DNA from: Bifidobacterium sp. ESL0769
Lineage (GTDB): Bacteria > Actinomycetota > Actinomycetes > Actinomycetales > Bifidobacteriaceae
Length of the DNA: 64,000 bases
Reading direction: 5' to 3'
NCBI RefSeq assembly: GCF_029395495.1
Contig: NZ_CP113918.1
Coordinates: forward strand, 1,302,001 to 1,366,000
The position numbers were made by a program, and so were the translations under genes. Shown here piece by piece: positions 1 to 64,000 of the stretch; the stretch's first letter is position 1; every line of letters starts with the position of its first letter. The notes under the pieces are model-generated. The model worked only from the letters and a program-made list of their open reading frames with translations, searched no databases and had not been told where the DNA came from.

Positions 1-557
1 CCGGGGTCGCGAATCTGCCAGAACGCGGCCACCGTATCACCAAACCGAACGGAATCTGCTTTGTTCTCAGAGGATTGCGAATCTGCATTTGTCGCGTTAT
101 CGTCTGTTTCGGCGCCGGACATTACGTCGGTCCCCCGAGTTGCAACATTATGGAATACTTTTGCAATTTTTACATAACCGGATTCGCTATGCTCGAAGTC
201 GTCAATCATGCGATTCTGCACAGTTTCAAGATTGCCGACCGCAACAATACCCTGCGCATCCGTACTCATACGATGCATAACATCGCCAGCCACCTGGTGA
301 ATATACAGTCCCTGTTCGTCGGCTTCACGCGCAATATCCTCGACCACCGGCGAAAGCAACCCGGACTGCCGCTCATCCATTTGCACATAGCAATCCTCAA
401 CCACCGCAGGCATCCATCGCACGATTTCGCGAACCGATTGCGGACCCTCAATAAGAAACTTTCCAGACTTCTTACGGCCTTTGGTCTTTTCAAGCTCCGC
501 AACACGCTTCACGCGCTCAGATTTCAGATTGTCAATAATGTGCTGGTTAAAAGGCAT
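1..557 (-). CDS. TrmH/SpoU-family rRNA 2'-O-methyltransferase, N-terminal part (cut by window edge)
   Basis: Reading leftwards from ATG at 557, an uninterrupted frame runs off the left edge (185 codons visible). It starts MPFNQHIIDNLKSERVKRV and contains KTKGRKKSGKFLIEGPQSV, typical of the SpoU substrate-binding N-domain (RlmB/TrmH-like). The last visible residues, AAFWQIRDPG, lead into the conserved DPGNxGT start of the SPOUT methyltransferase fold, so the S-adenosylmethionine-binding knot lies outside the window. The expected role is 2'-O-ribose methylation of 23S rRNA. An acidic, low-complexity stretch of about 25 residues (ETDDNATNADSQSSENK) interrupts the linker between the domains. A weak GGAG lies upstream. 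It is the last visible gene of a minus-strand run. The exact target nucleotide cannot be assigned. Confidence 0.85.
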   Translation of the reverse strand, partial: MPFNQHIIDNLKSERVKRVAELEKTKGRKKSGKFLIEGPQSVREIVRWMPAVVEDCYVQMDERQSGLLSPVVEDIAREADEQGLYIHQVAGDVMHRMSTDAQGIVAVGNLETVQNRMIDDFEHSESGYVKIAKVFHNVATRGTDVMSGAETDDNATNADSQSSENKADSVRFGDTVAAFWQIRDP

Positions 558-616
558 GGCTCCACTTTACGCGAAAGCTACGGCAACCAAATCAGACAAA
601 CCGGCATAGACGTGTC

Positions 617-1045
617 TCAGACAGCAACGGGAGCATTGCTCATTTCTGAAACGTCTAGAGACTCAAGCTCTTTAGGTATCGAATTTGAATGCTCGATAAC
701 CACGTCAAGGCCATCCTTACGCAGCTTCAAATAGTCAAACAGCATCCCGATGGATGAGGCGGCACCATCGCTCATCCTTAGTTCCTCGCATGAAGCTTTC
801 GCACGAACACGACTGATAACCGCAGCGTAAAGACATCCTCTTCGGACGAAGTCGACCACCAAGAGAGTATTGTCCTCGCCATGCTGCGAAACCCTTGAAA
901 GCACAGTGGCCATCGGCTCATCGCAGTCCGCACAGATCACTGGCATCCCGGAAACATAGTGTGCTCGATGAAGAAAATCGATTCCACGAGCAGAAGCCAG
1001 TAAAAGCGCCACCTTTTTCGTAGTTGCCATGTTAAGCGACGTCAT
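617..1045 (-). CDS. Hypothetical protein (142 aa), partner of the gene upstream
   Basis: I do not recognise this family. The start at 1045 is chosen because a near-perfect ribosome binding site (GAGGAGG, 5 nt spacing) precedes ATG; the frame is open for another 104 codons upstream, but that stretch overlaps the preceding gene. The protein opens MTSLNMATTKKVALLLASAR and carries a CADCDEP cysteine pair near residue 40. It then has a predicted mixed alpha/beta body (EDNTLLVVDFVRRGCLYAAV) and an acidic C-terminus. No signal peptide or membrane segment is seen. It starts 25 nt after the stop of the 1071-1532 gene, so the two are probably co-transcribed. Its function is unknown. Confidence 0.7.
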   Translation of the reverse strand: MTSLNMATTKKVALLLASARGIDFLHRAHYVSGMPVICADCDEPMATVLSRVSQHGEDNTLLVVDFVRRGCLYAAVISRVRAKASCEELRMSDGAASSIGMLFDYLKLRKDGLDVVIEHSNSIPKELESLDVSEMSNAPVAV

Positions 1046-1070
1046 ATCTGCCTCCTCACTTGTTTCGAAT

Positions 1071-1532
1071 CTAAAAAGTCTTGCACCATCTAGCATACTC
1101 GTCCTCATAATGGCTGAAACACCAATCCACGGATTGGTAAAATGCCTCATTGACGAAGTTCCAATCGCTATTCGGAATTTTGACAATCTTGCTAGCAGGC
1201 AGTTTTCGACATCTACGAAAACGATGATGATGAATCGTGCCATGTTTGGAATCAATCTCATGAAAATTATGACGGGAACGAGCATCGGGAGCCAAAGCGT
1301 CCAGAATAACCGAAAAGTCGACAACCATGTTTTTGTAACACTTCTTCGGGCATTCATGCAATACGATCGAATCTTCCAAAGGAATTTTCACATCGTCGAA
1401 ACAAGGCTCAGCATCCAGCGGAAGTTCATAGCTTTGCTGACCTAATTGCCTCTTAGCAAATGCAGCAGAGACATCGGATGTTTTCTTTGCAAAAGAGGGG
1501 TTCCTACCATCGTCTCTTTTTCTTTCCGACAT
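1071..1532 (-). CDS. Hypothetical protein (153 aa)
   Basis: I do not recognise this family with confidence. The start at 1532 (MSERKRDDGRNPSF) has AGGTGG six bases upstream, whereas an earlier in-frame ATG at 1577 has no ribosome binding site. The N-terminal 40 residues are basic and likely disordered. The remainder includes ECPKKCYKNMVVDFS, a histidine-rich strand GTIHHHRFRRC and a Trp/Cys-rich end (SVDWCFSHYEDEYARWC). The pattern of a short beta protein with a clustered His strand, directly coupled to another small gene, recalls some toxin-antitoxin-like pairs, but that is a guess. Codon use looks less GC-rich than in the flanking transporter. Confidence 0.7.
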   Translation of the reverse strand: MSERKRDDGRNPSFAKKTSDVSAAFAKRQLGQQSYELPLDAEPCFDDVKIPLEDSIVLHECPKKCYKNMVVDFSVILDALAPDARSRHNFHEIDSKHGTIHHHRFRRCRKLPASKIVKIPNSDWNFVNEAFYQSVDWCFSHYEDEYARWCKTF

Positions 1533-1683
1533 TGATTCCACCTGCCTTCGCCACAACGCGTACCGTAATTTAAACATTAAAATCGACTAGCCAAACCAGC
1601 CGCTTTACCGTATAGCAATATACTACAAATATTACAATCAATGACGGACTCGAGACGAATTTCTTGTGGTCTTTTTAAAACAC

Positions 1684-4401
1684 TCACCCACCGAAGAAGG
1701 TGAAGGTGCCGGCGGCGGCGGAGGCGATGAGAGCAATCGTCGGGACTACGGCGCAGACGACGACGAAGACCCAATCTCTCGGATGGACACGGCTGACGCG
1801 GGCGTGGGTTCTGGGGATATCGCCGCCGAAACCGCGAGCTTCCATTGCCGTGGCGAGTGTCGTGGAACGTCGGATGGACAGGACCAGCAAGGCAAAGGTT
1901 TGCGGGAAGAACGCTTTGACCTTGTTTTCGTCGCCCAAGCCGCGGGAACGACGTGAGGCAGTCAGGGCGGCCCAATCGTCGCGAATCACCGAGAAGAGAC
2001 GCATGCCAGCGAGGCCACCATAGACGAAACGATCGGGCAAGTGGAGAATCTGACTGAAAGAATCGGCCAGGTCTGTGGTCTCGACGCCAAGAACCGCGAT
2101 AATAGCGGGGATACCGACAGCAAGAATACGGATGCCAGTGGCGAGCGCCAGCACCGCCGACCGGTCGGTGACGGTAATCATCGTCCAATGCCACCAAACT
2201 CGGCCTCCCTCCTTGCCGTAGAGCAGCACGGCGAGCGCCGAACCGGGAGCGCCGATGAACACCGGCCAGGTCGATTTGACCACGCGCCAGGGCTTGAGAC
2301 CGATGCAAGCGAGCAAAATGAACTCAAGCAACAACGCGATGCTTGCCGAAACCCAGTCAAGGCTGAAAATCAACGGCAATGCGGCGATGAAACCGCCCAG
2401 CATTCTAAACGTGGGGTTGAGCGAGGCGAGGAACGGCGAACGGCTGGATTGCCTTACCTTCTCGTCGCGCTCGTTGACCGGGCTGACAGTGATGGTGGTG
2501 TCAATGGCCTTGAGATTGGCACCGTTAGATGACACGGTATCGTCTTCGCTGGCTTTTTCGATAATCTGCGATTTCTTAGACACGTGCATCGAACGGACAC
2601 CTGTGTCGTCACCCCGTGCTTGCAATTCGATTACCCGTGCACCAAGAGCCGTAACCAGATCGCGGTCGTGAGTAACCACGATGACGCTGACACCGTCACC
2701 ACGTAGGGAATGAATCAGCGAGACGATCTGCATCCATGTGCGCCGGTCCTGCCCGAAAGTCGGCTCGTCGAGAATGATGACGCGAGGGGCTGCGGCAAGC
2801 GAGGCGGCAACAGTCAAACGACGCTTTTCGCCGCCGGAAAGCGTATACGGGTTGACCGAAGCATATTGCGAAAGTCTGAAGCGACGCAGCAATGCCATCG
2901 CCTTTTTCTTAGCCTCCTCTTCCGGCGTTCCTGTTCGCAAGAGCCCCAGCATGACTTCTTCGAGCACACTGCCCCGCGCAAACTGATGCTCAGGATTCTG
3001 GAACACATAGGAAATCCTTGCCGCCAGTTCCGTCGATTTCCATTCCATCGGCGAATTGCCGCTTGCACCTTTTGCCAGTTCAGGCGAGGCTTCGACACTA
3101 CCTGCCACGGGTTGCAAAAGTCCGGCCAAAGTCAATGAAAGCGTGGATTTGCCGACACCGTTGCGGCCAACCAATGCCGTGATTTGTTCAGCGGCAAACG
3201 ATATGTTGATATGCTCGGCTATGGCCTTACCATTACGCCCGATAGCGAGGTCGTTGGTGGCAAGCAGCGCCTTGCCGTCACCTATCGCGGGGTCGCTGGC
3301 CGGTTCGTCATCGGTATAAATACGGTGAATTTCGTCTTCTGGTCGGCGGTATTTATCGGGCATCCAGATACCGAGCGCGGCGAAATCAAGATCACGATTT
3401 TCAAACACCTCGTCAGGTGTGCCATCGGCGACCACAATCGTACGTCGGAACCCGCTGTGGTCGATTTCAGCATCGTCGCCGACCTGAGTGACTCGCGCCT
3501 TGACCTGATCGTCGGACTCAAGGCCGAGAACGATGACCCTATCGATAAGCTCAATCCACGGGCCAGCCCGATGCTCGACCAGAAGCATCGTCGCCTCGGT
3601 ATCATGCAATACATCGGAAACGGCGTCAATAACCTGCTCGACGCCTTCCGGATCAAGGTTCGCCGTCGGCTCGTCAAGAAGCAACGCGCCGGGCTGCATG
3701 GCCAATGCCCCGGCCAAGGCAAGCCGCTGCATCTGACCGCCGCTCAAGTGCATGGTGGAACGATGAAGCTGCAGGCCTTCAAGCCCTACAGCAGCAAGGC
3801 CTTGCCTGACACGTTGCCAAGTCTGCGGACGCGGCACACCCATGTTTTCCGGACCGAACGCGACGTTGTCGCCAAGCCTCTCGAAAATCGTCTGCGCATC
3901 AGGGTCTTGCAACACGAGTCCGACACGTCCGTGCGCGGCGGCAGCCGGGATGCCATCAATGAAAACCCCGCCCTCGGTGACTCCGCCTTCAGAATCCTCG
4001 ACAGCGATGACTTGGCCAGCGCTGTCTTGTTCCCTCGCGCCCTGCCCGTCTTCGTTCGCGCTCTCCACCGCGTCCCCGCCGAGCAGCCCCGAGGCACCTT
4101 CCAGAATCGTCGACTTCCCAATGCCGGAAGCACCAAGCAGAAGCACGTGCTCACCGGCGTGGATATCAAGGTTCAGTCCACGCACCGCGAAATGCTTACG
4201 TGAGGCGTGACGATAGCCCCAATTGTTGAAACTGATCGAAGCGGGCTCAACTTTGGGGGAAGTGCTGACATCAGACGATTTCGTATCTTGCAGAACCACT
4301 CCGGTTTTGGCGGCAGAGACAGCCGAAGCACGCTGTGGTGAACCGTCACCTTTTCGGCTTCCGGCCACCTTTGATTGCTTGGCTTGCATGCGTTCCCCCA
4401 T
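1684..4401 (-). CDS. ECF transporter single-chain A-A'-T subunit (YkoD-YkoC fusion), thiamine-precursor uptake
   Basis: About 905 residues combine the whole ECF energising module. The first ATPase has Walker A GASGIGKST (about 90-98), signature LSGGQMQR (about 219-226) and LLLDEPTANLD. The second has GRNGVGKST (about 412-420), LSGGEKRR and IILDEPTFGQD. A C-terminal EcfT membrane domain (about 658 to end) has several hydrophobic helices and the Ala-Arg-Gly coupling motif AMEARGF. An acidic insert of about 35 residues follows the first Walker A. The start at 4401 has GAGG five bases upstream; GTG at 4404 and ATG at 4389 are alternatives. It begins 29 nt after ykoE in the same direction and so shares the TPP riboswitch. 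By family knowledge, YkoEDC imports hydroxymethylpyrimidine or thiamine. The three-way fusion is the notable feature. Confidence 0.9.
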   Translation of the reverse strand: MGERMQAKQSKVAGSRKGDGSPQRASAVSAAKTGVVLQDTKSSDVSTSPKVEPASISFNNWGYRHASRKHFAVRGLNLDIHAGEHVLLLGASGIGKSTILEGASGLLGGDAVESANEDGQGAREQDSAGQVIAVEDSEGGVTEGGVFIDGIPAAAAHGRVGLVLQDPDAQTIFERLGDNVAFGPENMGVPRPQTWQRVRQGLAAVGLEGLQLHRSTMHLSGGQMQRLALAGALAMQPGALLLDEPTANLDPEGVEQVIDAVSDVLHDTEATMLLVEHRAGPWIELIDRVIVLGLESDDQVKARVTQVGDDAEIDHSGFRRTIVVADGTPDEVFENRDLDFAALGIWMPDKYRRPEDEIHRIYTDDEPASDPAIGDGKALLATNDLAIGRNGKAIAEHINISFAAEQITALVGRNGVGKSTLSLTLAGLLQPVAGSVEASPELAKGASGNSPMEWKSTELAARISYVFQNPEHQFARGSVLEEVMLGLLRTGTPEEEAKKKAMALLRRFRLSQYASVNPYTLSGGEKRRLTVAASLAAAPRVIILDEPTFGQDRRTWMQIVSLIHSLRGDGVSVIVVTHDRDLVTALGARVIELQARGDDTGVRSMHVSKKSQIIEKASEDDTVSSNGANLKAIDTTITVSPVNERDEKVRQSSRSPFLASLNPTFRMLGGFIAALPLIFSLDWVSASIALLLEFILLACIGLKPWRVVKSTWPVFIGAPGSALAVLLYGKEGGRVWWHWTMITVTDRSAVLALATGIRILAVGIPAIIAVLGVETTDLADSFSQILHLPDRFVYGGLAGMRLFSVIRDDWAALTASRRSRGLGDENKVKAFFPQTFALLVLSIRRSTTLATAMEARGFGGDIPRTHARVSRVHPRDWVFVVVCAVVPTIALIASAAAGTFTFFGG

Positions 4402-4430
4402 CACTGCCTCAGAATTCTACCTGATACCGC

Positions 4431-5060
4431 TCACTTGCCCGCGGCGCGAACCTGGCGGCCGGAAGCGAATTTGTCGATGGCACCGGTTTTCGCGATGGCG
4501 ATATAGAGGTACCACATCAATACGCCTGCGACCAGCGCCCCGGAAATCACCGTGGCGACCAGATACCAGATGCCGTAAGCGCCGGTGATGTTGAAACCCT
4601 GTAGATGGGTGAAGAACGTGTAGGCCCAGCAGCCGACGGCCGAAACCACGCCGGAAAGCGTGACCGTGACGATGTTCCAGACCTTGTAGGCCACGCACAG
4701 GAACACGACTTCAGCGCAAAGCCCCTGAACCAAGGCGATGAGGAACGTCTCCATGCCGCCCCAGGAATTGCCCAGCAACGATTCGAGCACGCCGGCGACG
4801 ACCTCGGCGTAGGTGGCCGCGCCGGGCTTACGCACGATAACCGCGGCAAGAGGTCCGGCAAACAGCCAAAGGCCGTTCATCAGACCGCCGAGACCGGGAA
4901 TCAGCGCGTCAAGAGGTGAACCGATCGGGCCGTATAGCAACGCCGCGGCCCAGTAGACGAATGTGCTGACCACGCCGATGACCGAGGCGACGGCGATGTC
5001 GACGACACGCCACTTGAGGTTCGGTTTCGAAGTGATAGTTGCTTGATTCGATGATGACAT
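4431..5060 (-). CDS. ykoE: ECF transporter S component, YkoE family (HMP/thiamine)
   Basis: A 209-residue membrane protein with about six hydrophobic helices, opening MSSSNQATITSKPNLKWRVV. The segments SVIGVVSTFVYWAAALLYGP, PGLGGLMNGLWLFAG and EVVAGVLESLLGNSWGG match the YkoE substrate-capture subunit. The start at 5060 follows GGAAAGG, and the longer open frame upstream lies inside the riboswitch leader. The next gene, 29 nt downstream, supplies both ATPases and the T subunit. The assignment to hydroxymethylpyrimidine/thiamine rests on the family and on the TPP riboswitch in its leader, which should switch expression off when thiamine pyrophosphate is plentiful. Confidence 0.9.
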   Translation of the reverse strand: MSSSNQATITSKPNLKWRVVDIAVASVIGVVSTFVYWAAALLYGPIGSPLDALIPGLGGLMNGLWLFAGPLAAVIVRKPGAATYAEVVAGVLESLLGNSWGGMETFLIALVQGLCAEVVFLCVAYKVWNIVTVTLSGVVSAVGCWAYTFFTHLQGFNITGAYGIWYLVATVISGALVAGVLMWYLYIAIAKTGAIDKFASGRQVRAAGK

Positions 5061-5122
5061 GATTTGTGCCTTTCCGCTGTGCGCACCGCCTATCGGCGCG
5101 CATATCAAGGCACGGGAAAAGA

Positions 5123-5218
5123 GAGACGTCCGTGCGCCGGCATTGTCCGGACTCACGTTCATTCGGTCGAGGATATTCCTCATCTCAGCCGGCCCCAAAA
5201 GGCCAGCCCCCGTGTCAA
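5123..5218 (-). promoter_or_regulatory. TPP (THI-box) riboswitch upstream of ykoE
   Basis: On the minus strand the leader reads GACACGGGGGCT, then GGCTGAGATGAGG, then GAACGTGAGTCCGG and ACAATGCCGGCGCACGGA. These are the paired P2/P3 arms with the invariant CTGAGA, and the second arm with the ...GAT/GGACAATGCCGGCG... pyrophosphate-sensing element of the THI box. The order, spacing and gene context (ykoE) agree with a TPP riboswitch. A possible -10 (TAGGAT, minus strand, 5230-5225) places transcription start near 5218, right at the aptamer's 5' end. About 60 nt separate the aptamer from the ykoE start, and no clear U-tract terminator is visible, so translational control is possible. Confidence 0.88.
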
Positions 5219-5264
5219 TTCGCCATCCTAGAGCAATCCCCTGTCAATCAGCCTACGGGTAGTC

Positions 5265-5356
5265 GTGTGGGGGTTGGGGCATACAATGCTCGACACGCTC
5301 CGGGCCGCTCTGGCCAAGTCTTTACGGTCGAGCATCGCATGCCCCAACCCCCACAC
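5265..5356 (-). repeat. Structured hairpin element, copy 1 (diverged, minus orientation)
   Basis: Perfect 16-bp outer arms (5265-5280 against 5341-5356, GTGTGGGGGTTGGGGC) enclose a 60-nt core. Read on the minus strand, the core begins ATGCGATG and ends CATTGTAT, with TAAAG, CTTGGCC, GGCC and GGAG in fixed order between. The copies at 5569-5670 and 43573-43661 share this on the plus strand. Helix bases next to the conserved internal loop differ from those copies but still pair (GCTCGAC with GTCGAGC). The G-U wobbles in GCGATG/CATTGT pair only on this strand, which suggests an RNA with a defined orientation. It sits just upstream of the ykoE promoter region. Confidence 0.75.
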
Positions 5357-5405
5357 TTGTGCACGGAGGAATCTGACTGACCAGGGGTTGCGGGAGGCGG
5401 CTCAC

Positions 5406-5505
5406 AAGCGAATAGCTACCGCATGCATAAGGAGCCTTATGACAACGACCTCTGATTGCGCCCACACAAATCCAATAATCTTAAGCATGCGGCAGCTATT
5501 CGCTT
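5406..5505. repeat. Long inverted repeat with 21-bp arms and 58-nt loop
   Basis: Arms 5406-5426 (AAGCGAATAGCTACCGCATGC) and 5485-5505 pair at 20 of 21 positions. The single A-C mismatch on the plus strand would be a U-G wobble on the minus strand. The loop contains a small palindrome, ATAAGGAGCCTTAT. No coding potential and no U-tract are seen. It lies between copies 1 and 2 of the structured hairpin family but shares no obvious core sequence with them. Its function is unknown. Confidence 0.6.
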
Positions 5506-5568
5506 TTAGTACCACCGACCCTGATTCTTTATCATTTGGAGATTACGACCAGTAAATTCCCCCTATGA

Positions 5569-5670
5569 GATTAGTGGCGGCGGCAGATATGCGATGTTTT
5601 GGCATAAAGCTTGGCCTACCGGCCTGGAGGGTGCCTAAACATTGTATATCTGCCGCCGCCACGACTAATC
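5569..5670 (+). repeat. Structured hairpin element, copy 2
   Basis: Arms 5569-5590 and 5646-5670 pair over 22 bp with a 3-nt bulge (GATTAGT then GGCGGCGGC then AGATAT). They enclose a core running from ATGCGATG to CATTGTAT with TAAAGCTTGGCC, TACC loop, GGCC and TGGAGGGTGCC. The 67-nt segment from AGATAT to ATATCT is identical to the copy at 43583-43650, yet the arms beyond it are unrelated in sequence and each is self-complementary. It lies just downstream of the dipeptidase stop at 5694, in opposite orientation, so it does not look like a simple terminator. There is no T-run after it. Confidence 0.8.
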
Positions 5671-5693
5671 GTTGGGACGAGCGAGTTAATAGC

Positions 5694-7061
5694 TTATCGC
5701 GCGAGTTTGGTAAGAATCAGGGCCTCGGTGAGGACGTTGTTTTTTAGGCTCGTCAGGTCGACTGATTCGTTGGGGCTGTGGGCGTTGCCCTTCGGGTCTT
5801 CGGGGCCGGTGACCAAGACCTGGGCGTCGGGGAAGATGCGCTGCAGTTCGGGGATGAACGGGATCGAGCCGCCTTCGCCCTTGTTGATCGGGTCGACACC
5901 GAAGGCCTCACGCATCGATTCCAACGCATCCTGTGTGGCTTCCGCGTTGGGATCCATGCTCCAACCCATACCGGCGTCAACCATGGAAGCGGAAACCTCG
6001 GCACCAAACGGTGCGTGCGAGGTCAGGAAATCGGCGACGGCTTTGGCTGCGGCTTCAGGGCGCTGGTTCGGCGCAGTGCGGATGGAGATGCGGAAGCGGG
6101 TCTCGTTGGCGATGACGTTGAACGAGCCTTCCACCGGATGCGCGTCGAAGCCGATGACAGAAATGCTGGGCTTGGTCCACAGACGCGAGGCCAGCGAGCC
6201 GGTGCCTGCGAAACGGTAAGAATCGACCACGGAGGAATCAGCACGAACGCTGGCCTCGTCAAGATCCCGTTGAAGTCCGCCGACAGGGTCTCCCCCTTCG
6301 AGTCCCGGAATATTCAGCGAACCATTTTCGTCATACATTGAGGCGATCAGCATGGAAGACAAGGTATTCGTGTCGAGAATCGGCCCACCGAACTGGCCGG
6401 AATGCACCGGATGCTCCAGCGCCTTCACCGTCACATCCAGATCGGTGTTGCCACGCAGACTGGTGGTGAGGCTGGGGATCTCGGCGCTCCAGTTGCCGGA
6501 ATCGGCCACGATGATGACATCGGAATCGAATTCGTCCTGATGCGCCTCGATGAAGGGAATGAAGCTCGGCGAGCCCATCTCCTCCTCGCCTTCGATGAAG
6601 ACCTTGATATTGACCTTCAGATCGTCGCCCAACGCGTGCAACGCGCCGGAATGGATGGCGATGCCACCGCTGTCATCGGTCGCACCGCGTCCATAAAGCC
6701 GACCATCGATTTCGGTGGCCACAAACGGATCGGTGTCCCAAGCGGAGGCGTCAGGCACGGGCTGTACGTCGTGATGTGCATAAAGCAGCACGGTGGGCGC
6801 GTCGGAATCGACGATCTTGGAACCCACCACTTCGAAAGCCCCCGGGGTGCCGTCGGGATTCTTGGACTGCACCACTTTGGCATCCACACCTCGTTCTTTG
6901 AGCTCATCGGCCACGAATTGCGCCGAGCGACGCATGTGTTCGCCGGTGATGCCCTCGGCCGAAACGGATTTCAGCGCGACCTTCCTGCTCAACAGATCGA
7001 CAACGCGGTCAAAATCGGCATCAACCCGCGAACGCAGTTCTTCTTTGCTCAATGCAGCCAT
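5694..7061 (-). CDS. M20-family dipeptidase / metallopeptidase
   Basis: 455 residues from MAALSKEELRSRVDADF. Catalytic zinc motifs are intact: YAHHDVQP (about 94-101, metal His and Asp), GRLYGRGATDDSGG (about 120-133, bridging Asp) and FIEGEEEMGS (about 155-164, catalytic and metal Glu). Length and motif order fit the M20 dipeptidase (PepV/CNDP-like) branch with an inserted dimerisation domain. The protein should be cytosolic and release amino acids from dipeptides. ATG at 7061 has AAGGAG six bases upstream; open frame beyond it has no start signal. It is transcribed away from the DUF3043 gene. The exact substrate is not predictable. Confidence 0.88.
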   Translation of the reverse strand: MAALSKEELRSRVDADFDRVVDLLSRKVALKSVSAEGITGEHMRRSAQFVADELKERGVDAKVVQSKNPDGTPGAFEVVGSKIVDSDAPTVLLYAHHDVQPVPDASAWDTDPFVATEIDGRLYGRGATDDSGGIAIHSGALHALGDDLKVNIKVFIEGEEEMGSPSFIPFIEAHQDEFDSDVIIVADSGNWSAEIPSLTTSLRGNTDLDVTVKALEHPVHSGQFGGPILDTNTLSSMLIASMYDENGSLNIPGLEGGDPVGGLQRDLDEASVRADSSVVDSYRFAGTGSLASRLWTKPSISVIGFDAHPVEGSFNVIANETRFRISIRTAPNQRPEAAAKAVADFLTSHAPFGAEVSASMVDAGMGWSMDPNAEATQDALESMREAFGVDPINKGEGGSIPFIPELQRIFPDAQVLVTGPEDPKGNAHSPNESVDLTSLKNNVLTEALILTKLAR

Positions 7062-7202
7062 GTCATGCTCCTTATCAACGTGTTCATTCACCTCGATAAT
7101 CACACAGCCCCGAGAAAAACGCGAGGAAATCGCCGGAAAACGCTTCAATCCCCTATATTTCCGTCGGTTTGCGCGTCGAGGCTTGCCCGTAATCTCAAAA
7201 GA

Positions 7203-7823
7203 ATGACATGGAATCCCTTCAGCAAGGACAAAGACAAGGAAGCGGCGCAGAAATCCGTCGATTCCGAACTGAATGAACCCGAGGAGCAGGAAGGCAAAGG
7301 CCGTCCCACGCCCAAGCGCAAGGTTGCCGAGGAGCGCAACCTGCACCCAATCGTTCCCAAGAACCGTAAGGCAGACCGCAAGGCCGCCAAAGACCGTATC
7401 CGGAAGAAAGAGGACGAGCAGTACGAAGCGATGCGTACCGGAGACGTGGCTCATATGCCGCGTGTGGAACGCGACCCGGCGCATATTTATGCCCGTGATT
7501 ACGTTGACGCCCGCTTTAATCTCGCCGAGTACTTCATTCCGGTGATTTTCGGCGTGATGATTTTCGGCATCATCATCGCCATCAAGTGGCCGGCGCTTTA
7601 TACCCCGATTCTTATGCTGTCATACGTTTATATGATTGCCGCGATCATCGATATCGCCGTGATGTGGTTCAAGCTCAAAAAGAAGCTCATCGAGAAGTTC
7701 GGTGAGAAATCTGTGGGCAAAGGTTCGCGCATGGGCTCCTATGCTTGGGGACGCGCCCTGCAGCTTCGTCGTTGGCGCGTACCGAAGCCGACGTCGAAGA
7801 AACGCGGAAACTGGCCGAAATAA
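7203..7823 (+). CDS. DUF3043 domain membrane protein
   Basis: 206 residues starting MTWNPFSKDKDKEAAQKS. A charged, Lys/Glu-rich N-terminal half (about 1-95) includes RKADRKAAKDRIRKKEDEQY. Two membrane helices follow (FIPVIFGVMIFGIIIAI and ILMLSYVYMIAAIIDIAVMW), then a basic tail ending in KKRGNWPK. This is the typical actinobacterial DUF3043 layout, whose function is not established. The ribosome binding site is weak (TCTCAAAAGA). It is divergent from the dipeptidase with 141 nt between starts, so promoters for both should lie at 7062-7202. A candidate terminator follows at 7848. Confidence 0.82.
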   Translation: MTWNPFSKDKDKEAAQKSVDSELNEPEEQEGKGRPTPKRKVAEERNLHPIVPKNRKADRKAAKDRIRKKEDEQYEAMRTGDVAHMPRVERDPAHIYARDYVDARFNLAEYFIPVIFGVMIFGIIIAIKWPALYTPILMLSYVYMIAAIIDIAVMWFKLKKKLIEKFGEKSVGKGSRMGSYAWGRALQLRRWRVPKPTSKKRGNWPK

Positions 7824-7847
7824 AGCCGGAAACGTCGATTTCTTTCC

Positions 7848-7895
7848 AATGCCTTTGCCGCATTCTTGGTGATGCGTACGAAGGCATTTTTGTTT
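7848..7895 (+). terminator. Probable terminator after the DUF3043 gene
   Basis: AATGCCTT (7848-7855) pairs with AAGGCATT (7881-7888), followed by TTTGTTTG. The loop is long, about 25 nt, so confidence is moderate. It separates the DUF3043 gene from lpd. Confidence 0.5.
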
Positions 7896-7971
7896 GCCGA
7901 CGACATCATTGCCGCGCTCGATATCCCTTCTTTTACCGTTATTATTGGATTAATCAAACCTTGGAGCATTC

Positions 7972-9423
7972 ATGACCACACATGTTGATATCGCCATTAT
8001 CGGCGGCGGACCCGGCGGATATGCCACCGCGTTGCGTGCCAGCGAACTCGGGCTTTCGGTCGTCCTGATCAATCGCGAAGAGAAACTCGGCGGCACCTGT
8101 CTCAACCGCGGATGTATCCCGTCCAAAGCCCTCATTACCGTGACACGTGCGATTCATAACGTCAGCGACACAAAACGCATGGGGGTCAATGCAAGTATCG
8201 AGAGCATCGACTTCAACAAACTGACGGAGTTCAAAAGCAATGCTGTCAACGCCATGACCGACGGCTTGGCTTCACTGCTAGCAGCGAGAAAAGTGACGGT
8301 AATCAAGGGCGAGGCTTCGATTATTGCGGACCATCGCGTAAAAGTAGTGGTTGACGAAACAAACGGAGACGATGCTCCCTCCGAAATCACAGCCGACAAC
8401 ATCGTGATAGCTACAGGTTCACGTCCTCGTCCCCTGCCGGGTCATCCTTTCGAAGGCGTCGTAATCGATTCGACGCAAGCGCTCAGCCTGCCACGATTCC
8501 CCAAAACCGCGGTCATCATCGGGGCCGGAGCCGTTGCTGTGGAATTCGCCTCGATGTGGAACGCGGCAGGCGTCGACGTGACCATGTTGATTCGTCGCGA
8601 ACGCGTGCTTTCACACGCGCATCGTCGCACTTCGATGGCACTGACCCGGGCGCTGGCCAAAGACGGAGTACATGTCGTCGCTCACAGTCATGTCACCGAT
8701 ATCGAAAACGAAGTAAACTCAACGGACGCAAATGGGGCAACCGTCAGCTACACCACCGACAAGAATGAGACCATACGTGAAGTCCAAGCTGACGTCGTAT
8801 TGGCGGCTATCGGGCGCGACCCCAATACCGATGCCGATTGGTTGCGCAGCGCCGGCATCGAACTCGATGAACACAATATGGTGAAAACCGATGCTTTTGG
8901 ACGAACCAGCCAACCGGGAATCTGGGCGTTAGGCGACATCACACCAGGCCCGGCACTGGCCTATCGCGCCTTCGAACAGGGCATCGTCATCGCCGAAACC
9001 ATCGCCGGGCGCAATCCCGAACCGGTCGACAACGACACGGTTCCCGAAGTCGTCTTCTCCACTCCGGAATTCGCCAGCGTGGGATTGACGATGGAACAAG
9101 CCAAAGCGGACCCCGACATCAGCGAACCCAAAGAGACTGCTTATCCGATGATGGGCAACGCGCGAATCCTCATGAGCGGCGAAGCCGGGTCCATGTCGGT
9201 GGTCACCGGAAGCTATACGGACAAACCTGATACGCCGGTAATCTTGGGCGTCCATATGCTCGCCCCCGACGCAGGTGACCTGATTGCCGAAGCTGAAGAG
9301 CTCGTCGGCAACCGCGTCCCGCTCTCGGATGCCGCACGTCTCATCCATCCGCACCCCACCTTCAGCGAGGCGTTCGGCGAGACACTGCTCAAGGCCGACG
9401 GTCGGCCGTTGCACACAAGATAA
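7972..9423 (+). CDS. lpdA: Dihydrolipoyl dehydrogenase
   Basis: 483 residues, a class I flavoprotein disulfide reductase. The N-terminal FAD-binding motif is IAIIGGGPGGYATAL. The redox-active pair is GGTCLNRGCIPSK (Cys 43 and Cys 48). An NAD-binding GAGAVAVEFASMW follows at about 183-196, and the second FAD motif is GIWALGDITPGPALAYRA. The C-terminal catalytic base motif is HPHPTFSEAFGE. It oxidises protein-bound dihydrolipoamide with NAD. GGAG lies five bases before ATG. Bifidobacteria use the phosphoketolase shunt and usually lack a pyruvate dehydrogenase complex, and no E1/E2 or lipoate genes are seen nearby, so the physiological partner is unclear. Confidence 0.92.
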   Translation: MTTHVDIAIIGGGPGGYATALRASELGLSVVLINREEKLGGTCLNRGCIPSKALITVTRAIHNVSDTKRMGVNASIESIDFNKLTEFKSNAVNAMTDGLASLLAARKVTVIKGEASIIADHRVKVVVDETNGDDAPSEITADNIVIATGSRPRPLPGHPFEGVVIDSTQALSLPRFPKTAVIIGAGAVAVEFASMWNAAGVDVTMLIRRERVLSHAHRRTSMALTRALAKDGVHVVAHSHVTDIENEVNSTDANGATVSYTTDKNETIREVQADVVLAAIGRDPNTDADWLRSAGIELDEHNMVKTDAFGRTSQPGIWALGDITPGPALAYRAFEQGIVIAETIAGRNPEPVDNDTVPEVVFSTPEFASVGLTMEQAKADPDISEPKETAYPMMGNARILMSGEAGSMSVVTGSYTDKPDTPVILGVHMLAPDAGDLIAEAEELVGNRVPLSDAARLIHPHPTFSEAFGETLLKADGRPLHTR

Positions 9424-9544
9424 ACACGACAAATTGACTGCAAATTGACGGTACTGCCGGCGCAACCGCATGTTTTGCGTCGCAACCACTCCCTAAAATC
9501 GTGATTTAGTTTGTTCGTGCCAGAAAATACAAGTGAGGAAGTCG

Positions 9545-10339
9545 ATGGCCAAAGAGAAAAAGGCGAAGAAAGACAAGAAAAAAGGCCCGAAAGTCATCAA
9601 TCAGATTCGCCAGATCTATAAGTACACCTATGCGGAAGACAAGTCACTGCCATGGCTTTTGGCAGGTGCCTTCCTGCTACCGGTCGTGGTCGGCGTCGTC
9701 GCCGGCCTGCTGCTGCACTGGGGCTGGCTGACCTGGATTTTCATGATCATCCTCTTGGTGATGCTTGGCGTGCTGCTCTTTACGATGACTTTGACCAATC
9801 GCGCAGACAAGGTAGGCTACGAGAAGCTGGAAGGCCAGCCGGGTGCCGCCATCAGCGTGCTCGGCAATATCAACAAGGCCGGATATTCCTTCCCCCAGAC
9901 CCCGGTCTGGATCGATCCGAAGACCAAAGAGGCGATTTGGCGCGGAACCGGATACAACGGCATCTATCTGTTGGCCGAAGGTAGCGCAAGCCGCACCAAG
10001 CGGCCGCTGGAGCGTCAAAAGCAGGCCATCAAAGGCGTGACCGCCGGAAGCGACATCCCTGTCTTCTGCATTTCCGTGGGCACCGATGAAGGACAGACCA
10101 GACTCAAGGATTTGCGTAAGACCGTGCTCAAATGCAAGAGCTATGAGCCGATCGAACACAAGTTCGCGTTCATGAACAAGATTCATCCGCATCGCCGCTT
10201 CGTGCTCACCAAGGAAGAGCTCGATACGTTGAATGGCCGCCTGCGCACGCTGCAAGAGAAGCGCGGTCTCGGTATTCCCAAAGGTATGGACCCCACGCGC
10301 CCGCAGCATATCAGCCGCCGAGCCATGCGCGGTCGGTGA
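9545..10339 (+). CDS. DUF4191 domain membrane protein
   Basis: 264 residues from MAKEKKAKKDKKKGPKVI. A strongly basic N-terminus (10 Lys in the first 16) is followed by two hydrophobic helices (LLAGAFLLPVVVGVVAGLLL and WIFMIILLVMLGVLLFTM), then a soluble domain with PQTPVWIDPKTKEAIWRGTG. This is the conserved actinobacterial DUF4191 family, commonly next to glnA; its function is not established. ATG at 9545 has GAGGA five bases upstream; an in-frame ATG four codons earlier lacks one. A strong terminator follows at 10346. Confidence 0.88.
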   Translation: MAKEKKAKKDKKKGPKVINQIRQIYKYTYAEDKSLPWLLAGAFLLPVVVGVVAGLLLHWGWLTWIFMIILLVMLGVLLFTMTLTNRADKVGYEKLEGQPGAAISVLGNINKAGYSFPQTPVWIDPKTKEAIWRGTGYNGIYLLAEGSASRTKRPLERQKQAIKGVTAGSDIPVFCISVGTDEGQTRLKDLRKTVLKCKSYEPIEHKFAFMNKIHPHRRFVLTKEELDTLNGRLRTLQEKRGLGIPKGMDPTRPQHISRRAMRGR

Positions 10340-10345
10340 TCTCAT

Positions 10346-10379
10346 CCTCTCGTGACCAAATCGCGAGAGGATTTTTTAT
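10346..10379 (+). terminator. Rho-independent terminator after DUF4191 gene
   Basis: CCTCTCG (10346-10352) pairs with CGAGAGG (10364-10370), followed directly by ATTTTTTATT. This is a compact GC stem with a clean U-tract, just after the stop at 10339. Confidence 0.85.
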
Positions 10380-10514
10380 TTCCTTTTCCCTTATAATTCA
10401 ACAAATTCCAATGAAAAATCGCCGTCCGAAACATATTCGTAACCCAAGACGCGACCTATGGAAACCCGGTACCTTACACTTGAACATTGTTAGCACAACG
10501 AAAGGAGCGGTCCA

Positions 10515-11951
10515 TTGACTGCACTCGAAACCAAGGAAGACCTCGAAGCCCTCATCAACACGGAAGGTGTGGAATATATCTCCGTACGCTTCACCGACCT
10601 GCTGGGCGGCCAGCAGCACTTCACGGTGCCTGCCAGTGAATTCCTCAAAGACGCATTCACTGACGGCGAGCCATTCGATGGATCCTCGATTCGCGGCTTC
10701 CAGGCCATCGAGAATTCCGATATGAAGCTCGTTCCGGATGTCTCCACCGCTTTCGTGGACCCGTTCCGCAAGCACAAAACGCTCGTCGTCTCGCACTCCG
10801 TGGTCGATCCGATCACCATGGAGCCTTATTCGCGCGATCCGCGTCAGGTCGCTGCCAAGGCCGAAGCCTACATCAAGTCGACCGGCGTGGCCGACACCGC
10901 CTGTTTCGCCCCCGAGGCCGAATTCTTCCTCTTCGACAGCGTACGCTATGAGAACACGATGCAGCGTTCCTTCTACGAAGTCGATTCCATCGAAGCTCCA
11001 TGGAACACCGGTGCCGAAGTCGAGGCCGATGGTTCGGCCAACGTCGGCTTCAAGAACCGTGTCAAGGGCGGCTACTTCCCGCCGGCTCCGCAGGACCACA
11101 ACCAGGATCTGCGTGACGACATGGTCGCCAACCTGCAAAAGGTCGGCCTGATTCTTGAGCGCAGCCACCACGAAGTCGGCGGCGCTGGTCAGCAGGAAAT
11201 TAACTACCGATTCAACACCCTGCAGCACGCCGGCGACGACCTGCAGAAGTACAAGTACGTCGTGCATGAGACCGCGTTCGAGGCGGGCAAGGCCGTGACC
11301 TTCATGCCCAAGCCGATCGCCGGCGACAACGGCACTGGCATGCACTGCCATCAGTCACTCTGGAAGGACGGCAAGCCGCTCTTCTACGACGAGAACGGCT
11401 ACGGCGGCCTTTCCGACATTGCGCGTTGGTACATCGGCGGCCTCATCAAGCACGCTTCCTCCGTGCTTGCCTTTACCAACCCGTCGCTCAACTCCTACAA
11501 GCGCCTGGTGCCCGGCTACGAAGCCCCGACGAACCTCGTCTACTCGGCCCGCAACCGTTCGGCCGCAATCCGCATCCCGTTCGCCGGCACTGCTCCTGCG
11601 GCCAAGCGCATCGAGTTCCGCGTCCCTGATCCTTCCTGCAACCCGTTCCTTGCCTTCTCGGCCCAGCTGATGGCCGGCATGGACGGCGTTCTGAACCACA
11701 TCGAGCCCCCGGCTCCTGTCGACAAGGACGTCTACGAGCTGCCGCCGGAAGAGCTGGACAACATGAAGCACGTTCCCGCCTCCCTTGGCGAGGCGATGGA
11801 TGCCCTCGAAGAAGACAACGACTTCCTGACCGCCGGCGACGTCTTCACCACCGACCTCATCGATACCTGGGTTTCGCTCAAGCGCGACGAGATCGACCAG
11901 CAGCGTCTGGCTCCGACCCCGCTCGAGTACGAGCTCTACTTCAACTGCTGA
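10515..11951 (+). CDS. glnA: Glutamine synthetase type I
   Basis: 478 residues. It catalyses ATP-dependent formation of glutamine from glutamate and ammonia and is the central nitrogen assimilation enzyme (dodecameric GSI). Visible landmarks are [10 protein letters not shown] near the N-terminus, the metal and substrate region [11 protein letters not shown], the ATP/glutamate segment [27 protein letters not shown] and NRSAAIRIP. Near the end, VYELPPEE is the usual adenylylation loop, so this is the GSI-beta type likely controlled by GlnE. The start is TTG at 10515, set by AAAGGAG seven bases upstream. It is monocistronic, bracketed by terminators at 10346 and 11999. Confidence 0.97.
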
Positions 11952-11998
11952 GCTTGAGACCTGACAAACCTACTGTCAATCTGCATTGATTGGCTGAT

Positions 11999-12038
11999 TA
12001 ATTGCCACACTGACTGATGTTGGTGTGGCAATTTTTTA
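11999..12038 (+). terminator. Terminator of glnA
   Basis: AATTGCCACAC pairs with GTGTGGCAATT around a 12-nt loop, followed by TTTTATA. It is a strong Rho-independent signal 47 nt after the glnA stop. From here to 12244 the DNA is AT-rich, with runs such as TTTATAAATTTATG and a partial dyad (TGCGTAAACGTATC with GATACGCA). It probably contains the promoter region of the next gene, but no clear -35/-10 pair could be picked. Confidence 0.85.
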
Positions 12039-12244
12039 TACTATTTTCCTTAACATTTATTTATGTGATACATATCTGCGTAAACGTATCTAGGTAAAAC
12101 AGATACGCAAATTCCCCGATGCGTAAAATTTATAAATTTATGTGGTCAATATAGTCGTCATAAACCTATCACAATTTTATTGAATTCCACACGTACCGAT
12201 AGTCTTAAATCATCCAGTGCATTGGCGCAAAGAAGAAGGAAACA

Positions 12245-13270
12245 TTGAGATTCTGTAATCACTGCGGAGCAGCATTACCCGACGGCGTTCAGTTCTGTCC
12301 TAATTGTGGGACCCCGATTGTTCCGTCCCAGCAACCCCATGGCCAACCGCAAGCGCTATTCCAACAGCAGCCTCAGCCGCAACAATTCCAGACGCAACCA
12401 GGGCAATTCCAGCCGCAAGTACAACCTCAACCGCAGGTGCAGCCGCAGCAATTCCGAGCGCAGAGTCAACCTACACTCCAACCGCAACAATTCTCAAATC
12501 CCGGCGTTCTACACGCCGCGGGCGCGCCGCAATTCAGCCAAGCTCCCGGCCTGCCTCCCATGCCTGCCGTTCAATACGGCAACCCGATGCCCCAACAGGT
12601 TGCCGCGCAATCCACCAAAAACCGCAACATCATTATCGCCGTTCTCGCATCCGTGTTGGCCGTCCTCCTGGTGATAGGCGCGGTGATACTTACCCGGCCC
12701 GGATCATCCTCCGGCCATTCCGGCATCATCAAACCCGGAGTTCCTGAAGGAACGTGGTCGTTCAGCATCAGTTCGTCAGGATTAAAAATCAAACTCATCA
12801 GCATCGATGTGGACAAAGATGGTGTGGCAACGCTCTCTTCTCTAGACAAGAAGTACTTACGAGGAGATCTCACTCTCGCCGATTACGACAAGGAAAGCGT
12901 CACTTACGACGTGAAGAACATGAAAGTTCTGGTCAATGACGACGACTATAAAGATTTCGACTTCAAGCGTATTACTATGCCGCGCACAGGGGTAGTGGGC
13001 AAGTGGATTGTGGATATGAATGATAAGGATGAGAGCGGGAAATTCGGTATAAATGTGAGCAGCAACCACGACATCACATTCAATTGGGATACCCCGGAAG
13101 ACCGTAATTATATCGATGCCACTTGGAAAAAGACAGATTCCGGCGGCGCCACCGATACCTATGTGGTCGAGGATGGGTCGAAACTGATGGGAGGCCTTCT
13201 TGGCAGTGAAGACAATGCCAACGACTCAGACAAAATCCAATTGGAGTTCACAATCCCGTCCGACCGATGA
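12245..13270 (+). CDS. Zinc-ribbon membrane protein with Gln/Pro-rich linker
   Basis: 341 residues. The start is TTG at 12245, with AAGGA four bases upstream. The N-terminal zinc ribbon has two CxxC pairs (FCNHCGAALPDGVQFCPNCG, residues 3-22). A Gln/Pro-rich low-complexity linker follows (about 28-110, repeated PQPQVQPQQF-like units), then one membrane helix (IIIAVLASVLAVLLVIGAVIL, about 129-150). The outside domain of about 190 residues has beta-rich character. This layout matches the common actinobacterial 'zinc-ribbon domain-containing' membrane proteins of unknown role. The extracytoplasmic part resembles lipocalin-like DUF folds only loosely. It is monocistronic, ending at the hairpin 13281-13332. 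Confidence 0.82.
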   Translation: MRFCNHCGAALPDGVQFCPNCGTPIVPSQQPHGQPQALFQQQPQPQQFQTQPGQFQPQVQPQPQVQPQQFRAQSQPTLQPQQFSNPGVLHAAGAPQFSQAPGLPPMPAVQYGNPMPQQVAAQSTKNRNIIIAVLASVLAVLLVIGAVILTRPGSSSGHSGIIKPGVPEGTWSFSISSSGLKIKLISIDVDKDGVATLSSLDKKYLRGDLTLADYDKESVTYDVKNMKVLVNDDDYKDFDFKRITMPRTGVVGKWIVDMNDKDESGKFGINVSSNHDITFNWDTPEDRNYIDATWKKTDSGGATDTYVVEDGSKLMGGLLGSEDNANDSDKIQLEFTIPSDR

Positions 13271-13280
13271 AAACCCGACT

Positions 13281-13332
13281 GATAGACAAGCGTGTTCTGA
13301 CAACTTGCGAGGTCAGAACACGCTTGTCTATC
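13281..13332. terminator. Long perfect hairpin between convergent genes
   Basis: A 21-bp perfect inverted repeat (13281-13301 with 13312-13332, GATAGACAAGCGTGTTCTGAC) around a 10-nt loop. It sits between the convergent stops at 13270 and 13342, so a bidirectional terminator is the simplest reading. No U-tract follows on either strand, which is unusual for an intrinsic terminator. Confidence 0.65.
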
Positions 13333-13341
13333 ACGAAACCA

Positions 13342-14013
13342 CTATGATTCAGAGCTGATAAGCCCTGCTTCGATGAAAGCCCGATGGTAAATCGAACGAA
13401 TGGTATCTTGCTTGCGCTGGTTATATTCTGACACCGTGCTGGTATGAGTATGATTTGCAGCTTCACGTTTTACCGAAATATAAAGGTGCCGGTCCTCAGC
13501 ATTCTGCCGCAGCCAATTACGAAATATGAGATGGCGCACAGCTTCGGGGGAACCGACCGACCAGACATGCAGATTGCAGGCCGGATCGTCACCGCGGAAC
13601 ATGCGATGCTCGTACCACCACGGCTCCCGGATAACCAACCGGAATCCGGCTTTCTCAAGTGCAGGTGTATACAAACGTTCCTCAGCCGAATTGGCAACGG
13701 TAAGATCGATGTCAATCACCGGCTTCGCGGCAAGTCCCGGCACCGAAGTGGAACCGATATGCTCAATACCCAATGCACGAAAACCGAGTGCGTTGACGAT
13801 AGCCATACGTAACTTTTCGAAAAGCGTCGGCCATGACGAATCATAAGGAACGACGGCGATATCTCGTCGTGGCTCTCCACTTACAAACGGCGATTCTCCC
13901 CGCGGTGCAGGAGTATCGTCAAAAGTCACAATGGCCTTGCGAAACGCCGCCGATTCCGAATATTCACCTCGGTCCGCAACCACATCGCCGCCCAGATTAT
14001 TATTCATGAACAA
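13342..14013 (-). CDS. GrpB family protein (UPF0157)
   Basis: About 223 residues. The core from residue 50 onward carries the GrpB signature: VVPYDSSWPTLFEKLR, GIEHIGSTSVPGLAAKPVIDIDL and the C-terminal HLIFRNWLRQNAEDR. The family has a nucleotidyltransferase-like fold; a specific reaction is not firmly established. An extra N-terminal stretch of about 45 residues precedes the domain. The start is ambiguous: TTG at 14013 has AAGGGA at good spacing, while ATG at 14007 is farther from it. It is convergent with the zinc-ribbon gene. Confidence 0.85.
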   Translation of the reverse strand: MFMNNNLGGDVVADRGEYSESAAFRKAIVTFDDTPAPRGESPFVSGEPRRDIAVVPYDSSWPTLFEKLRMAIVNALGFRALGIEHIGSTSVPGLAAKPVIDIDLTVANSAEERLYTPALEKAGFRLVIREPWWYEHRMFRGDDPACNLHVWSVGSPEAVRHLIFRNWLRQNAEDRHLYISVKREAANHTHTSTVSEYNQRKQDTIRSIYHRAFIEAGLISSES

Positions 14014-14135
14014 GTCTTTTCCCTTGTGTTCGGTTTAATTCACAGACCCCATAATATATTAGGCATAATCAGGAAGCATGTTCCACAATGTTTATTTGAC
14101 TCTCATTTTTGAACAAACGAAAGAGCGTGAGCTTT

Positions 14136-15260
14136 TCATCGCATCAGCTTGTTTGCGAGGTCGGTAAACGCATCGGCAACCGGGGTTGAGGCAAGGGAAC
14201 CATCGGGATTGAGGACCGCTGGGCGGCCGGAATCATCGATTTCACGGATTTCTGGCTGAAGGGGAAGCTTGGTCAGAAGCGGGACATCATAGCCCAGGGC
14301 CTCGGTGAGTTGATCGGAAACACGCTGGCCACCGCCTTCGCCGAAGATGCGCAGCCGTTCGCCCTTATGGTCAAAATAGCTCATGTTCTCAACTACGCCA
14401 CGCACCTTCATTGGCACCTGCAAGGCGACCAGCCCCGAACGCACAGCAACATCGGAGGCGCTGGGTTGCGGAGTGGTGACCACCACCAGCTCGGCGTTGG
14501 GCAACGCCTGGGCCACTGAAATCGCCATGTCGCCAGTTCCCGGCGCCAAATCGAGTAACAGCACGTCAGGACTGCCCCACCATACGTCAGCGAGAAATTG
14601 TTCAAGGGAACGTTGCAGGCGCGGCCCACGCCAGAGAATCGCGCGGTCGGCTCCGGCGAACATACCGATGGAAATCATCTTGACGCCCCAGGCGACCACG
14701 GGCATCAGCATGCCGTTCAAATCAGTCGGTCGGGAATGAACACCGAATAACGACGGCAGGGAAAAACCGTAGATATCGGCATCGATGGCGGCCGTATCAT
14801 AACCAAGCGCCGCGAATGTGGCCGCAAGATTGGCGGTGACCGATGACTTGCCCACGCCGCCTTTGCCTGAGGCAATGGCGAAGATGCGGGTTTTCGTGCC
14901 GGGCTTGTTGAAGAGGTTCTGGCGACGTTCCGCCTTGAGCTCGCCCACGAGTTTCTCGAGCTTTTCGCGGCTCATCGCCCCGATTTCGATTTTCGGTGTC
15001 AGCTTGGCGTCAGGGTAGGTGAGCACGGACTGCGTGATACGTTTGCTGATGATCTTGGAAAGCGGGCAGCCTGGTACAGTGAGCTCGACGTGGACAGTGA
15101 CGTCATAAGTATTATCGCCCGTATTAGATTTGACGGCCTTAACGTCGGGAATCATGCCCAAATCGGTGACGGAACGACCTAATTCGGGATCGATGACATG
15201 GCTCAAACGCTCGTAGATCTGCTGTTCGATCTGCCGTTCCATCGTGTCGTTCTGCGTCAT
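14136..15260 (-). CDS. mrp: Mrp/NBP35-family Fe-S cluster carrier ATPase
   Basis: 374 residues. The N-terminal MIP18/DUF59 domain (about 1-95) includes HVIDPELGRSVTDLGMI and TVPGCPLSK. The C-terminal P-loop ATPase has deviant Walker A SGKGGVGKSSVTANLA, IDADIYGFSLPSLFG and LLLDLAPGTGDMAIS. The family binds and transfers Fe-S clusters. The CxxC seen in many homologues near the C-terminus is not evident; the region reads VVENMSYFDHKGERLRIFG instead. ATG at 15260 has AAGGAAGG four bases upstream, which decides against a longer frame. LigA ends 111 nt upstream in the same direction. Confidence 0.9.
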   Translation of the reverse strand: MTQNDTMERQIEQQIYERLSHVIDPELGRSVTDLGMIPDVKAVKSNTGDNTYDVTVHVELTVPGCPLSKIISKRITQSVLTYPDAKLTPKIEIGAMSREKLEKLVGELKAERRQNLFNKPGTKTRIFAIASGKGGVGKSSVTANLAATFAALGYDTAAIDADIYGFSLPSLFGVHSRPTDLNGMLMPVVAWGVKMISIGMFAGADRAILWRGPRLQRSLEQFLADVWWGSPDVLLLDLAPGTGDMAISVAQALPNAELVVVTTPQPSASDVAVRSGLVALQVPMKVRGVVENMSYFDHKGERLRIFGEGGGQRVSDQLTEALGYDVPLLTKLPLQPEIREIDDSGRPAVLNPDGSLASTPVADAFTDLANKLMR

Positions 15261-15371
15261 CGTACCTTCCTTTTCACTCGCCTTCCACTGTATCGTTTCC
15301 ACCGACGGCTCGCCAGTACTTTTATGCATTACGTCATTCAGCGTTTCGCACCGCTCAGCATTTCGAGACGT

Positions 15372-18293
<2,922 letters not shown>

Positions 18294-18409
18294 TCATGTC
18301 AAGAAAGCGGACAGAGCGGGAATCGCTCACACCCCACTAACGAATGACCGCACTTGATGATGGCATACAGCACCCAGAAGTCAGTAGACAACCAAGCTCA
18401 AGGCATAAT

Positions 18410-21400
18410 TCAAGCGTTCAGGGAACGCAGGAACTGCGCCTGGGCCATGTCCATCCCGTCATCGGCACTGTCATCCATCCTTGCGGCCGCCACCGAAAGG
18501 GTTCGGGCCGGTACAAAAAGCGCTTTGTCAACGCACACACGAGCCGCGTCGCGAACGATGTCGCCGACTTCAGTATGCGGCCACACCGGAAGATCATGGG
18601 AAGCCAGCACCTGCTGAGCGGACTCGAAGGAAACCGGGACAAGAATGCACTGGGATTGGGCCCGGGCCAGCAGTTCCTGAAGTTCGCCATCAAGCGAGGC
18701 GATCTTGCCCGGGGAAATGTGCTCGCTCATGATATAGCTTGCGGCCGCTACGTCGAAATCACCGAGCATCCATTCGGCATAGGCCAAGCGGTAGTAGGCA
18801 TAGGCCGCGTCGTCCCGGTCCAGAGAGACACGCAAAGCATTGAGGCAGGCGGCACGGGCAGAATTCCAATCCTCTTCGCGAGCCAGCTGCACGGCGAGTC
18901 GTATATGCGAAAGCGGGTAGGCCGGAGCGTAGGAGACCATCTGGTTCAGGTGCGGCAGCGCGGCTTTCGCACCCTGCAACTGTGCCAGCACATCGGCCAG
19001 TTCCATGTGGGCGTAAAAGAGGTTGTCGGGAATGAGCACGGTGTTCTCGTCGCTGGTGGCGAAGAGACGGTTGTAGACCACGCGCTCTGCATAAGAGTTG
19101 AAATATCGCGGAGCTCCGGTCGGGGCATAGAGCGCGTCCACTTTCTCGACGGCCTCTTCGAGGCTTGCAATGGCTTGGTCGACCTGCCCGGAAAAGAGCA
19201 GATCCCGCGCCTTCACCCGTTCGGCGTCCAGATCTTTGGCGAGTGTGAAATCGAGATCCGGGGTGTCGACCCCGTCGATCAATGAGCTGCTTACGCTCGG
19301 CGAGAGCTTCTTCAATTCCGGATCGCCGTTGGATTCGACGATGGCGATGGCCTGTTGGGCCTTGGCGACGCTGGGTAGCGTATCGTCTTCGGCAATTCGA
19401 TGGAAATCGCTTACCGCACGCTGAAGCAGGTCGGCCCGTTGAATGGAGAGCCCGGTGATGTTGTCCGTTCCGAGAACACGCCTAGCATCACCGCTGATCG
19501 ACACATCGGCAAGTTCCGGCTCCTCCTGGCTTCCCAGAGGCGAGAAACGCTTGTCGCGCAGAGTGAACTGTGGGTTGGCGTTGCGCGGCATGGCGGCTTC
19601 GATATTGAGCGACGCGCCGAACTCGCGATATGTCTCAATCGGGTGCTTCAGTCCGTCAGAGGCGATGCGGCGCATGAATTCCTCGCGCGTGAAGGTCACG
19701 GTCGCCATATTGTGTGCGGTAGGACCGCTGCGCAGCACCGCAAGCGGATCGTTGCCGTCGCTGTCGTCCTCGCCTTGAGCGTCGTCAGCGATTTCGGTTT
19801 CCTGATCGCCTTGCGGCACCGACATGGCGATGCTGTCGAGGTCGACACCCTTCATCAGATCGGCGAATTGAGCATCGATCTGTGCTTCATCACCATGAAA
19901 ATCGTCGCGGGAATCATCGTTGGTCTCGTTATCGTTCGAATCTTCGGTATTTGCGAAACGCGGGTTTTCAGAAGCGGAACCACCCTGCCGGTTGCCATTG
20001 TTTGCGCTGTTATCGCCTTTACCGTCCGATACGCCGTCTGCCGGACTGCTCTGTGCCTGTGTTGGCGCCGAAGCCTGTGCCGCGCTGGTCGGATTCGTTT
20101 TATCGGCATCGGCATTCGAGCCTGCATGCCCTTGCCCACCGTCATCGTTTTGAGATTCTGCGGAATCGTTGCTCTCGTCGTCTTCGGGAGTTTGCATTGC
20201 AGAAGAGGCAAACGGCATGGAATCGTGGGCGGCTGCCACGGGACCTGCCTGTGAGGGGTCACCATGAATATCGCCGTCCTTGGGATCGGCTTTCGACCCG
20301 CCCCTTCGCATATCACCGCTCGGCATGCGTTCGAACGCGCCCAACGCCTGAGCCATGAGCTTGGAAATGGCGGAATCCTGCTGTTCGACGGCCTCTTCCA
20401 GCCCCATCGAATCGATGCGGATGGAGACGTTTTGGATACTGTCATCGGCACCGAAGCAAAGCGCGGCGATCATCAGGCCGACACGCAGATTGTAGCGTTC
20501 GCTCATCGCGGTACGCTCGTTCTCGCTCAAAGCCACCCACGTGTGACGCTGCGAATCGTATCGGCTGGTCGGCATCATGGTGCGCCCGGCGGTGGTAAAG
20601 GCGACGGCAACATTACCGAGCTCCAGATTGGAACGGAATTCGGTGTCGAAGCGATAAGGCACCCGTATCTGACGCAGCAATGTGGAAAGCGCCTGGCGAT
20701 AGACCCATTCGCCTCGACCGACCGAAGTGGAAGCAGCGGTTTGAACCGAAGAGGCATGATCATTACCGGCTGCATCTGCGGCAATACGATCTGCGGTCTT
20801 CCCGGCTATCCCGATCATCCGAGACAACGACACGGAGCTCGGCTCACGCAAGTCGGCACCCTGCTTCGGCAACGGTTTCAACGCCATCAAGGCCGGATTT
20901 TCCAGCAGCGCATGGTCGATCTGAGCGGCCTGCGCACGCGTGACCGTGTCTTCGATGGGCAGCGCGCCGGTGTGTGCATTGTGTTCAAGCCAGACGCTGA
21001 CAGACGCGAAACGGTTGAGATTGCCTTCAATGTTCAAGGCTTCAAGGGCCGGAGCCAGATTCAGAGAATCATCCCAGGTGAAGAAATACGCTCCGGAATA
21101 GCTCGAGGTATACAGATGCAACGGTTCCGCGCCGTGAACGGCCTCGAGTCCGGCCGACGGCTTCAATGCCCCTGATTCGCGCATCAGATCGGCGAAATAA
21201 TCCTCAAGACCGGAGACGCGCAGTCCGTGCGTCCGCGCCTCCATGCTGTCGCGCACACTGCGACGAATGGCACCAAGCGGCGCCTCCCTGTTAAGCCTGC
21301 GGAAGATGTTGCCGGCACCGAAACCAATAAGCTGCCCGCTCATCTGCGGAAGCATGTAGGTGGCGAAGAAGGCGATGGCCATCGCATCCCGGTATTCGAG

Positions 21401-22171
21401 ATTAAGGCGCAGGTTCTCAGGCAGACGGTAGCGCATCTGCTCCAACGTATAGCGGTTGCCGCGCTTGAGCCACGAGGCCAGCCAGGTCATCTGGCCAAAC
21501 ATATCGCGACCGACGATGCCGCCTTGCACCACGTCGATGCCACGGCTTTCACCCTCGCCAACCGGATCGGATTCATTCGTGGATTTCGCGTCAAAGCCAG
21601 CGTTTTGAAAAGTTTGTTGCGATGAACCGGATTTGCCGGCCTTGCCGCCACGCATCCTGCTGTCATTGGAAAGCGAAAAATCGCCCTCCTTGCCGAAAAC
21701 GAGCGCCGGCTCCACGTCGTGGGTGTCCATTTGCGGGTCGCCGCCAAGAAACACCCGGCCCTTGCCGTCGACCAAAGCGACCTGGCAGAATTCATTGGGT
21801 GCCAGAAACATTCCGAGAGCGAAAAAACGCCCGTCGAGCTGCGGCAGCTGCGCCCACCCGAGCGAAAGACCGTCAGGAACGTCCGGAAAGTCTTCAAAAA
21901 TATGCCGTTTGACCATCGGCCCCAACTGGACCGAGCGCTCGAAAAACTCCTGCATCATGGCACTGGTTCGGGTTTTGCCCTGTGTTCTCGGGGAAGAAGA
22001 CGAGGATGATGAAGGCAACAAAGCTGGAGTCGCTTCATCGATATCGTTGCGTGAAACACCACTGCCCACCATCGTATTCACACGATGCGCGATGCCCCTG
22101 GCCGACTCGACAAACCTGCCAAACCGCGAAGAAGAGGCGAAATCATGCAAATGCTGTGTGAAATTGGACAT
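18410..22171 (-). CDS. Large hypothetical protein with TPR-like C-terminus (1253 aa)
   Basis: I do not recognise a named family. Three parts are visible. An N-terminal region of about 640 residues is globular-looking (RHIFEDFPDVPDGLSLGWAQ, PNEFCQVALVDGKGRVFLGG, SYSGAYFFTWDDSLNL). A disordered stretch (about 640-800) is rich in Ser/Asp/Asn/Gln. The C-terminal part (about 860-1250) has helical repeats, with TPR-like units near 1090-1200 (NLFYAHMELADVLAQLQGAK, YRLAYAEWMLGDFDVAAASY). No signal peptide or membrane segment is clear, so it is probably cytoplasmic. It is divergent from the membrane gene at 22222, with only 50 nt between starts. Only a poor GAAAGA precedes ATG. Confidence 0.8.
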   Translation of the reverse strand: MSNFTQHLHDFASSSRFGRFVESARGIAHRVNTMVGSGVSRNDIDEATPALLPSSSSSSSPRTQGKTRTSAMMQEFFERSVQLGPMVKRHIFEDFPDVPDGLSLGWAQLPQLDGRFFALGMFLAPNEFCQVALVDGKGRVFLGGDPQMDTHDVEPALVFGKEGDFSLSNDSRMRGGKAGKSGSSQQTFQNAGFDAKSTNESDPVGEGESRGIDVVQGGIVGRDMFGQMTWLASWLKRGNRYTLEQMRYRLPENLRLNLEYRDAMAIAFFATYMLPQMSGQLIGFGAGNIFRRLNREAPLGAIRRSVRDSMEARTHGLRVSGLEDYFADLMRESGALKPSAGLEAVHGAEPLHLYTSSYSGAYFFTWDDSLNLAPALEALNIEGNLNRFASVSVWLEHNAHTGALPIEDTVTRAQAAQIDHALLENPALMALKPLPKQGADLREPSSVSLSRMIGIAGKTADRIAADAAGNDHASSVQTAASTSVGRGEWVYRQALSTLLRQIRVPYRFDTEFRSNLELGNVAVAFTTAGRTMMPTSRYDSQRHTWVALSENERTAMSERYNLRVGLMIAALCFGADDSIQNVSIRIDSMGLEEAVEQQDSAISKLMAQALGAFERMPSGDMRRGGSKADPKDGDIHGDPSQAGPVAAAHDSMPFASSAMQTPEDDESNDSAESQNDDGGQGHAGSNADADKTNPTSAAQASAPTQAQSSPADGVSDGKGDNSANNGNRQGGSASENPRFANTEDSNDNETNDDSRDDFHGDEAQIDAQFADLMKGVDLDSIAMSVPQGDQETEIADDAQGEDDSDGNDPLAVLRSGPTAHNMATVTFTREEFMRRIASDGLKHPIETYREFGASLNIEAAMPRNANPQFTLRDKRFSPLGSQEEPELADVSISGDARRVLGTDNITGLSIQRADLLQRAVSDFHRIAEDDTLPSVAKAQQAIAIVESNGDPELKKLSPSVSSSLIDGVDTPDLDFTLAKDLDAERVKARDLLFSGQVDQAIASLEEAVEKVDALYAPTGAPRYFNSYAERVVYNRLFATSDENTVLIPDNLFYAHMELADVLAQLQGAKAALPHLNQMVSYAPAYPLSHIRLAVQLAREEDWNSARAACLNALRVSLDRDDAAYAYYRLAYAEWMLGDFDVAAASYIMSEHISPGKIASLDGELQELLARAQSQCILVPVSFESAQQVLASHDLPVWPHTEVGDIVRDAARVCVDKALFVPARTLSVAAARMDDSADDGMDMAQAQFLRSLNA

Positions 22172-22209
22172 ATGGATAATTCTTTCAATTCAGCCAGACA
22201 TAAAGCTTA

Positions 22210-22215
22210 TAGAAT
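22210..22215 (+). promoter_or_regulatory. Candidate -10 element giving a leaderless start
   Basis: TAGAAT at 22210-22215 is placed so that transcription would begin at or next to the GTG start at 22222. No ribosome binding site precedes that start. The -35 region is not convincing. Confidence 0.35.
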
Positions 22216-22221
22216 AAACAT

Positions 22222-24729
22222 GTGAACACTTCCTCAGCTAGCTTCCCCGTGCGCCACAAGACCGCCATATTCGCGCTGCTGGCGGCCGCGATCATACTCC
22301 TGCTCGAGTGCTTCGCATTCAACGCGCAGTTCTGGAGAACCTTGGGAGCCAGCCGAGATTCGGTCTCAGCACTCAACATGCTCGGCCCGGGTCTTTCGCG
22401 GCAGAAAGACGGCACGCTTGTGGTCACCGATCCGACTTCGGCGTACCTCACTACACAAACCGATGGAAGCTCCCCCTATATACGTATCGATCCGGCAGAA
22501 TCGACGTTCCGCTTCACCTCACCCTCGCAGGTCCTAGGATTTGCGGATACCGGACAGAGTATCGGACAAACCCCGAAGGGCACATCAAAATCCCCATTGA
22601 CCACCTTCCATATCCGGGTGGATGCCACCGGGCACGCCTCGCCCATCCGTTCGGTTTCTACGGCCATATCCAATTCCTGCTATCTTCGCATCCCCAACCT
22701 CAATAACGCACCGCAGCCCACCGATATTAAGGTCTGGGTCGACGAACCCGCCGGAACCCACGTCGACATCGCCGCCGTCCATGCGAACGTGCGTGTGCCG
22801 TTCCACGCCAGTTGGGGACGCGTGGTGACTATGGCAGCCATCGTTGCACTGATTGCTTTGTGGATGCCGTCATCGAAGCTGTGGCGGATGCGTTTGGACA
22901 CGGCGAGTATCCGGCAACGGCTTGTTTTCGCCGGGTTCATGCTTGTCATCGGCGCGTTTGCAGTGCTGTCGATTGTGCAATCGATTGGGTCGGCCAACTC
23001 GTCCGCATTCCACGAGCCGGGCAATTACACTTACGATTTCAACCAGTACGGCCATATGGCCGATTCTCTGCTTCATGGCCGTGCATCAATGGATCTGCCA
23101 GTGCCAAGGGCGCTCAAAACCGCTTCCAACCCTTACGATCCGCAAACCCGCGAAACGTTGCTCAGTCAAGGCGTCACGCCGATTTATTGGGACTATTCCT
23201 TCTTCCAAGGCCATTGGTATTCGTATTTCGGCGTGTTGCCGGCGCTGCTGATTTTCGCGCCATACCGTCTGCTGACCTCATTGTTCATTCCCGGCGGGTT
23301 GATGCTGCCAGCAGGTGCTGCGGTCGCGTTCCTTCTGTTCTTCTTCGCCTTGTTCGGCTCGCTCTTGGTCATCCGCCTGCTGAAATTGGCGAACCCGAAG
23401 ATTTCACTGGCCGCAGTTTCCATGACCATCACGCTTTTTCTGTTGGGTTCCCAGGCCGGCTATCTGGCATTCCGTATGAATTTCTATTCGGTTCCGTTTG
23501 CCGCCTCCCTCGCCTTGAGCGCGATGGGTTTGTGGTACTGGTTGGGTGCGATTGGATATCAGACAGACAGGCCAGCGCACCGTCATCTCATCACGATCGG
23601 TGATACCTCTCCGCTTTCGTGGCCTCATCTGGCCGCCGGTTCGCTGTGCTTGGCAGCAAATCTCGGATGCCGGCCGACGTTCGTATTGGTCGCGCTGCTA
23701 GCGTTCCCGATATTCTGGCCGCAAATCCGTGCGATATTCGCCAAATCAGCTGACTCGATAAAAAAGCCGAACAAAACTGAGACGAGCGACAGAAAACATC
23801 ATTCGGTAAACGAGTCGCGAACGATGCGAAAAGCCGATGACGTCCAACTTGTTCAAGCCAATCGCTTGGGCCCTTCAACCGCACAAGCGTCAAAACGCAA
23901 ATCCGTTGCTGCCGTATTATGCGCGATATTACTACCCGCATTGGTTGTCGTGGTGCCGTTGTGTCTCTATAACGCGGTTCGGTTCGGTTCCCTCATCGAT
24001 TTCGGCGAACGCTACCAGATCACCGTCGCCGACATGACCCATTACTGCAACTCCCCCGCAAACCTACTGCCAACGCTCGGCTATTACCTGTTCCTGCCAC
24101 TGCGTCTCACGCGTGACTTCCCCTTCCTTGCCATCAATCCCACCCCTTTGGCATCGTGGAGCTATGCGGAACCATTGGCGGGCGGACTTTTCGCGTTGTG
24201 TCCCGCGTTGTTACTCATCGTTTTGTTGCTGATTGGAAGAGTAAGAAAGCGCATCCGTCACTCCGGTTTGTTGCGAATTGTTTTTACCGCTCTGCCATTG
24301 GCCTTGTTGCTGCTGCTCGTCGATATCGTCAAAGGTGGTATCGGCTGGCGCTATATGGTCGATTTCGGCTGGCTGGTGGCGCTGGTGGCTGTAGTGGTGG
24401 CCGGCACGATTCTGGGCGATGCCCGGCCATGTCGGAATAAAACGAGCTTGAATGAGTCCTCCGTCGTAACAGACCACAAAAAATCATCATCACAGCCGAA
24501 CCCACGTAATCAGTTCGGAAGACTGAGGCTCCACCATCGGGCTACATCCCCGACTTTGCAGCCTCGCATCGATTGGGGTTGTGTCGCCGTGCGTCTTTTG
24601 ATGTTGGTACTGCTCTTGTTGAGCATCGCCATAGCATTCCTGACCATCTTCGTCCCCGGCCGCGAGGATGCCCTGACCCGGACCAATCCGGCATTGTTCC
24701 AGGCGGTCGCTTCATGGTTTCTAATCTGA
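22222..24729 (+). CDS. Large polytopic membrane protein, probable GT-C-like glycosyltransferase
   Basis: 835 residues with an N-terminal helix (IFALLAAAIILLLECFAF), an extracytoplasmic beta-rich segment (about 50-190), then about 11 more hydrophobic helices. The conserved-looking loops YDFNQYGHMADSLLHGRASM and YWDYSFFQGHWYSYFGVLPA, just before a membrane run, resemble the first loop of GT-C/EpsG/PMT-like membrane proteins that act on lipid-linked sugars. That assignment is inference. A hydrophilic insert lies at about 510-560 and another at about 735-775. The start is GTG at 22222, because the overlapping ATG at 22220 is followed at once by TGA. It is divergent from the 1253-residue gene. Confidence 0.75.
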   Translation: MNTSSASFPVRHKTAIFALLAAAIILLLECFAFNAQFWRTLGASRDSVSALNMLGPGLSRQKDGTLVVTDPTSAYLTTQTDGSSPYIRIDPAESTFRFTSPSQVLGFADTGQSIGQTPKGTSKSPLTTFHIRVDATGHASPIRSVSTAISNSCYLRIPNLNNAPQPTDIKVWVDEPAGTHVDIAAVHANVRVPFHASWGRVVTMAAIVALIALWMPSSKLWRMRLDTASIRQRLVFAGFMLVIGAFAVLSIVQSIGSANSSAFHEPGNYTYDFNQYGHMADSLLHGRASMDLPVPRALKTASNPYDPQTRETLLSQGVTPIYWDYSFFQGHWYSYFGVLPALLIFAPYRLLTSLFIPGGLMLPAGAAVAFLLFFFALFGSLLVIRLLKLANPKISLAAVSMTITLFLLGSQAGYLAFRMNFYSVPFAASLALSAMGLWYWLGAIGYQTDRPAHRHLITIGDTSPLSWPHLAAGSLCLAANLGCRPTFVLVALLAFPIFWPQIRAIFAKSADSIKKPNKTETSDRKHHSVNESRTMRKADDVQLVQANRLGPSTAQASKRKSVAAVLCAILLPALVVVVPLCLYNAVRFGSLIDFGERYQITVADMTHYCNSPANLLPTLGYYLFLPLRLTRDFPFLAINPTPLASWSYAEPLAGGLFALCPALLLIVLLLIGRVRKRIRHSGLLRIVFTALPLALLLLLVDIVKGGIGWRYMVDFGWLVALVAVVVAGTILGDARPCRNKTSLNESSVVTDHKKSSSQPNPRNQFGRLRLHHRATSPTLQPRIDWGCVAVRLLMLVLLLLSIAIAFLTIFVPGREDALTRTNPALFQAVASWFLI

Positions 24730-24771
24730 AAACCGCAATCGCGGAAGCAACCGGGAGAAATTCAGGCGAAC

Positions 24772-25423
24772 TCAGCCTTTAAGTATTACTTTTTCTATGG
24801 ATGTATTACTACGGCCGAAAAAATCCCATATCGGGACAACCAAACTGAACAAAACGACCACGAAAAACATGGAATCATGCTGCTTGATGATATACGGCGA
24901 GCCCACCATGCCGACGATGCCAAGCACCACCAGAACTAGCGTCCACAGCCATATCACCGCTTTCAACCTCTGCCTGCACCGATTCGTTCACCCACAGGAA
25001 CACTAGTAGGCCTATCGGCGAAGCCACATATTCCGCGAGAGCCGCCAGTTCCACGACGCTTGTGTAATACCCCCACCACACTACTGCCGGGTCCTGCAAA
25101 TTCCGGCGAATCAAGCCGCCGATAACCGACAAGGCAATTGAGGCCATAACCAATTGAAAAATTATGATGAGGGCGAGATAAGCGATACTCCACCGGGAAT
25201 CGGATTCCGTTTTCTGTTTTTGCGTGCGACGCTTGAATATCCCCAAAAACCGTTTGTTTTCATTGGTCTTATTGGCAGGAATATCGGCGCTCGGCGCTTC
25301 CTCCAGATCGGTTTGCGGCGGCTCAACGGCAACATCGTTCTCGACATTTTCCACCGTGGCGCTATACGGTATTTGCTTCGGAACATCGTCAAACTCACCG
25401 TTTTGATTGCCAAAAGCCATCAT
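24772..25423 (-). pseudogene. Frameshifted small membrane protein
   Basis: The reading starts at ATG 25423, overlapping the aminotransferase stop by one base (TGATG), with GGGAG upstream, so the two are translationally coupled. The first frame (24875-25423) gives an acidic N-terminus, a basic patch (FKRRTQKQK) and two membrane helices (YLALIIIFQLVMASIALSVI and the segment ending PIGLLVFLWVNES). It then becomes nonsense-like (SGGAWHRRHGGLAVYHQAA). A +1 change near 24967 restores two further helices (VIWLWTLVLVVLGIVG and FFVVVLFSLVVPIWDFFG), ending at 24772. This is either a real frameshift mutation, a sequencing error or a programmed shift. The intact product would be a four-helix membrane protein of unknown role. 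Confidence 0.65.
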
Positions 25424-26631
25424 CAGGCTCCCAACACGTTGAGCTCGCGCGACACCGCTGTCAGCACGGCCTTGATGTTCCACTCAAAAACGTCCGGTTC
25501 GGGCAGCAGAGAGACCGCGAGATAACCGTTTTCGGTCATATCGAAGTAATAGCCGGGCTGGCCGGTCAGGTTGAAGTCATGGATCAGGCGCAGGACCAAC
25601 GCATTCTCGTCGATAACCGAGGGGAATCGCAGGAGCACGTTCCAGCCGCCTTCCGCGCGCAGGACGGAAACCAGGCCGGATTCATCCTCGTCCAGCATGG
25701 TGTACAAGCGCTTGAGATTGGCTCGAGTGCGTTGCCTCACACGCTCAAGCTGGCCGGGAACCGCGGCAAGCAATTCCGGCATTCGCTCTGCAATGATGTC
25801 GCTGAACGGCAAATAATCGTCGGCGATGATGTCGAGCCGGCGTTGCGCTTCTGCCATCAGATCATTTGGCCCGCTGACCTGAATCCAGCCGACCTTGGCG
25901 TGCGGAGCGGCAAGCAGTTTTGAGAAACCGTCGAGAGCGAACGTCAACGCGCCTTGCTCCCCAGCCAGCCGTCGATTGCCGGCGAACGGTTCCAATGAAT
26001 AATCAAAGAACACCTCGTCTGCGATGATGGCGACATCGTGCTCACGGCACAACGCCACCAACGCCTCTCGCTCGTCGGGCTTGACGTACGAACCCGTAGG
26101 ATTGTTCGGATTAATCAGGACAATGGCCTGTACTTTTTCGCCTTTCGGACTTTCCAGAAGCTCGCGCAGCCAAGCCACGTCGATGAACCACGACCCATCG
26201 AATTGCAGCTGGTATTCAAGCGTGTCCACGTTCTCCAGCCCGCCGATGGACTCGATCAGCGGATAACCCGGCTTAGGCCCGAAAACGATGTCGCCCGGGT
26301 CACACATCAGTTTGAAGAGCCATGTGTAGGCCTCGGAAGTGGAGCTCAACAAATAGAGATTATCGGGGCTGATAGATTCGGATGAATCTTGCTCCTCTGA
26401 AGTTTCCTCGAGATTTCTCTTGGTCAGGAATTGAGCGAGTTCCTTTCGCGCCGCCAACGGTCCACGAGGCTCGGCGGTATAGACGCCTGGCACAGCTTTG
26501 GGCGCAAGACCGTGCTTCGTGGGGTTAGAATCGTTGACGGTATTCAGCGCAATCCCCCGGCTTCTGGCCGCAGCTTCGGCCTGGGCGATGGGGTTGAGCT
26601 TGGTCGAACCGACCCTTGACGAAAAACGCAT
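25423..26631 (-). CDS. PLP-dependent aminotransferase (class I/II)
   Basis: 402 residues from MRFSSRVGSTKLNPIAQAE. Fold-type I signatures are present: INPNNPTGSYVKPDE (cofactor and substrate region), IIADEVFFDYSLEPF (Asp and Tyr contacting pyridoxal phosphate) and the Schiff-base lysine in FALDGFSKLLAAPHAKVGW. The C-terminal GQPGYYFDMTENGYLAVSLL is typical of the aspartate/alanine aminotransferase superfamily. The substrate cannot be stated. ATG at 26631 has GGGAG three bases upstream; a longer frame has no signal. The frameshifted membrane gene overlaps its stop. Confidence 0.88.
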   Translation of the reverse strand: MRFSSRVGSTKLNPIAQAEAAARSRGIALNTVNDSNPTKHGLAPKAVPGVYTAEPRGPLAARKELAQFLTKRNLEETSEEQDSSESISPDNLYLLSSTSEAYTWLFKLMCDPGDIVFGPKPGYPLIESIGGLENVDTLEYQLQFDGSWFIDVAWLRELLESPKGEKVQAIVLINPNNPTGSYVKPDEREALVALCREHDVAIIADEVFFDYSLEPFAGNRRLAGEQGALTFALDGFSKLLAAPHAKVGWIQVSGPNDLMAEAQRRLDIIADDYLPFSDIIAERMPELLAAVPGQLERVRQRTRANLKRLYTMLDEDESGLVSVLRAEGGWNVLLRFPSVIDENALVLRLIHDFNLTGQPGYYFDMTENGYLAVSLLPEPDVFEWNIKAVLTAVSRELNVLGA

Positions 26632-26779
26632 GATCTCCCATTCTCGGATAATGATTTCACAGTTGTATACAGCGCGACGCACGAATCAACGCCAACCCAA
26701 TCACTCACTGTCGATGAGTGACGTCGATAGATATGCGACACTGAAACCGATTTTACTTCAAAAGCAGCCGAACAATACA

Positions 26780-26813
26780 AAAGTTCCGCCCGACTTTGCA
26801 GCCGAACGGAACC
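26780..26813 (-). terminator. Terminator of ppgK
   Basis: On the minus strand GTTCCGTTCGGC pairs with GTCGGGCGGAAC (12 bp including G-U pairs) around TGCAAA, followed by TTTTG. It lies 14 nt past the ppgK stop. Confidence 0.7.
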
Positions 26814-26827
26814 TATGAAATCAAATC

Positions 26828-27595
26828 TCAGACGAGCTTGGTGGTCGCGTAGTACGCAGCGCCCACGATACCCGCTTCGTTGCGCAGCTTGGCCTGCACG
26901 ATCGGTGTCTTGATATCAATATACGGCAGGAACTTGTCGGCCATACGGCTCACGCCACCGCCGACCACGAAGAGATCGGGGCTGAAATACTTTTCAAGCA
27001 GGCCATAATACTTGGTCAGACGCTTGGCCCACTTCTTATAGCCGAGGCTCTTCTTGTCGCGCACCGAGGATGCCGCGTACTTTTCGGCGTCACCTTTGCC
27101 CTTTTCAAGCTGGATATGGCCGAGCTCAGTATTCGGCAGAAGCACGCCATGATAAATGAGCGCCGTGCCAATGCCCGTTCCCAACGTGGTGGCGATGACC
27201 AATCCGTCTTCGCCCTTGGCGGCACCATACTGCTGCTCAGCCAGACCGGCGGCATCTGCATCGTTGACAACCGTCACCGGACGGTCGCACGCCTTGGAGA
27301 AGACCTCGGTGACGTCGAGCCCGATCCATGACTTGTCTAGGTTGGCCATGAAATCAAGCGGCTTACCAGGCTTGATTGGTGCCGGGAAGGCGATACCCAC
27401 CGGAGCACCCGCCGGAACTTCGAAATGCTCAAGTTCCTGACGCACGATTGCCGCAACGGCATCCGGCGTGGAAACCTCAGGGGTAAGAATCTTCAGGCGT
27501 GGCAGGGCAAACTCGCCCTTTTCCAAATCCACGGGGGCCGCCTTGATACCCGAACCGCCGATATCAACGCCAAAGGCCTGTGCTGTCTCAATCAT
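26828..27595 (-). CDS. ppgK: Polyphosphate glucokinase
   Basis: 255 residues, ROK superfamily. Phosphate-binding FGVDIGGSGIKAAPVDL (about 8-24) is followed by LTPEVSTPDAVA, typical of PpgK. The catalytic region has VTVVNDADAAGLAE, and ATTLGTGIGTALIYHG gives the second phosphate loop. NTELGHIQLEKGKGDAEKY covers the substrate region, and LFVVGGGVSRMADKF lies near the end. It phosphorylates glucose using polyphosphate (and usually ATP), feeding glucose 6-phosphate to the bifid shunt. ATG at 27595 has GAGGGG six bases upstream. It appears to be monocistronic with its own terminator at 26780. Confidence 0.94.
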   Translation of the reverse strand: MIETAQAFGVDIGGSGIKAAPVDLEKGEFALPRLKILTPEVSTPDAVAAIVRQELEHFEVPAGAPVGIAFPAPIKPGKPLDFMANLDKSWIGLDVTEVFSKACDRPVTVVNDADAAGLAEQQYGAAKGEDGLVIATTLGTGIGTALIYHGVLLPNTELGHIQLEKGKGDAEKYAASSVRDKKSLGYKKWAKRLTKYYGLLEKYFSPDLFVVGGGVSRMADKFLPYIDIKTPIVQAKLRNEAGIVGAAYYATTKLV

Positions 27596-27704
27596 CGCTA
27601 ACCCCTCTTGGTAACGGAACAAAAAATAATCGTTGACATTGTACCGCGCTCGATAGCCAACTCGCCTACATCAACGGCTAAATTGAGCCTGCGAGCGCAT
27701 AATC

Positions 27705-28778
27705 TTATTTTTCAGCGCCCTGTTTCAGTGGCGGCATCGGCTGCCAGTTCGGGTCGTGCAGAAGTTTGCGCGAGTCGACCCAGCCCTTAGCGATGGCCTT
27801 GAGACCGGTTTTGACATGCTCTCGATCGACGGCCACGAGACGGATGACCTCTTTGACAGCAGTGAGCAATGTGCCCAGGCCGAACAGCGCCGGGCGATAA
27901 TCGCCGTGGGCCATAAAATAACGTGCCATGTAACCGCGGTTGCGCATGATGTGATAGCGGTTCATGTCAGAGGTCGAGTTGAGCTGGCGCAGGCCGGCGA
28001 TGTCCCAGTTGCCGATATCGCGCGTGCGCTGGATAATCTTGTCGTTGACGACGATCGGGTCGGTCACCTTGCTGGCGAGATAGCCATAGATTGTATCGTC
28101 CCAGTAAATGAAGAAACGCGGGTCCGGCAGGCCGATCTGCTCGACGATGTTGCGACGGAACAGGCCGCCTTCGAAGCACATCGTGTCCATCGTACGGTAG
28201 CCGGAGGGGCCGAACGCGGCGGGCGCGATGGGGTTGGGGATGCCGAGCGGAACGATGAAATCGTACTGCCAATAGAAGTCGCCACCGTCATAATCGAGGC
28301 GCGAACCCTGGATGACGTCGTGACGCGGCGTCCACTTGGCGAGCTGCCCAATGGCATTGGGGAGCACAGCCACGTCGTCATCCATCACCCAGAACCAAAC
28401 GGCCCCGAGCTCGTAGGCTTTCTTGACACCGTTGGAGAAGCCCCCGGAACCGCCGATGTTGCCGGCTTGCGGCTCATAGACGACGCGATAGGTATTGCCG
28501 CTTTCATCAGGCTCGGTCACGCCCCATTGGGCATTAATGGCATCGGAAAATTGCCGCACCATCGCTGCGGTTTTGTCGCTGTGCTCGTTGTCGACCACGA
28601 CCACGCGCCAAGGTGCGATGCTCAGGGCCTTGATGGAATCGAACAGCTTTGCCAACAGCTTCTGCCGTTTGTAAGTCACCACGACAATGGCCAGCTTTTC
28701 AATCGGTGATTGCGCCGAACGGGCGACATCCAAATCCTCGCCGCCAACGGTCTCCATAGTTTTCTCGTTTTCGCTCAT
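27705..28778 (-). CDS. Family 2 glycosyltransferase (GlfT2/rhamnosyltransferase-like)
   Basis: 357 residues. The GT-A fold begins AIVVVTYKRQKLLAKLFDSI; nucleotide-sugar binding includes VVVVDNEHSDKTA. The YEPQAGNIGGSGGFSNGVKK segment is characteristic of galactofuranosyl- and rhamnosyltransferase-like GT2 enzymes. The metal motif is WFWVMDDDVAV, and FIYWDDTIYGYLASKVT supplies the later acidic motif. It probably adds sugars to a cell-surface polysaccharide. No membrane helix is obvious. ATG at 28778 has AGGG three to four bases upstream. The acceptor and donor are not predictable from this locus. Confidence 0.88.
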   Translation of the reverse strand: MSENEKTMETVGGEDLDVARSAQSPIEKLAIVVVTYKRQKLLAKLFDSIKALSIAPWRVVVVDNEHSDKTAAMVRQFSDAINAQWGVTEPDESGNTYRVVYEPQAGNIGGSGGFSNGVKKAYELGAVWFWVMDDDVAVLPNAIGQLAKWTPRHDVIQGSRLDYDGGDFYWQYDFIVPLGIPNPIAPAAFGPSGYRTMDTMCFEGGLFRRNIVEQIGLPDPRFFIYWDDTIYGYLASKVTDPIVVNDKIIQRTRDIGNWDIAGLRQLNSTSDMNRYHIMRNRGYMARYFMAHGDYRPALFGLGTLLTAVKEVIRLVAVDREHVKTGLKAIAKGWVDSRKLLHDPNWQPMPPLKQGAEK

Positions 28779-28894
28779 AATCCCTATTCTTGCACCCCCA
28801 CACGATGGCGGCAAGAAAGCCGGTACAACCAATCCCATATACACCTCTGATTCGTTTGCCCAATGTCAGCATTTATCGAATTGTGCAAAATCGT

Positions 28895-28924
28895 TTGACT
28901 TTTGGCTAGGCATACGGGTATAGA
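28895..28924 (+). promoter_or_regulatory. Promoter of the ribU operon
   Basis: TTGACT (28895-28900), 18 bp, then TATAGA (28919-28924). This places transcription start near 28931, a few bases before the FMN riboswitch. Confidence 0.6.
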
Positions 28925-28938
28925 TAGGGACGTAAGTT

Positions 28939-29076
28939 TCAGGGAAGGTGAAATTCCTTATTGGCGGTAACGACACTGTCGGTCTCAAAACGACAGCATT
29001 GCCGAAGCCCGCGAGCCGCGAAAGCGGTCGATCCGGTGAAAATCCGAGGCCAACGGTTATAGTCCGGATGAAAGAA
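28939..29076 (+). promoter_or_regulatory. FMN riboswitch (RFN element)
   Basis: All canonical blocks appear in order: AGGGAAGGTGAAATTCC, TTGGCGGTAA, AAGCCCGCGAGC, GATCCGGTGAAAATCCG, GGCCAACGGTTATAGTC and CGGATGAAAGAAACGGGG. The RFN aptamer ends about 13 nt before the ribU start. No terminator follows it, so control is likely at translation, with the ribosome binding site (ACGGGG) adjacent to the closing helix. It should repress riboflavin uptake when FMN is high. Confidence 0.95.
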
Positions 29077-29088
29077 ACGGGGCTCATT

Positions 29089-29775
29089 ATGAGCGATATT
29101 TCCGATACCCAAAACCAGTCGTCAACGAACGATTACGAAGATGCTACGGATTCCACAAAAGTCGCGGAATCGAGCGGCACCAACGACGAAGGCCTGGCCA
29201 CCAACAGCGCACATGACAAAACACAGTCGTCGCACTCCACAGGCGTGGCCGACAAGGGCAACTGGTCGACGCAACGCATCGCCATCTACGCGCTCTTCGT
29301 CGCGCTGGCGATGGCCGCCTCGTTCATCGAATTCCCAATCATGCCGGGCGTTCCGTGGCTCAAATACGACCTTTCCGGCATCATCTGCCTGGTCGCGGGC
29401 TTCGCGTTCGGCCCCATGGCGGCGTTCATCGTCAGCGTTCTGAGCTGGATTCCCCACCTCTTCATGAACCCGTGGGGTGCCATCATGTCCATTGCGGTCT
29501 CCGTGTTCCTGAGCGTTCCGGCGGCCATGGTCTACAAGCGCATGCGCACCCGTGTCGGCGCATTGGTTGGCATTCTGGTCGGCATCGTTTTCGGCCTCAT
29601 CGCGGCCATCGGCGGCAACCTCTTGATAACCCCGATCTACGCGCACATGACCACCGCCCAGGTCTTGAAGATGGTGATTCCGGTTCTTCTGCCGTTCAAT
29701 CTGATCAAGTTCGCGATTCATGGCGTGGTCACCTTCGTCATCTACAAGCCGATTTCGAATCTGCTGAACCGTTAG
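29089..29775 (+). CDS. ribU: Riboflavin ECF transporter S component
   Basis: 228 residues. The first 60 are hydrophilic and low in complexity (Ser/Asp/Thr-rich), longer than in most RibU proteins. About six membrane helices follow. The first is IAIYALFVALAMAASFIEFP, then PWLKYDLSGIICLVAGFAFG, FIVSVLSWIPHLFMNPWGA and LVGILVGIVFGLIAAIGGNL. The Pro-Trp-Leu-Lys-Tyr-Asp-x-Ser motif after helix 1 is characteristic of RibU. It captures riboflavin for the ECF module encoded 14 nt downstream. The upstream FMN riboswitch confirms the assignment. Confidence 0.93.
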   Translation: MSDISDTQNQSSTNDYEDATDSTKVAESSGTNDEGLATNSAHDKTQSSHSTGVADKGNWSTQRIAIYALFVALAMAASFIEFPIMPGVPWLKYDLSGIICLVAGFAFGPMAAFIVSVLSWIPHLFMNPWGAIMSIAVSVFLSVPAAMVYKRMRTRVGALVGILVGIVFGLIAAIGGNLLITPIYAHMTTAQVLKMVIPVLLPFNLIKFAIHGVVTFVIYKPISNLLNR

Positions 29776-29789
29776 GAACCAGCCAAACA

Positions 29790-32570
29790 ATGACCGACCG
29801 TAAATTCACCGAAGCCGAGCCTTCCACGCCCAATTGCAGCGAGGGTTCGGCTTCGGCCTACCTTTCCGGCCAAGGTTCTCGGCAATCTCGCAACCACTCG
29901 CAGGCCGCAAATTCCGCCAAGGATACCGTCACATCGAACGTTGCCAGAACAAACGACGTCAATATTTTTGCCGCTAGGCTCAGCGGTGTCCGTTTCAGTT
30001 ATGATGGCGGAAAATCGTGGGCATTAAATGGCCTTGACCTCGATATTCGCTCCGGCGAACGCATCTGTCTGGTCGGCCCGAACGGTTCCGGAAAATCCAC
30101 GCTTGCACGGCTTATCGCCGGTCTTGCCGCACCTGATGACGGTTCGGTGACGTTACTCGGCTACGACGTATTTTCTTCCGGGGCTCCACACAGCGACCTC
30201 TATCGGAAGGCACGCAGAGATATCGGCGCGGTCTTTCAAAATCCAGCCGACCAGATCATCACCACCGTTGTAGGCGATGACGTGGCGTTCGGGCCCGAAA
30301 ACCTTGCGTTGGATTCGGAAACGATTACCACACGTGTTGACGAATCGCTTGATGCAGTGGATATGCGCGGCTCCCTGACGGCCGATCCCTCACGCATGAG
30401 CGGCGGACAGCAGCAGCGCATCGCCATTGCCGGGATACTGGCCATGCACCCCAAGATGATCGTGCTCGACGAGCCGACGGCGATGCTCGACCTTGAAGCC
30501 CAGCATGACGTATTACGTGTACTTGATAATCTTCAGCGCTCAGGCACCACCATCGTGCATGTCACACATCGGCCAGAAGAACTGAAGGCCGCCGATCGTA
30601 TCCTGAGCCTCGAAAACGGCAAGTTGGTCGAGCTTTCGCAAACACAGGCCGCGTTGAGACTTTCGGTGACCAACGCCGACGACACCGGGATATTGAAACC
30701 CGACGGCGTTATCATCGATGCCAATCCGGGAAACACGAATAACAATGCGAACACGAAACCGACGAATACCGGCAATAGTGCGACGATAAGAAACGCGAAA
30801 TCATCAGCGCAAGCCGATAATCCCCAATCCCATAAAACCTGGAGCCCAAACGGTGCAAGCCAAAGGACACAGCCCCGAGACTCACGACTTTCCACAGACG
30901 AACCAGCCATCAGCTTCGAGCACGTCTCGTTCCGCTACCCGAAGGCGGACGACGATACACTGCACGATTTCTCAATGCGTATCGAACAGGGCGAAGTCGT
31001 GGCCATCATGGGACGCAACGGCACCGGCAAATCCACACTGACCAGGCTGATGACCGCATTATCGAAACCTGATAGCGGCACCGTCAAGGTGGCCGGCATC
31101 GATCTAGGCTCGATGACGCGACGCGACAAAAAGGCGCTGCGCTCTGGCGTCGGACTGGTGATGCAGCAACCCGAACATCAGCTCTTCGCCGAAACCGTGC
31201 GGCAGGATGTGGCTTACGGGCCAAGCAATCAAGGCCTGCCGCAGCAGGTGGTCGACCAGCGTGTAGACCGGGCATTGGCGTTGCTGGGCATCAGCAAACT
31301 CGCCGAACGCTCCCCCTTCTCGCTTTCCGGCGGGCAACAACGGCTTGCCGCCATCGCTGGCATCATCGCCTGCGACCCGCGCATCCTCATCTTGGACGAA
31401 CCGACCGCCGGGCTCGACGCCACGGCCAGCGAACGCATCTACGCTCTGGTACGCACGCTCAACGCGCACAGGGTGACGATAGTTCTGATCACCCACTCCC
31501 CACGTCAGGCGCGTCAACTCGCCGATCGCGTCATCACACTTGGCGAGCCCCTAAAAGGCCATAACGCTACAAACAAAGACACCGATCAAAACGAATCCTC
31601 ATGGCAAACCGAACAAACCGACAAACGTGATAAAAACGCGGGAAGCAAAGGCACCAGCCAACGTGCCTCGACCAGCCAACAGTGCAAATCAGGCGAGGCC
31701 ACTTCTGCCAGCAATCAAGGCAACCAATCCAACGAAAGTAGCACCAGACCAGTCGAAGGCGATGAACCTCACCAATCCATCCATCAGTCAAGCATCATCG
31801 AACGCCTTGACCCACGCGTGAAACTGGTCGTGTTCCTCGTGCTGATGTTCACCTCGTTCATGGTCAGCTCCCTGCCGCAGCTTGGTCTGACCGCACTGAT
31901 GGTCATCGCTCTCGCAGCCGCGGCGAAACTCGGCCCGAAACGCCTGTTCCGTTCCATGCGCGGATTCCTGGTATTGCTGCTGGTGATGGGCGTCATCAAC
32001 ATGCTCTTCGTGCGCACTGGCAAGCCGCTGGTCTCGTTGTGGAATTTTCCGATCACCGACGAAGGCGTGATGGCGGCCGTGCTCTATACCTGCCGTTTCG
32101 GTCTGGTGATTTTGCTGGGCATCATCCTGCTGCAGACCACGACACCCACGGCACTGACCGACGGGTTCGGATCCCTGCTTTCCCCGTTGCGTCGCCTTGG
32201 ATTCCACACTCAGGAACTGGCGCTGGTCATGAGCCTAGCGCTGCGTTTCCTGCCGACATTGGCCGCGGAGGCACGCAACATCATGGACGCGCAGGCCGCC
32301 CGTGGAGGCAGCATCGAAACCGGCTCCCCCACCAAACGCATCAAGGCGATCGTGGCCATCATCGTTCCGATTTTCGCGGGTGCCTTACGCCATTCGGACA
32401 ACCTTTCGCTCGCGCTCGACGCACGTAGCTACGAAGAAGGCATCCACCGCACCCATTGGCATGCCTTGCGTATAGCAAGCAAGGATATCGTCTTCATCAT
32501 TCTGTGCGCGCTGTATCTTGCGGCTTTGCTGAGTCTGAAAACCGGGATTCTTTCCGTAGTGCGATTATAA
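29790..32570 (+). CDS. ECF transporter single-chain A1-A2-T subunit
   Basis: 926 residues carry the complete energising module. ATPase 1 has GPNGSGKST (96-104), MSGGQQQR (203-210) and IVLDEPTAMLD. ATPase 2 has GRNGTGKST (408-416), LSGGQQRL (512-519) and LILDEPTAGLD. Two low-complexity Asn/Thr/Lys linkers (about 310-370 and 590-655) separate the domains. The C-terminal EcfT domain (about 658-926) has DAQAARGGS and ALDARSYEEG coupling motifs. ATG at 29790 overlaps no other gene and follows AGGA at long spacing. It is co-transcribed with ribU, so it at least energises riboflavin import; group II ECF modules often also serve other S components in the genome. Confidence 0.92.
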   Translation: MTDRKFTEAEPSTPNCSEGSASAYLSGQGSRQSRNHSQAANSAKDTVTSNVARTNDVNIFAARLSGVRFSYDGGKSWALNGLDLDIRSGERICLVGPNGSGKSTLARLIAGLAAPDDGSVTLLGYDVFSSGAPHSDLYRKARRDIGAVFQNPADQIITTVVGDDVAFGPENLALDSETITTRVDESLDAVDMRGSLTADPSRMSGGQQQRIAIAGILAMHPKMIVLDEPTAMLDLEAQHDVLRVLDNLQRSGTTIVHVTHRPEELKAADRILSLENGKLVELSQTQAALRLSVTNADDTGILKPDGVIIDANPGNTNNNANTKPTNTGNSATIRNAKSSAQADNPQSHKTWSPNGASQRTQPRDSRLSTDEPAISFEHVSFRYPKADDDTLHDFSMRIEQGEVVAIMGRNGTGKSTLTRLMTALSKPDSGTVKVAGIDLGSMTRRDKKALRSGVGLVMQQPEHQLFAETVRQDVAYGPSNQGLPQQVVDQRVDRALALLGISKLAERSPFSLSGGQQRLAAIAGIIACDPRILILDEPTAGLDATASERIYALVRTLNAHRVTIVLITHSPRQARQLADRVITLGEPLKGHNATNKDTDQNESSWQTEQTDKRDKNAGSKGTSQRASTSQQCKSGEATSASNQGNQSNESSTRPVEGDEPHQSIHQSSIIERLDPRVKLVVFLVLMFTSFMVSSLPQLGLTALMVIALAAAAKLGPKRLFRSMRGFLVLLLVMGVINMLFVRTGKPLVSLWNFPITDEGVMAAVLYTCRFGLVILLGIILLQTTTPTALTDGFGSLLSPLRRLGFHTQELALVMSLALRFLPTLAAEARNIMDAQAARGGSIETGSPTKRIKAIVAIIVPIFAGALRHSDNLSLALDARSYEEGIHRTHWHALRIASKDIVFIILCALYLAALLSLKTGILSVVRL

Positions 32571-32603
32571 ACAAACTCAGATAAAAACCTCTTTATAACT
32601 CCG

Positions 32604-32630
32604 TGAAACGTAACGGCGTTTCATCTCTTT
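32604..32630 (+). terminator. Weak terminator after the ribU operon
   Basis: TGAAACG (32604-32610) pairs with CGTTTCA (32617-32623), followed by TCTCTTT. It is a short stem with an interrupted T-run, 34 nt after the stop. Confidence 0.5.
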
Positions 32631-32705
32631 CGCAACGTTATTTGCTAAATCCTGATAGAGTGAGTTTAAGCCTGTTTTACACTTTTCGCTTATCAAGGAG
32701 ACGAT

Positions 32706-34052
32706 ATGCACACACCACGTAATACCGCGATAGAACCATTCGCCATCGAACATGCCAGCGTAGCCACCGGAGACGAGGACGGCCGTGTCTTGAGCGACAC
32801 CACCATCGTGGTCGACGGGCTGGGCAAGATCCGGGAAATCGGGCCTTCCAGCGTCGTCGTGGTACCTCCGGGCTACCACAAGCTCGACGGCACGGGCAAG
32901 TTCGTCTCCCCCGGCATGATCAACGGCCACACCCACACCTTCTCACAGGGCAAACCGCTCGATCCGAAGGGCAGCACGCCCGAAGGCCAGCGCAAGACCG
33001 CAAAAATCATGCATTCGGCGCCCGGCAAGCTCTTCATGTACGAAACCAGCAAATCCAACATCATGACGCTGCTGAACTCCGGGGTCACCACGATCCGCAC
33101 CGTGGGCGACGTCGGCTACGAGGTCGTCGCCATCCGTGACCGCATCAACTCCGGCAAGATGGTCGGCCCTCGCATCATGGCTTCCGGACCGATGCTCGCG
33201 ATTCCCGATGGCCACGGCGCACCATTGGTCGCGATGGAAAGCGATACTCCTGAAGAGGCACGTAGTGAGGCCGAATACAGTATCGACCACGGCGTCAACG
33301 CCTTGAAGATCGCAGCCACCGGTGGTGTCACCGACTCTCAGGTACTCGGCGAGGCCGGTGCCCCGCAGATGACCGAAGAGCAGATGCGCGCGATCTGCGA
33401 GGCCGCGCATGCCAACGACATTATCGTCGCGGCCCACGCGCAAAGCGAGGAGGGCGTCCGTCGCGCTCTGAAAGCCGGCGTCGACACCATCGAGCACGGC
33501 TGTGCGCTCGACGACGAGCTGACCGAACTCTTCCTGAACAATCCGAACACGCTGCGCGGCTTCAGTGCGCTTGAACCCACGCTTTCCGCAGGTTTGCCGA
33601 TGAAGTATCTTTCACAGGAAACTCTCAACATGACCGACATCCAGATGGAAAACTCCGTGCCGGTGGTCGAAGGCATGGTCAAGGGCGCCAAACAAGCTCA
33701 CGAAGCCGGTATCAAAGTTGGCGTCGGCACCGATACCGCTATGCCATTCGTACCGCAATACGGCACTTGGCGTGAGATGGCACTGCTTGTCCGTTTCGCC
33801 GGTTTCACCCCTGCAGAAGCTTTCCACGCCGGCACGCAGGTCACCGCCGAGATTCTCGGCCTGAGCGATGTCACCGGTTCGCTGGAAGTCGGCAAGTCTG
33901 CCGATCTGCTGGTTTTGGACGAAAATCCGGTCGACAACCTGCGCACGCTGGAGAAGCCGCTGCTCGTGGTTGCCGCCGGCCACCCGATCTTCCATCCGCA
34001 GGTCGAGCGTTTCGACGACATGGAAGCCCAACTTGATGAGGCCTACAAGTAA
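32706..34052 (+). CDS. Metal-dependent amidohydrolase (paralogue 1)
   Basis: 448 residues of the amidohydrolase superfamily, closest in layout to imidazolonepropionase-like and Xaa-Pro/Xaa-Arg dipeptidase enzymes. Metal ligands visible are HxH in MINGHTHTFS (about 75), ALKIAATGGVTDSQ with the usual Lys position, VAAHAQSEEG and DTIEHGCALDD (His ligands). The catalytic Asp is in VGVGTDTAMPF. The composite beta-sandwich ends with TGSLEVGKSADLLVLDENP. It hydrolyses an amide or peptide bond; the substrate is unknown. AGGAG lies five bases before ATG, and a terminator follows at 34085. A close paralogue lies at 37089. Confidence 0.85.
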   Translation: MHTPRNTAIEPFAIEHASVATGDEDGRVLSDTTIVVDGLGKIREIGPSSVVVVPPGYHKLDGTGKFVSPGMINGHTHTFSQGKPLDPKGSTPEGQRKTAKIMHSAPGKLFMYETSKSNIMTLLNSGVTTIRTVGDVGYEVVAIRDRINSGKMVGPRIMASGPMLAIPDGHGAPLVAMESDTPEEARSEAEYSIDHGVNALKIAATGGVTDSQVLGEAGAPQMTEEQMRAICEAAHANDIIVAAHAQSEEGVRRALKAGVDTIEHGCALDDELTELFLNNPNTLRGFSALEPTLSAGLPMKYLSQETLNMTDIQMENSVPVVEGMVKGAKQAHEAGIKVGVGTDTAMPFVPQYGTWREMALLVRFAGFTPAEAFHAGTQVTAEILGLSDVTGSLEVGKSADLLVLDENPVDNLRTLEKPLLVVAAGHPIFHPQVERFDDMEAQLDEAYK

Positions 34053-34084
34053 ACCCTGACTTGGCTTAGTTAGGAATAGAAACA

Positions 34085-34126
34085 AAGAAATCCGCCGCTG
34101 GTACATTGGTCAGCGGCGGATTTCTT
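34085..34126 (+). terminator. Terminator of amidohydrolase 1
   Basis: AAGAAATCCGCCGCTG (34085-34100) pairs perfectly with CAGCGGCGGATTTCTT (34111-34126) around a 10-nt loop. The symmetry lets it work in both directions, facing the convergent gene at 34291. Confidence 0.85.
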
Positions 34127-34290
34127 ATAACTTGTTTGATAACGCCTTTACTTGAATTACCACGTTCTATGTATTACAGTATTCTGATTCGCAAACGCAA
34201 TCGCAATCGAACCCCACCTTCAGACACGGGGCAAGACACGAAAAACGGGTTTCAACTTACCAATGCGTTCTATCCTGCAATACCTAGACT

Positions 34291-35283
34291 TCAGCGATGT
34301 GCGTTGTCTTGCAAGGGTTCTCCGCTGACATACCGGCGCACATTGGCCACGGCAATGTCGACGATATGGGCGTCGTTGCTGGCCAGATGGCTGCCACCGG
34401 CCACGTGCGGGGTCATGATGCAACGAGGTGCATCCCAAAGCGGATGGGAAACAGGCAACGGCTCGGTCTCGAATACATCGACGCCGGCGCCACGAATCGC
34501 CTTACGGTTCAAGGCCTCAGCCAAAGCATCGTCGTCGACCGCATCCCCACGGCCACCATTGATGACGATGGCGTCTTTCTTGAGCAGTGCAAGCCTGCGC
34601 GCGTCAATCAGATGATGCGTGTCGGCTGCTCTCGGCAGCGAAAGCGCGACCACATCGGCCTGCGGCAACAAGGTGTCAAGCTCATCGAATCCGTGCATCT
34701 CATCGACGCCGTCGACAGGCTTGTCGGCACTGCGACGCACACCGACGGTATGCATCCCCGCCCCCTTGGCAAGACGTGCGAAATGCGAGCCGATATCGCC
34801 GGTGCCGATGACCAATGCAGTCGCGCCGTTAGGCGTAAGCACCGTGCCTTCATCTTTCCACTGATGCTCCGCCTGATCATGAATATAGAGCGTGAAATTC
34901 TTCATGAGCGCCCACATCATCGCGATCATGTGCTCGGAAACCGACTGGCCGTAGGCACCGGTTGCGCTGGTAACCGTTACGCCTTCTGGCAGCACACCCG
35001 GCTTGATATAGGCGTCAACGCCGGCGCTCCATGTCTGCAGCCATTCGAGATTGGTGAATTGGTCGGCAATGGCAGGGTCGAAATTACCCAACACAGCCGT
35101 GGCACGCCCGCGCAGCTCTTCGGGAATCTGCGCCTTTACCTTCATGTCGCCGTAATTCTTCGGATCCCCGCAGAATTCGATGGGCACGTCGCCCGCTGCA
35201 TCGATGAAGCGTTGCCTGTCCTTTTCGTCAACGGGTATGCAGTTGACAATCAATTTATCACTTGTTGCTGTGCGCTCAGCCAT
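34291..35283 (-). CDS. D-isomer-specific 2-hydroxyacid dehydrogenase family protein
   Basis: 330 residues. The Rossmann NAD-binding motif is ALVIGTGDIGSHFARLAKGAG (about 160-180). The substrate and catalytic segment is INGGRGDAVDDDALAEAL, where Gly-Arg-Gly is the usual arginine motif. GAGVDVFETEPLPVSHPLWD supplies the Glu, and TPHVAGGSH has the catalytic His. It reduces a 2-oxoacid or oxidises a D-2-hydroxyacid with NAD(P). The enzyme is a divergent member, and the substrate is not predictable. ATG at 35283 has GAGGAG five bases upstream. It lies 41 nt downstream of rarA and may be co-transcribed with it. Confidence 0.88.
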   Translation of the reverse strand: MAERTATSDKLIVNCIPVDEKDRQRFIDAAGDVPIEFCGDPKNYGDMKVKAQIPEELRGRATAVLGNFDPAIADQFTNLEWLQTWSAGVDAYIKPGVLPEGVTVTSATGAYGQSVSEHMIAMMWALMKNFTLYIHDQAEHQWKDEGTVLTPNGATALVIGTGDIGSHFARLAKGAGMHTVGVRRSADKPVDGVDEMHGFDELDTLLPQADVVALSLPRAADTHHLIDARRLALLKKDAIVINGGRGDAVDDDALAEALNRKAIRGAGVDVFETEPLPVSHPLWDAPRCIMTPHVAGGSHLASNDAHIVDIAVANVRRYVSGEPLQDNAHR

Positions 35284-35324
35284 ACTCACTCCTCATAGAC
35301 AATAATATGTTTTATCACTTAATA

Positions 35325-36752
35325 TTAACCCTTATTGCGATTATCCGCTTGCTTGCCAGAAGAATCATTACGTTCTTCCTTACTGCCGCCTGTACCGCTA
35401 TGCAGAATCCGACGAATTTTTTCCAGCCTCGGACCGACCTCACGCTCATAGCCACGGTCGTTGGGATGATAATATTCGTGGCCCACCAGCTCGTCGGGCA
35501 TATACTGTTGCGCCGCAACCGCTCCGGGCGCGTCGTGAGCGTAGACATAGCCGTCCTTGTTGCCCCAATCCTTCATAAGCTTGGTCGGAGCGTTGCGCAA
35601 CCACAGCGGCACCTGGCCGATCATGCCTGCGTCAACGTCGGCGAGTGCTTGGTTGATGGCGTTGTAGCTGGCGTTGGACTTGGGGGCCGTGGCCACGGCA
35701 ATCACCGCCTCCGAAAGAATGATTCGCGCCTCGGGCATGCCAACCATCGCGACGGCCTGCGCCGCGGCAACAGTGAGCTCAAGAATCTGCGGAGCGGCCA
35801 TACCGACCTCTTCGGCCGAGGCGATCATGATGCGCCGGGCGATGAAACGCGGGTCCTCCCCCGCACGCAGCATCCGTGCCAGATAGTGCAGCGCTGCATC
35901 CGGATCCGACCCCCGCATCGATTTGATGAATGCGGAGGCGACATCGTAATGGTCGTCGCCGTCCTTGTCGTAACGCACAGTGGCCGAATCCATCACCTTG
36001 GAAACGATGTCAGGAGTGATGGTCGGCTTGCGAGCGCCCTTCTTACGTTCCTTGTCACCGGTGACCGCGCCTGCCGCGGCCTCGAGTATGGTCAGCGTCT
36101 TGCGCCCATCTCCTCCGGCCATGCGAATGATCTCGTTGATCGCCTCATCGCTGGCCTTGACCTCGCCTTTGAGCCCGTGCTCACTTTCCAGCGCACGGGT
36201 AATCAATGTTTTCAAGTCATCGGGTTCCAAGGATTCCAGCTTGACGACCACCGACCGGCTCAGCAACGGCTTGTTGATGGAGAAACTCGGGTTTTCTGTG
36301 GTCGCGCCGATGAAGGTGACATCTCGGTTTTCGACGCTGGGAAGTAGCGCATCCTGCTGGGACTTGGAAAAGCGGTGCACCTCGTCGATAAACAGGACCG
36401 TCTCGCGTCCCTGCGTCACCAAGCGTTCGTGTGCGCGTTCCAACACCGCACGCACATCCTTGACCCCGGAGGTAACGGCGGAAAGCTCCTCGAATTCACG
36501 GCCTGATTGCTGCGCGACGATATAGGCCAATGTGGTCTTGCCAACCCCCGGAGGGCCGAAGAGGATAATCGAACTCGGAGCGGTCAGCGATCCTTTGGAA
36601 GCGGGGCTTGCAAGCCGGCGTAAAGGCGAGCCCTCACCCAACACCTGCTGCTGGCCCACCACGTCGTCAAGCGTTGTCGGCCGCATCCGCACGGCAAGCG
36701 GACGGGTCACGTCTTCAGGCGCATCGGCGGCGCTGAACAAGTCTTCGGTCAT
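35325..36752 (-). CDS. rarA: Replication-associated recombination protein A
   Basis: 475 residues, AAA+ ATPase related to clamp loaders (RarA/MgsA/WRNIP1). The N-terminal region has LAVRMRPTTLDDVVGQQQVL. Walker A is LFGPPGVGKTTLAY (about 65-78), Walker B FIDEVHRFSKSQQD, sensor 1 GATTENPSFSIN, and the arginine finger region is LLSRSVVVKL. The C-terminal tetramerisation part includes SAFIKSMRGSDPDAALHYLA and YHPNDRGYE. It acts at stalled forks. AAGGTGAAGG precedes ATG, and a LexA-type box lies 22 nt upstream of the start, indicating SOS induction. Confidence 0.95.
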   Translation of the reverse strand: MTEDLFSAADAPEDVTRPLAVRMRPTTLDDVVGQQQVLGEGSPLRRLASPASKGSLTAPSSIILFGPPGVGKTTLAYIVAQQSGREFEELSAVTSGVKDVRAVLERAHERLVTQGRETVLFIDEVHRFSKSQQDALLPSVENRDVTFIGATTENPSFSINKPLLSRSVVVKLESLEPDDLKTLITRALESEHGLKGEVKASDEAINEIIRMAGGDGRKTLTILEAAAGAVTGDKERKKGARKPTITPDIVSKVMDSATVRYDKDGDDHYDVASAFIKSMRGSDPDAALHYLARMLRAGEDPRFIARRIMIASAEEVGMAAPQILELTVAAAQAVAMVGMPEARIILSEAVIAVATAPKSNASYNAINQALADVDAGMIGQVPLWLRNAPTKLMKDWGNKDGYVYAHDAPGAVAAQQYMPDELVGHEYYHPNDRGYEREVGPRLEKIRRILHSGTGGSKEERNDSSGKQADNRNKG

Positions 36753-36773
36753 GCCTTCACCTTACCCCATCAT

Positions 36774-36789
36774 TCGAACATTTGTTCGT
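36774..36789 (-). promoter_or_regulatory. LexA (SOS) box upstream of rarA
   Basis: TCGAACATTTGTTCGT contains a perfect CGAAC-N4-GTTCG dyad. This matches the Gram-positive/actinobacterial SOS consensus (GAAC-N4-GTTC). Its position immediately before rarA supports DNA-damage control. Confidence 0.8.
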
Positions 36790-37088
36790 ACATTGCATAC
36801 CAAAAGAAGCAGCTTCCATCATAGCGTTGACGACTTCCGTCGAACTTACTGACATATCTAACCGCGACACAGCAGCGTTCAGAGCCTGTTCAAATTATCA
36901 AACGGTATCACGGAAACCAAGTCATGAAACCACATCGCGAAAACCGAAATACCTCCCTGACTAGACTGCTAGTCGTTGACGCAAACCGTGACAGGTTGTC
37001 CGTCAAACGACCCCGGGCCGCCGGAAGGCTCTTTGAAACTGCTAAGCTTGAACGATACGTGTATTTGTGAATCATCAAAGGAGAAATC
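36790..37088. other. Intergenic region between divergent rarA and amidohydrolase 2
   Basis: No gene is seen. TTGACG (36975-36980) and CGTCAA (37001-37006) form a short dyad that may belong to the promoter of the 37089 gene, which has AGGAG five bases before ATG. Nothing else stands out. Confidence 0.4.
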
Positions 37089-38444
37089 ATGAGTCTGCCA
37101 CATCATCCGACGATTGAACCGTTCGCCATCGAGCACGCCACGCTTGCCACCGGCGACGAAGACGGGCGCTCCATACCCGATTCCACTGTCGTGGTCGATG
37201 AAGTAGGCAGAATCGAAGCCATCGGGCCGAGTGCGTCGGTCAGCGTGCCCAGCGGCTATCACCGGCTCGATGCCACGGGCAAGGTCGTCTCACCGGGCAT
37301 GATCAACGGCCACATCCACACCAACTCCAAAGGGTTGCCCGGCAACCCGAAGAACCAGACCCCAGCTGGCCAGCGCCGGCTGGTCCGACTCCTGCGCTCG
37401 CTGCCCGGCCAGATCTTCATGTATTTCAACAGCAAATCCAATATCGAGACGATGCTCAACTCCGGGGTCACCACGGTGCGTTCGGTGGGCGACATCGGCT
37501 ATGAGCTGACCTGGCTGCGCGACGAAATCAGGGACGGCATCCTCGTCGGCCCGCGCATCATCCCGGCAGGACCGATGATGTCCATCCCCGACGGGCACGG
37601 CGCCCCGCTTTCCGCGCTGGAAAGCGCCACCCCTGAAGAATCCCGGCATACCACGGCGGTCAACATCGCCCACGGGGTCAGGGCCATCAAAATCGCCGCC
37701 ACCGGAGGCGTGACGGACTCGCAGGTGCCCGGCGAGGCAGGTACGCCGCAGATGTCGATCGAGCAGATGCGCGCCATTTGCGAGACCGCGCACGAGGTCG
37801 GCATCATCGTCGCCGCACATGCGCAGAGTCGTCAGGGCGTCTACAACGCCCTCAAGGCCGGCGTGGACACCATCGAACATGGTTGCCCGCTGGACGATGA
37901 GCTGATCGGGATGTTCCTCGACAACCCGCTCACACTTCGCGGCTACAGCGCTCTTGAACCGACGCTTTCCGCGGGCCTTCCCACCGCATTCCTTACCAAA
38001 GAGACCCTGCACATGACCGAAATACAGCTGGACAACTCGATTCCTATCGCCAAAGGCGTGGTCGTAGGCGCGCGTAACGCACATAAGGCCGGCATCAAGG
38101 TCGGCGTCGGCACCGACACCGGTGTGCCGTATTCGATGGCGTATGGCACCTGGCGCGAAATGGATCTGCTCCACCGCTATAGCGGCTTTACCACGGCAGA
38201 GGCCTTCCACGCCGGCACGCAGGTGACCGCCGAGATCATCGGGGTCAGCGATATCACCGGCTCGCTCGAGGTCGGCAAATCCGCCGATCTGCTGGTATTG
38301 GCCGAAAATCCCGTCGACAACCTGCGCACGCTGGAGCATCCGCTGATGGTCGTGGCTGCTGGCCACCCGATCTTCAGACCGTCGGTGAAACGTTATCCGG
38401 AAATCGAGTCGACGCTCGACATGATCTACTCAAAACCCCTATAA
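37089..38444 (+). CDS. Metal-dependent amidohydrolase (paralogue 2)
   Basis: 451 residues, clearly a duplicate of the 32706 gene, with the same start (TIEPFAIEHATLATGDEDGR), core and end. Ligand motifs are conserved: MINGHIHTNSKG (HxH), AIKIAATGGVTDSQ, VAAHAQSRQG, DTIEHGCPLDD and VGVGTDTGVPYS. The loop after the first metal motif differs (GLPGNPKNQTPAGQRRLV), which could change substrate choice. AGGAG lies five bases upstream of ATG. It is monocistronic, ending at the bidirectional terminator 38535. The two copies are separated by rarA and a dehydrogenase on the other strand, so they are not a fresh tandem duplication. Confidence 0.85.
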   Translation: MSLPHHPTIEPFAIEHATLATGDEDGRSIPDSTVVVDEVGRIEAIGPSASVSVPSGYHRLDATGKVVSPGMINGHIHTNSKGLPGNPKNQTPAGQRRLVRLLRSLPGQIFMYFNSKSNIETMLNSGVTTVRSVGDIGYELTWLRDEIRDGILVGPRIIPAGPMMSIPDGHGAPLSALESATPEESRHTTAVNIAHGVRAIKIAATGGVTDSQVPGEAGTPQMSIEQMRAICETAHEVGIIVAAHAQSRQGVYNALKAGVDTIEHGCPLDDELIGMFLDNPLTLRGYSALEPTLSAGLPTAFLTKETLHMTEIQLDNSIPIAKGVVVGARNAHKAGIKVGVGTDTGVPYSMAYGTWREMDLLHRYSGFTTAEAFHAGTQVTAEIIGVSDITGSLEVGKSADLLVLAENPVDNLRTLEHPLMVVAAGHPIFRPSVKRYPEIESTLDMIYSKPL

Positions 38445-38534
38445 CGTTATATACGCCGTAATGTTGTACGTCGCTACGATGTAACGTCGTAAGACTAAAA
38501 AATCAAACAGTTATCAAACCGAAATACCGCGACA

Positions 38535-38572
38535 AAATGCGGGGCAGACGATATTACGTCTGTCCCGCATTT
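38535..38572. terminator. Bidirectional terminator between convergent genes
   Basis: AAATGCGGGGCAGACG (38535-38550) pairs with CGTCTGTCCCGCATTT (38557-38572), with one G-T, around ATATTA. The A/T flanks give short U-tracts in both directions. It serves the amidohydrolase and the peptide-binding protein genes. Confidence 0.8.
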
Positions 38573-38597
38573 GCGCGTTTGATCTGCTAAGAGAACA

Positions 38598-40292
38598 TCA
38601 CTTCGTCAGGTTCTCGTAGATGATGTTGTTGCTCCAATCCATACCGAAGCCCTTGATGGCCTTGTCGGCGACGCCATGCGCATTATTGTAATACAGTGGG
38701 ACCACTGGCAGATCCTTCAGGATGATGGCTTGGGATTCCTGATAGATCTTGTTGGCCTCGGCGGTCGATTTGGCCGCGTAGGCCTTGTCCATGTAGACAT
38801 CGAAATCGGGGTTGATGTAGTCCGTATCGTTGGCGCCGGCGCCGTGGGCCGTGCGCGTGTCGAAATGCTGGAAGAGATACGCCTCGGGCGAGGGATATTC
38901 CGGCGTCCAATCGTATCGGGTCGCGCCCACGACTTTTCTGGCCTCCACCGCGCTGCGGTATTCCTTGAAGGTCGGCATCGGGTTGGTTTTGACCTCGAGA
39001 CCTATCGTGTTCTTGATCGAGTTGGCGATGGCGTCGTAGACGGGCTTGAGCCCGCTGTCGGAATTATAGGTGATGACCAGCGGATCGGTGTCTTTGGAAA
39101 TGGCTTCGGCCTTCGCCCAAAGCTCCCTGGCTTTCTTCGGGTTGTAATTGAGCACGTCGTTGCCGGGCAGGTTGGGCGAATAGCCAGGAACCAGCGGCGA
39201 GGTGAATTCACGGGCCGGGGTGGCCGTACCGTAAAGAATCTTGTTGATGATGTTCTTGCGGTCGATCGCCATGGAAACCGCTTGGCGGCGCAGCGTCCCC
39301 TCTTCGGTTCTGGCCACGAAATGCGGCAGGCGGGAGGTCAGCCCAAGCATGGAAAGACGCGAACCGGGTTTGTTGTAGGCGGTGACCTGAGGGTCGGTTT
39401 TGAAGGATTTGGAATCCGCGGCAGGCACGATCTCCATCACGTCAAGCTGACCGCCCTGCACGTCGGAGTATGCGGCTTGGTCCGAGGTATAGACCTTGAA
39501 GGTGACGCCGGCGTTCTTGACCATGCGCCCGCCATGATAATACGGGTTCTTCACCAGTTTGATGGACGCATCATGGTCCCAGCTGACGAACTTATAGGGA
39601 CCATTGCCGACGGGATGCTGGCCGAATCCCTTCGGATCCTTGAAGAACGCATCGGGAAGCGGCGAAAACGCCGAGCAGCCGATCTTGATCGGGAATGTGG
39701 CGTCGGGATGCTCCAGATCGACGGTGAAGGTCCTGTCGTCAACGACGGAAAGCCCGGAAAGCTGTTCGTCGCCTTTGAGCTTCGTGGGGTCCTGCAAGTC
39801 CTTGTATCCTTTGATGGTCGTCAGGTACGAGGTTCCCTTCTGCGCATCCTTCGCGTTGGCGGTATAGCTCCAGGCGCGCGTGAACGATTTCGCGGTCACC
39901 GGCGTGCCGTCACTGAATTTCCATCCGTCTTTGAGTCTGATGGTGTACTTTTGTAGCGTTGCGTCGGGCTTGATCGACTCCGCGACCTCATTAACGGCCT
40001 TACCGTTGGGCTCGAATCGCACCAGTTGGGAGAAGAGCAGGCCAATCGGCTTGCCACCGCCGGTTTCGTTGGTATCCCCCGGCACCAGTGGACTCTGTGG
40101 CTCAGTGTCATAGGCGGTGATGGTGGCCGTGCCCTTCGCGCCTTCGTTCTTTTTGGAGTCGTTGCTCCCGTTGCCACATGCCGATAGCAGACTTGCGCAA
40201 AGCGCCAAAGCCAGACCGGCCGCGATCGCCTTGCCGCCACGTTTACCCGCGAGCGCCAATGTCTGCCGCATCTTGCTGTTTCGTAAATCCAT
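38598..40292 (-). CDS. Peptide-type ABC transporter substrate-binding lipoprotein (family 5)
   Basis: 564 residues. The lipoprotein signal is a basic start, a hydrophobic core (AIAAGLALALCASLL) and lipobox LSACG, so the mature protein is anchored at Cys. The SBP family 5 core includes KYTIRLKDGWKFSDGTPVTA, FTRAWSYTANAKDAQKG, AVSMAIDRKNIINKILYGTA and the late segment DWTPEYPSPEAYLFQHFDT. It should bind oligopeptides. No permease or ATPase genes adjoin it, so it must work with components encoded elsewhere. Its leader (40465-40700) carries a Trp-rich peptide and attenuator. ATG at 40292 has ACGGA seven bases upstream; ATG at 40271 is an alternative. Confidence 0.9.
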   Translation of the reverse strand: MDLRNSKMRQTLALAGKRGGKAIAAGLALALCASLLSACGNGSNDSKKNEGAKGTATITAYDTEPQSPLVPGDTNETGGGKPIGLLFSQLVRFEPNGKAVNEVAESIKPDATLQKYTIRLKDGWKFSDGTPVTAKSFTRAWSYTANAKDAQKGTSYLTTIKGYKDLQDPTKLKGDEQLSGLSVVDDRTFTVDLEHPDATFPIKIGCSAFSPLPDAFFKDPKGFGQHPVGNGPYKFVSWDHDASIKLVKNPYYHGGRMVKNAGVTFKVYTSDQAAYSDVQGGQLDVMEIVPAADSKSFKTDPQVTAYNKPGSRLSMLGLTSRLPHFVARTEEGTLRRQAVSMAIDRKNIINKILYGTATPAREFTSPLVPGYSPNLPGNDVLNYNPKKARELWAKAEAISKDTDPLVITYNSDSGLKPVYDAIANSIKNTIGLEVKTNPMPTFKEYRSAVEARKVVGATRYDWTPEYPSPEAYLFQHFDTRTAHGAGANDTDYINPDFDVYMDKAYAAKSTAEANKIYQESQAIILKDLPVVPLYYNNAHGVADKAIKGFGMDWSNNIIYENLTK

Positions 40293-40464
40293 CACTATAT
40301 CCGTTTCTCTTGTCGTTTCCTGCTTTTCTCTGGATCGTTTCCCGTTTCCGGCATCACCGCCGCCAACCTCCGTTGACACTCCGAAATACCGATGCATTCA
40401 TATATCGACCAACTCACACCTCCTTTCCACTCCGAACACTTCCTATTACCGCACCCGCCAAACC

Positions 40465-40560
40465 AATAAAAATGGGATGAACCACGACTGTGATTCATCC
40501 CATTAATCGACACCGGAACCACAGGTTTTGAACACAACCTGTGACCGACAAGCGGGGCAG
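40465..40560 (-). promoter_or_regulatory. Trp-type transcription attenuator (alternative hairpins and terminator)
   Basis: On the minus strand after the leader stop, three pairings are visible. A Rho-independent terminator pairs AATGGGATGAA (40504-40494) with TTCATCCCATT (40481-40471), then TTTATT. An alternative hairpin pairs CTGTGGTTC (40524-40516) with GAATCACAG (40496-40488) and would destroy the terminator. A third pairs CACAGGTT (40543-40536) with AACCTGTG (40527-40520) and would sequester the anti-terminator strand. GGCAG inside the Trp codons can also pair with CTGCC (40560-40556). Mutually exclusive helices plus a Trp-rich leader peptide are the hallmark of ribosome-mediated attenuation. 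Confidence 0.8.
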
Positions 40561-40565
40561 ATTGT

Positions 40566-40700
40566 TTATCTGTGCCACCACTGCCAGTTGTCGTTATTGG
40601 TATTGTTGCAATCAGAGTTTGCCAAGACCTGTACGATAGCGCGCTGAAGAGAGAGCGCCGCACCACGACGTCCCCCATTGAAACGCATCCGTTCCATCAT
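40566..40700 (-). CDS. Tryptophan-rich leader peptide
   Basis: A 44-residue reading from the ATGATG at 40700, preceded by AGGGTGG, ends DNWQWWHR followed by TAA. Three Trp codons (40586-40584, 40580-40578, 40577-40575) sit three to six codons before the stop, and the stop is immediately followed by the attenuator hairpins. A longer in-frame reading from 40784 exists and contains two more Trp codons; internal starts at 40697 and 40688 are also possible. This matches the trpL principle, in which scarce charged tRNA-Trp stalls the ribosome and allows readthrough. The downstream gene is a peptide-binding protein. Confidence 0.7.
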   Translation of the reverse strand: MMERMRFNGGRRGAALSLQRAIVQVLANSDCNNTNNDNWQWWHR

Positions 40701-40805
40701 CAACCACCCTGACTGTCTATATTCTTCTTTGCCGGTAACAAGCCAAATTCCCTGTATGCCGAAAGTTCTGATATTTTTCACCATACTCAGGCAATCGCCG
40801 CGTCA

Positions 40806-40836
40806 ATCCATATGTCCACAATCCGGACATACGGAT
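40806..40836. promoter_or_regulatory. Dyad operator upstream of the Trp-attenuated transcript
   Basis: ATCCATATGTCC (40806-40817) and GGACATACGGAT (40825-40836) form an 11 of 12 bp dyad with a 7-nt centre. Next to it on the minus strand is TTGACG (40804-40799), a plausible -35, so a repressor bound here could control the leader transcript. The cognate regulator is unknown. Confidence 0.5.
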
Positions 40837-40903
40837 ATCCGTAGCTCCGCTCATTCTAACAGGAGGCAGAGAACCACAAACGAACGATACTTGCCGTTCT
40901 CGT

Positions 40904-43474
40904 TCAGCTCAACCCGTCGTTAGTGACGCGGTAATCCACAAAGACCACCTCTCCGCTTTCCTGCGTGGCGTCGAGGTCGACAGTGCCGGTGATAGCCCAG
41001 TCGTGGTCGCCATCGGAATCGTCGATGATCTGCCGCACCTTCCACGTGTGCTCCTTGACCTCGTTGCTGTCGTCCAAGATGAACAGCTTTCCGCTGCGGG
41101 CCTTCTGGTCGATGCCGACGTATTCGTGCTCGTCGTAGTAATCGTCGAGCGCGTCCTCCCACTCGTGCACGCCGTAGCCCCAGCCCTTGTCGAGTGAGCC
41201 GAGCTCTTCCGGCCTGTCCTGATCCATCAGCTGGATACGGCGGAACATGGCGTTGCGGATGAGCACGATGAGTCCTCGTCTGTCCTCCACCACTGCAGCT
41301 TTGCCACCAGGAGCGGCGGTCGATAGCGCGGTATTTTCGGCATCGGCAGCGGCTTCGTTCCCGGCATTCTCCCATTCGTCGACCAGGCTGGAATCGACGG
41401 AACGCACAACCACGCGCAACCACGAGATGATGTCTTCAAGCTCGTCGTTGCGTTTCTCGACGGGAACCGTGCGGGCCAGTGAGCGGTAGGCATCGGAAAG
41501 GTAACGCAACAGCGTGCCTTCGCTCCGCGCGATGTTGTAGCGGGCGATATAGCCGGTGAAATCGCTGGCCGTCTCTACCATGTCGCGTACCACAGATTTA
41601 GGACTCAACTCATAATCGTTGGCCCACGGCACATCGTGGCGGTACTCGTCGAAGGCGGCATCAAGCATTTCCTCGAGCGGCTTGGGCCAAGTGACTTCCT
41701 GCAGCTTGTCAATGCGCTCGTCATAGTCGAGCCCATCGGCCTTCATCTCGGCCATCGCCTTGTCACGCGCCTGCCGTTGCTGGGCTTTCAAGACCTGCTT
41801 GGGGTCTTCGAGCGTTGCTTCGACCATAGAGATGACGTCAAGTGCGTAGGTGTCGGATTCTGGATCGAGCAGTTCCAGCGCTGCCAAGAGGAACGGCGAA
41901 AGCGGCTGGTCGAGCGCGAAGTTGTCCGGCACATCGACAGCCAGGAAATAATCCTTGCCACCGCGACCGTTATCTTCGGCCTCAATGAATGACGAGTCGA
42001 ACATGGTCTGGAAGATTTCGTCAGCGCGTTCGTGCAGGTGTTCCTTCTGCTCCGGTGTCTGCGTGGAATCATCAATGAGTTTGTCGATGCGGGCACGAGC
42101 GTCACCGCCCTGCGCCACTTCGTTCAGCACCATGGAATGGCTGATTTTCATATGTGGCACGAGCGTTTCGGGCGCAGCTTCGATGAGCTTGTCGAACGTG
42201 CCTTCATTCCACGTAACGAAGCCTTCCTGCGGCTTCTTGCGCTTGATTTTCTTAAGCTTCTTCGGGTCGCCGTTGGCCTTGGCGATGGCACGCGCGTTCT
42301 CGATTTCAAATTCGGGAGCCTCAGCCACCACTAGTCCTTCGGTATCGAAGCCCATACGCCCGGCACGTCCGGCGATCTGGTGGAATTCACGGGCGCGCAG
42401 CTTGCGCATCTTGAATCCGTCGAATTTGGTGAGCTGGGTAAGCACGACGGAATGAATCGGCACGTTGATACCGACGCCCAACGTATCGGTTCCGCAGATG
42501 ACCGGCAAAAGTCCCTGTTGTGCAAGCTGTTCAACAAGTCTGCGATAACGCGGCAACATGCCTGCGTGGTGGATACCGACGCCGGTGCGCAGCAGCCGTT
42601 GCAAAATCTTACCGAATGCCGTGGTGAAGCGTGTCCCTTTGATGGCTTCGCTGATGGCCTTGCGCTGCTCCTTGCTGGAGACGCCGGTGCTGGCGAGCGC
42701 CTGCGCGGTTTCGAGCGCCGCGTCCTGCGAGAAGTGCACAACATAAATAGGGGTATCACCGCGGTTGAAAAGCAGTTCGACGGTGCCGGCTAGTTGCTTG
42801 TCGGTGTATTCATAGCTCAGCGGCACTGGCCTCGGCGCGTCGTCGATGACGTCCACATCTCTCCGTGTCATGTCTTCGAGCTTGTCGGCGATGGCGGTGA
42901 CATTGCCAAGCGTCGCGCTCATCAGCAGGAACTGCGTCTTGGGCAGCGTCAGCAGCGGCACCTGCCAGGCCCACCCGCGGTCGGCATCGCCATAATAGTG
43001 GAATTCATCCATCGCCACGCAGCCAATGTCGGCATTCACTCCCTCACGTAACGCCTGATTGGCCAGAATCTCGGCGGTACAGCAGATAATCGGGGCATCC
43101 GAATTGATGCTGGTATCCCCCGTGATCATGCCAACATTGTCGCGCCCGAACGCCTCTACCAGATCAAAAAACTTCTCGCTCACCAACGCCTTGATGGGAG
43201 CCGTGTAATAGGAACGCCGCCCTGTGCACAACGCCGCGAAATGCATGCCCAGAGCCACCAGCGACTTCCCAGACCCAGTCGGCGTGCTCAGGATGACATG
43301 GTCGCCAGCCAGCAAATCCATGACCGCTTCTTCCTGATGCGGCCAAGGGTCAATCCCCTTGACATCCTTCACCCATTCGAAAAATCTGTCATAAATTTCA
43401 TCGGCATCGATATTGTGTTTCTCATCCCCGCTGCCATCCCAGCTAGGTGCCAATTCCCCTAAACTCTGTGTCAT
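40904..43474 (-). CDS. Ski2-like DExH-box helicase with DUF3516 domain
   Basis: 856 residues. Superfamily 2 motifs are present: TPTGSGKSLVALG (motif I, about 63-75), YYTAPIKALVSEKFF (Ia), VAMDEFHYYGDADRGWAW (motif II, DEFH), LMSATLGN (III), HHAGMLPRYRRLVEQLA, VICGTDTLGVGINVPIH (V) and HQIAGRAGRMGFDTEG (VI). The C-terminal about 400 residues correspond to DUF3516, typical of actinobacteria. It is probably an ATP-dependent RNA or DNA unwinding enzyme in the Mtr4/Ski2 class; the substrate is not known. ATG at 43474 follows GGGG at short distance. It ends near the start of the Trp-attenuated transcript, with about 70 nt between. Confidence 0.9.
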   Translation of the reverse strand: MTQSLGELAPSWDGSGDEKHNIDADEIYDRFFEWVKDVKGIDPWPHQEEAVMDLLAGDHVILSTPTGSGKSLVALGMHFAALCTGRRSYYTAPIKALVSEKFFDLVEAFGRDNVGMITGDTSINSDAPIICCTAEILANQALREGVNADIGCVAMDEFHYYGDADRGWAWQVPLLTLPKTQFLLMSATLGNVTAIADKLEDMTRRDVDVIDDAPRPVPLSYEYTDKQLAGTVELLFNRGDTPIYVVHFSQDAALETAQALASTGVSSKEQRKAISEAIKGTRFTTAFGKILQRLLRTGVGIHHAGMLPRYRRLVEQLAQQGLLPVICGTDTLGVGINVPIHSVVLTQLTKFDGFKMRKLRAREFHQIAGRAGRMGFDTEGLVVAEAPEFEIENARAIAKANGDPKKLKKIKRKKPQEGFVTWNEGTFDKLIEAAPETLVPHMKISHSMVLNEVAQGGDARARIDKLIDDSTQTPEQKEHLHERADEIFQTMFDSSFIEAEDNGRGGKDYFLAVDVPDNFALDQPLSPFLLAALELLDPESDTYALDVISMVEATLEDPKQVLKAQQRQARDKAMAEMKADGLDYDERIDKLQEVTWPKPLEEMLDAAFDEYRHDVPWANDYELSPKSVVRDMVETASDFTGYIARYNIARSEGTLLRYLSDAYRSLARTVPVEKRNDELEDIISWLRVVVRSVDSSLVDEWENAGNEAAADAENTALSTAAPGGKAAVVEDRRGLIVLIRNAMFRRIQLMDQDRPEELGSLDKGWGYGVHEWEDALDDYYDEHEYVGIDQKARSGKLFILDDSNEVKEHTWKVRQIIDDSDGDHDWAITGTVDLDATQESGEVVFVDYRVTNDGLS

Positions 43475-43572
43475 AACCCCAACTCTATCGTCCGCTCGCT
43501 ACTCTTTCTGTTTATTGCGCCATGAAAAGCAACTTCCAGGCAATTCATGTACCAAAGTAATTTACGAAACGA

Positions 43573-43661
43573 GTGGAGTGGGGAGATATGCGATGTTTTG
43601 GCATAAAGCTTGGCCTACCGGCCTGGAGGGTGCCTAAACATTGTATATCTCCCCACTCCAC
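43573..43661 (+). repeat. Structured hairpin element, copy 3
   Basis: Perfect 17-bp arms (GTGGAGTGGGGAGATAT at 43573-43589 and its complement at 43645-43661) enclose the same core as copy 2. The 67 nt from 43583 (AGATAT) to the ATATCT ending at 43650 are identical to 5585-5651. The outer arms differ completely from copy 2 (GTGGAGTGGGG against a GGCGGCGGC-type arm) but remain self-complementary. It lies between the helicase start and the gluD stop, oriented opposite to both. No T-run follows. Confidence 0.85.
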
Positions 43662-43743
43662 GGTCGACAGAATAAAGTGCGCTTATGAAAATGGTGACCA
43701 TCACAAAAGCGATAGTCACCATTCCAAAAACACAACTTACAAA

Positions 43744-44886
43744 CTACTTATTATCCTTATACTCGCCGGGTTTGTCTCCATGCGGATGTGACTTGCGGTG
43801 CGGATGCGGGATGTCGGGAAGCTCGATGTGATCGGCTTCCTTTTCACTACCCGGATGCGTGGCGTCATAACCCTGCATGTAACGGGTCTGCCTCCAGTGA
43901 TGCACGGAAGCGTTGGTGCCGCGATGATGGATGTGGTATTGGCCTGGCGCACCGCCGTAGCGATCCTCGCCCAGCTCCTTGGCCACCGCGATCTGGTTGA
44001 CGTTCGAAGCATCCATGATGGCGATTGGCGCGACAGGCTCCGGCTCGGCCGGAGCGGCGGTACGGGCCTGCATACGGCTCGGGAGCCATTCTGCGAGCTT
44101 GGAAAGCAGTGCGCAGACGATGAAGTAGACCACGCCGGCAACCACCAACGTTTGCAGGATGTTGAAGTACATCGAGCCCAGACGGCGGGATTCCTGCAGC
44201 AGATCCGTATACATGATGATGGAGCCCAACGCCGTATCCTTCAACACCACGACCAGCTGGGTGACGGCGGCAGGCAGCATCGCGTAGATGGCCTGCGGCA
44301 CTTCGATCTGCATCAGCGACTGCGTGGTGGTCAGGCCCAAGGCCAGCGAGGCCTCGCGCTGTCCGCCTGGCAGATTGCCGACACCGCTTCGCACAAGTTC
44401 CGCGACCACAGAGCCGTTGTAGAGAATCAAGCCAAGCACCACGGCCCAGTAGGAGGCGCTCTGGATGCCCATGAAGGAGAACAGCCGCCAGAAGAAGATC
44501 ATGAACATAAGCACCGGCACCGCGCGGCAGAATTCGACGATGACGCCGGAGACTGTTCGCACGATCCTGCTCGGCAGAAGCCTGCCAATACCGAAAATGA
44601 GACCGAACACGACAGACCCGATAACGGCGAGCACAGCCGCCTTGAGGGTCATCCACAGGCCCGGCAAGTAGAAGTCCGTCCAGGCCTCGCCGTCGAGCGC
44701 CGGCTTCCACAGCGCCCAGTCAAGCTGGTTCTCGCCGTCCGGCGGGTTGTGCAGGCGCATGAGGATCAGCACCACGAGAATGGCCACGATGATGCCGCCA
44801 ATCCAGTTGGCGATGCGAATGTTGCGTTTGCCTTTCGGCCCCGGCTCATCGAAGAGCACGGACGATTCATTGTTGTTCTTGCTCAT
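43744..44886 (-). CDS. gluD: Glutamate-type ABC transporter permease with His-rich tail
   Basis: 380 residues. The N-terminal cytoplasmic part is followed by a first helix (IGGIIVAILVVLILMRL), an external segment, and the HisM-type permease core: YLPGLWMTLKAAVLAVIGSV, EFCRAVPVLMFMIFFWRLFS, and the EAA loop REASLALGLTTTQSLMQIEV. About 110 hydrophilic residues follow the last helix, ending in clusters such as QYHIHHRGTN and PHPHRKSHPHGDK, an unusual His-rich tail. AGAGGTG lies five bases before ATG at 44886, four bases after the gluC stop. With gluA, B and C it forms a glutamate/polar amino acid importer. Confidence 0.88.
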   Translation of the reverse strand: MSKNNNESSVLFDEPGPKGKRNIRIANWIGGIIVAILVVLILMRLHNPPDGENQLDWALWKPALDGEAWTDFYLPGLWMTLKAAVLAVIGSVVFGLIFGIGRLLPSRIVRTVSGVIVEFCRAVPVLMFMIFFWRLFSFMGIQSASYWAVVLGLILYNGSVVAELVRSGVGNLPGGQREASLALGLTTTQSLMQIEVPQAIYAMLPAAVTQLVVVLKDTALGSIIMYTDLLQESRRLGSMYFNILQTLVVAGVVYFIVCALLSKLAEWLPSRMQARTAAPAEPEPVAPIAIMDASNVNQIAVAKELGEDRYGGAPGQYHIHHRGTNASVHHWRQTRYMQGYDATHPGSEKEADHIELPDIPHPHRKSHPHGDKPGEYKDNK

Positions 44887-44890
44887 GCGT

Positions 44891-45568
44891 TCACCTCTGT
44901 ACCGCAAGTTTGTTGGAAAGGAACGTGGTCAGCGCCCCGATGGGAATGATCAGGATGACGTAGCCGAACGCGAAAATCAGGAAGATGGCAACGATGGAAT
45001 TCGCGTGGAATTCGATCATCTCGCTCATCAGGCTGGACGTTTCGGTGGCCACCGACGCCGCGGCCGCAACCGTCGAATTCTTGAGCAATGCGATCAGCGT
45101 GTTGCCCAGGGGCGCCACGGAACCGCGGAAGGCCTGAGGCAGGATGATTTGCGTGGCCGACTGCATGAAGTTGAGTCCCAGCGCACGTGCCGCTTCGGCC
45201 TGGCCCAGCGGAACGGTGTTGATACCGGAACGCAATGATTCGCAGACGAACGCCGCCGTGTAGAGCGAAAGGCCGGTGACTGCAAGCCAGAAGAAGTTCG
45301 TGGCGAAGGTGTTGGAGAACGTAAGTTTGAGCTGTGCAAAAGCACCAAGCACCATGAAGACCATGATGATGGTCAATGGCATGTTCTTGAAGAACTCGAC
45401 GTAGGCGCTTGCCACAGTGCGCAGCGAGGATATCGGCGAGATGCGCATCATCAGTAGGATGACGCCAAGAATCAGAGAGAACAGCGCGGACCAGAGTGTC
45501 AGCTCGATGTTGACGAGGAAGGCGCCCGGCACATTGTATTGGCTGAACAATTGCATGAGTTCATTCAT
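44891..45568 (-). CDS. gluC: Glutamate-type ABC transporter permease
   Basis: 225 residues with about five membrane helices. Opening MNELMQLFSQYNVPGAFLVN, it shows NIELTLWSALFSLILGVILL, EFFKNMPLTIIMVFMVLGAF and the EAA coupling loop QAEAARALGLNFMQSATQII. It is the standard-length partner of gluD in the polar amino acid family. GGGAG precedes ATG, and ATGA overlaps the gluB stop by four bases, so translation is coupled. Confidence 0.9.
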   Translation of the reverse strand: MNELMQLFSQYNVPGAFLVNIELTLWSALFSLILGVILLMMRISPISSLRTVASAYVEFFKNMPLTIIMVFMVLGAFAQLKLTFSNTFATNFFWLAVTGLSLYTAAFVCESLRSGINTVPLGQAEAARALGLNFMQSATQIILPQAFRGSVAPLGNTLIALLKNSTVAAAASVATETSSLMSEMIEFHANSIVAIFLIFAFGYVILIIPIGALTTFLSNKLAVQR

Positions 45569-46419
45569 TTCGCGGCTCCCGTCTCTCCCAGGTCCGGCTT
45601 GGGCGGATTGTATTTCATATTCGGCTTATATTTCACACCACGCGTGTTGTCGTTGATGTAGCGCTGCCAGGAACCATCCTTTTCCATCTGGGCGATGGCC
45701 TTGTCGATTTTCTTGGCGAATTTGATATTGCCCTTCTTGACCCCGACACCGTAATATTCCTGCGTGAAGGGCTTGCCGATCAGGCGCAACCTGCCACGCG
45801 CGTTGGAGGCGAGGCCGGCGAGGATGATGTCATCAGTCGTCACCGCGTCGACGATGCCGCTGAATAGGGCCGTCGCGCATTCAGCGTAACCCGGCTGTTC
45901 CATCAGCTGCACTTTGGAGGCGAACTTCTGCTTGACTACTTCGGCTGACGTTGAGCCGGTCACCGAACAGAGACGTTTGCCATTGAGACTGTCGGGGCCG
46001 GTAATCTCGTGGTCGTCTTTGCGGACCATAAGGTCCTGCCCAGCCACGAAATACGGCCCGGCGAAGCTGACGGCCTTCTTGCGCTCGTCGGTGATGGAAT
46101 AGCTGGCGACGATCATGTCGACGTCACCGTTCTGCAGCATGGCTTCACGCTGCTTGCTTGGCGCTTCCTTCCAGACAATCTCGTCGTCCGAATAACCCAG
46201 CTTGCGGGCGATGTAGCGCGCCACGTCCACGTCGAAGCCGACGTAGGTGCCGGATTTCTTGAAGCCGACGCCAGGCTGGTCAAATTTGATGCCGATACGG
46301 ATCTTGCCCGCCTCATTGCTTGAGCCGCACGCGGCTACGGTGAACACGCATGCCAACGCGCAGAAGGCCGCGAGGACCCTGCGCCAAACGCGCGAAAGAT
46401 GATTGAATGATGGTTTCAT
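45565..46419 (-). CDS. gluB: Glutamate-binding lipoprotein (SBP family 3)
   Basis: 284 residues. The signal peptide has a basic start and the core VLAAFCALACVFTV, with lipobox VAACG. The type 3 binding fold includes RIGIKFDQPGVGFK, TYVGFDVDVARYIARKLGY, VDMIVASYSITDERKKAVSF and SVTGSTSAEVVKQKF. This is the classic pattern of glutamate/glutamine-binding proteins. It should deliver glutamate to GluCD at the outer membrane face. AGGAAAG lies about nine bases before ATG. It is separated from gluA by 148 nt and may have its own promoter. Confidence 0.9.
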   Translation of the reverse strand: MKPSFNHLSRVWRRVLAAFCALACVFTVAACGSSNEAGKIRIGIKFDQPGVGFKKSGTYVGFDVDVARYIARKLGYSDDEIVWKEAPSKQREAMLQNGDVDMIVASYSITDERKKAVSFAGPYFVAGQDLMVRKDDHEITGPDSLNGKRLCSVTGSTSAEVVKQKFASKVQLMEQPGYAECATALFSGIVDAVTTDDIILAGLASNARGRLRLIGKPFTQEYYGVGVKKGNIKFAKKIDKAIAQMEKDGSWQRYINDNTRGVKYKPNMKYNPPKPDLGETGAAK

Positions 46420-46567
46420 AGGCTTTTGCTTTCCTGATACTTCCCCATTCGCTTTTTAGCGGATTAACGATGTTTTCTCTTGTTGTTGTTGAAACGTGCG
46501 ACGCGATTATTATTCGGTAACTTTGCATATAGGAATCCGATATCAACGAGCGCACTCGTGCAAGAAG

Positions 46568-47374
<807 letters not shown>

Positions 47375-47381
47375 GAAAAGC

Positions 47382-47415
47382 AGTATAACTGCACACTGTT
47401 ACCACATAGTTACCA
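47382..47415 (-). promoter_or_regulatory. gluA promoter with direct repeats
   Basis: On the minus strand TATACT (47387-47382) lies seven bases before the gluA ATG. Upstream, TGGTAAC occurs twice (47415-47409 and 47404-47398) with 11-bp periodicity, about one helical turn, overlapping where a -35 should be. This looks like a regulator binding site. Confidence 0.5.
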
Positions 47416-47641
47416 GCGAAATTATTGGGAAATATCAGCAATCAATGCTATATGCGTATTACTTCGGATTACTTGGTTGTCAGATTACTTGAAATTGCTG
47501 GTATACCAAATTATTTTTTGTCACAAGTTTTTAATTATATTGCGTTACTTTCCAGCACAAGTTTTCCGGTAACCTCGAAAGCGGCATCCTCTACCTCATA
47601 ATATTCTGGATCATTGCAAGATACCGTTTATCCGAAATGCA
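47416..47641. other. AT-rich intergenic stretch upstream of gluA
   Basis: Together with the promoter and terminator this makes a 351-nt gene-free gap between the aspS stop and the gluA start. No reading frame with a ribosome binding site, RNA gene or further strong inverted repeat was found. Confidence 0.4.
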
Positions 47642-47674
47642 AATGTGTCCAGTCCAAAATGGACTGGACACATT
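47642..47674 (-). terminator. Terminator of the hisS-aspS run
   Basis: A 14-bp perfect hairpin (AATGTGTCCAGTCC at 47642-47655 with 47661-47674), followed on the minus strand by TTGCATTT. The T-run is imperfect. It lies 52 nt past the aspS stop. Confidence 0.65.
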
Positions 47675-47725
47675 CAAACGACTATTTACTTTGCAGGAAA
47701 ACCTGCGAAAGCCGATTAGCCTTTA

Positions 47726-49525
47726 TCAGTCCTTATCCTCATCCGGATCATAATCGACGCCGGTCTCGGCACGCTGGGCGTCCGAAATCGGAGCCGGGGC
47801 ACCGGTGAGCGGGTCGCGGCCGCCGCCGGCCTTCGGGAAGGCGATGACGTCGCGGATGGTGTCAACTCCGGCAAGCAGCGAGACCGTACGATCCCAGCCG
47901 AGCGCGATGCCCGCGTGAGGCGGTGCGCCGTACTTGAACGCTTCCAGCAGGAAGCCGAACTTCTCTTGGGCTTCCTCTTCGCCGATACCGAGTACGTCCA
48001 GCACACGCTCCTGGATGTCGTTGCGGTGGATACGCACCGAACCGCCGCCCATTTCCTCGCCATTGCAGACGATGTCGTAAGAATCGCTCATGGCGTGTTC
48101 CGGATCACGATCGAACTTATCGATCCAGTCGGCGCTCGGCATGGTGAACGGATGGTGCATGGAAGTCCACTTGGAATGGCCCACGGCCACATCGTCGTCG
48201 TCCGGGTCGTCGGTGCACTTGAAGAGTGGGAAGTCGACCACCCAGGTGAAGGCGAACTTCTTCGGGTCGAGCAGGCCTGCACGACGCGCAATCTCGACGC
48301 GGGCGGCGCCGAGCAGCAGCTGAGAGGATTCGCGAGTACCGGCGGCGAAGAACACCGCATCCCCATCCTTGGCGCCCACGGCCTCTTTGAGCCCGTTGCG
48401 TTCCTCGTCGGAAAGGTTCTTGGCTACAGGTCCCTTGAGGGTGCCGTCGCCGGTGAACTGGACATAGGCAAGACCCTTGGCCCCACGTTGGCGTGCCCAT
48501 TCCTGCCACGCGTCAAACTGGCGACGCGGGGTGTCGGCTCCACCCTCGAATACCACAGCGCCGACGTAAGGCGCCTGGAAGACGCGGAACGGCGTGTTCT
48601 TGAAGTAATCGGTGAGCTCGACGATCGGGTTGCCGAAGCGCAGGTCAGGCTTGTCGGAACCGTACTTGTCCATGGCATCCTGCCAGGTGATCCGGTCGAT
48701 CGGCAGCTTGACGTCGTAGCCCTGGGTCTTCCAAATGGCGGCGATGACCTTCTCGGCCATGGCCATCACGTCTTCCTGATCCACGTAGCTCATTTCCATG
48801 TCAAGCTGGGTGAACTCGGGCTGACGGTCGGCGCGGAAGTCCTCGTCACGGTAGCAGCGCGCAAGCTGGAAATAGCGCTCGACACCACCGACCATCAGCA
48901 GCTGCTTCAACAGCTGCGGGGACTGAGGCAACGCATACCAGGAACCGGGTACCAAGCGTGCCGGCACCACGAAGTCGCGTGCACCTTCAGGCGTGGACTT
49001 GATGAAGGTCGGGGTCTCCACCTCGGTGAAGTCCATATCTTCCAGCGCATGGCGTGCCGCACGAGTCATGTCGCTACGAAGCTTGAGGTTCTTCTGCATG
49101 GAAGGACGACGAAGATCGAGATAACGATACTTCAGACGAACGTCCTCACCGGGAAGCTTGTTCTCGGCCTCATTTTCGAGGGCTGTGGAAACCTGGAACG
49201 GCAGCGCGTCGGACTTGGCCAGCACCTTGAGGCTTTCGACCACGACCTCGACCTTGCCAGTAGAAAGGTGTTCGTTTTCGTTGCCGTCCGGGCGCTCACG
49301 CACCTCGCCGACGACCTGCACCACGAACTCGCTGCGCAGCGGGCGGGCAATCTCCTCGTCGTAGATGACGATCTGCACCAGGCCGGTGCTGTCGCGCAAA
49401 TCAATGAAAGCGACGCCGCCGTGGTCGCGCCTGCGATCGACCCAGCCCGCAAGGGTTACCTTCTGACCGATCAATTCCTCGGTCACTTCAGTGGCATGGT
49501 GTGTTCTATAAGCCGTCTGGCTCAT
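47726..49525 (-). CDS. aspS: Aspartyl-tRNA synthetase
   Basis: 599 residues, class IIb. The N-terminal OB fold binds the anticodon ([20 protein letters not shown]). Motif 2 is [20 protein letters not shown], and the bacterial GAD insert follows with [13 protein letters not shown] near the end. Motif 3 is [15 protein letters not shown]. It charges tRNA-Asp; whether it is discriminating or also serves tRNA-Asn cannot be read from the sequence. AGGAA lies two to three bases before ATG. It lies 56 nt downstream of hisS, in the conserved hisS-aspS order. Confidence 0.96.
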
Positions 49526-49581
49526 GCTTCCTCTATTCCTTATCTACTAACCGCTCGGAAACCGCGAAAATCCGCGCTCTT

Positions 49582-50982
49582 TTACTTGTCCAAAGAGACG
49601 GTTTGCTGAGCATACACAGTATCGGGTTGCCATGACTTGACATCGGCAGGTACCTGCTCGCCAGTGATGATGTTCTTCACCTCGTCATGGTCACTGCCTT
49701 CGCCGTCGCTCGATGCGTCGGCCGGGAACCAAACATAGGGAATGCCCAGTTTGTCAGCGTATTTAATCTGCTTGCCGAGCTTCACGGCCTTTGGAGCCAC
49801 GTCGGCGGCAATGCCGCGCTTGCGCAAGGCAACAGCGATATGATTGCAATCCAGGCGATCATCCTCGTTCCAGACCGCGACCATGACGGCTGCGGGCGAA
49901 ACGCGGGAGGCGTGGGCACCAGCGGTGTGCAGCATATAAGAGACCAAGCGCGAAAGGCCAATGGACAGGCCGACACCGGGATACTTGCGATTACCCTGCG
50001 AAGCGAGGTTGTCATAACGGCCACCGGAACAAATCGAACCAAGCTGATCCGCGCCATCCAAGAACGTCTCGTAGACAGAACCGGTGTAATAATCAAGACC
50101 ACGCGCAATCTTCAGATCCGCGATAACGGAACCAGGGCGGGTGATGGCTGCTTCGTCAACGATCATCGCCAAGGTATCGAGGCCCTCGCGAGCAAGCTTG
50201 TAGGCATCGCTGTCCTGTGCGATATCGTGCTTGGCGCAGAGCTCATCGAACTTTTGCAAGAGCTCCTTGCCGTCGGCGGCGGTCAACTCCGCAAGCTCGA
50301 GGCAGGCACGCGCCTGGACATCGGTGGCGCCACATTCGCTGACCAGAAGCTTGACCACCTCGTCGGCACCTATCTTGTCGAGCTTGTCAATTTCGCGCAA
50401 GACGCCTTCAACGTCGGTCAGGCCGAGTCCACGGTAGAAACCTTCGGAAAGCTTGCGGTTATTGGCATGCACGGTGGCCTTCGGTAGACCAAACTGGCGC
50501 AGCTGTTCAAGAGCCTGCACCATAACCAGCGGCAGCTCGACTTCGTAATGGTCTTCAAGTTCGCCGTTGCCAATCACATCGATATCGGCCTGGACGAACT
50601 CACGGAAGCGGCCTTCCTGCGGACGCTCGCCACGCCAGACCTTCTGAATCTGCCAGCGCTTGAACGGGAAGGCAAGCTGGCCGGAGTGTTCGACCACGTA
50701 ACGGCTCAGCGGAACCGTCAAATCGAAATGCAGGCCAAGGCGATGCTCGATGGGCGTGTCGGATTCGTGGCCGACCTCCTGCAGACGGGACAGAAGATAA
50801 ATCTCTTTGCTTGTCTCGCCTTTTTTCAGAAGACTCGAGCCTTCCTCTACTGCTCTGGTCTCGATGCCAATGAATCCGTTGAGTTCGAAAACCCTGCGGA
50901 CCGTGTCGATGACACGCTGTTCGACCACCCTTTCTTCGGGTAGCCATTCCGGAAATCCTGATATTGATGCGCCTTTTGCCAT
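49582..50982 (-). CDS. hisS: Histidyl-tRNA synthetase
   Basis: 466 residues, class IIa. The N-terminus has ISGFPEWLPEERVVEQRVID. Motif 1/2 region is RLGLHFDLTVPLSRYVVEHS followed by WQIQKVWRGERPQEGRFREF; the HisA motif is ARGLDYYTGSVYE and the second GSICSGGRYDNL. Motif 3 lies at GVGLSIGLSRLVSYML. The C-terminal anticodon domain has VRKRG-like ALRKRGIAADVAPKAVKLGK. It charges tRNA-His. AGGGAG lies two bases before ATG. It is divergent from the DUF349 gene with 91 nt between. Confidence 0.95.
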   Translation of the reverse strand: MAKGASISGFPEWLPEERVVEQRVIDTVRRVFELNGFIGIETRAVEEGSSLLKKGETSKEIYLLSRLQEVGHESDTPIEHRLGLHFDLTVPLSRYVVEHSGQLAFPFKRWQIQKVWRGERPQEGRFREFVQADIDVIGNGELEDHYEVELPLVMVQALEQLRQFGLPKATVHANNRKLSEGFYRGLGLTDVEGVLREIDKLDKIGADEVVKLLVSECGATDVQARACLELAELTAADGKELLQKFDELCAKHDIAQDSDAYKLAREGLDTLAMIVDEAAITRPGSVIADLKIARGLDYYTGSVYETFLDGADQLGSICSGGRYDNLASQGNRKYPGVGLSIGLSRLVSYMLHTAGAHASRVSPAAVMVAVWNEDDRLDCNHIAVALRKRGIAADVAPKAVKLGKQIKYADKLGIPYVWFPADASSDGEGSDHDEVKNIITGEQVPADVKSWQPDTVYAQQTVSLDK

Positions 50983-51073
50983 AACTCCCTATAATAAGAG
51001 ATGTTGTGGAAAAATGAGGCGTTCGTCTCGAACCCGCAACACCTGTTACACGAAGACTCTCAAGGAGCTGGCC

Positions 51074-52648
51074 ATGGCCGACGAACAAGTCAAGCAACCC
51101 GAAAACACCAATGAATCCAACGCACAGGCAGCGCAGCCTGCCGCGGACGCACAGGCCAGCGCCACGTCCACACCAGTCGAGACGGAAGCCGCACAGGCAC
51201 CCGTTGCGACTGAAACGCCCAAGACTGAAGAAGCCACCGCGCCTACCGCTTCACAAGCGCCGAAAGCCGGCGACACGCCGGACGCTTCTGCTACAGCAAC
51301 TCCTGCTCCGGCCAAGCCTGCGCCAAAACCGCATGTCCCCTCCCCTTTGGCCTTTGCCAAGAAACCGGCGAAGCACCCGGTGGCAGCACCTGCCCACACA
51401 TACTCCGAAGCCGACGTGAAGGCCGCTGAGACGTTCGGCCGTGTCGATGACAAGGGCACGGTGTACGTGCGTGAAGGCGAAACCGAGCGCGAAGTCGGTG
51501 AATTCCCCGGCGCCACCAACGAAGAAGCACTCACGCTTTATGCACGCCGTTACCTTGACCTCAAAGCTAAGCTCGATCTGTTCGCCACGCGTCTCAAGGC
51601 CGCGAACATCAAGCCTCATGAGATCGACGAATCCATCAAGACGCTCGGCGAAGAAACCGCAAGCCCCGCCATCGTCGGCGACATCGCCGCGCTCAAGGCA
51701 CAGTACGAAGAGCTGAAGAAGGCCGGTGAAGCCAAGAAGGCCGAACTCGCCGCGGCACGCAAGGCCGCGCTCGAAAAGGCCATCAAGGAGCGAACCGCCA
51801 TCGTCGAGAAGGCCGAGGCACTGGCAAATTCGCTGGGAGAGAACACGAATTGGCGTTCCACCGCAGACAAGTTCCGTTCGCTCTTCGAGCAATGGCAGGA
51901 ACATCAGCGCACCAGCATCCGTATCGATAAGCCGACCGCCGACGCGTTGTGGAAACGCTTCTCCGCCGCTCGCACCACCTTCAACCAGCACCGTCGCAAG
52001 TGGGCCCAGGCCCGCGACGCTTCCCGCGAGGAGACCAAGCGCGTCAAGGAAGAGATCATCAAGGAAGCCAACGAGATCAAGGACTCCACCGACTGGGGTG
52101 CCACCTCGCACCAGTTCAACGAGCTCATGGACCGCTGGAAGGCCGCCGGTCGCGCCGGACGCAAGGAAGACGACGAGCTGTGGGCCAAGTTCCGCGAGGC
52201 CTGCGATGTCTTCTTCAACGCCCGTCAGGCCGACCGTGACCAGATGAGCTCCAACGAGAAGGACAACCTCGCCAAGAAGGAGGAGCTGCTGAAGAAGGCC
52301 GAGGCCTTGGTGCCGGTCGCCGACGAAAAGGCCGCCAAGAAGGCACGTCAGGCGCTGGCTGACATCCAAGACGAGTGGGATCAGATCGGCTACGTTCCTC
52401 GTGAAGACATGCACCGCATCGAAAGCCGCCTCGACGCCGTCGACAACAAGATCAAGGCCGTCGAACAGGCTGCCTGGCAGAAGAGTGACCCCGAGGCCGA
52501 CGCCCGTGTCTCCAGCTTCGAGACCCAGCTCAAGGCGCAGCTCGATGAGCTCGACAAGCAAATCGCCGCCGAGTCCGACCCGGCCAAGAAGTCCAAGCTT
52601 GAGGCCGAAAAAGCCACCAAGGAACAGTGGCTCAACGCCGTGAAGTAA
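51074..52648 (+). CDS. DUF349 domain protein
   Basis: 524 residues from MADEQVKQPENTNESNAQ. The first about 110 residues are Ala/Pro/Thr-rich and probably disordered. About 110-150 forms a small strand-rich segment (AAETFGRVDDKGTVYVREGE). The rest is a long helical region with repeated DUF349 units, recognised by the Trp-Lys/Arg pattern (NTNWRSTADKFRSLFEQWQE, TDWGATSHQFNELMDRWKAA, QDEWDQIGYVPREDMHRIE). The family is widespread in actinobacteria with no firm biochemical role. AAGGAG lies six bases before ATG, overriding a longer open frame. It is monocistronic with a strong terminator. Confidence 0.92.
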   Translation: MADEQVKQPENTNESNAQAAQPAADAQASATSTPVETEAAQAPVATETPKTEEATAPTASQAPKAGDTPDASATATPAPAKPAPKPHVPSPLAFAKKPAKHPVAAPAHTYSEADVKAAETFGRVDDKGTVYVREGETEREVGEFPGATNEEALTLYARRYLDLKAKLDLFATRLKAANIKPHEIDESIKTLGEETASPAIVGDIAALKAQYEELKKAGEAKKAELAAARKAALEKAIKERTAIVEKAEALANSLGENTNWRSTADKFRSLFEQWQEHQRTSIRIDKPTADALWKRFSAARTTFNQHRRKWAQARDASREETKRVKEEIIKEANEIKDSTDWGATSHQFNELMDRWKAAGRAGRKEDDELWAKFREACDVFFNARQADRDQMSSNEKDNLAKKEELLKKAEALVPVADEKAAKKARQALADIQDEWDQIGYVPREDMHRIESRLDAVDNKIKAVEQAAWQKSDPEADARVSSFETQLKAQLDELDKQIAAESDPAKKSKLEAEKATKEQWLNAVK

Positions 52649-52665
52649 GTTACTGTCTATTTGAC

Positions 52666-52725
52666 AACATAAAAGAGTCTGTGCCTATTGAAACATCAAC
52701 CAGCAGGCACAGACTCTTTTATGTT
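52666..52725. terminator. Bidirectional terminator after the DUF349 gene
   Basis: A 21-bp perfect hairpin (AACATAAAAGAGTCTGTGCCT, 52666-52686 with 52705-52725). Its A/T-rich outer part supplies U-tracts both ways. It separates the core genes from the AT-rich accessory stretch. Confidence 0.88.
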
Positions 52726-52739
52726 ATTCTTAACCTTTT

Positions 52740-53078
52740 TCACTGCCCTGAAACTGAGAATGCAATGACGATTACCACAATTCCCAGTGCAAGCATTACG
52801 CCCTCACAGATAAGGCAACGCATTGTTCCGGCTTTAGCCATAAGGCAGACGTTATTATGTGGGACAAGAGCCATATTGGCCTTCCCGCTGTTAATCAGAT
52901 TCATCACGGCACCGCAAATCAGCAAAACGATAAGACCCGCAATTCCGCCACCTCCGAAAACCGTCGCACAGATAATAATTACCAGACAAATGGCGTTGTA
53001 GATAATCGGCTTCCGCTTAACCGCCTTTTGCTTCGCAAGTTGTTTTGCTTCCTCATTCATAGTTGAATTATTGTCCAT
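52740..53078 (-). CDS. Small membrane protein, unknown
   Basis: 112 residues. A charged N-terminus (about 1-24, MNEEAKQLAKQKAVKRKP) is followed by two adjacent hydrophobic helices (YNAICLVIIICATVFGGGGI and GLIVLLICGAVMNLI) and a third at the end (MLALGIVVIVIAFSV). Four cysteines lie in or near the helices. I do not recognise a family. AAGGA lies six bases before ATG. It overlaps the end of the upstream 139-residue gene by 11 nt, so the two are co-translated. Its base composition is clearly more AT-rich than the flanking housekeeping genes. Confidence 0.75.
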   Translation of the reverse strand: MDNNSTMNEEAKQLAKQKAVKRKPIIYNAICLVIIICATVFGGGGIAGLIVLLICGAVMNLINSGKANMALVPHNNVCLMAKAGTMRCLICEGVMLALGIVVIVIAFSVSGQ

Positions 53079-53487
53079 TTTCTATCCTTAGGATATGTTC
53101 ATAGCAAACATCAACAATTGCGTCTTCTCCGCATCCTTGTTTATTTGCCACTTCTATAGCTTTTTTATACTGTTGCAAAGCCATGTTCAGACTCCCCCAT
53201 TCTTCGAATGCAGATGCTGAGGTCGCGTATTGTTCAAAATCGTTTGGGTTCAGCTCTGAAATCCTGAACTCCACCCAACAGTAATTTTTCACGTCTCCCA
53301 TCTGAGCATATATGGCAGCGACAAGTCTTAGAAAAGAACTATCCTCGCACCAAAGCTTGCTTTTGTCTATACGATGGAGCTTGTTCGCCTTCTTTGCAAA
53401 GCGCAAAGCCTCTTTTAAGTTTCCTTGTTCATAGTATGCCTTGGCTTTCGAATAAAACAACTCAAACTTCTCATTCTTGTCTTCCAC
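53068..53487 (-). CDS. Small TPR-like helical protein
   Basis: 139 residues with two or three tetratricopeptide-like helix pairs: FYSKAKAYYEQGNLKEALRF (about 11-30), then VAAIYAQMGDVKNYCWVEF and SAFEEWGSLNMALQQYKKAI. TPR folds mediate protein contacts; no catalytic motif is visible. The start is GTG at 53487, set by AGGAG four bases upstream. It overlaps the membrane gene downstream by 11 nt. The pair may form a small complex; that is inference. Confidence 0.75.
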   Translation of the reverse strand: MEDKNEKFELFYSKAKAYYEQGNLKEALRFAKKANKLHRIDKSKLWCEDSSFLRLVAAIYAQMGDVKNYCWVEFRISELNPNDFEQYATSASAFEEWGSLNMALQQYKKAIEVANKQGCGEDAIVDVCYEHILRIENGQ

Positions 53488-53578
53488 GGCTCTCCTTTGA
53501 AATAATCTTAAAACTACATTTTTGAAACAGAACAGCAGACCAAATCACAACCCATTCCAATCTTTAAGATATATGGTC

Positions 53579-53731
53579 TTAGTCGTAATGGTCGAAGTAC
53601 GATTCCATCGCATTGAGATCCGAAGACTGTTCCTTAATCGAACCATTGACGGTAATGTAATATGACGCATCGTGCTCGTGAAGCTCAATCAACCCATAAC
53701 TTACGGTTTTCGCCTTGATGACACGATCCAT
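53579..53731 (-). CDS. 50-residue protein, copy A of a duplicated small gene
   Basis: ATG at 53731 is preceded by AAGGAGG with six bases spacing, a near-ideal ribosome binding site. The frame gives 50 residues, opening MDRVIKAKTVSYGLIELHEH and ending AMESYFDHYD. Its twin at 54920-55072 differs at only three residues, and both ribosome binding sites are kept, so selection for a translated product is likely. The protein looks like a short beta hairpin (SYGLIELHEHDASYYITVNG) with an acidic, Tyr-rich tail. I do not recognise the family. Confidence 0.75.
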   Translation of the reverse strand: MDRVIKAKTVSYGLIELHEHDASYYITVNGSIKEQSSDLNAMESYFDHYD

Positions 53732-53929
53732 GACAATCCTCCTTGATAGAGTTTTTACTTCTTGTAATCTCTCTGGTTCACTGCCGCACTGCTCATCGAA
53801 ACCACGAGTTTGGGATTCATTAATACAATCACAAACTCCCAGAGTTCCAGCACATAAAAATTAAAACGGAAAATAACCTTACGATTCCACTGCAGCATTA
53901 TCAATGAAGCCGCAATAGGAACACCGTTT

Positions 53930-54664
53930 CTAATAATCCTTATCCCTGCCGCATTTTGTACAGTGCTTTTTAAACATTCCTGTGAAAGAACCTCCACAAT
54001 AGGCACATAGGCCAGCACTTTTCCACGATTCTCTTCGGTCTTCTAATTTCTGGAGGACTCGCATTCTTGACTCTGGATATTGCTCCCGCCACAGAGACTT
54101 ATAACCACCAAAATCTGTAAGCCAAAGTGGGATAAGGGACAATTGTCTGGCTACGGTTCCGAATTGCTGCCGCGGGCCAACATTGGCCCAGCATGAGATA
54201 CTTGTAAGGGCATCAGTATCGTCAGCACCAAATCCAACAGCCAAATAGGCTGACAACAATACTGCATAGTTTCCGTCACCCATATATTCATCAGGATTCT
54301 CAGAATCTTGTAAATAGTCTAGAAGATATCGAGCGAGGGTTTGTACTTCAGGAATTATTTTCATCAAAGGCTTTTCTTCAGTTTGAAGCCAAGATATAGC
54401 TCTCTGATAGAAGTTGAAATATTTTCTCACCCAATCATCTATCGGGGGATGCTTATCAAGTAACGCTCCTAAAAGACTGGATTGCCCTCCATAGCCAGGT
54501 GACAAATATTCAATAAATCGCTTAAACACTTCAAAGAACATTCCGTTCTCGTCAAATTGAATCAAAAGATCCTCTGGAGACTCGGCAGTCTGACAAAAGG
54601 TATCAGCCCCTATTTGGGGCCAAGCTGGATCAAGATTTACTACAAGTTGCGATTCCTCAGCCAT
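53930..54664 (-). CDS. Hypothetical protein with C-terminal zinc ribbon
   Basis: 244 residues, start ATG at 54664 with AAAGGAG seven bases upstream. The N-terminal about 210 residues are helical with many aromatic residues (FEVFKRFIEYLSPGYGGQSS, YLLDYLQDSENPDEYMGDG, LTSISCWANVGPRQQFGTV). The C-terminus carries a zinc ribbon with CAYCGGSF and CTKCGRDKDY. The frame ends in TAG at 53932-53930 but continues for 16 more residues, including CSYCGF, before TAA. That hints at a truncated double ribbon or a recent nonsense mutation. The family is unknown. It lies between the two copies of the 50-residue gene. Confidence 0.75.
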   Translation of the reverse strand: MAEESQLVVNLDPAWPQIGADTFCQTAESPEDLLIQFDENGMFFEVFKRFIEYLSPGYGGQSSLLGALLDKHPPIDDWVRKYFNFYQRAISWLQTEEKPLMKIIPEVQTLARYLLDYLQDSENPDEYMGDGNYAVLLSAYLAVGFGADDTDALTSISCWANVGPRQQFGTVARQLSLIPLWLTDFGGYKSLWREQYPESRMRVLQKLEDRRESWKSAGLCAYCGGSFTGMFKKHCTKCGRDKDY

Positions 54665-54919
54665 TTCTAAGCTCCTTTAATATTTTCTATAATTTCATCT
54701 GCAATTCATTGATATTTGAAAAATCTTAAACGAACATGGTTTATTTATCTTGAAACTGACAATCTGCACTGCATACTCAAAAAACTAACTGAATATAGTG
54801 CAGATTGTTTTAACCGTATTCTTCATCTGACTTTAGAATTTTCATGAGCAGCCTATAGCTCTTGAAAATATGGCTAAAGACTAAATACAGTACAACATAC
54901 AATATCAATTTATGCAATA

Positions 54920-55072
54920 TCAGTTGTAATCGTCGAAGTACGATTCCATCGCATTGAGATCCGAAGACTGCTCCTTAATCGAACCATTCACCGTGATGTA
55001 GTATGACGCGTTGTGCTCGTGAAGCTCAATCAACCCGTAGCTAACGGTTTTCGCCTTGATTACTCGATCCAT
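54920..55072 (-). CDS. 50-residue protein, copy B of a duplicated small gene
   Basis: ATG at 55072 has AAGGAG seven bases upstream. 47 of 50 residues match copy A (Asp to Asn at 21, His to Asp at 48, Asp to Asn at 50), and many of the DNA differences are at third codon positions. The repeat pair brackets the zinc-ribbon gene, so a segmental duplication is likely. About 255 nt of AT-rich DNA without recognisable genes separate it from the 54664 start. Confidence 0.75.
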   Translation of the reverse strand: MDRVIKAKTVSYGLIELHEHNASYYITVNGSIKEQSSDLNAMESYFDDYN

Positions 55073-55360
55073 GATAATTCTCCTTGAAGAGGCTTACTAC
55101 ATGATGATTCCTCTAATCCAGTGCCACACTGCACACTAAAAATATCAGAGGGACAAAGAAATATTTAAAGCAACGATGCCAATGGTCTGTCAATCTCACC
55201 GCTGACGCTAACATTCCTTTGCCATACAAAAATATAGAGGAACGGCGAGACAAATATCATATTTTTATCGCATTATTTAGAATATTATCAAAAAATATAT
55301 CATTCAGACAAAGATAGCCCTTGACTTCATAGAAAGCTACATCCCTAAACTTGTATCAGT
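55073..55360. other. AT-rich intergenic stretch
   Basis: Very AT-rich (runs such as TATCATATTTTTATCGC). No reading frame with a ribosome binding site, RNA gene or long inverted repeat was recognised. Confidence 0.4.
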
Positions 55361-56745
55361 TTATAACTTAGCTTTTAATCTCAACCTGCTCCATAACCAC
55401 TTAGAAAGAAAAAATATGCGGTAATTTGCATGGAACGCTCTGAATCGGCCTTCAGTTCGATTATCTGCTTCTGTTCGATAAAATAACACTCCGTGAGTAC
55501 CGTTCACTATCATTGACGAAGAACTCGACGGAACTGGTGTCTGCAAACTTCAACGTATCCTCTGGCTTTATGTTGTCGAAACGTTTGGCGTCATCGCCTG
55601 TTGTCGACACGATTCACGATTAACCCCCTGTGTATCTCGATCATACGAAAGCAAGACCAACAATCCTGCCTCAGTTCCTAGCGTCACCTCAAAGCAACGC
55701 TCCTGCCATTCCGCAAGTCCCCTTCAAGTATCAGTTCAACATACTGAAGGTCAGGTAGGTCCAACCATTCACACTCAACTTCCAAACTCTCATCCAAAAC
55801 GATTGTACGCCCCAATTTCTCGAGTTCCTTTGTAGGCTGTATATAGCGATATGACCGTCGCACAACGTCAGCTCGCGTGGTATCGTCAATGCCCAACATG
55901 TCAGGCATAACCGATTCCCACATGTCCATCAAACCGATGAGGATCTTACGATCGTCAGGCGTCTATGCCGTTTGGGTATCGTAGAAATCGTACCCGTGGT
56001 CGACTTCGCTGAAATCACCATGCGCGAATTGGCTTACTTCATAATCTATGTCGCAGATGAAATATCCGATTTAATAAAGATTTCGGTATTGTTCCTCAGT
56101 CGGCTCGATACCTTACATGGAAAACAGTATAACGTCCTTGCCATCAAGCTCGAAGAAGTCAGGATATTTCCACATTGCCCAGCGCATTCTCTCCTTTCAA
56201 CTTCGCGATGGGCTTCTGAAACTGCCAATGCAGCGAATCATCCAGGGACAGACCAGCACACGTTCGAGTTCGCCCTTGCCGCGCGAACCCTGAATCATGT
56301 GAAAATAATCGCCATTCCACCCAATCTTGAAGTCGCGGAAATCCTGCGTATTTTTCTTCTGGAGGTGTAGCAATGACCGATTGCCTTCATATTTCATGAA
56401 GTGCACAACATCCGTCGCTATAGTCGATATTCTGTACCTCGCGATAATGGTCCAGATGGTCCGGTCTCAGTAAGTGTGGGCCCACGTACATCAGGCAAAG
56501 TCGTTTCTGGCAATCAAGCAATTGGAATAGCAACCGTTGGCATCTTCGTAATCTCCAGGCACCAAAGCTACTGGCAACTGCTTCCAATGAATCAGGCTGC
56601 GGCTGCGGTAATGGCCCCAGTGCATTGGTTTCCACTCGTCATCGTATAGATTGTACTGGTAAAAAAGATGATAATAACCATTGAAACACGAAAAGCCATT
56701 CGAATCATTCATCCAGCCGAACGGCGTCATCACATGGTATTTCAA
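55361..56745 (-). pseudogene. Degenerate GH32 beta-fructofuranosidase
   Basis: Collinear fragments in shifting frames spell a family 32 glycoside hydrolase that would have cleaved sucrose or fructo-oligosaccharides. From 56745: HVMTPFGWMNDSNGFSCFNG, HWGHYRSRSLIHWKQLPVAL, then after a shift LCLMYVGPH...LDHYREVQN, then DFRDFKIGWNGDYFHMIQGS. Next comes YPDFFELDGKDVILFSM with in-frame TAA codons, then WMDMWESVMPD (about 55930) and C-terminal fragments SSVEFFVND and FRAFHANYRIFF. The nucleophile Asp in WMND survives, but WMNDPNG reads WMNDSNG and the RDP motif reads RDF. Several frameshifts and stops rule out an active enzyme. Confidence 0.88.
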
Positions 56746-56799
56746 CTGATGCTGCTCATTGGTTCAGAATGGTCTTCGATTTGTCTATTGCCTTTATAC

Positions 56800-56833
56800 T
56801 TTTACGTCTTCAATTAGACGTAAAAGCTTTTAC
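56800..56833. promoter_or_regulatory. Palindromic operator-like cluster upstream of the GH32 remnant
   Basis: TTTTACGTCT (56800-56809) and AGACGTAAAA (56816-56825) form a perfect 10-bp inverted repeat. It overlaps a 14-bp palindrome GTAAAAGCTTTTAC (56820-56833). The position before the old GH32 start suggests leftover regulator sites (LacI-type control is common for such genes) rather than a terminator. Confidence 0.4.
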
Positions 56834-57104
56834 ACACCCAAGGACATTTTTTATTAACATACAGCAGCAAGAACACGTCCGCCTCTACCCATTATTTTGG
56901 TTGCTAATTTTATTAGCGATTTTTAAAGAAATACTTTTAAGCCGATATCCTCCTTAAGGATTTTCATCAATCGGGAAACCGGTAACTGCAAAGCAGCATA
57001 AAGCCAGACCGTATCTCTTATAGAGTTCCGCTTTTGTAACACCACCAAACGGCGAACTTGTTCCAATGTTGTCCATGAATAATTTCATTGTAAAGGCATC
57101 AAGT
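56834..57104. other. Region without a supported gene
   Basis: A 43-residue minus-strand frame (57085-56954, ending CCFAVTGFPIDENP) lies after the lipoprotein gene, but it has no ribosome binding site and no recognisable family. It could be a remnant. AAGGAGG at 56957-56951 is not followed by a start codon. Nothing else is seen. Confidence 0.35.
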
Positions 57105-57587
57105 TTAACTTTCTTTAATGAATCCTCCTTCGCTGACCGATTTACAAGTCTGATAGTCGATTTTCCACTGCCCATCTTCCTTGGCAAAACCTAAATCGAC
57201 CACTGCATCGCTTGTGAGGATAGCCGAAGAATCGGAATCACCCTTTACCACTTTGCCTTTATCGATACCTTGAGTAATGTGTTGGAGATTCTTATGCCAA
57301 TTTTTATCAAGTCTCAACGAGCCGTTTAAATCGTATTTCTTGACTAGAGATGTATCATTCGAGCAACGTTTACTGGCATAACTCATAATTGATTTTGAAT
57401 CGCCCTGATACATTTCTTTGAAAAAGTTTTTGCCCGTATCCTTGACCTTCGATGATTCCGAGGAAGAAACACTTTCATTACCATGCGGTAACGAGCCATC
57501 ATTCCCACATGCACCCAGAGATAACGGCAAAGCAAGACAGAGAACTATGCATGCGCATACGCGAAAAATACGTTTTTGACTGTTCAT
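57105..57587 (-). CDS. Putative lipoprotein (160 aa)
   Basis: The signal peptide (basic start, VCACIVLCLALPLSL) ends in lipobox LGACG, so the protein should be lipid-anchored outside the membrane. A Ser-rich linker (ESVSSSESSK) follows, then a small domain with FFKEMYQGDSKSIMSYASKR and FAKEDGQWKIDYQTCKS. The latter pattern (…DGQWKI…) resembles the NTF2/DUF4878-like lipoproteins of Gram-positives, but this is tentative. AGGAG lies four bases before ATG. It lies 39 nt downstream of the next lipoprotein gene and is likely co-transcribed with it. Confidence 0.82.
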   Translation of the reverse strand: MNSQKRIFRVCACIVLCLALPLSLGACGNDGSLPHGNESVSSSESSKVKDTGKNFFKEMYQGDSKSIMSYASKRCSNDTSLVKKYDLNGSLRLDKNWHKNLQHITQGIDKGKVVKGDSDSSAILTSDAVVDLGFAKEDGQWKIDYQTCKSVSEGGFIKES

Positions 57588-57626
57588 CTTTCTTCTCCTC
57601 AGTTGTATTGAAGATCCGACAATCGT

Positions 57627-58049
57627 CTATTTTGTTGCTTCAAACAGCGCTTTTAAATTGGCTGTTCCGGACTGGTTGCAGCTGAGCTTGTGGTCACCGG
57701 ATTGCCTAACCTTTGCCTGTGCAAATGCGAAGAGGTTCTTGCCCTTGGAATCCGGGTAGTTGAGATCTTCACTACTTGCTTTCATAGGATTGCCGTCGAT
57801 GGTACAGCTTTCGGGTTTCGCCTTTTTAAGATTATCGCGATAGGCCAGAACATAAAGCGTGCCGCTCTTGGAAACGGTAACGGTTGTTTCATCTCCGTTG
57901 GGTTTGACATCATACTTCTCCATCGCAGAAAACCTGTCGGCTACATCGCTCACACTCGGTTCGGAACTCTTGGCTCCACACCCTGCCAGACTGCCGACGC
58001 AAAGCAGTGCAGCCACTATGCCAACAATTCCCCGTACGCGTTTTCCCAT
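57627..58049 (-). CDS. Putative lipoprotein (140 aa)
   Basis: The signal sequence VRGIVGIVAALLCVGSL ends in lipobox LAGCG. The mature part is small and basic, with TTVTVSKSGTLYVLAYRDNL and LFAFAQAKVRQSGDHKLSC. Two cysteines (in ESCTIDGN and LSCNQSG) could form a disulfide. I do not recognise the family. The ribosome binding site is AAGAAGGGTG before ATG. Its leader contains the paired repeats at 58150-58252. Confidence 0.8.
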   Translation of the reverse strand: MGKRVRGIVGIVAALLCVGSLAGCGAKSSEPSVSDVADRFSAMEKYDVKPNGDETTVTVSKSGTLYVLAYRDNLKKAKPESCTIDGNPMKASSEDLNYPDSKGKNLFAFAQAKVRQSGDHKLSCNQSGTANLKALFEATK

Positions 58050-58149
58050 TACTTACACCCTTCTTTGGATACACAACTTCGTGTTGTTGTTTTCTCTTGA
58101 TTATCAGATTATCAGCCTCCCCCTACTCGCATTTTCCTGAACTGCAGCC

Positions 58150-58252
58150 AAAAGCACGTTTTCGATCCTTATTTCGTGCTTTTCGCCGCAGTTGCGAACC
58201 GAATCAGTGAGAAAAGCACCAAAATAGGGGCGAAAACGTGCTTTTCTCACTG
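58150..58252. repeat. Interleaved inverted repeats with alternative pairing
   Basis: Two local hairpins: AAAAGCACG/CGTGCTTTT (58150-58158 with 58175-58183), and a perfect 15-bp CAGTGAGAAAAGCAC with its complement (58205-58219 with 58238-58252). A competing perfect 15-bp long-range pairing joins AAAAGCACGTTTTCG (58150-58164) with CGAAAACGTGCTTTT (58231-58245). The two folds exclude each other. It lies about 100 nt upstream of the 58049 lipoprotein start. Confidence 0.6.
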
Positions 58253-58302
58253 ATGAGCGGTTTTACTGAGGAGAAAGGCACCTTTGGGCGTCTGAATACG
58301 CG

Positions 58303-58336
58303 AAGGCCCGGCTTCTTGGACGAGAAGTCGGGCCTT
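58303..58336 (-). terminator. Terminator of clpC
   Basis: A 14-bp stem (AAGGCCCGGCTTCT, 58303-58316 with 58323-58336, one G-U), 43 nt past the clpC stop. No long T-run follows on the minus strand (TTCGCG), so termination strength is uncertain. Confidence 0.6.
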
Positions 58337-58378
58337 TGTACAGTGAGCGCGTTACATCAGCGCTCATCTAGGTCAACA

Positions 58379-61111
<2,733 letters not shown>

Positions 61112-61180
61112 ACTTGTCCTTCCACTGTTGATAATCCATTTAACTCTACCGATTTATGGTGACGTTTATTTCATGACGCG

Positions 61181-61191
61181 CGCCTATTGCG
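61181..61191 (+). promoter_or_regulatory. ClgR-like box upstream of clpC
   Basis: CGCCTATTGCG fits the actinobacterial CGC-N5-GCG core recognised by ClgR, about 70 nt upstream of the clpC start. One position departs from the corynebacterial consensus. Placement before clpC matches the known ClgR regulon. Confidence 0.5.
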
Positions 61192-61295
61192 CTGAGAACG
61201 CAACAAACGCACTGTAAACGGCTAGAACCGGTCCGTTTATGCCGATTTCGACACTGACACAAAGCAATCAAGCATCGCTATCCGGTTTCCTGGTT

Positions 61296-63029
61296 TTAAT
61301 CCTCATCAGCTTGTGTCGCGCTATCGGCGTCATTACTCTCTGAGGATTTGTTTTCTTCTGTAATCACGATTTCATCAGACGCTCCAACTTCAGCTTCGAC
61401 TTCGACATTTCCCGCGTCGTCTGAATCGTCGCTTGCCGATTCATCGTCTGCATGTTGATCGGCTTCATCTTCCGAGTCAGAATCATCCGTGTCCTCAGCA
61501 TCCTCAGCATCGTCCTCGTCTTCGGAGTCATCGCCTGCTACGCTGTCATCGGAGTCATCGGAATCGTCAGTAACGTCATCCGAATCATCATCGACTTCAT
61601 CGTTATCATCGTCTGAATCGTCATCAGAATCATCATCGTCATCACTCAGATCAATGGTCGATTCCACATCCGGATCGGCGGTAACAGCACTGCCTACCGT
61701 GCCTTTGCCAACCGTCTCATCCTCATCGTCTTCGTCGCTCTCGTCGTCGTCCAACGAACCGGGAACGGCGTGCTCGGCAATATCGGTTTCGGTCGCGGTA
61801 TCGTCATCCGTCTCATCGGATTCATCCGATTCCGTGTCAGCAACATTATCGTCCTCATCGATCGATTCAATGAGCTCGACCTGTCCACGTTCCTCACGCG
61901 GTGCCTGGGCGATGATATCGATATGCAGATCATCGAACGCCGGCTTGGACTGCACCCACAGATGCGAGGGCTCCGGCTGCTCGATTTCGGAATGTTCGCC
62001 ACAACCGTGATCAAGTGAAACAACGCGTCCATCGTCCGGGCTCCAGCGGTTTGCACACACGCCGAACATGGTGTCTAGGTCGCCCTTGAGCCCGATGAAG
62101 AAGGCGCAGGTCGAACAGAGGTTGCCCTCGGCCGTCTTGGTAGAAAGTGACTTCGGGCCATGTTGCCCGTCATACCAGCGTTTGGCGGTCTGCGAGCGTC
62201 CGAGTGAACTCATCACATGTCGACGCGAAAGGCCGAATTGCTCGACCGTGTCTTCAAGTTCGCGGCTCAACCCTGTCTCTGGATCGATATCAGCGTCAGC
62301 CTTCGCTTGACTGTCGGCACCTGCTTCACCGTCAATACTCGTTTCTGTGTCAATCTGGGTTACAGCTAATCCTTCCGTTTCGGCGTTGTCGATTGCCTCA
62401 GCGGTACTTTCCTCGTTTGCAGATAAAGTGTCTGATTCCTCGGAACCATTCAGCTCAACCCTGGTATCGACGACTTTCTGCCCGGAAACCGCAGAATCAG
62501 TTCGGCTTTCCTGCGAAACTTCAACCGAGTCGTTTTGAGTGACCTCGGTCTTGCGGAACCCGTCTTCCATACGCGGATCGTCCGGGTCGGTGCCCAAAGA
62601 GTCCGTCACCGAAAGGTCGGCGGCTTCAAGCCTGTCCTTCCAAGGAATCCAAGCCGGTGCCAGCAACGAATCCTTCGTGGGAACCAGCGTGGATTCGTTG
62701 ACGCTCCACGAATCAACCTCGACGTCATGATAGAGCGTCACCGCCCATTGCCAGCCCTCGTAGCCTTTCCGCAGGCACACGAAACGAAAATCGGTGACGT
62801 TGTCACCCAAATCGATGCTCTGCGCGAAGTCCCCCACCTCGTCGGGCTCGTCGGCCACAGCGAGCACCACCGATTTCGCCAAAGCGCGCGGGTCAAGCTT
62901 CGTTTCTTTGTCAGGACGCTCGGCCGTCTCTACCGTTGCCTCGCTCATTGCATCCACAGCTGTGTCGACCTGATCCACCGCATTCACCGTTGTGCCCGCC
63001 GTTGCTTCCGCCATGCTGTCTTCCGTCAT
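61296..63029 (-). CDS. DUF3027 domain protein with long acidic tail
   Basis: 577 residues. The DUF3027 core is visible in two parts: LDPRALAKSVVLAVADEPDE with DNVTDFRFVCLRKGYEGWQW (about 45-110), and EQFGLSRRHVMSSLGRSQTA followed by LCSTCAFFIGLKGDLDTMFG and SLDHGCGEHSEIEQPEPSHL (about 275-375). The latter has four cysteines suggesting a metal site. Between them is an acidic Ser/Thr/Glu insert. The last 200 residues are almost all Asp/Glu/Ser, ending QADED. The function is unknown. ATG at 63029 has GGAAAG four bases upstream; upstream alternatives overlap the cold-shock gene. It begins 19 nt after that gene's stop. Confidence 0.9.
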   Translation of the reverse strand: MTEDSMAEATAGTTVNAVDQVDTAVDAMSEATVETAERPDKETKLDPRALAKSVVLAVADEPDEVGDFAQSIDLGDNVTDFRFVCLRKGYEGWQWAVTLYHDVEVDSWSVNESTLVPTKDSLLAPAWIPWKDRLEAADLSVTDSLGTDPDDPRMEDGFRKTEVTQNDSVEVSQESRTDSAVSGQKVVDTRVELNGSEESDTLSANEESTAEAIDNAETEGLAVTQIDTETSIDGEAGADSQAKADADIDPETGLSRELEDTVEQFGLSRRHVMSSLGRSQTAKRWYDGQHGPKSLSTKTAEGNLCSTCAFFIGLKGDLDTMFGVCANRWSPDDGRVVSLDHGCGEHSEIEQPEPSHLWVQSKPAFDDLHIDIIAQAPREERGQVELIESIDEDDNVADTESDESDETDDDTATETDIAEHAVPGSLDDDESDEDDEDETVGKGTVGSAVTADPDVESTIDLSDDDDDSDDDSDDDNDEVDDDSDDVTDDSDDSDDSVAGDDSEDEDDAEDAEDTDDSDSEDEADQHADDESASDDSDDAGNVEVEAEVGASDEIVITEENKSSESNDADSATQADED

Positions 63030-63048
63030 TTCGCTTTCCGTTTTCTTT

Positions 63049-63438
63049 TCAGTCCTCGACATCGAAATCATCGGCAACTGCTCGCAGCAACGTCGCCAGT
63101 TTCCGGCTTTCCGCAGGGTTCGGATAGCGATGACGTCTCAGGGAATTGCCGGCCTTGTCGAGCAATTTGATCAGATCCTCGACAATGGCGGCCATGTCGT
63201 CAGGCTTTGGCCTGGTGGCACGCACCACGGAAGGCGCCGGCCCCAAAACATGCAGATCCATGGCCTGCGGACCTTTGCGACCATCGACCAGCGAAAATTC
63301 GACTTTGGCTCCCTTACGCAAAGTCGACGTACCTGTCGGCAATGCCGCCGCAGGCAGAAACACATCGTTGCCCTCCTCGTCGGTGATAAAGCCGTAACCC
63401 CTCTTTGAATCGAACCAACGCACTTTCCCGCTGGGCAT
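63049..63438 (-). CDS. Cold-shock domain protein
   Basis: 129 residues. The N-terminal cold-shock domain (about 1-65) has the RNP motifs GKVRWFDSKRGYGFITDE and DVFLPAAALP, followed by KGAKVEFSLVDGRKGPQAM, binding single-stranded RNA or DNA. A C-terminal helical extension of about 60 residues (DDMAAIVEDLIKLLDKAG, RKLATLLRAVADDFD) is typical of the longer actinobacterial form. GAGGTG lies four bases before ATG. It forms an operon with the DUF3027 gene, a common actinobacterial pairing. Confidence 0.9.
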   Translation of the reverse strand: MPSGKVRWFDSKRGYGFITDEEGNDVFLPAAALPTGTSTLRKGAKVEFSLVDGRKGPQAMDLHVLGPAPSVVRATRPKPDDMAAIVEDLIKLLDKAGNSLRRHRYPNPAESRKLATLLRAVADDFDVED

Positions 63439-63633
63439 GACACACCTCGTTCATTCTTTAAACTGCTTGACGGAATACCGTTCCCGTTCCGTCTTTTCTT
63501 GGTCTTCTACCAGTCTAGCGTAACCGCTGCGCAAAGCGCGAAACCATAGGCGAAGCGTCAATAGCATGAATCTCTGCATACAGATACTCGAATATATTTA
63601 ATCTGAATATAGTAAGTCAATCCATCGTTATTG

Positions 63634-64000
63634 TTACGTTTCGGAACGGTTATCACTATCTGGGTTCACTTTATTCTGGTTTGCCTTGCTTCTATCACGG
63701 CGTGACCATTTTCCTTGACGATTCGAGGCTTTCGCTTTGCCCTGCCTGCCGGATTTACCCGATTTGCCTTGTCTCGCCTGCTTGCCAGATTTGCCGCCGT
63801 TCTTGGCGTCAGAATTTGCGGAAACCGCAGGCACATCCGGCTCGACCGGTCCGAGAGGAAGAATCACCGTCAGGGTGAGACCTCCCCCGTTGGTGGTCGT
63901 GGTCGCATCGATGAAGCCATGGTGGGCCCGCACCACCGACTGCGCGATGGACATGCCAAGCCCGGTACCGCCTTTTTGGCGTGCGCGGGAGGGATCGGCC
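63634..64000 (-). CDS. Sensor histidine kinase, C-terminal part (cut by window edge)
   Basis: The frame is open to the right edge, 121 codons visible. The edge-proximal part reads ADPSRARQKGGTGLGMSIAQ, with the G2 box of the HATPase_c domain, then VVRAHHGFIDATTTTNGGGL and TLTVILPLG, the final strand of the kinase fold. About 60 residues of Lys/Arg/Gly-rich tail follow (GKSGKQARQGKSGKSGRQGK), a basic extension that may touch nucleic acid or membrane. The sensor, phospho-accepting His and response regulator are outside the window. Confidence 0.85.
   Translation of the reverse strand, partial: ADPSRARQKGGTGLGMSIAQSVVRAHHGFIDATTTTNGGGLTLTVILPLGPVEPDVPAVSANSDAKNGGKSGKQARQGKSGKSGRQGKAKASNRQGKWSRRDRSKANQNKVNPDSDNRSET

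Follow-up and report, generated by a model that had tools for sequence, protein, structure and literature searches.

Upstream of a solitary peptide-binding lipoprotein gene of Bifidobacterium sp. ESL0769, we very likely see a ribosome-mediated transcription attenuator that senses charged tRNA-Trp and controls this gene. The parts of a Trp-codon attenuator and the lipoprotein gene are all present, on the minus strand. In a few Bifidobacterium species, the switch probably turns on a peptide-capturing surface lipoprotein upon Trp shortage. A Trp-codon transcription attenuator had been proposed here by a sequence-only reading, and it is well supported by the anatomy of the leader, by its conservation in a diverged ortholog and by folding as a function of the stall position.

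The DNA studied, called the window below, comprises 64,000 nt (assembly GCF_029395495.1, contig NZ_CP113918.1, positions 1,302,001-1,366,000); coordinates refer to the window unless stated otherwise. It was compared with 112 genomes of the genus Bifidobacterium and 189 of the Bifidobacteriaceae. G000 denotes the own genome, G093 that of Bifidobacterium sp. ESL0763 and G085 the third leader-bearing genome.

Anatomy and conservation of the leader

The leader peptide ending in NWQWWHR-stop, as originally read, is present on the minus strand (open reading frame 40700/40697-40566). The frame was borne out but its start was shifted, since the ATG common to the three orthologs lies at 40697 and not at 40700. 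Trp codons cluster near the leader stop in each ortholog, where the peptide ends in WQWWH(R/S)*. Between G000 and G085, leader changes fall on codon positions 1, 2 and 3 in 11, 6 and 9 cases; overall, the peptide is without coding constraint in this comparison, which is expected if the Trp codons alone matter.

The RNA contains six segments that pair either as 1:2, 3:4 and 5:6, the last being an intrinsic terminator, or as 2:3 and 4:5, the antiterminator (Table 1). Three hairpins had been described as mutually exclusive. All three exist, but 1:2, 3:4 and 5:6 are compatible with each other; what excludes them is the formation of 2:3 and 4:5.

Table 1. Positions of the leader elements, the lipoprotein gene and the T-box-like RNAs
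Feature	Position	Strand	Basis or property
Leader peptide ORF MERMRFNGGRRGAALSLQRAIVQVLANSDCNNTNNDNWQWWHR*, 43 codons + stop	40566..40697	-	ATG aligned in 3/3 orthologs, no indel over 43 codons
Sensor codons TGG CAG TGG TGG (W Q W W)	40575..40586	-	identical in 3/3 orthologs
Hairpin 1:2 (Trp codons, leader stop, segment 2)	40545..40587	-	-18.9 kcal/mol
Segment 2 (ACAATCTG), partner of segment 3 under Trp-codon stall	40558..40565	-	folding
Segment 3 (CGGTCACAGGTTGT), pairs with segment 2 (antitermination) or 4 (termination)	40534..40547	-	folding, alignment
Segment 4 (core CTGTGGTTC, 40524-40516), pairs with segment 3 or 5	40514..40527	-	folding, shuffles
Segment 5, terminator 5' arm; pairs with segment 4 under antitermination	40490..40504	-	folding
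Segment 6 (terminator 3' arm, 40485-40471) and T-rich tail	40465..40485	-	terminator scan
Conserved block downstream of the terminator and upstream of the SBP gene: AAAGGAGGTG (40426-40417), GTTGGTCGATATATGAA (40413-40397)	40397..40426	-	ortholog alignment
Family-5 solute-binding lipoprotein (PF00496), 564 aa	38598..40292	-	profile match; orthologs at same place
T-box-like leaders before trpE	L145:3742-3992 (G000:C1 347741-347991); L146:3752-3996; L147:4704-4949; L148:3531-3774		RF00230, 64-78 bits

The proposed terminator with U-tract was found as a stem of 15 pairs (40504-40471, minus strand) followed by T-rich sequence. It is kept between leader and gene in all three orthologs, with energies from -20.1 to -26.5 kcal/mol. 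When the terminator columns of G000 and G093 are compared, 11 pairs are unchanged, one is changed on one side, two on both sides and none is broken. The other helices contain broken pairs in the same comparison: 4 of 17 in 1:2, 4 of 12 in 3:4 and 7 of 23 in the antitermination state. Upon folding, both 1:2 and 2:3 of G093 use partly other pairs; within segment 3, CGGTCACAG is identical in the three orthologs. Given this poor covariation outside the terminator, the argument rests on the independent folding of each leader.

The leader, its three Trp codons and the terminator are kept at the same place in all three orthologs of the solute-binding lipoprotein (SBP). In the leader region, 99 consecutive bases of G000 and G085 are identical, so that there are in effect two independent leaders and G093 is the sole independent comparison. 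The expectation that the same leader would precede orthologous SBP genes held for the close orthologs, the own genome included (3/3), but not for distant ones. In the 700 bases upstream of 27 further SBP genes from the genus (a single one from each genome, taken from the best-scoring places with an available locus), no open reading frame with at least two Trp codons near its stop was found (0/27), nor do the two nearest SBP paralogs of the own genome have such a leader upstream. Exact DNA matches to WQWWH in G002, G007, G024, G029, G035 and G071 were rejected as leaders, the frame continuing for at least 16 codons in each. By eye, many other oppA-like SBP genes of Bifidobacterium (among L088-L114) have a short GC-rich hairpin with a T run some tens of bases before the start (e.g. 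AGGTTGG...CCGGCCTTTTTT), without a leader peptide.

Rfam models for Trp and His leaders gave no match at the gathering score in the whole window, the leader region is without any match at this score, and the T-box model RF00230 likewise found none in the window at this score. The sole Rfam match in the window is an FMN riboswitch (RF00050, 28931-29083, plus strand, 84.4 bits). A sigma-70-type promoter was looked for in 40200-41000 and none was recognised.

The 15-base core TTGGTCGATATATGA of the conserved block downstream of the terminator was found only in the three leader-bearing genomes (among 112). Could this block be a strong Shine-Dalgarno sequence before a very short open reading frame? 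A TGA within it closes a tiny frame (LVDI), which is in frame with the SBP and has no further stop in between in all three genomes. Read-through of this UGA into the SBP is not favoured, since the intervening stretch is without coding constraint (G000 vs G085: changes at codon positions 1, 2 and 3 in 11, 19 and 11 cases, 8 of 35 residues identical).

Dependence of the fold on ribosome position

Successive stretches of the RNA left free beside a ribosome were folded, and the A site was scanned codon by codon with a footprint of +12. In each of the three leaders, a ribosome placed at the leader stop led to 3:4, followed by the terminator 5:6. The same order was obtained without a ribosome in G000 and G093; in G085, 4:5 was preferred over 3:4 until the 3' arm of the terminator was made, after which 3:4 and 5:6 formed. 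Placing the second Trp codon in the A site led to 2:3 and 4:5 as soon as the terminator 5' arm was made; in G085, these outweighed 3:4 only moderately.

The scan located the switch on the codons. Pairing 4:5 was strong at Q-5, W-4 and W-3 in G000 (9.2-9.6 pairs) and G085 (4.5-8.0 pairs) and at S-7 to W-4 in G093 (11.1 pairs), and it was lost (0.0-1.2 pairs) at the subsequent codons up to the stop in all three leaders. At this footprint, a ribosome stalled on the second or the third TGG therefore yields the antiterminator in G000 and G085, and one on the first TGG does not; in G093, the effective codons are the first and the second TGG, the third having no such effect. A footprint of +9 or +15 moved the switching window by one codon. 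Stalls far upstream also favoured 4:5 in G093 (codons -16 to -13, 7.4-10.6 pairs), moderately so in G085 (up to 6.2 pairs) and little in G000 (up to 3.5).

The difference in 4:5 pairs between stall and stop was 9.25, 6.0 and 9.73 in the three leaders, and for each of them none of 400 shuffles reached the observed value. These shuffles keep but rearrange the pairs of 3:4 and 5:6 and shuffle the remainder; the segment boundaries had been chosen after inspection and were the same for the shuffles. By computation, the antiterminator is selected by the ribosome at two of the three Trp codons for a given footprint, weakly in G093 when a general, boundary-free measure is used, which counts any upstream pairing that captures the terminator 5' arm. 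Two bases after the arm, this measure peaked at Q-5 to W-3 with 9.2-9.7 in G000 and 8.6-9.6 in G085, compared with 4.3 and 3.0 at the stop. In G093, it gave 11.5 at S-7 to W-4, 10.0-10.1 at W-3 and H-2 and 7.3 at the stop. G000 and G085 show a clear contrast, G093 a weak to mild one.

E. coli leaders were treated in the same way. In trpL, the general measure stayed near 5 pairs for A-site positions -8 to -3, which include both Trp codons, and gave 4.0 at -2, 0.2 at -1 and 0.0 at the stop. By the simpler measure trpL resembles the Bifidobacterium leaders, its terminator arm being captured under a Trp-codon stall. In hisL, values of 6.6-8.0 at the His codons -8 to -6 stood against 1.1 at the stop when the arm was just made; four bases later, the two states were not resolved (9.0 vs 8.9). 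In the full-length RNA of all five leaders (the three studied here, hisL and trpL), the equilibrium favours the terminator whatever the state, hence the decision must be kinetic.

These computations bear on two other explanations. The hairpin could be a plain intergenic terminator, for example of the upstream helicase transcript, with a Trp-rich open reading frame in front of it by chance. The helicase gene is co-directional, with its end at 40904, a terminator after it would be ordinary, and a simple scan gives 3 terminator-like sites per 801 bases compared with 0.6 per shuffle. We nevertheless regard this as quite improbable, because three species, one of them with diverged surroundings, have retained the Trp codons, the stop and the terminator, and because shuffling that preserves the pairing of both hairpins does not reproduce the dependence on the stall. 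A search of the own genome for TGGTGG...TTTTT, which covers adjacent Trp codons and would miss leaders with spaced ones, listed 95 places belonging to two spacing classes; sequence was available for 60 of these, and 52 are distinct, the leader studied included. Two others of the 52 (L162 and L210) pass a crude filter (stop at most 13 codons away, an open frame not exceeding 70 codons and a hairpin more stable than -12 kcal/mol), which the leader studied itself fails by frame length alone (78 codons).

Trp near the end of the leader peptide is a feature of TnaC as well. If the leader worked by nascent-peptide stalling of this type, free Trp would halt the ribosome at the leader stop and thereby regulate the switch. 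However, a ribosome at the stop favours 3:4 and the terminator in each leader, so that Trp would only strengthen termination; three Trp codons, two of them adjacent, fit codon sensing; and the peptide preceding them lacks coding constraint. We consider this explanation highly improbable.

For the attenuator, we propose the following sequence of events. A ribosome that reaches the leader stop (or, in two of the three leaders, the absence of a ribosome) would allow 3:4 to form and then the terminator 5:6. A ribosome stalled on the Trp codons, presumably because Trp-tRNA(Trp) is scarce, would leave segment 2 free to pair as 2:3; segment 4 would then be free for 4:5 and the polymerase would read through. 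Read-through would raise expression of the SBP, which may deliver Trp-containing peptides or Trp via an Opp-type permease encoded elsewhere, a candidate being, for example, the one beside the SBP paralogs at about 1,566,900-1,574,700 of the genome.

The regulated lipoprotein and its putative ligand

The SBP domain matches PF00496 with an E-value of 4.4e-74 and 250.2 bits (cut-off 32.4). Translation probably starts at 40292. A longer open reading frame of 599 residues starts at ATG 40397, but this ATG is absent in G085 and G093 and the longer frame is therefore probably over-long. The protein contains LLSACG, which we take to be a lipobox-like motif. The gene had been called a solitary SBP gene and not one of trp biosynthesis. 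Its neighbours agree with this: it sits between helicase and amidohydrolase genes in all three leader-bearing genomes, and the trp genes are found elsewhere, behind a T-box-like RNA. Beyond the helicase, at 43744-46419 on the minus strand, lie amino-acid-type ABC genes (an SBP of family 3 and two permeases).

The SBP is narrowly distributed. At an identity of at least 84%, it was found in 3 of 189 Bifidobacteriaceae genomes, i.e. the own genome, G085 (97%) and G093 (84%); the next-best SBPs in the genus and family sets (112 and 189 genomes) are 57-61% identical. Among the best 120 of 1129 matches in 5.8 billion proteins, the only clusters above 62% identity were the query's own and that of the ESL0763 protein. 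The two closest paralogs in the own genome (60 and 57% identity) lie beside genes read as an Opp-type permease and ATPase.

The closest solved relative is the dipeptide-binding lipoprotein DppA (8wd9, 3e-117), presumably from M. tuberculosis. Residue D436 of E. coli DppA is the one to which the peptide's amino group binds (PMC12136057). Upon alignment with this protein, the three leader-bearing SBPs have Glu in place of this Asp. Of the 119 best database homologs, 118 have Asp there, the sole exception being the ESL0763 ortholog itself. R383 of DppA, which binds the carboxyl group of dipeptides, aligns to a gap in the leader-bearing SBPs. The change from Asp to Glu is conservative and does not define the Pfam family, so that binding by the SBP may persist. 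The alignment suggests an oligopeptide-type binder whose anchor is altered in the leader-bearing lineage, and is no proof of a Trp ligand.

Possibly, the attenuator is real but serves a lipoprotein that binds oligopeptides broadly, so that Trp-tRNA would be a proxy for general amino-acid shortage with no particular tie to Trp peptides. Both the DppA relative and the genomic setting of the paralogs fit this, but the Glu of the leader-bearing SBPs hints at a changed ligand; we regard a broad binder as possible, short of probable. We infer that the ligand is Trp or a Trp-containing peptide, to which the Glu lends weak support. The proposal that Trp limitation would trigger the capture of peptides, or of Trp itself, is a reasonable one.

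Relation to known attenuators and to the trp genes

The his operon leader of E. coli works as a six-segment relay, in which 1:2, 3:4 and 5:6 with the terminator alternate with 2:3 and 4:5. The leader described here has the same layout as this RNA (RF00514). It differs in having Trp codons in place of His codons, in its target, a transport lipoprotein, and in the absence of an Rfam match at the gathering score. Leader-peptide attenuation as such is known; a peptide SBP as its target is unusual.

Classical Trp attenuators precede trp operons and trpS genes in Corynebacterium and Streptomyces, as far as the accessible text of PMC1262725 goes. Our leader resembles these actinobacterial trp leaders in its leader peptide with double or triple UGG and in its U-tract terminator. 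The systems named in that text lie before trp operons or trpS, with neither a Trp attenuator of Bifidobacterium nor a transporter target among them. Actinobacterial Trp attenuators are also covered by Korolev et al. 2015, as cited in PMC4833913. In Streptococcus suis, PMC9382623 describes trpXYZ, where a Trp T-box acts on TrpX, a binding protein for Trp uptake, and expression is induced by Trp limitation. Both cases would place a Trp-responsive RNA switch on an uptake binding protein; it is a T-box before an operon with permease and ATPase there, and a leader peptide before a lone family-5 SBP here. For Firmicutes, PMC9413887 reports predicted His attenuators of the leader-peptide type, which would serve genes of his biosynthesis, of transport (hisZYX) or of both; these concern histidine and another phylum, whereas ours concerns tryptophan. 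We found no described Trp attenuator before a peptide SBP in the open-access literature.

The trp cluster of the own genome contains trpA (by family search), trpG, trpC, trpF and trpB (read from translations) and trpE (by motif); trpD was read in the trp cluster of G093. Trp uptake is thus not obligatory. A Trp leader peptide was sought before trpE, and a T-box-like RNA was found instead. It matches RF00230 with 78.1 bits (E 2.7e-17), below the gathering score of 93, as are the RNAs before trpE in G085, G093 and G086 (75.3, 64.4 and 72.9 bits). By reading of the alignment, TGG occupies the aligned specifier position. Biosynthesis of Trp and the SBP therefore appear to be under different RNA sensors.

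A tentative interpretation, to which we give less than even confidence, is a split system of Trp scavenging. The T-box would act on the trp genes, and a duplicated and specialised SBP with the Asp-to-Glu exchange would be under its own six-segment Trp attenuator. Under Trp starvation, the cell would then capture Trp, or peptides that contain it and perhaps have an unusual N-terminus, and pass them to a shared Opp permease. If true, the reach of leader-peptide attenuation extends beyond biosynthesis to a single lipoprotein for nutrient capture, synthesis and uptake of one amino acid are divided in a single genome between two unrelated RNA sensors, and leader codons cheaply predict the ligand of an orphan binding protein.

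Two further observations concern the trp genes. TrpA of 14 genomes, including the four with the T-box-like leader, scores 273-290 bits compared with 220-246 in the other 83 genomes of the genus in which TrpA occurs, which suggests that the genes may have been exchanged. The trpE frame of G086 (L148:3816-4709) is open for about 300 codons vs 530-560 in G000, G085 and G093, and is possibly a broken or split gene.
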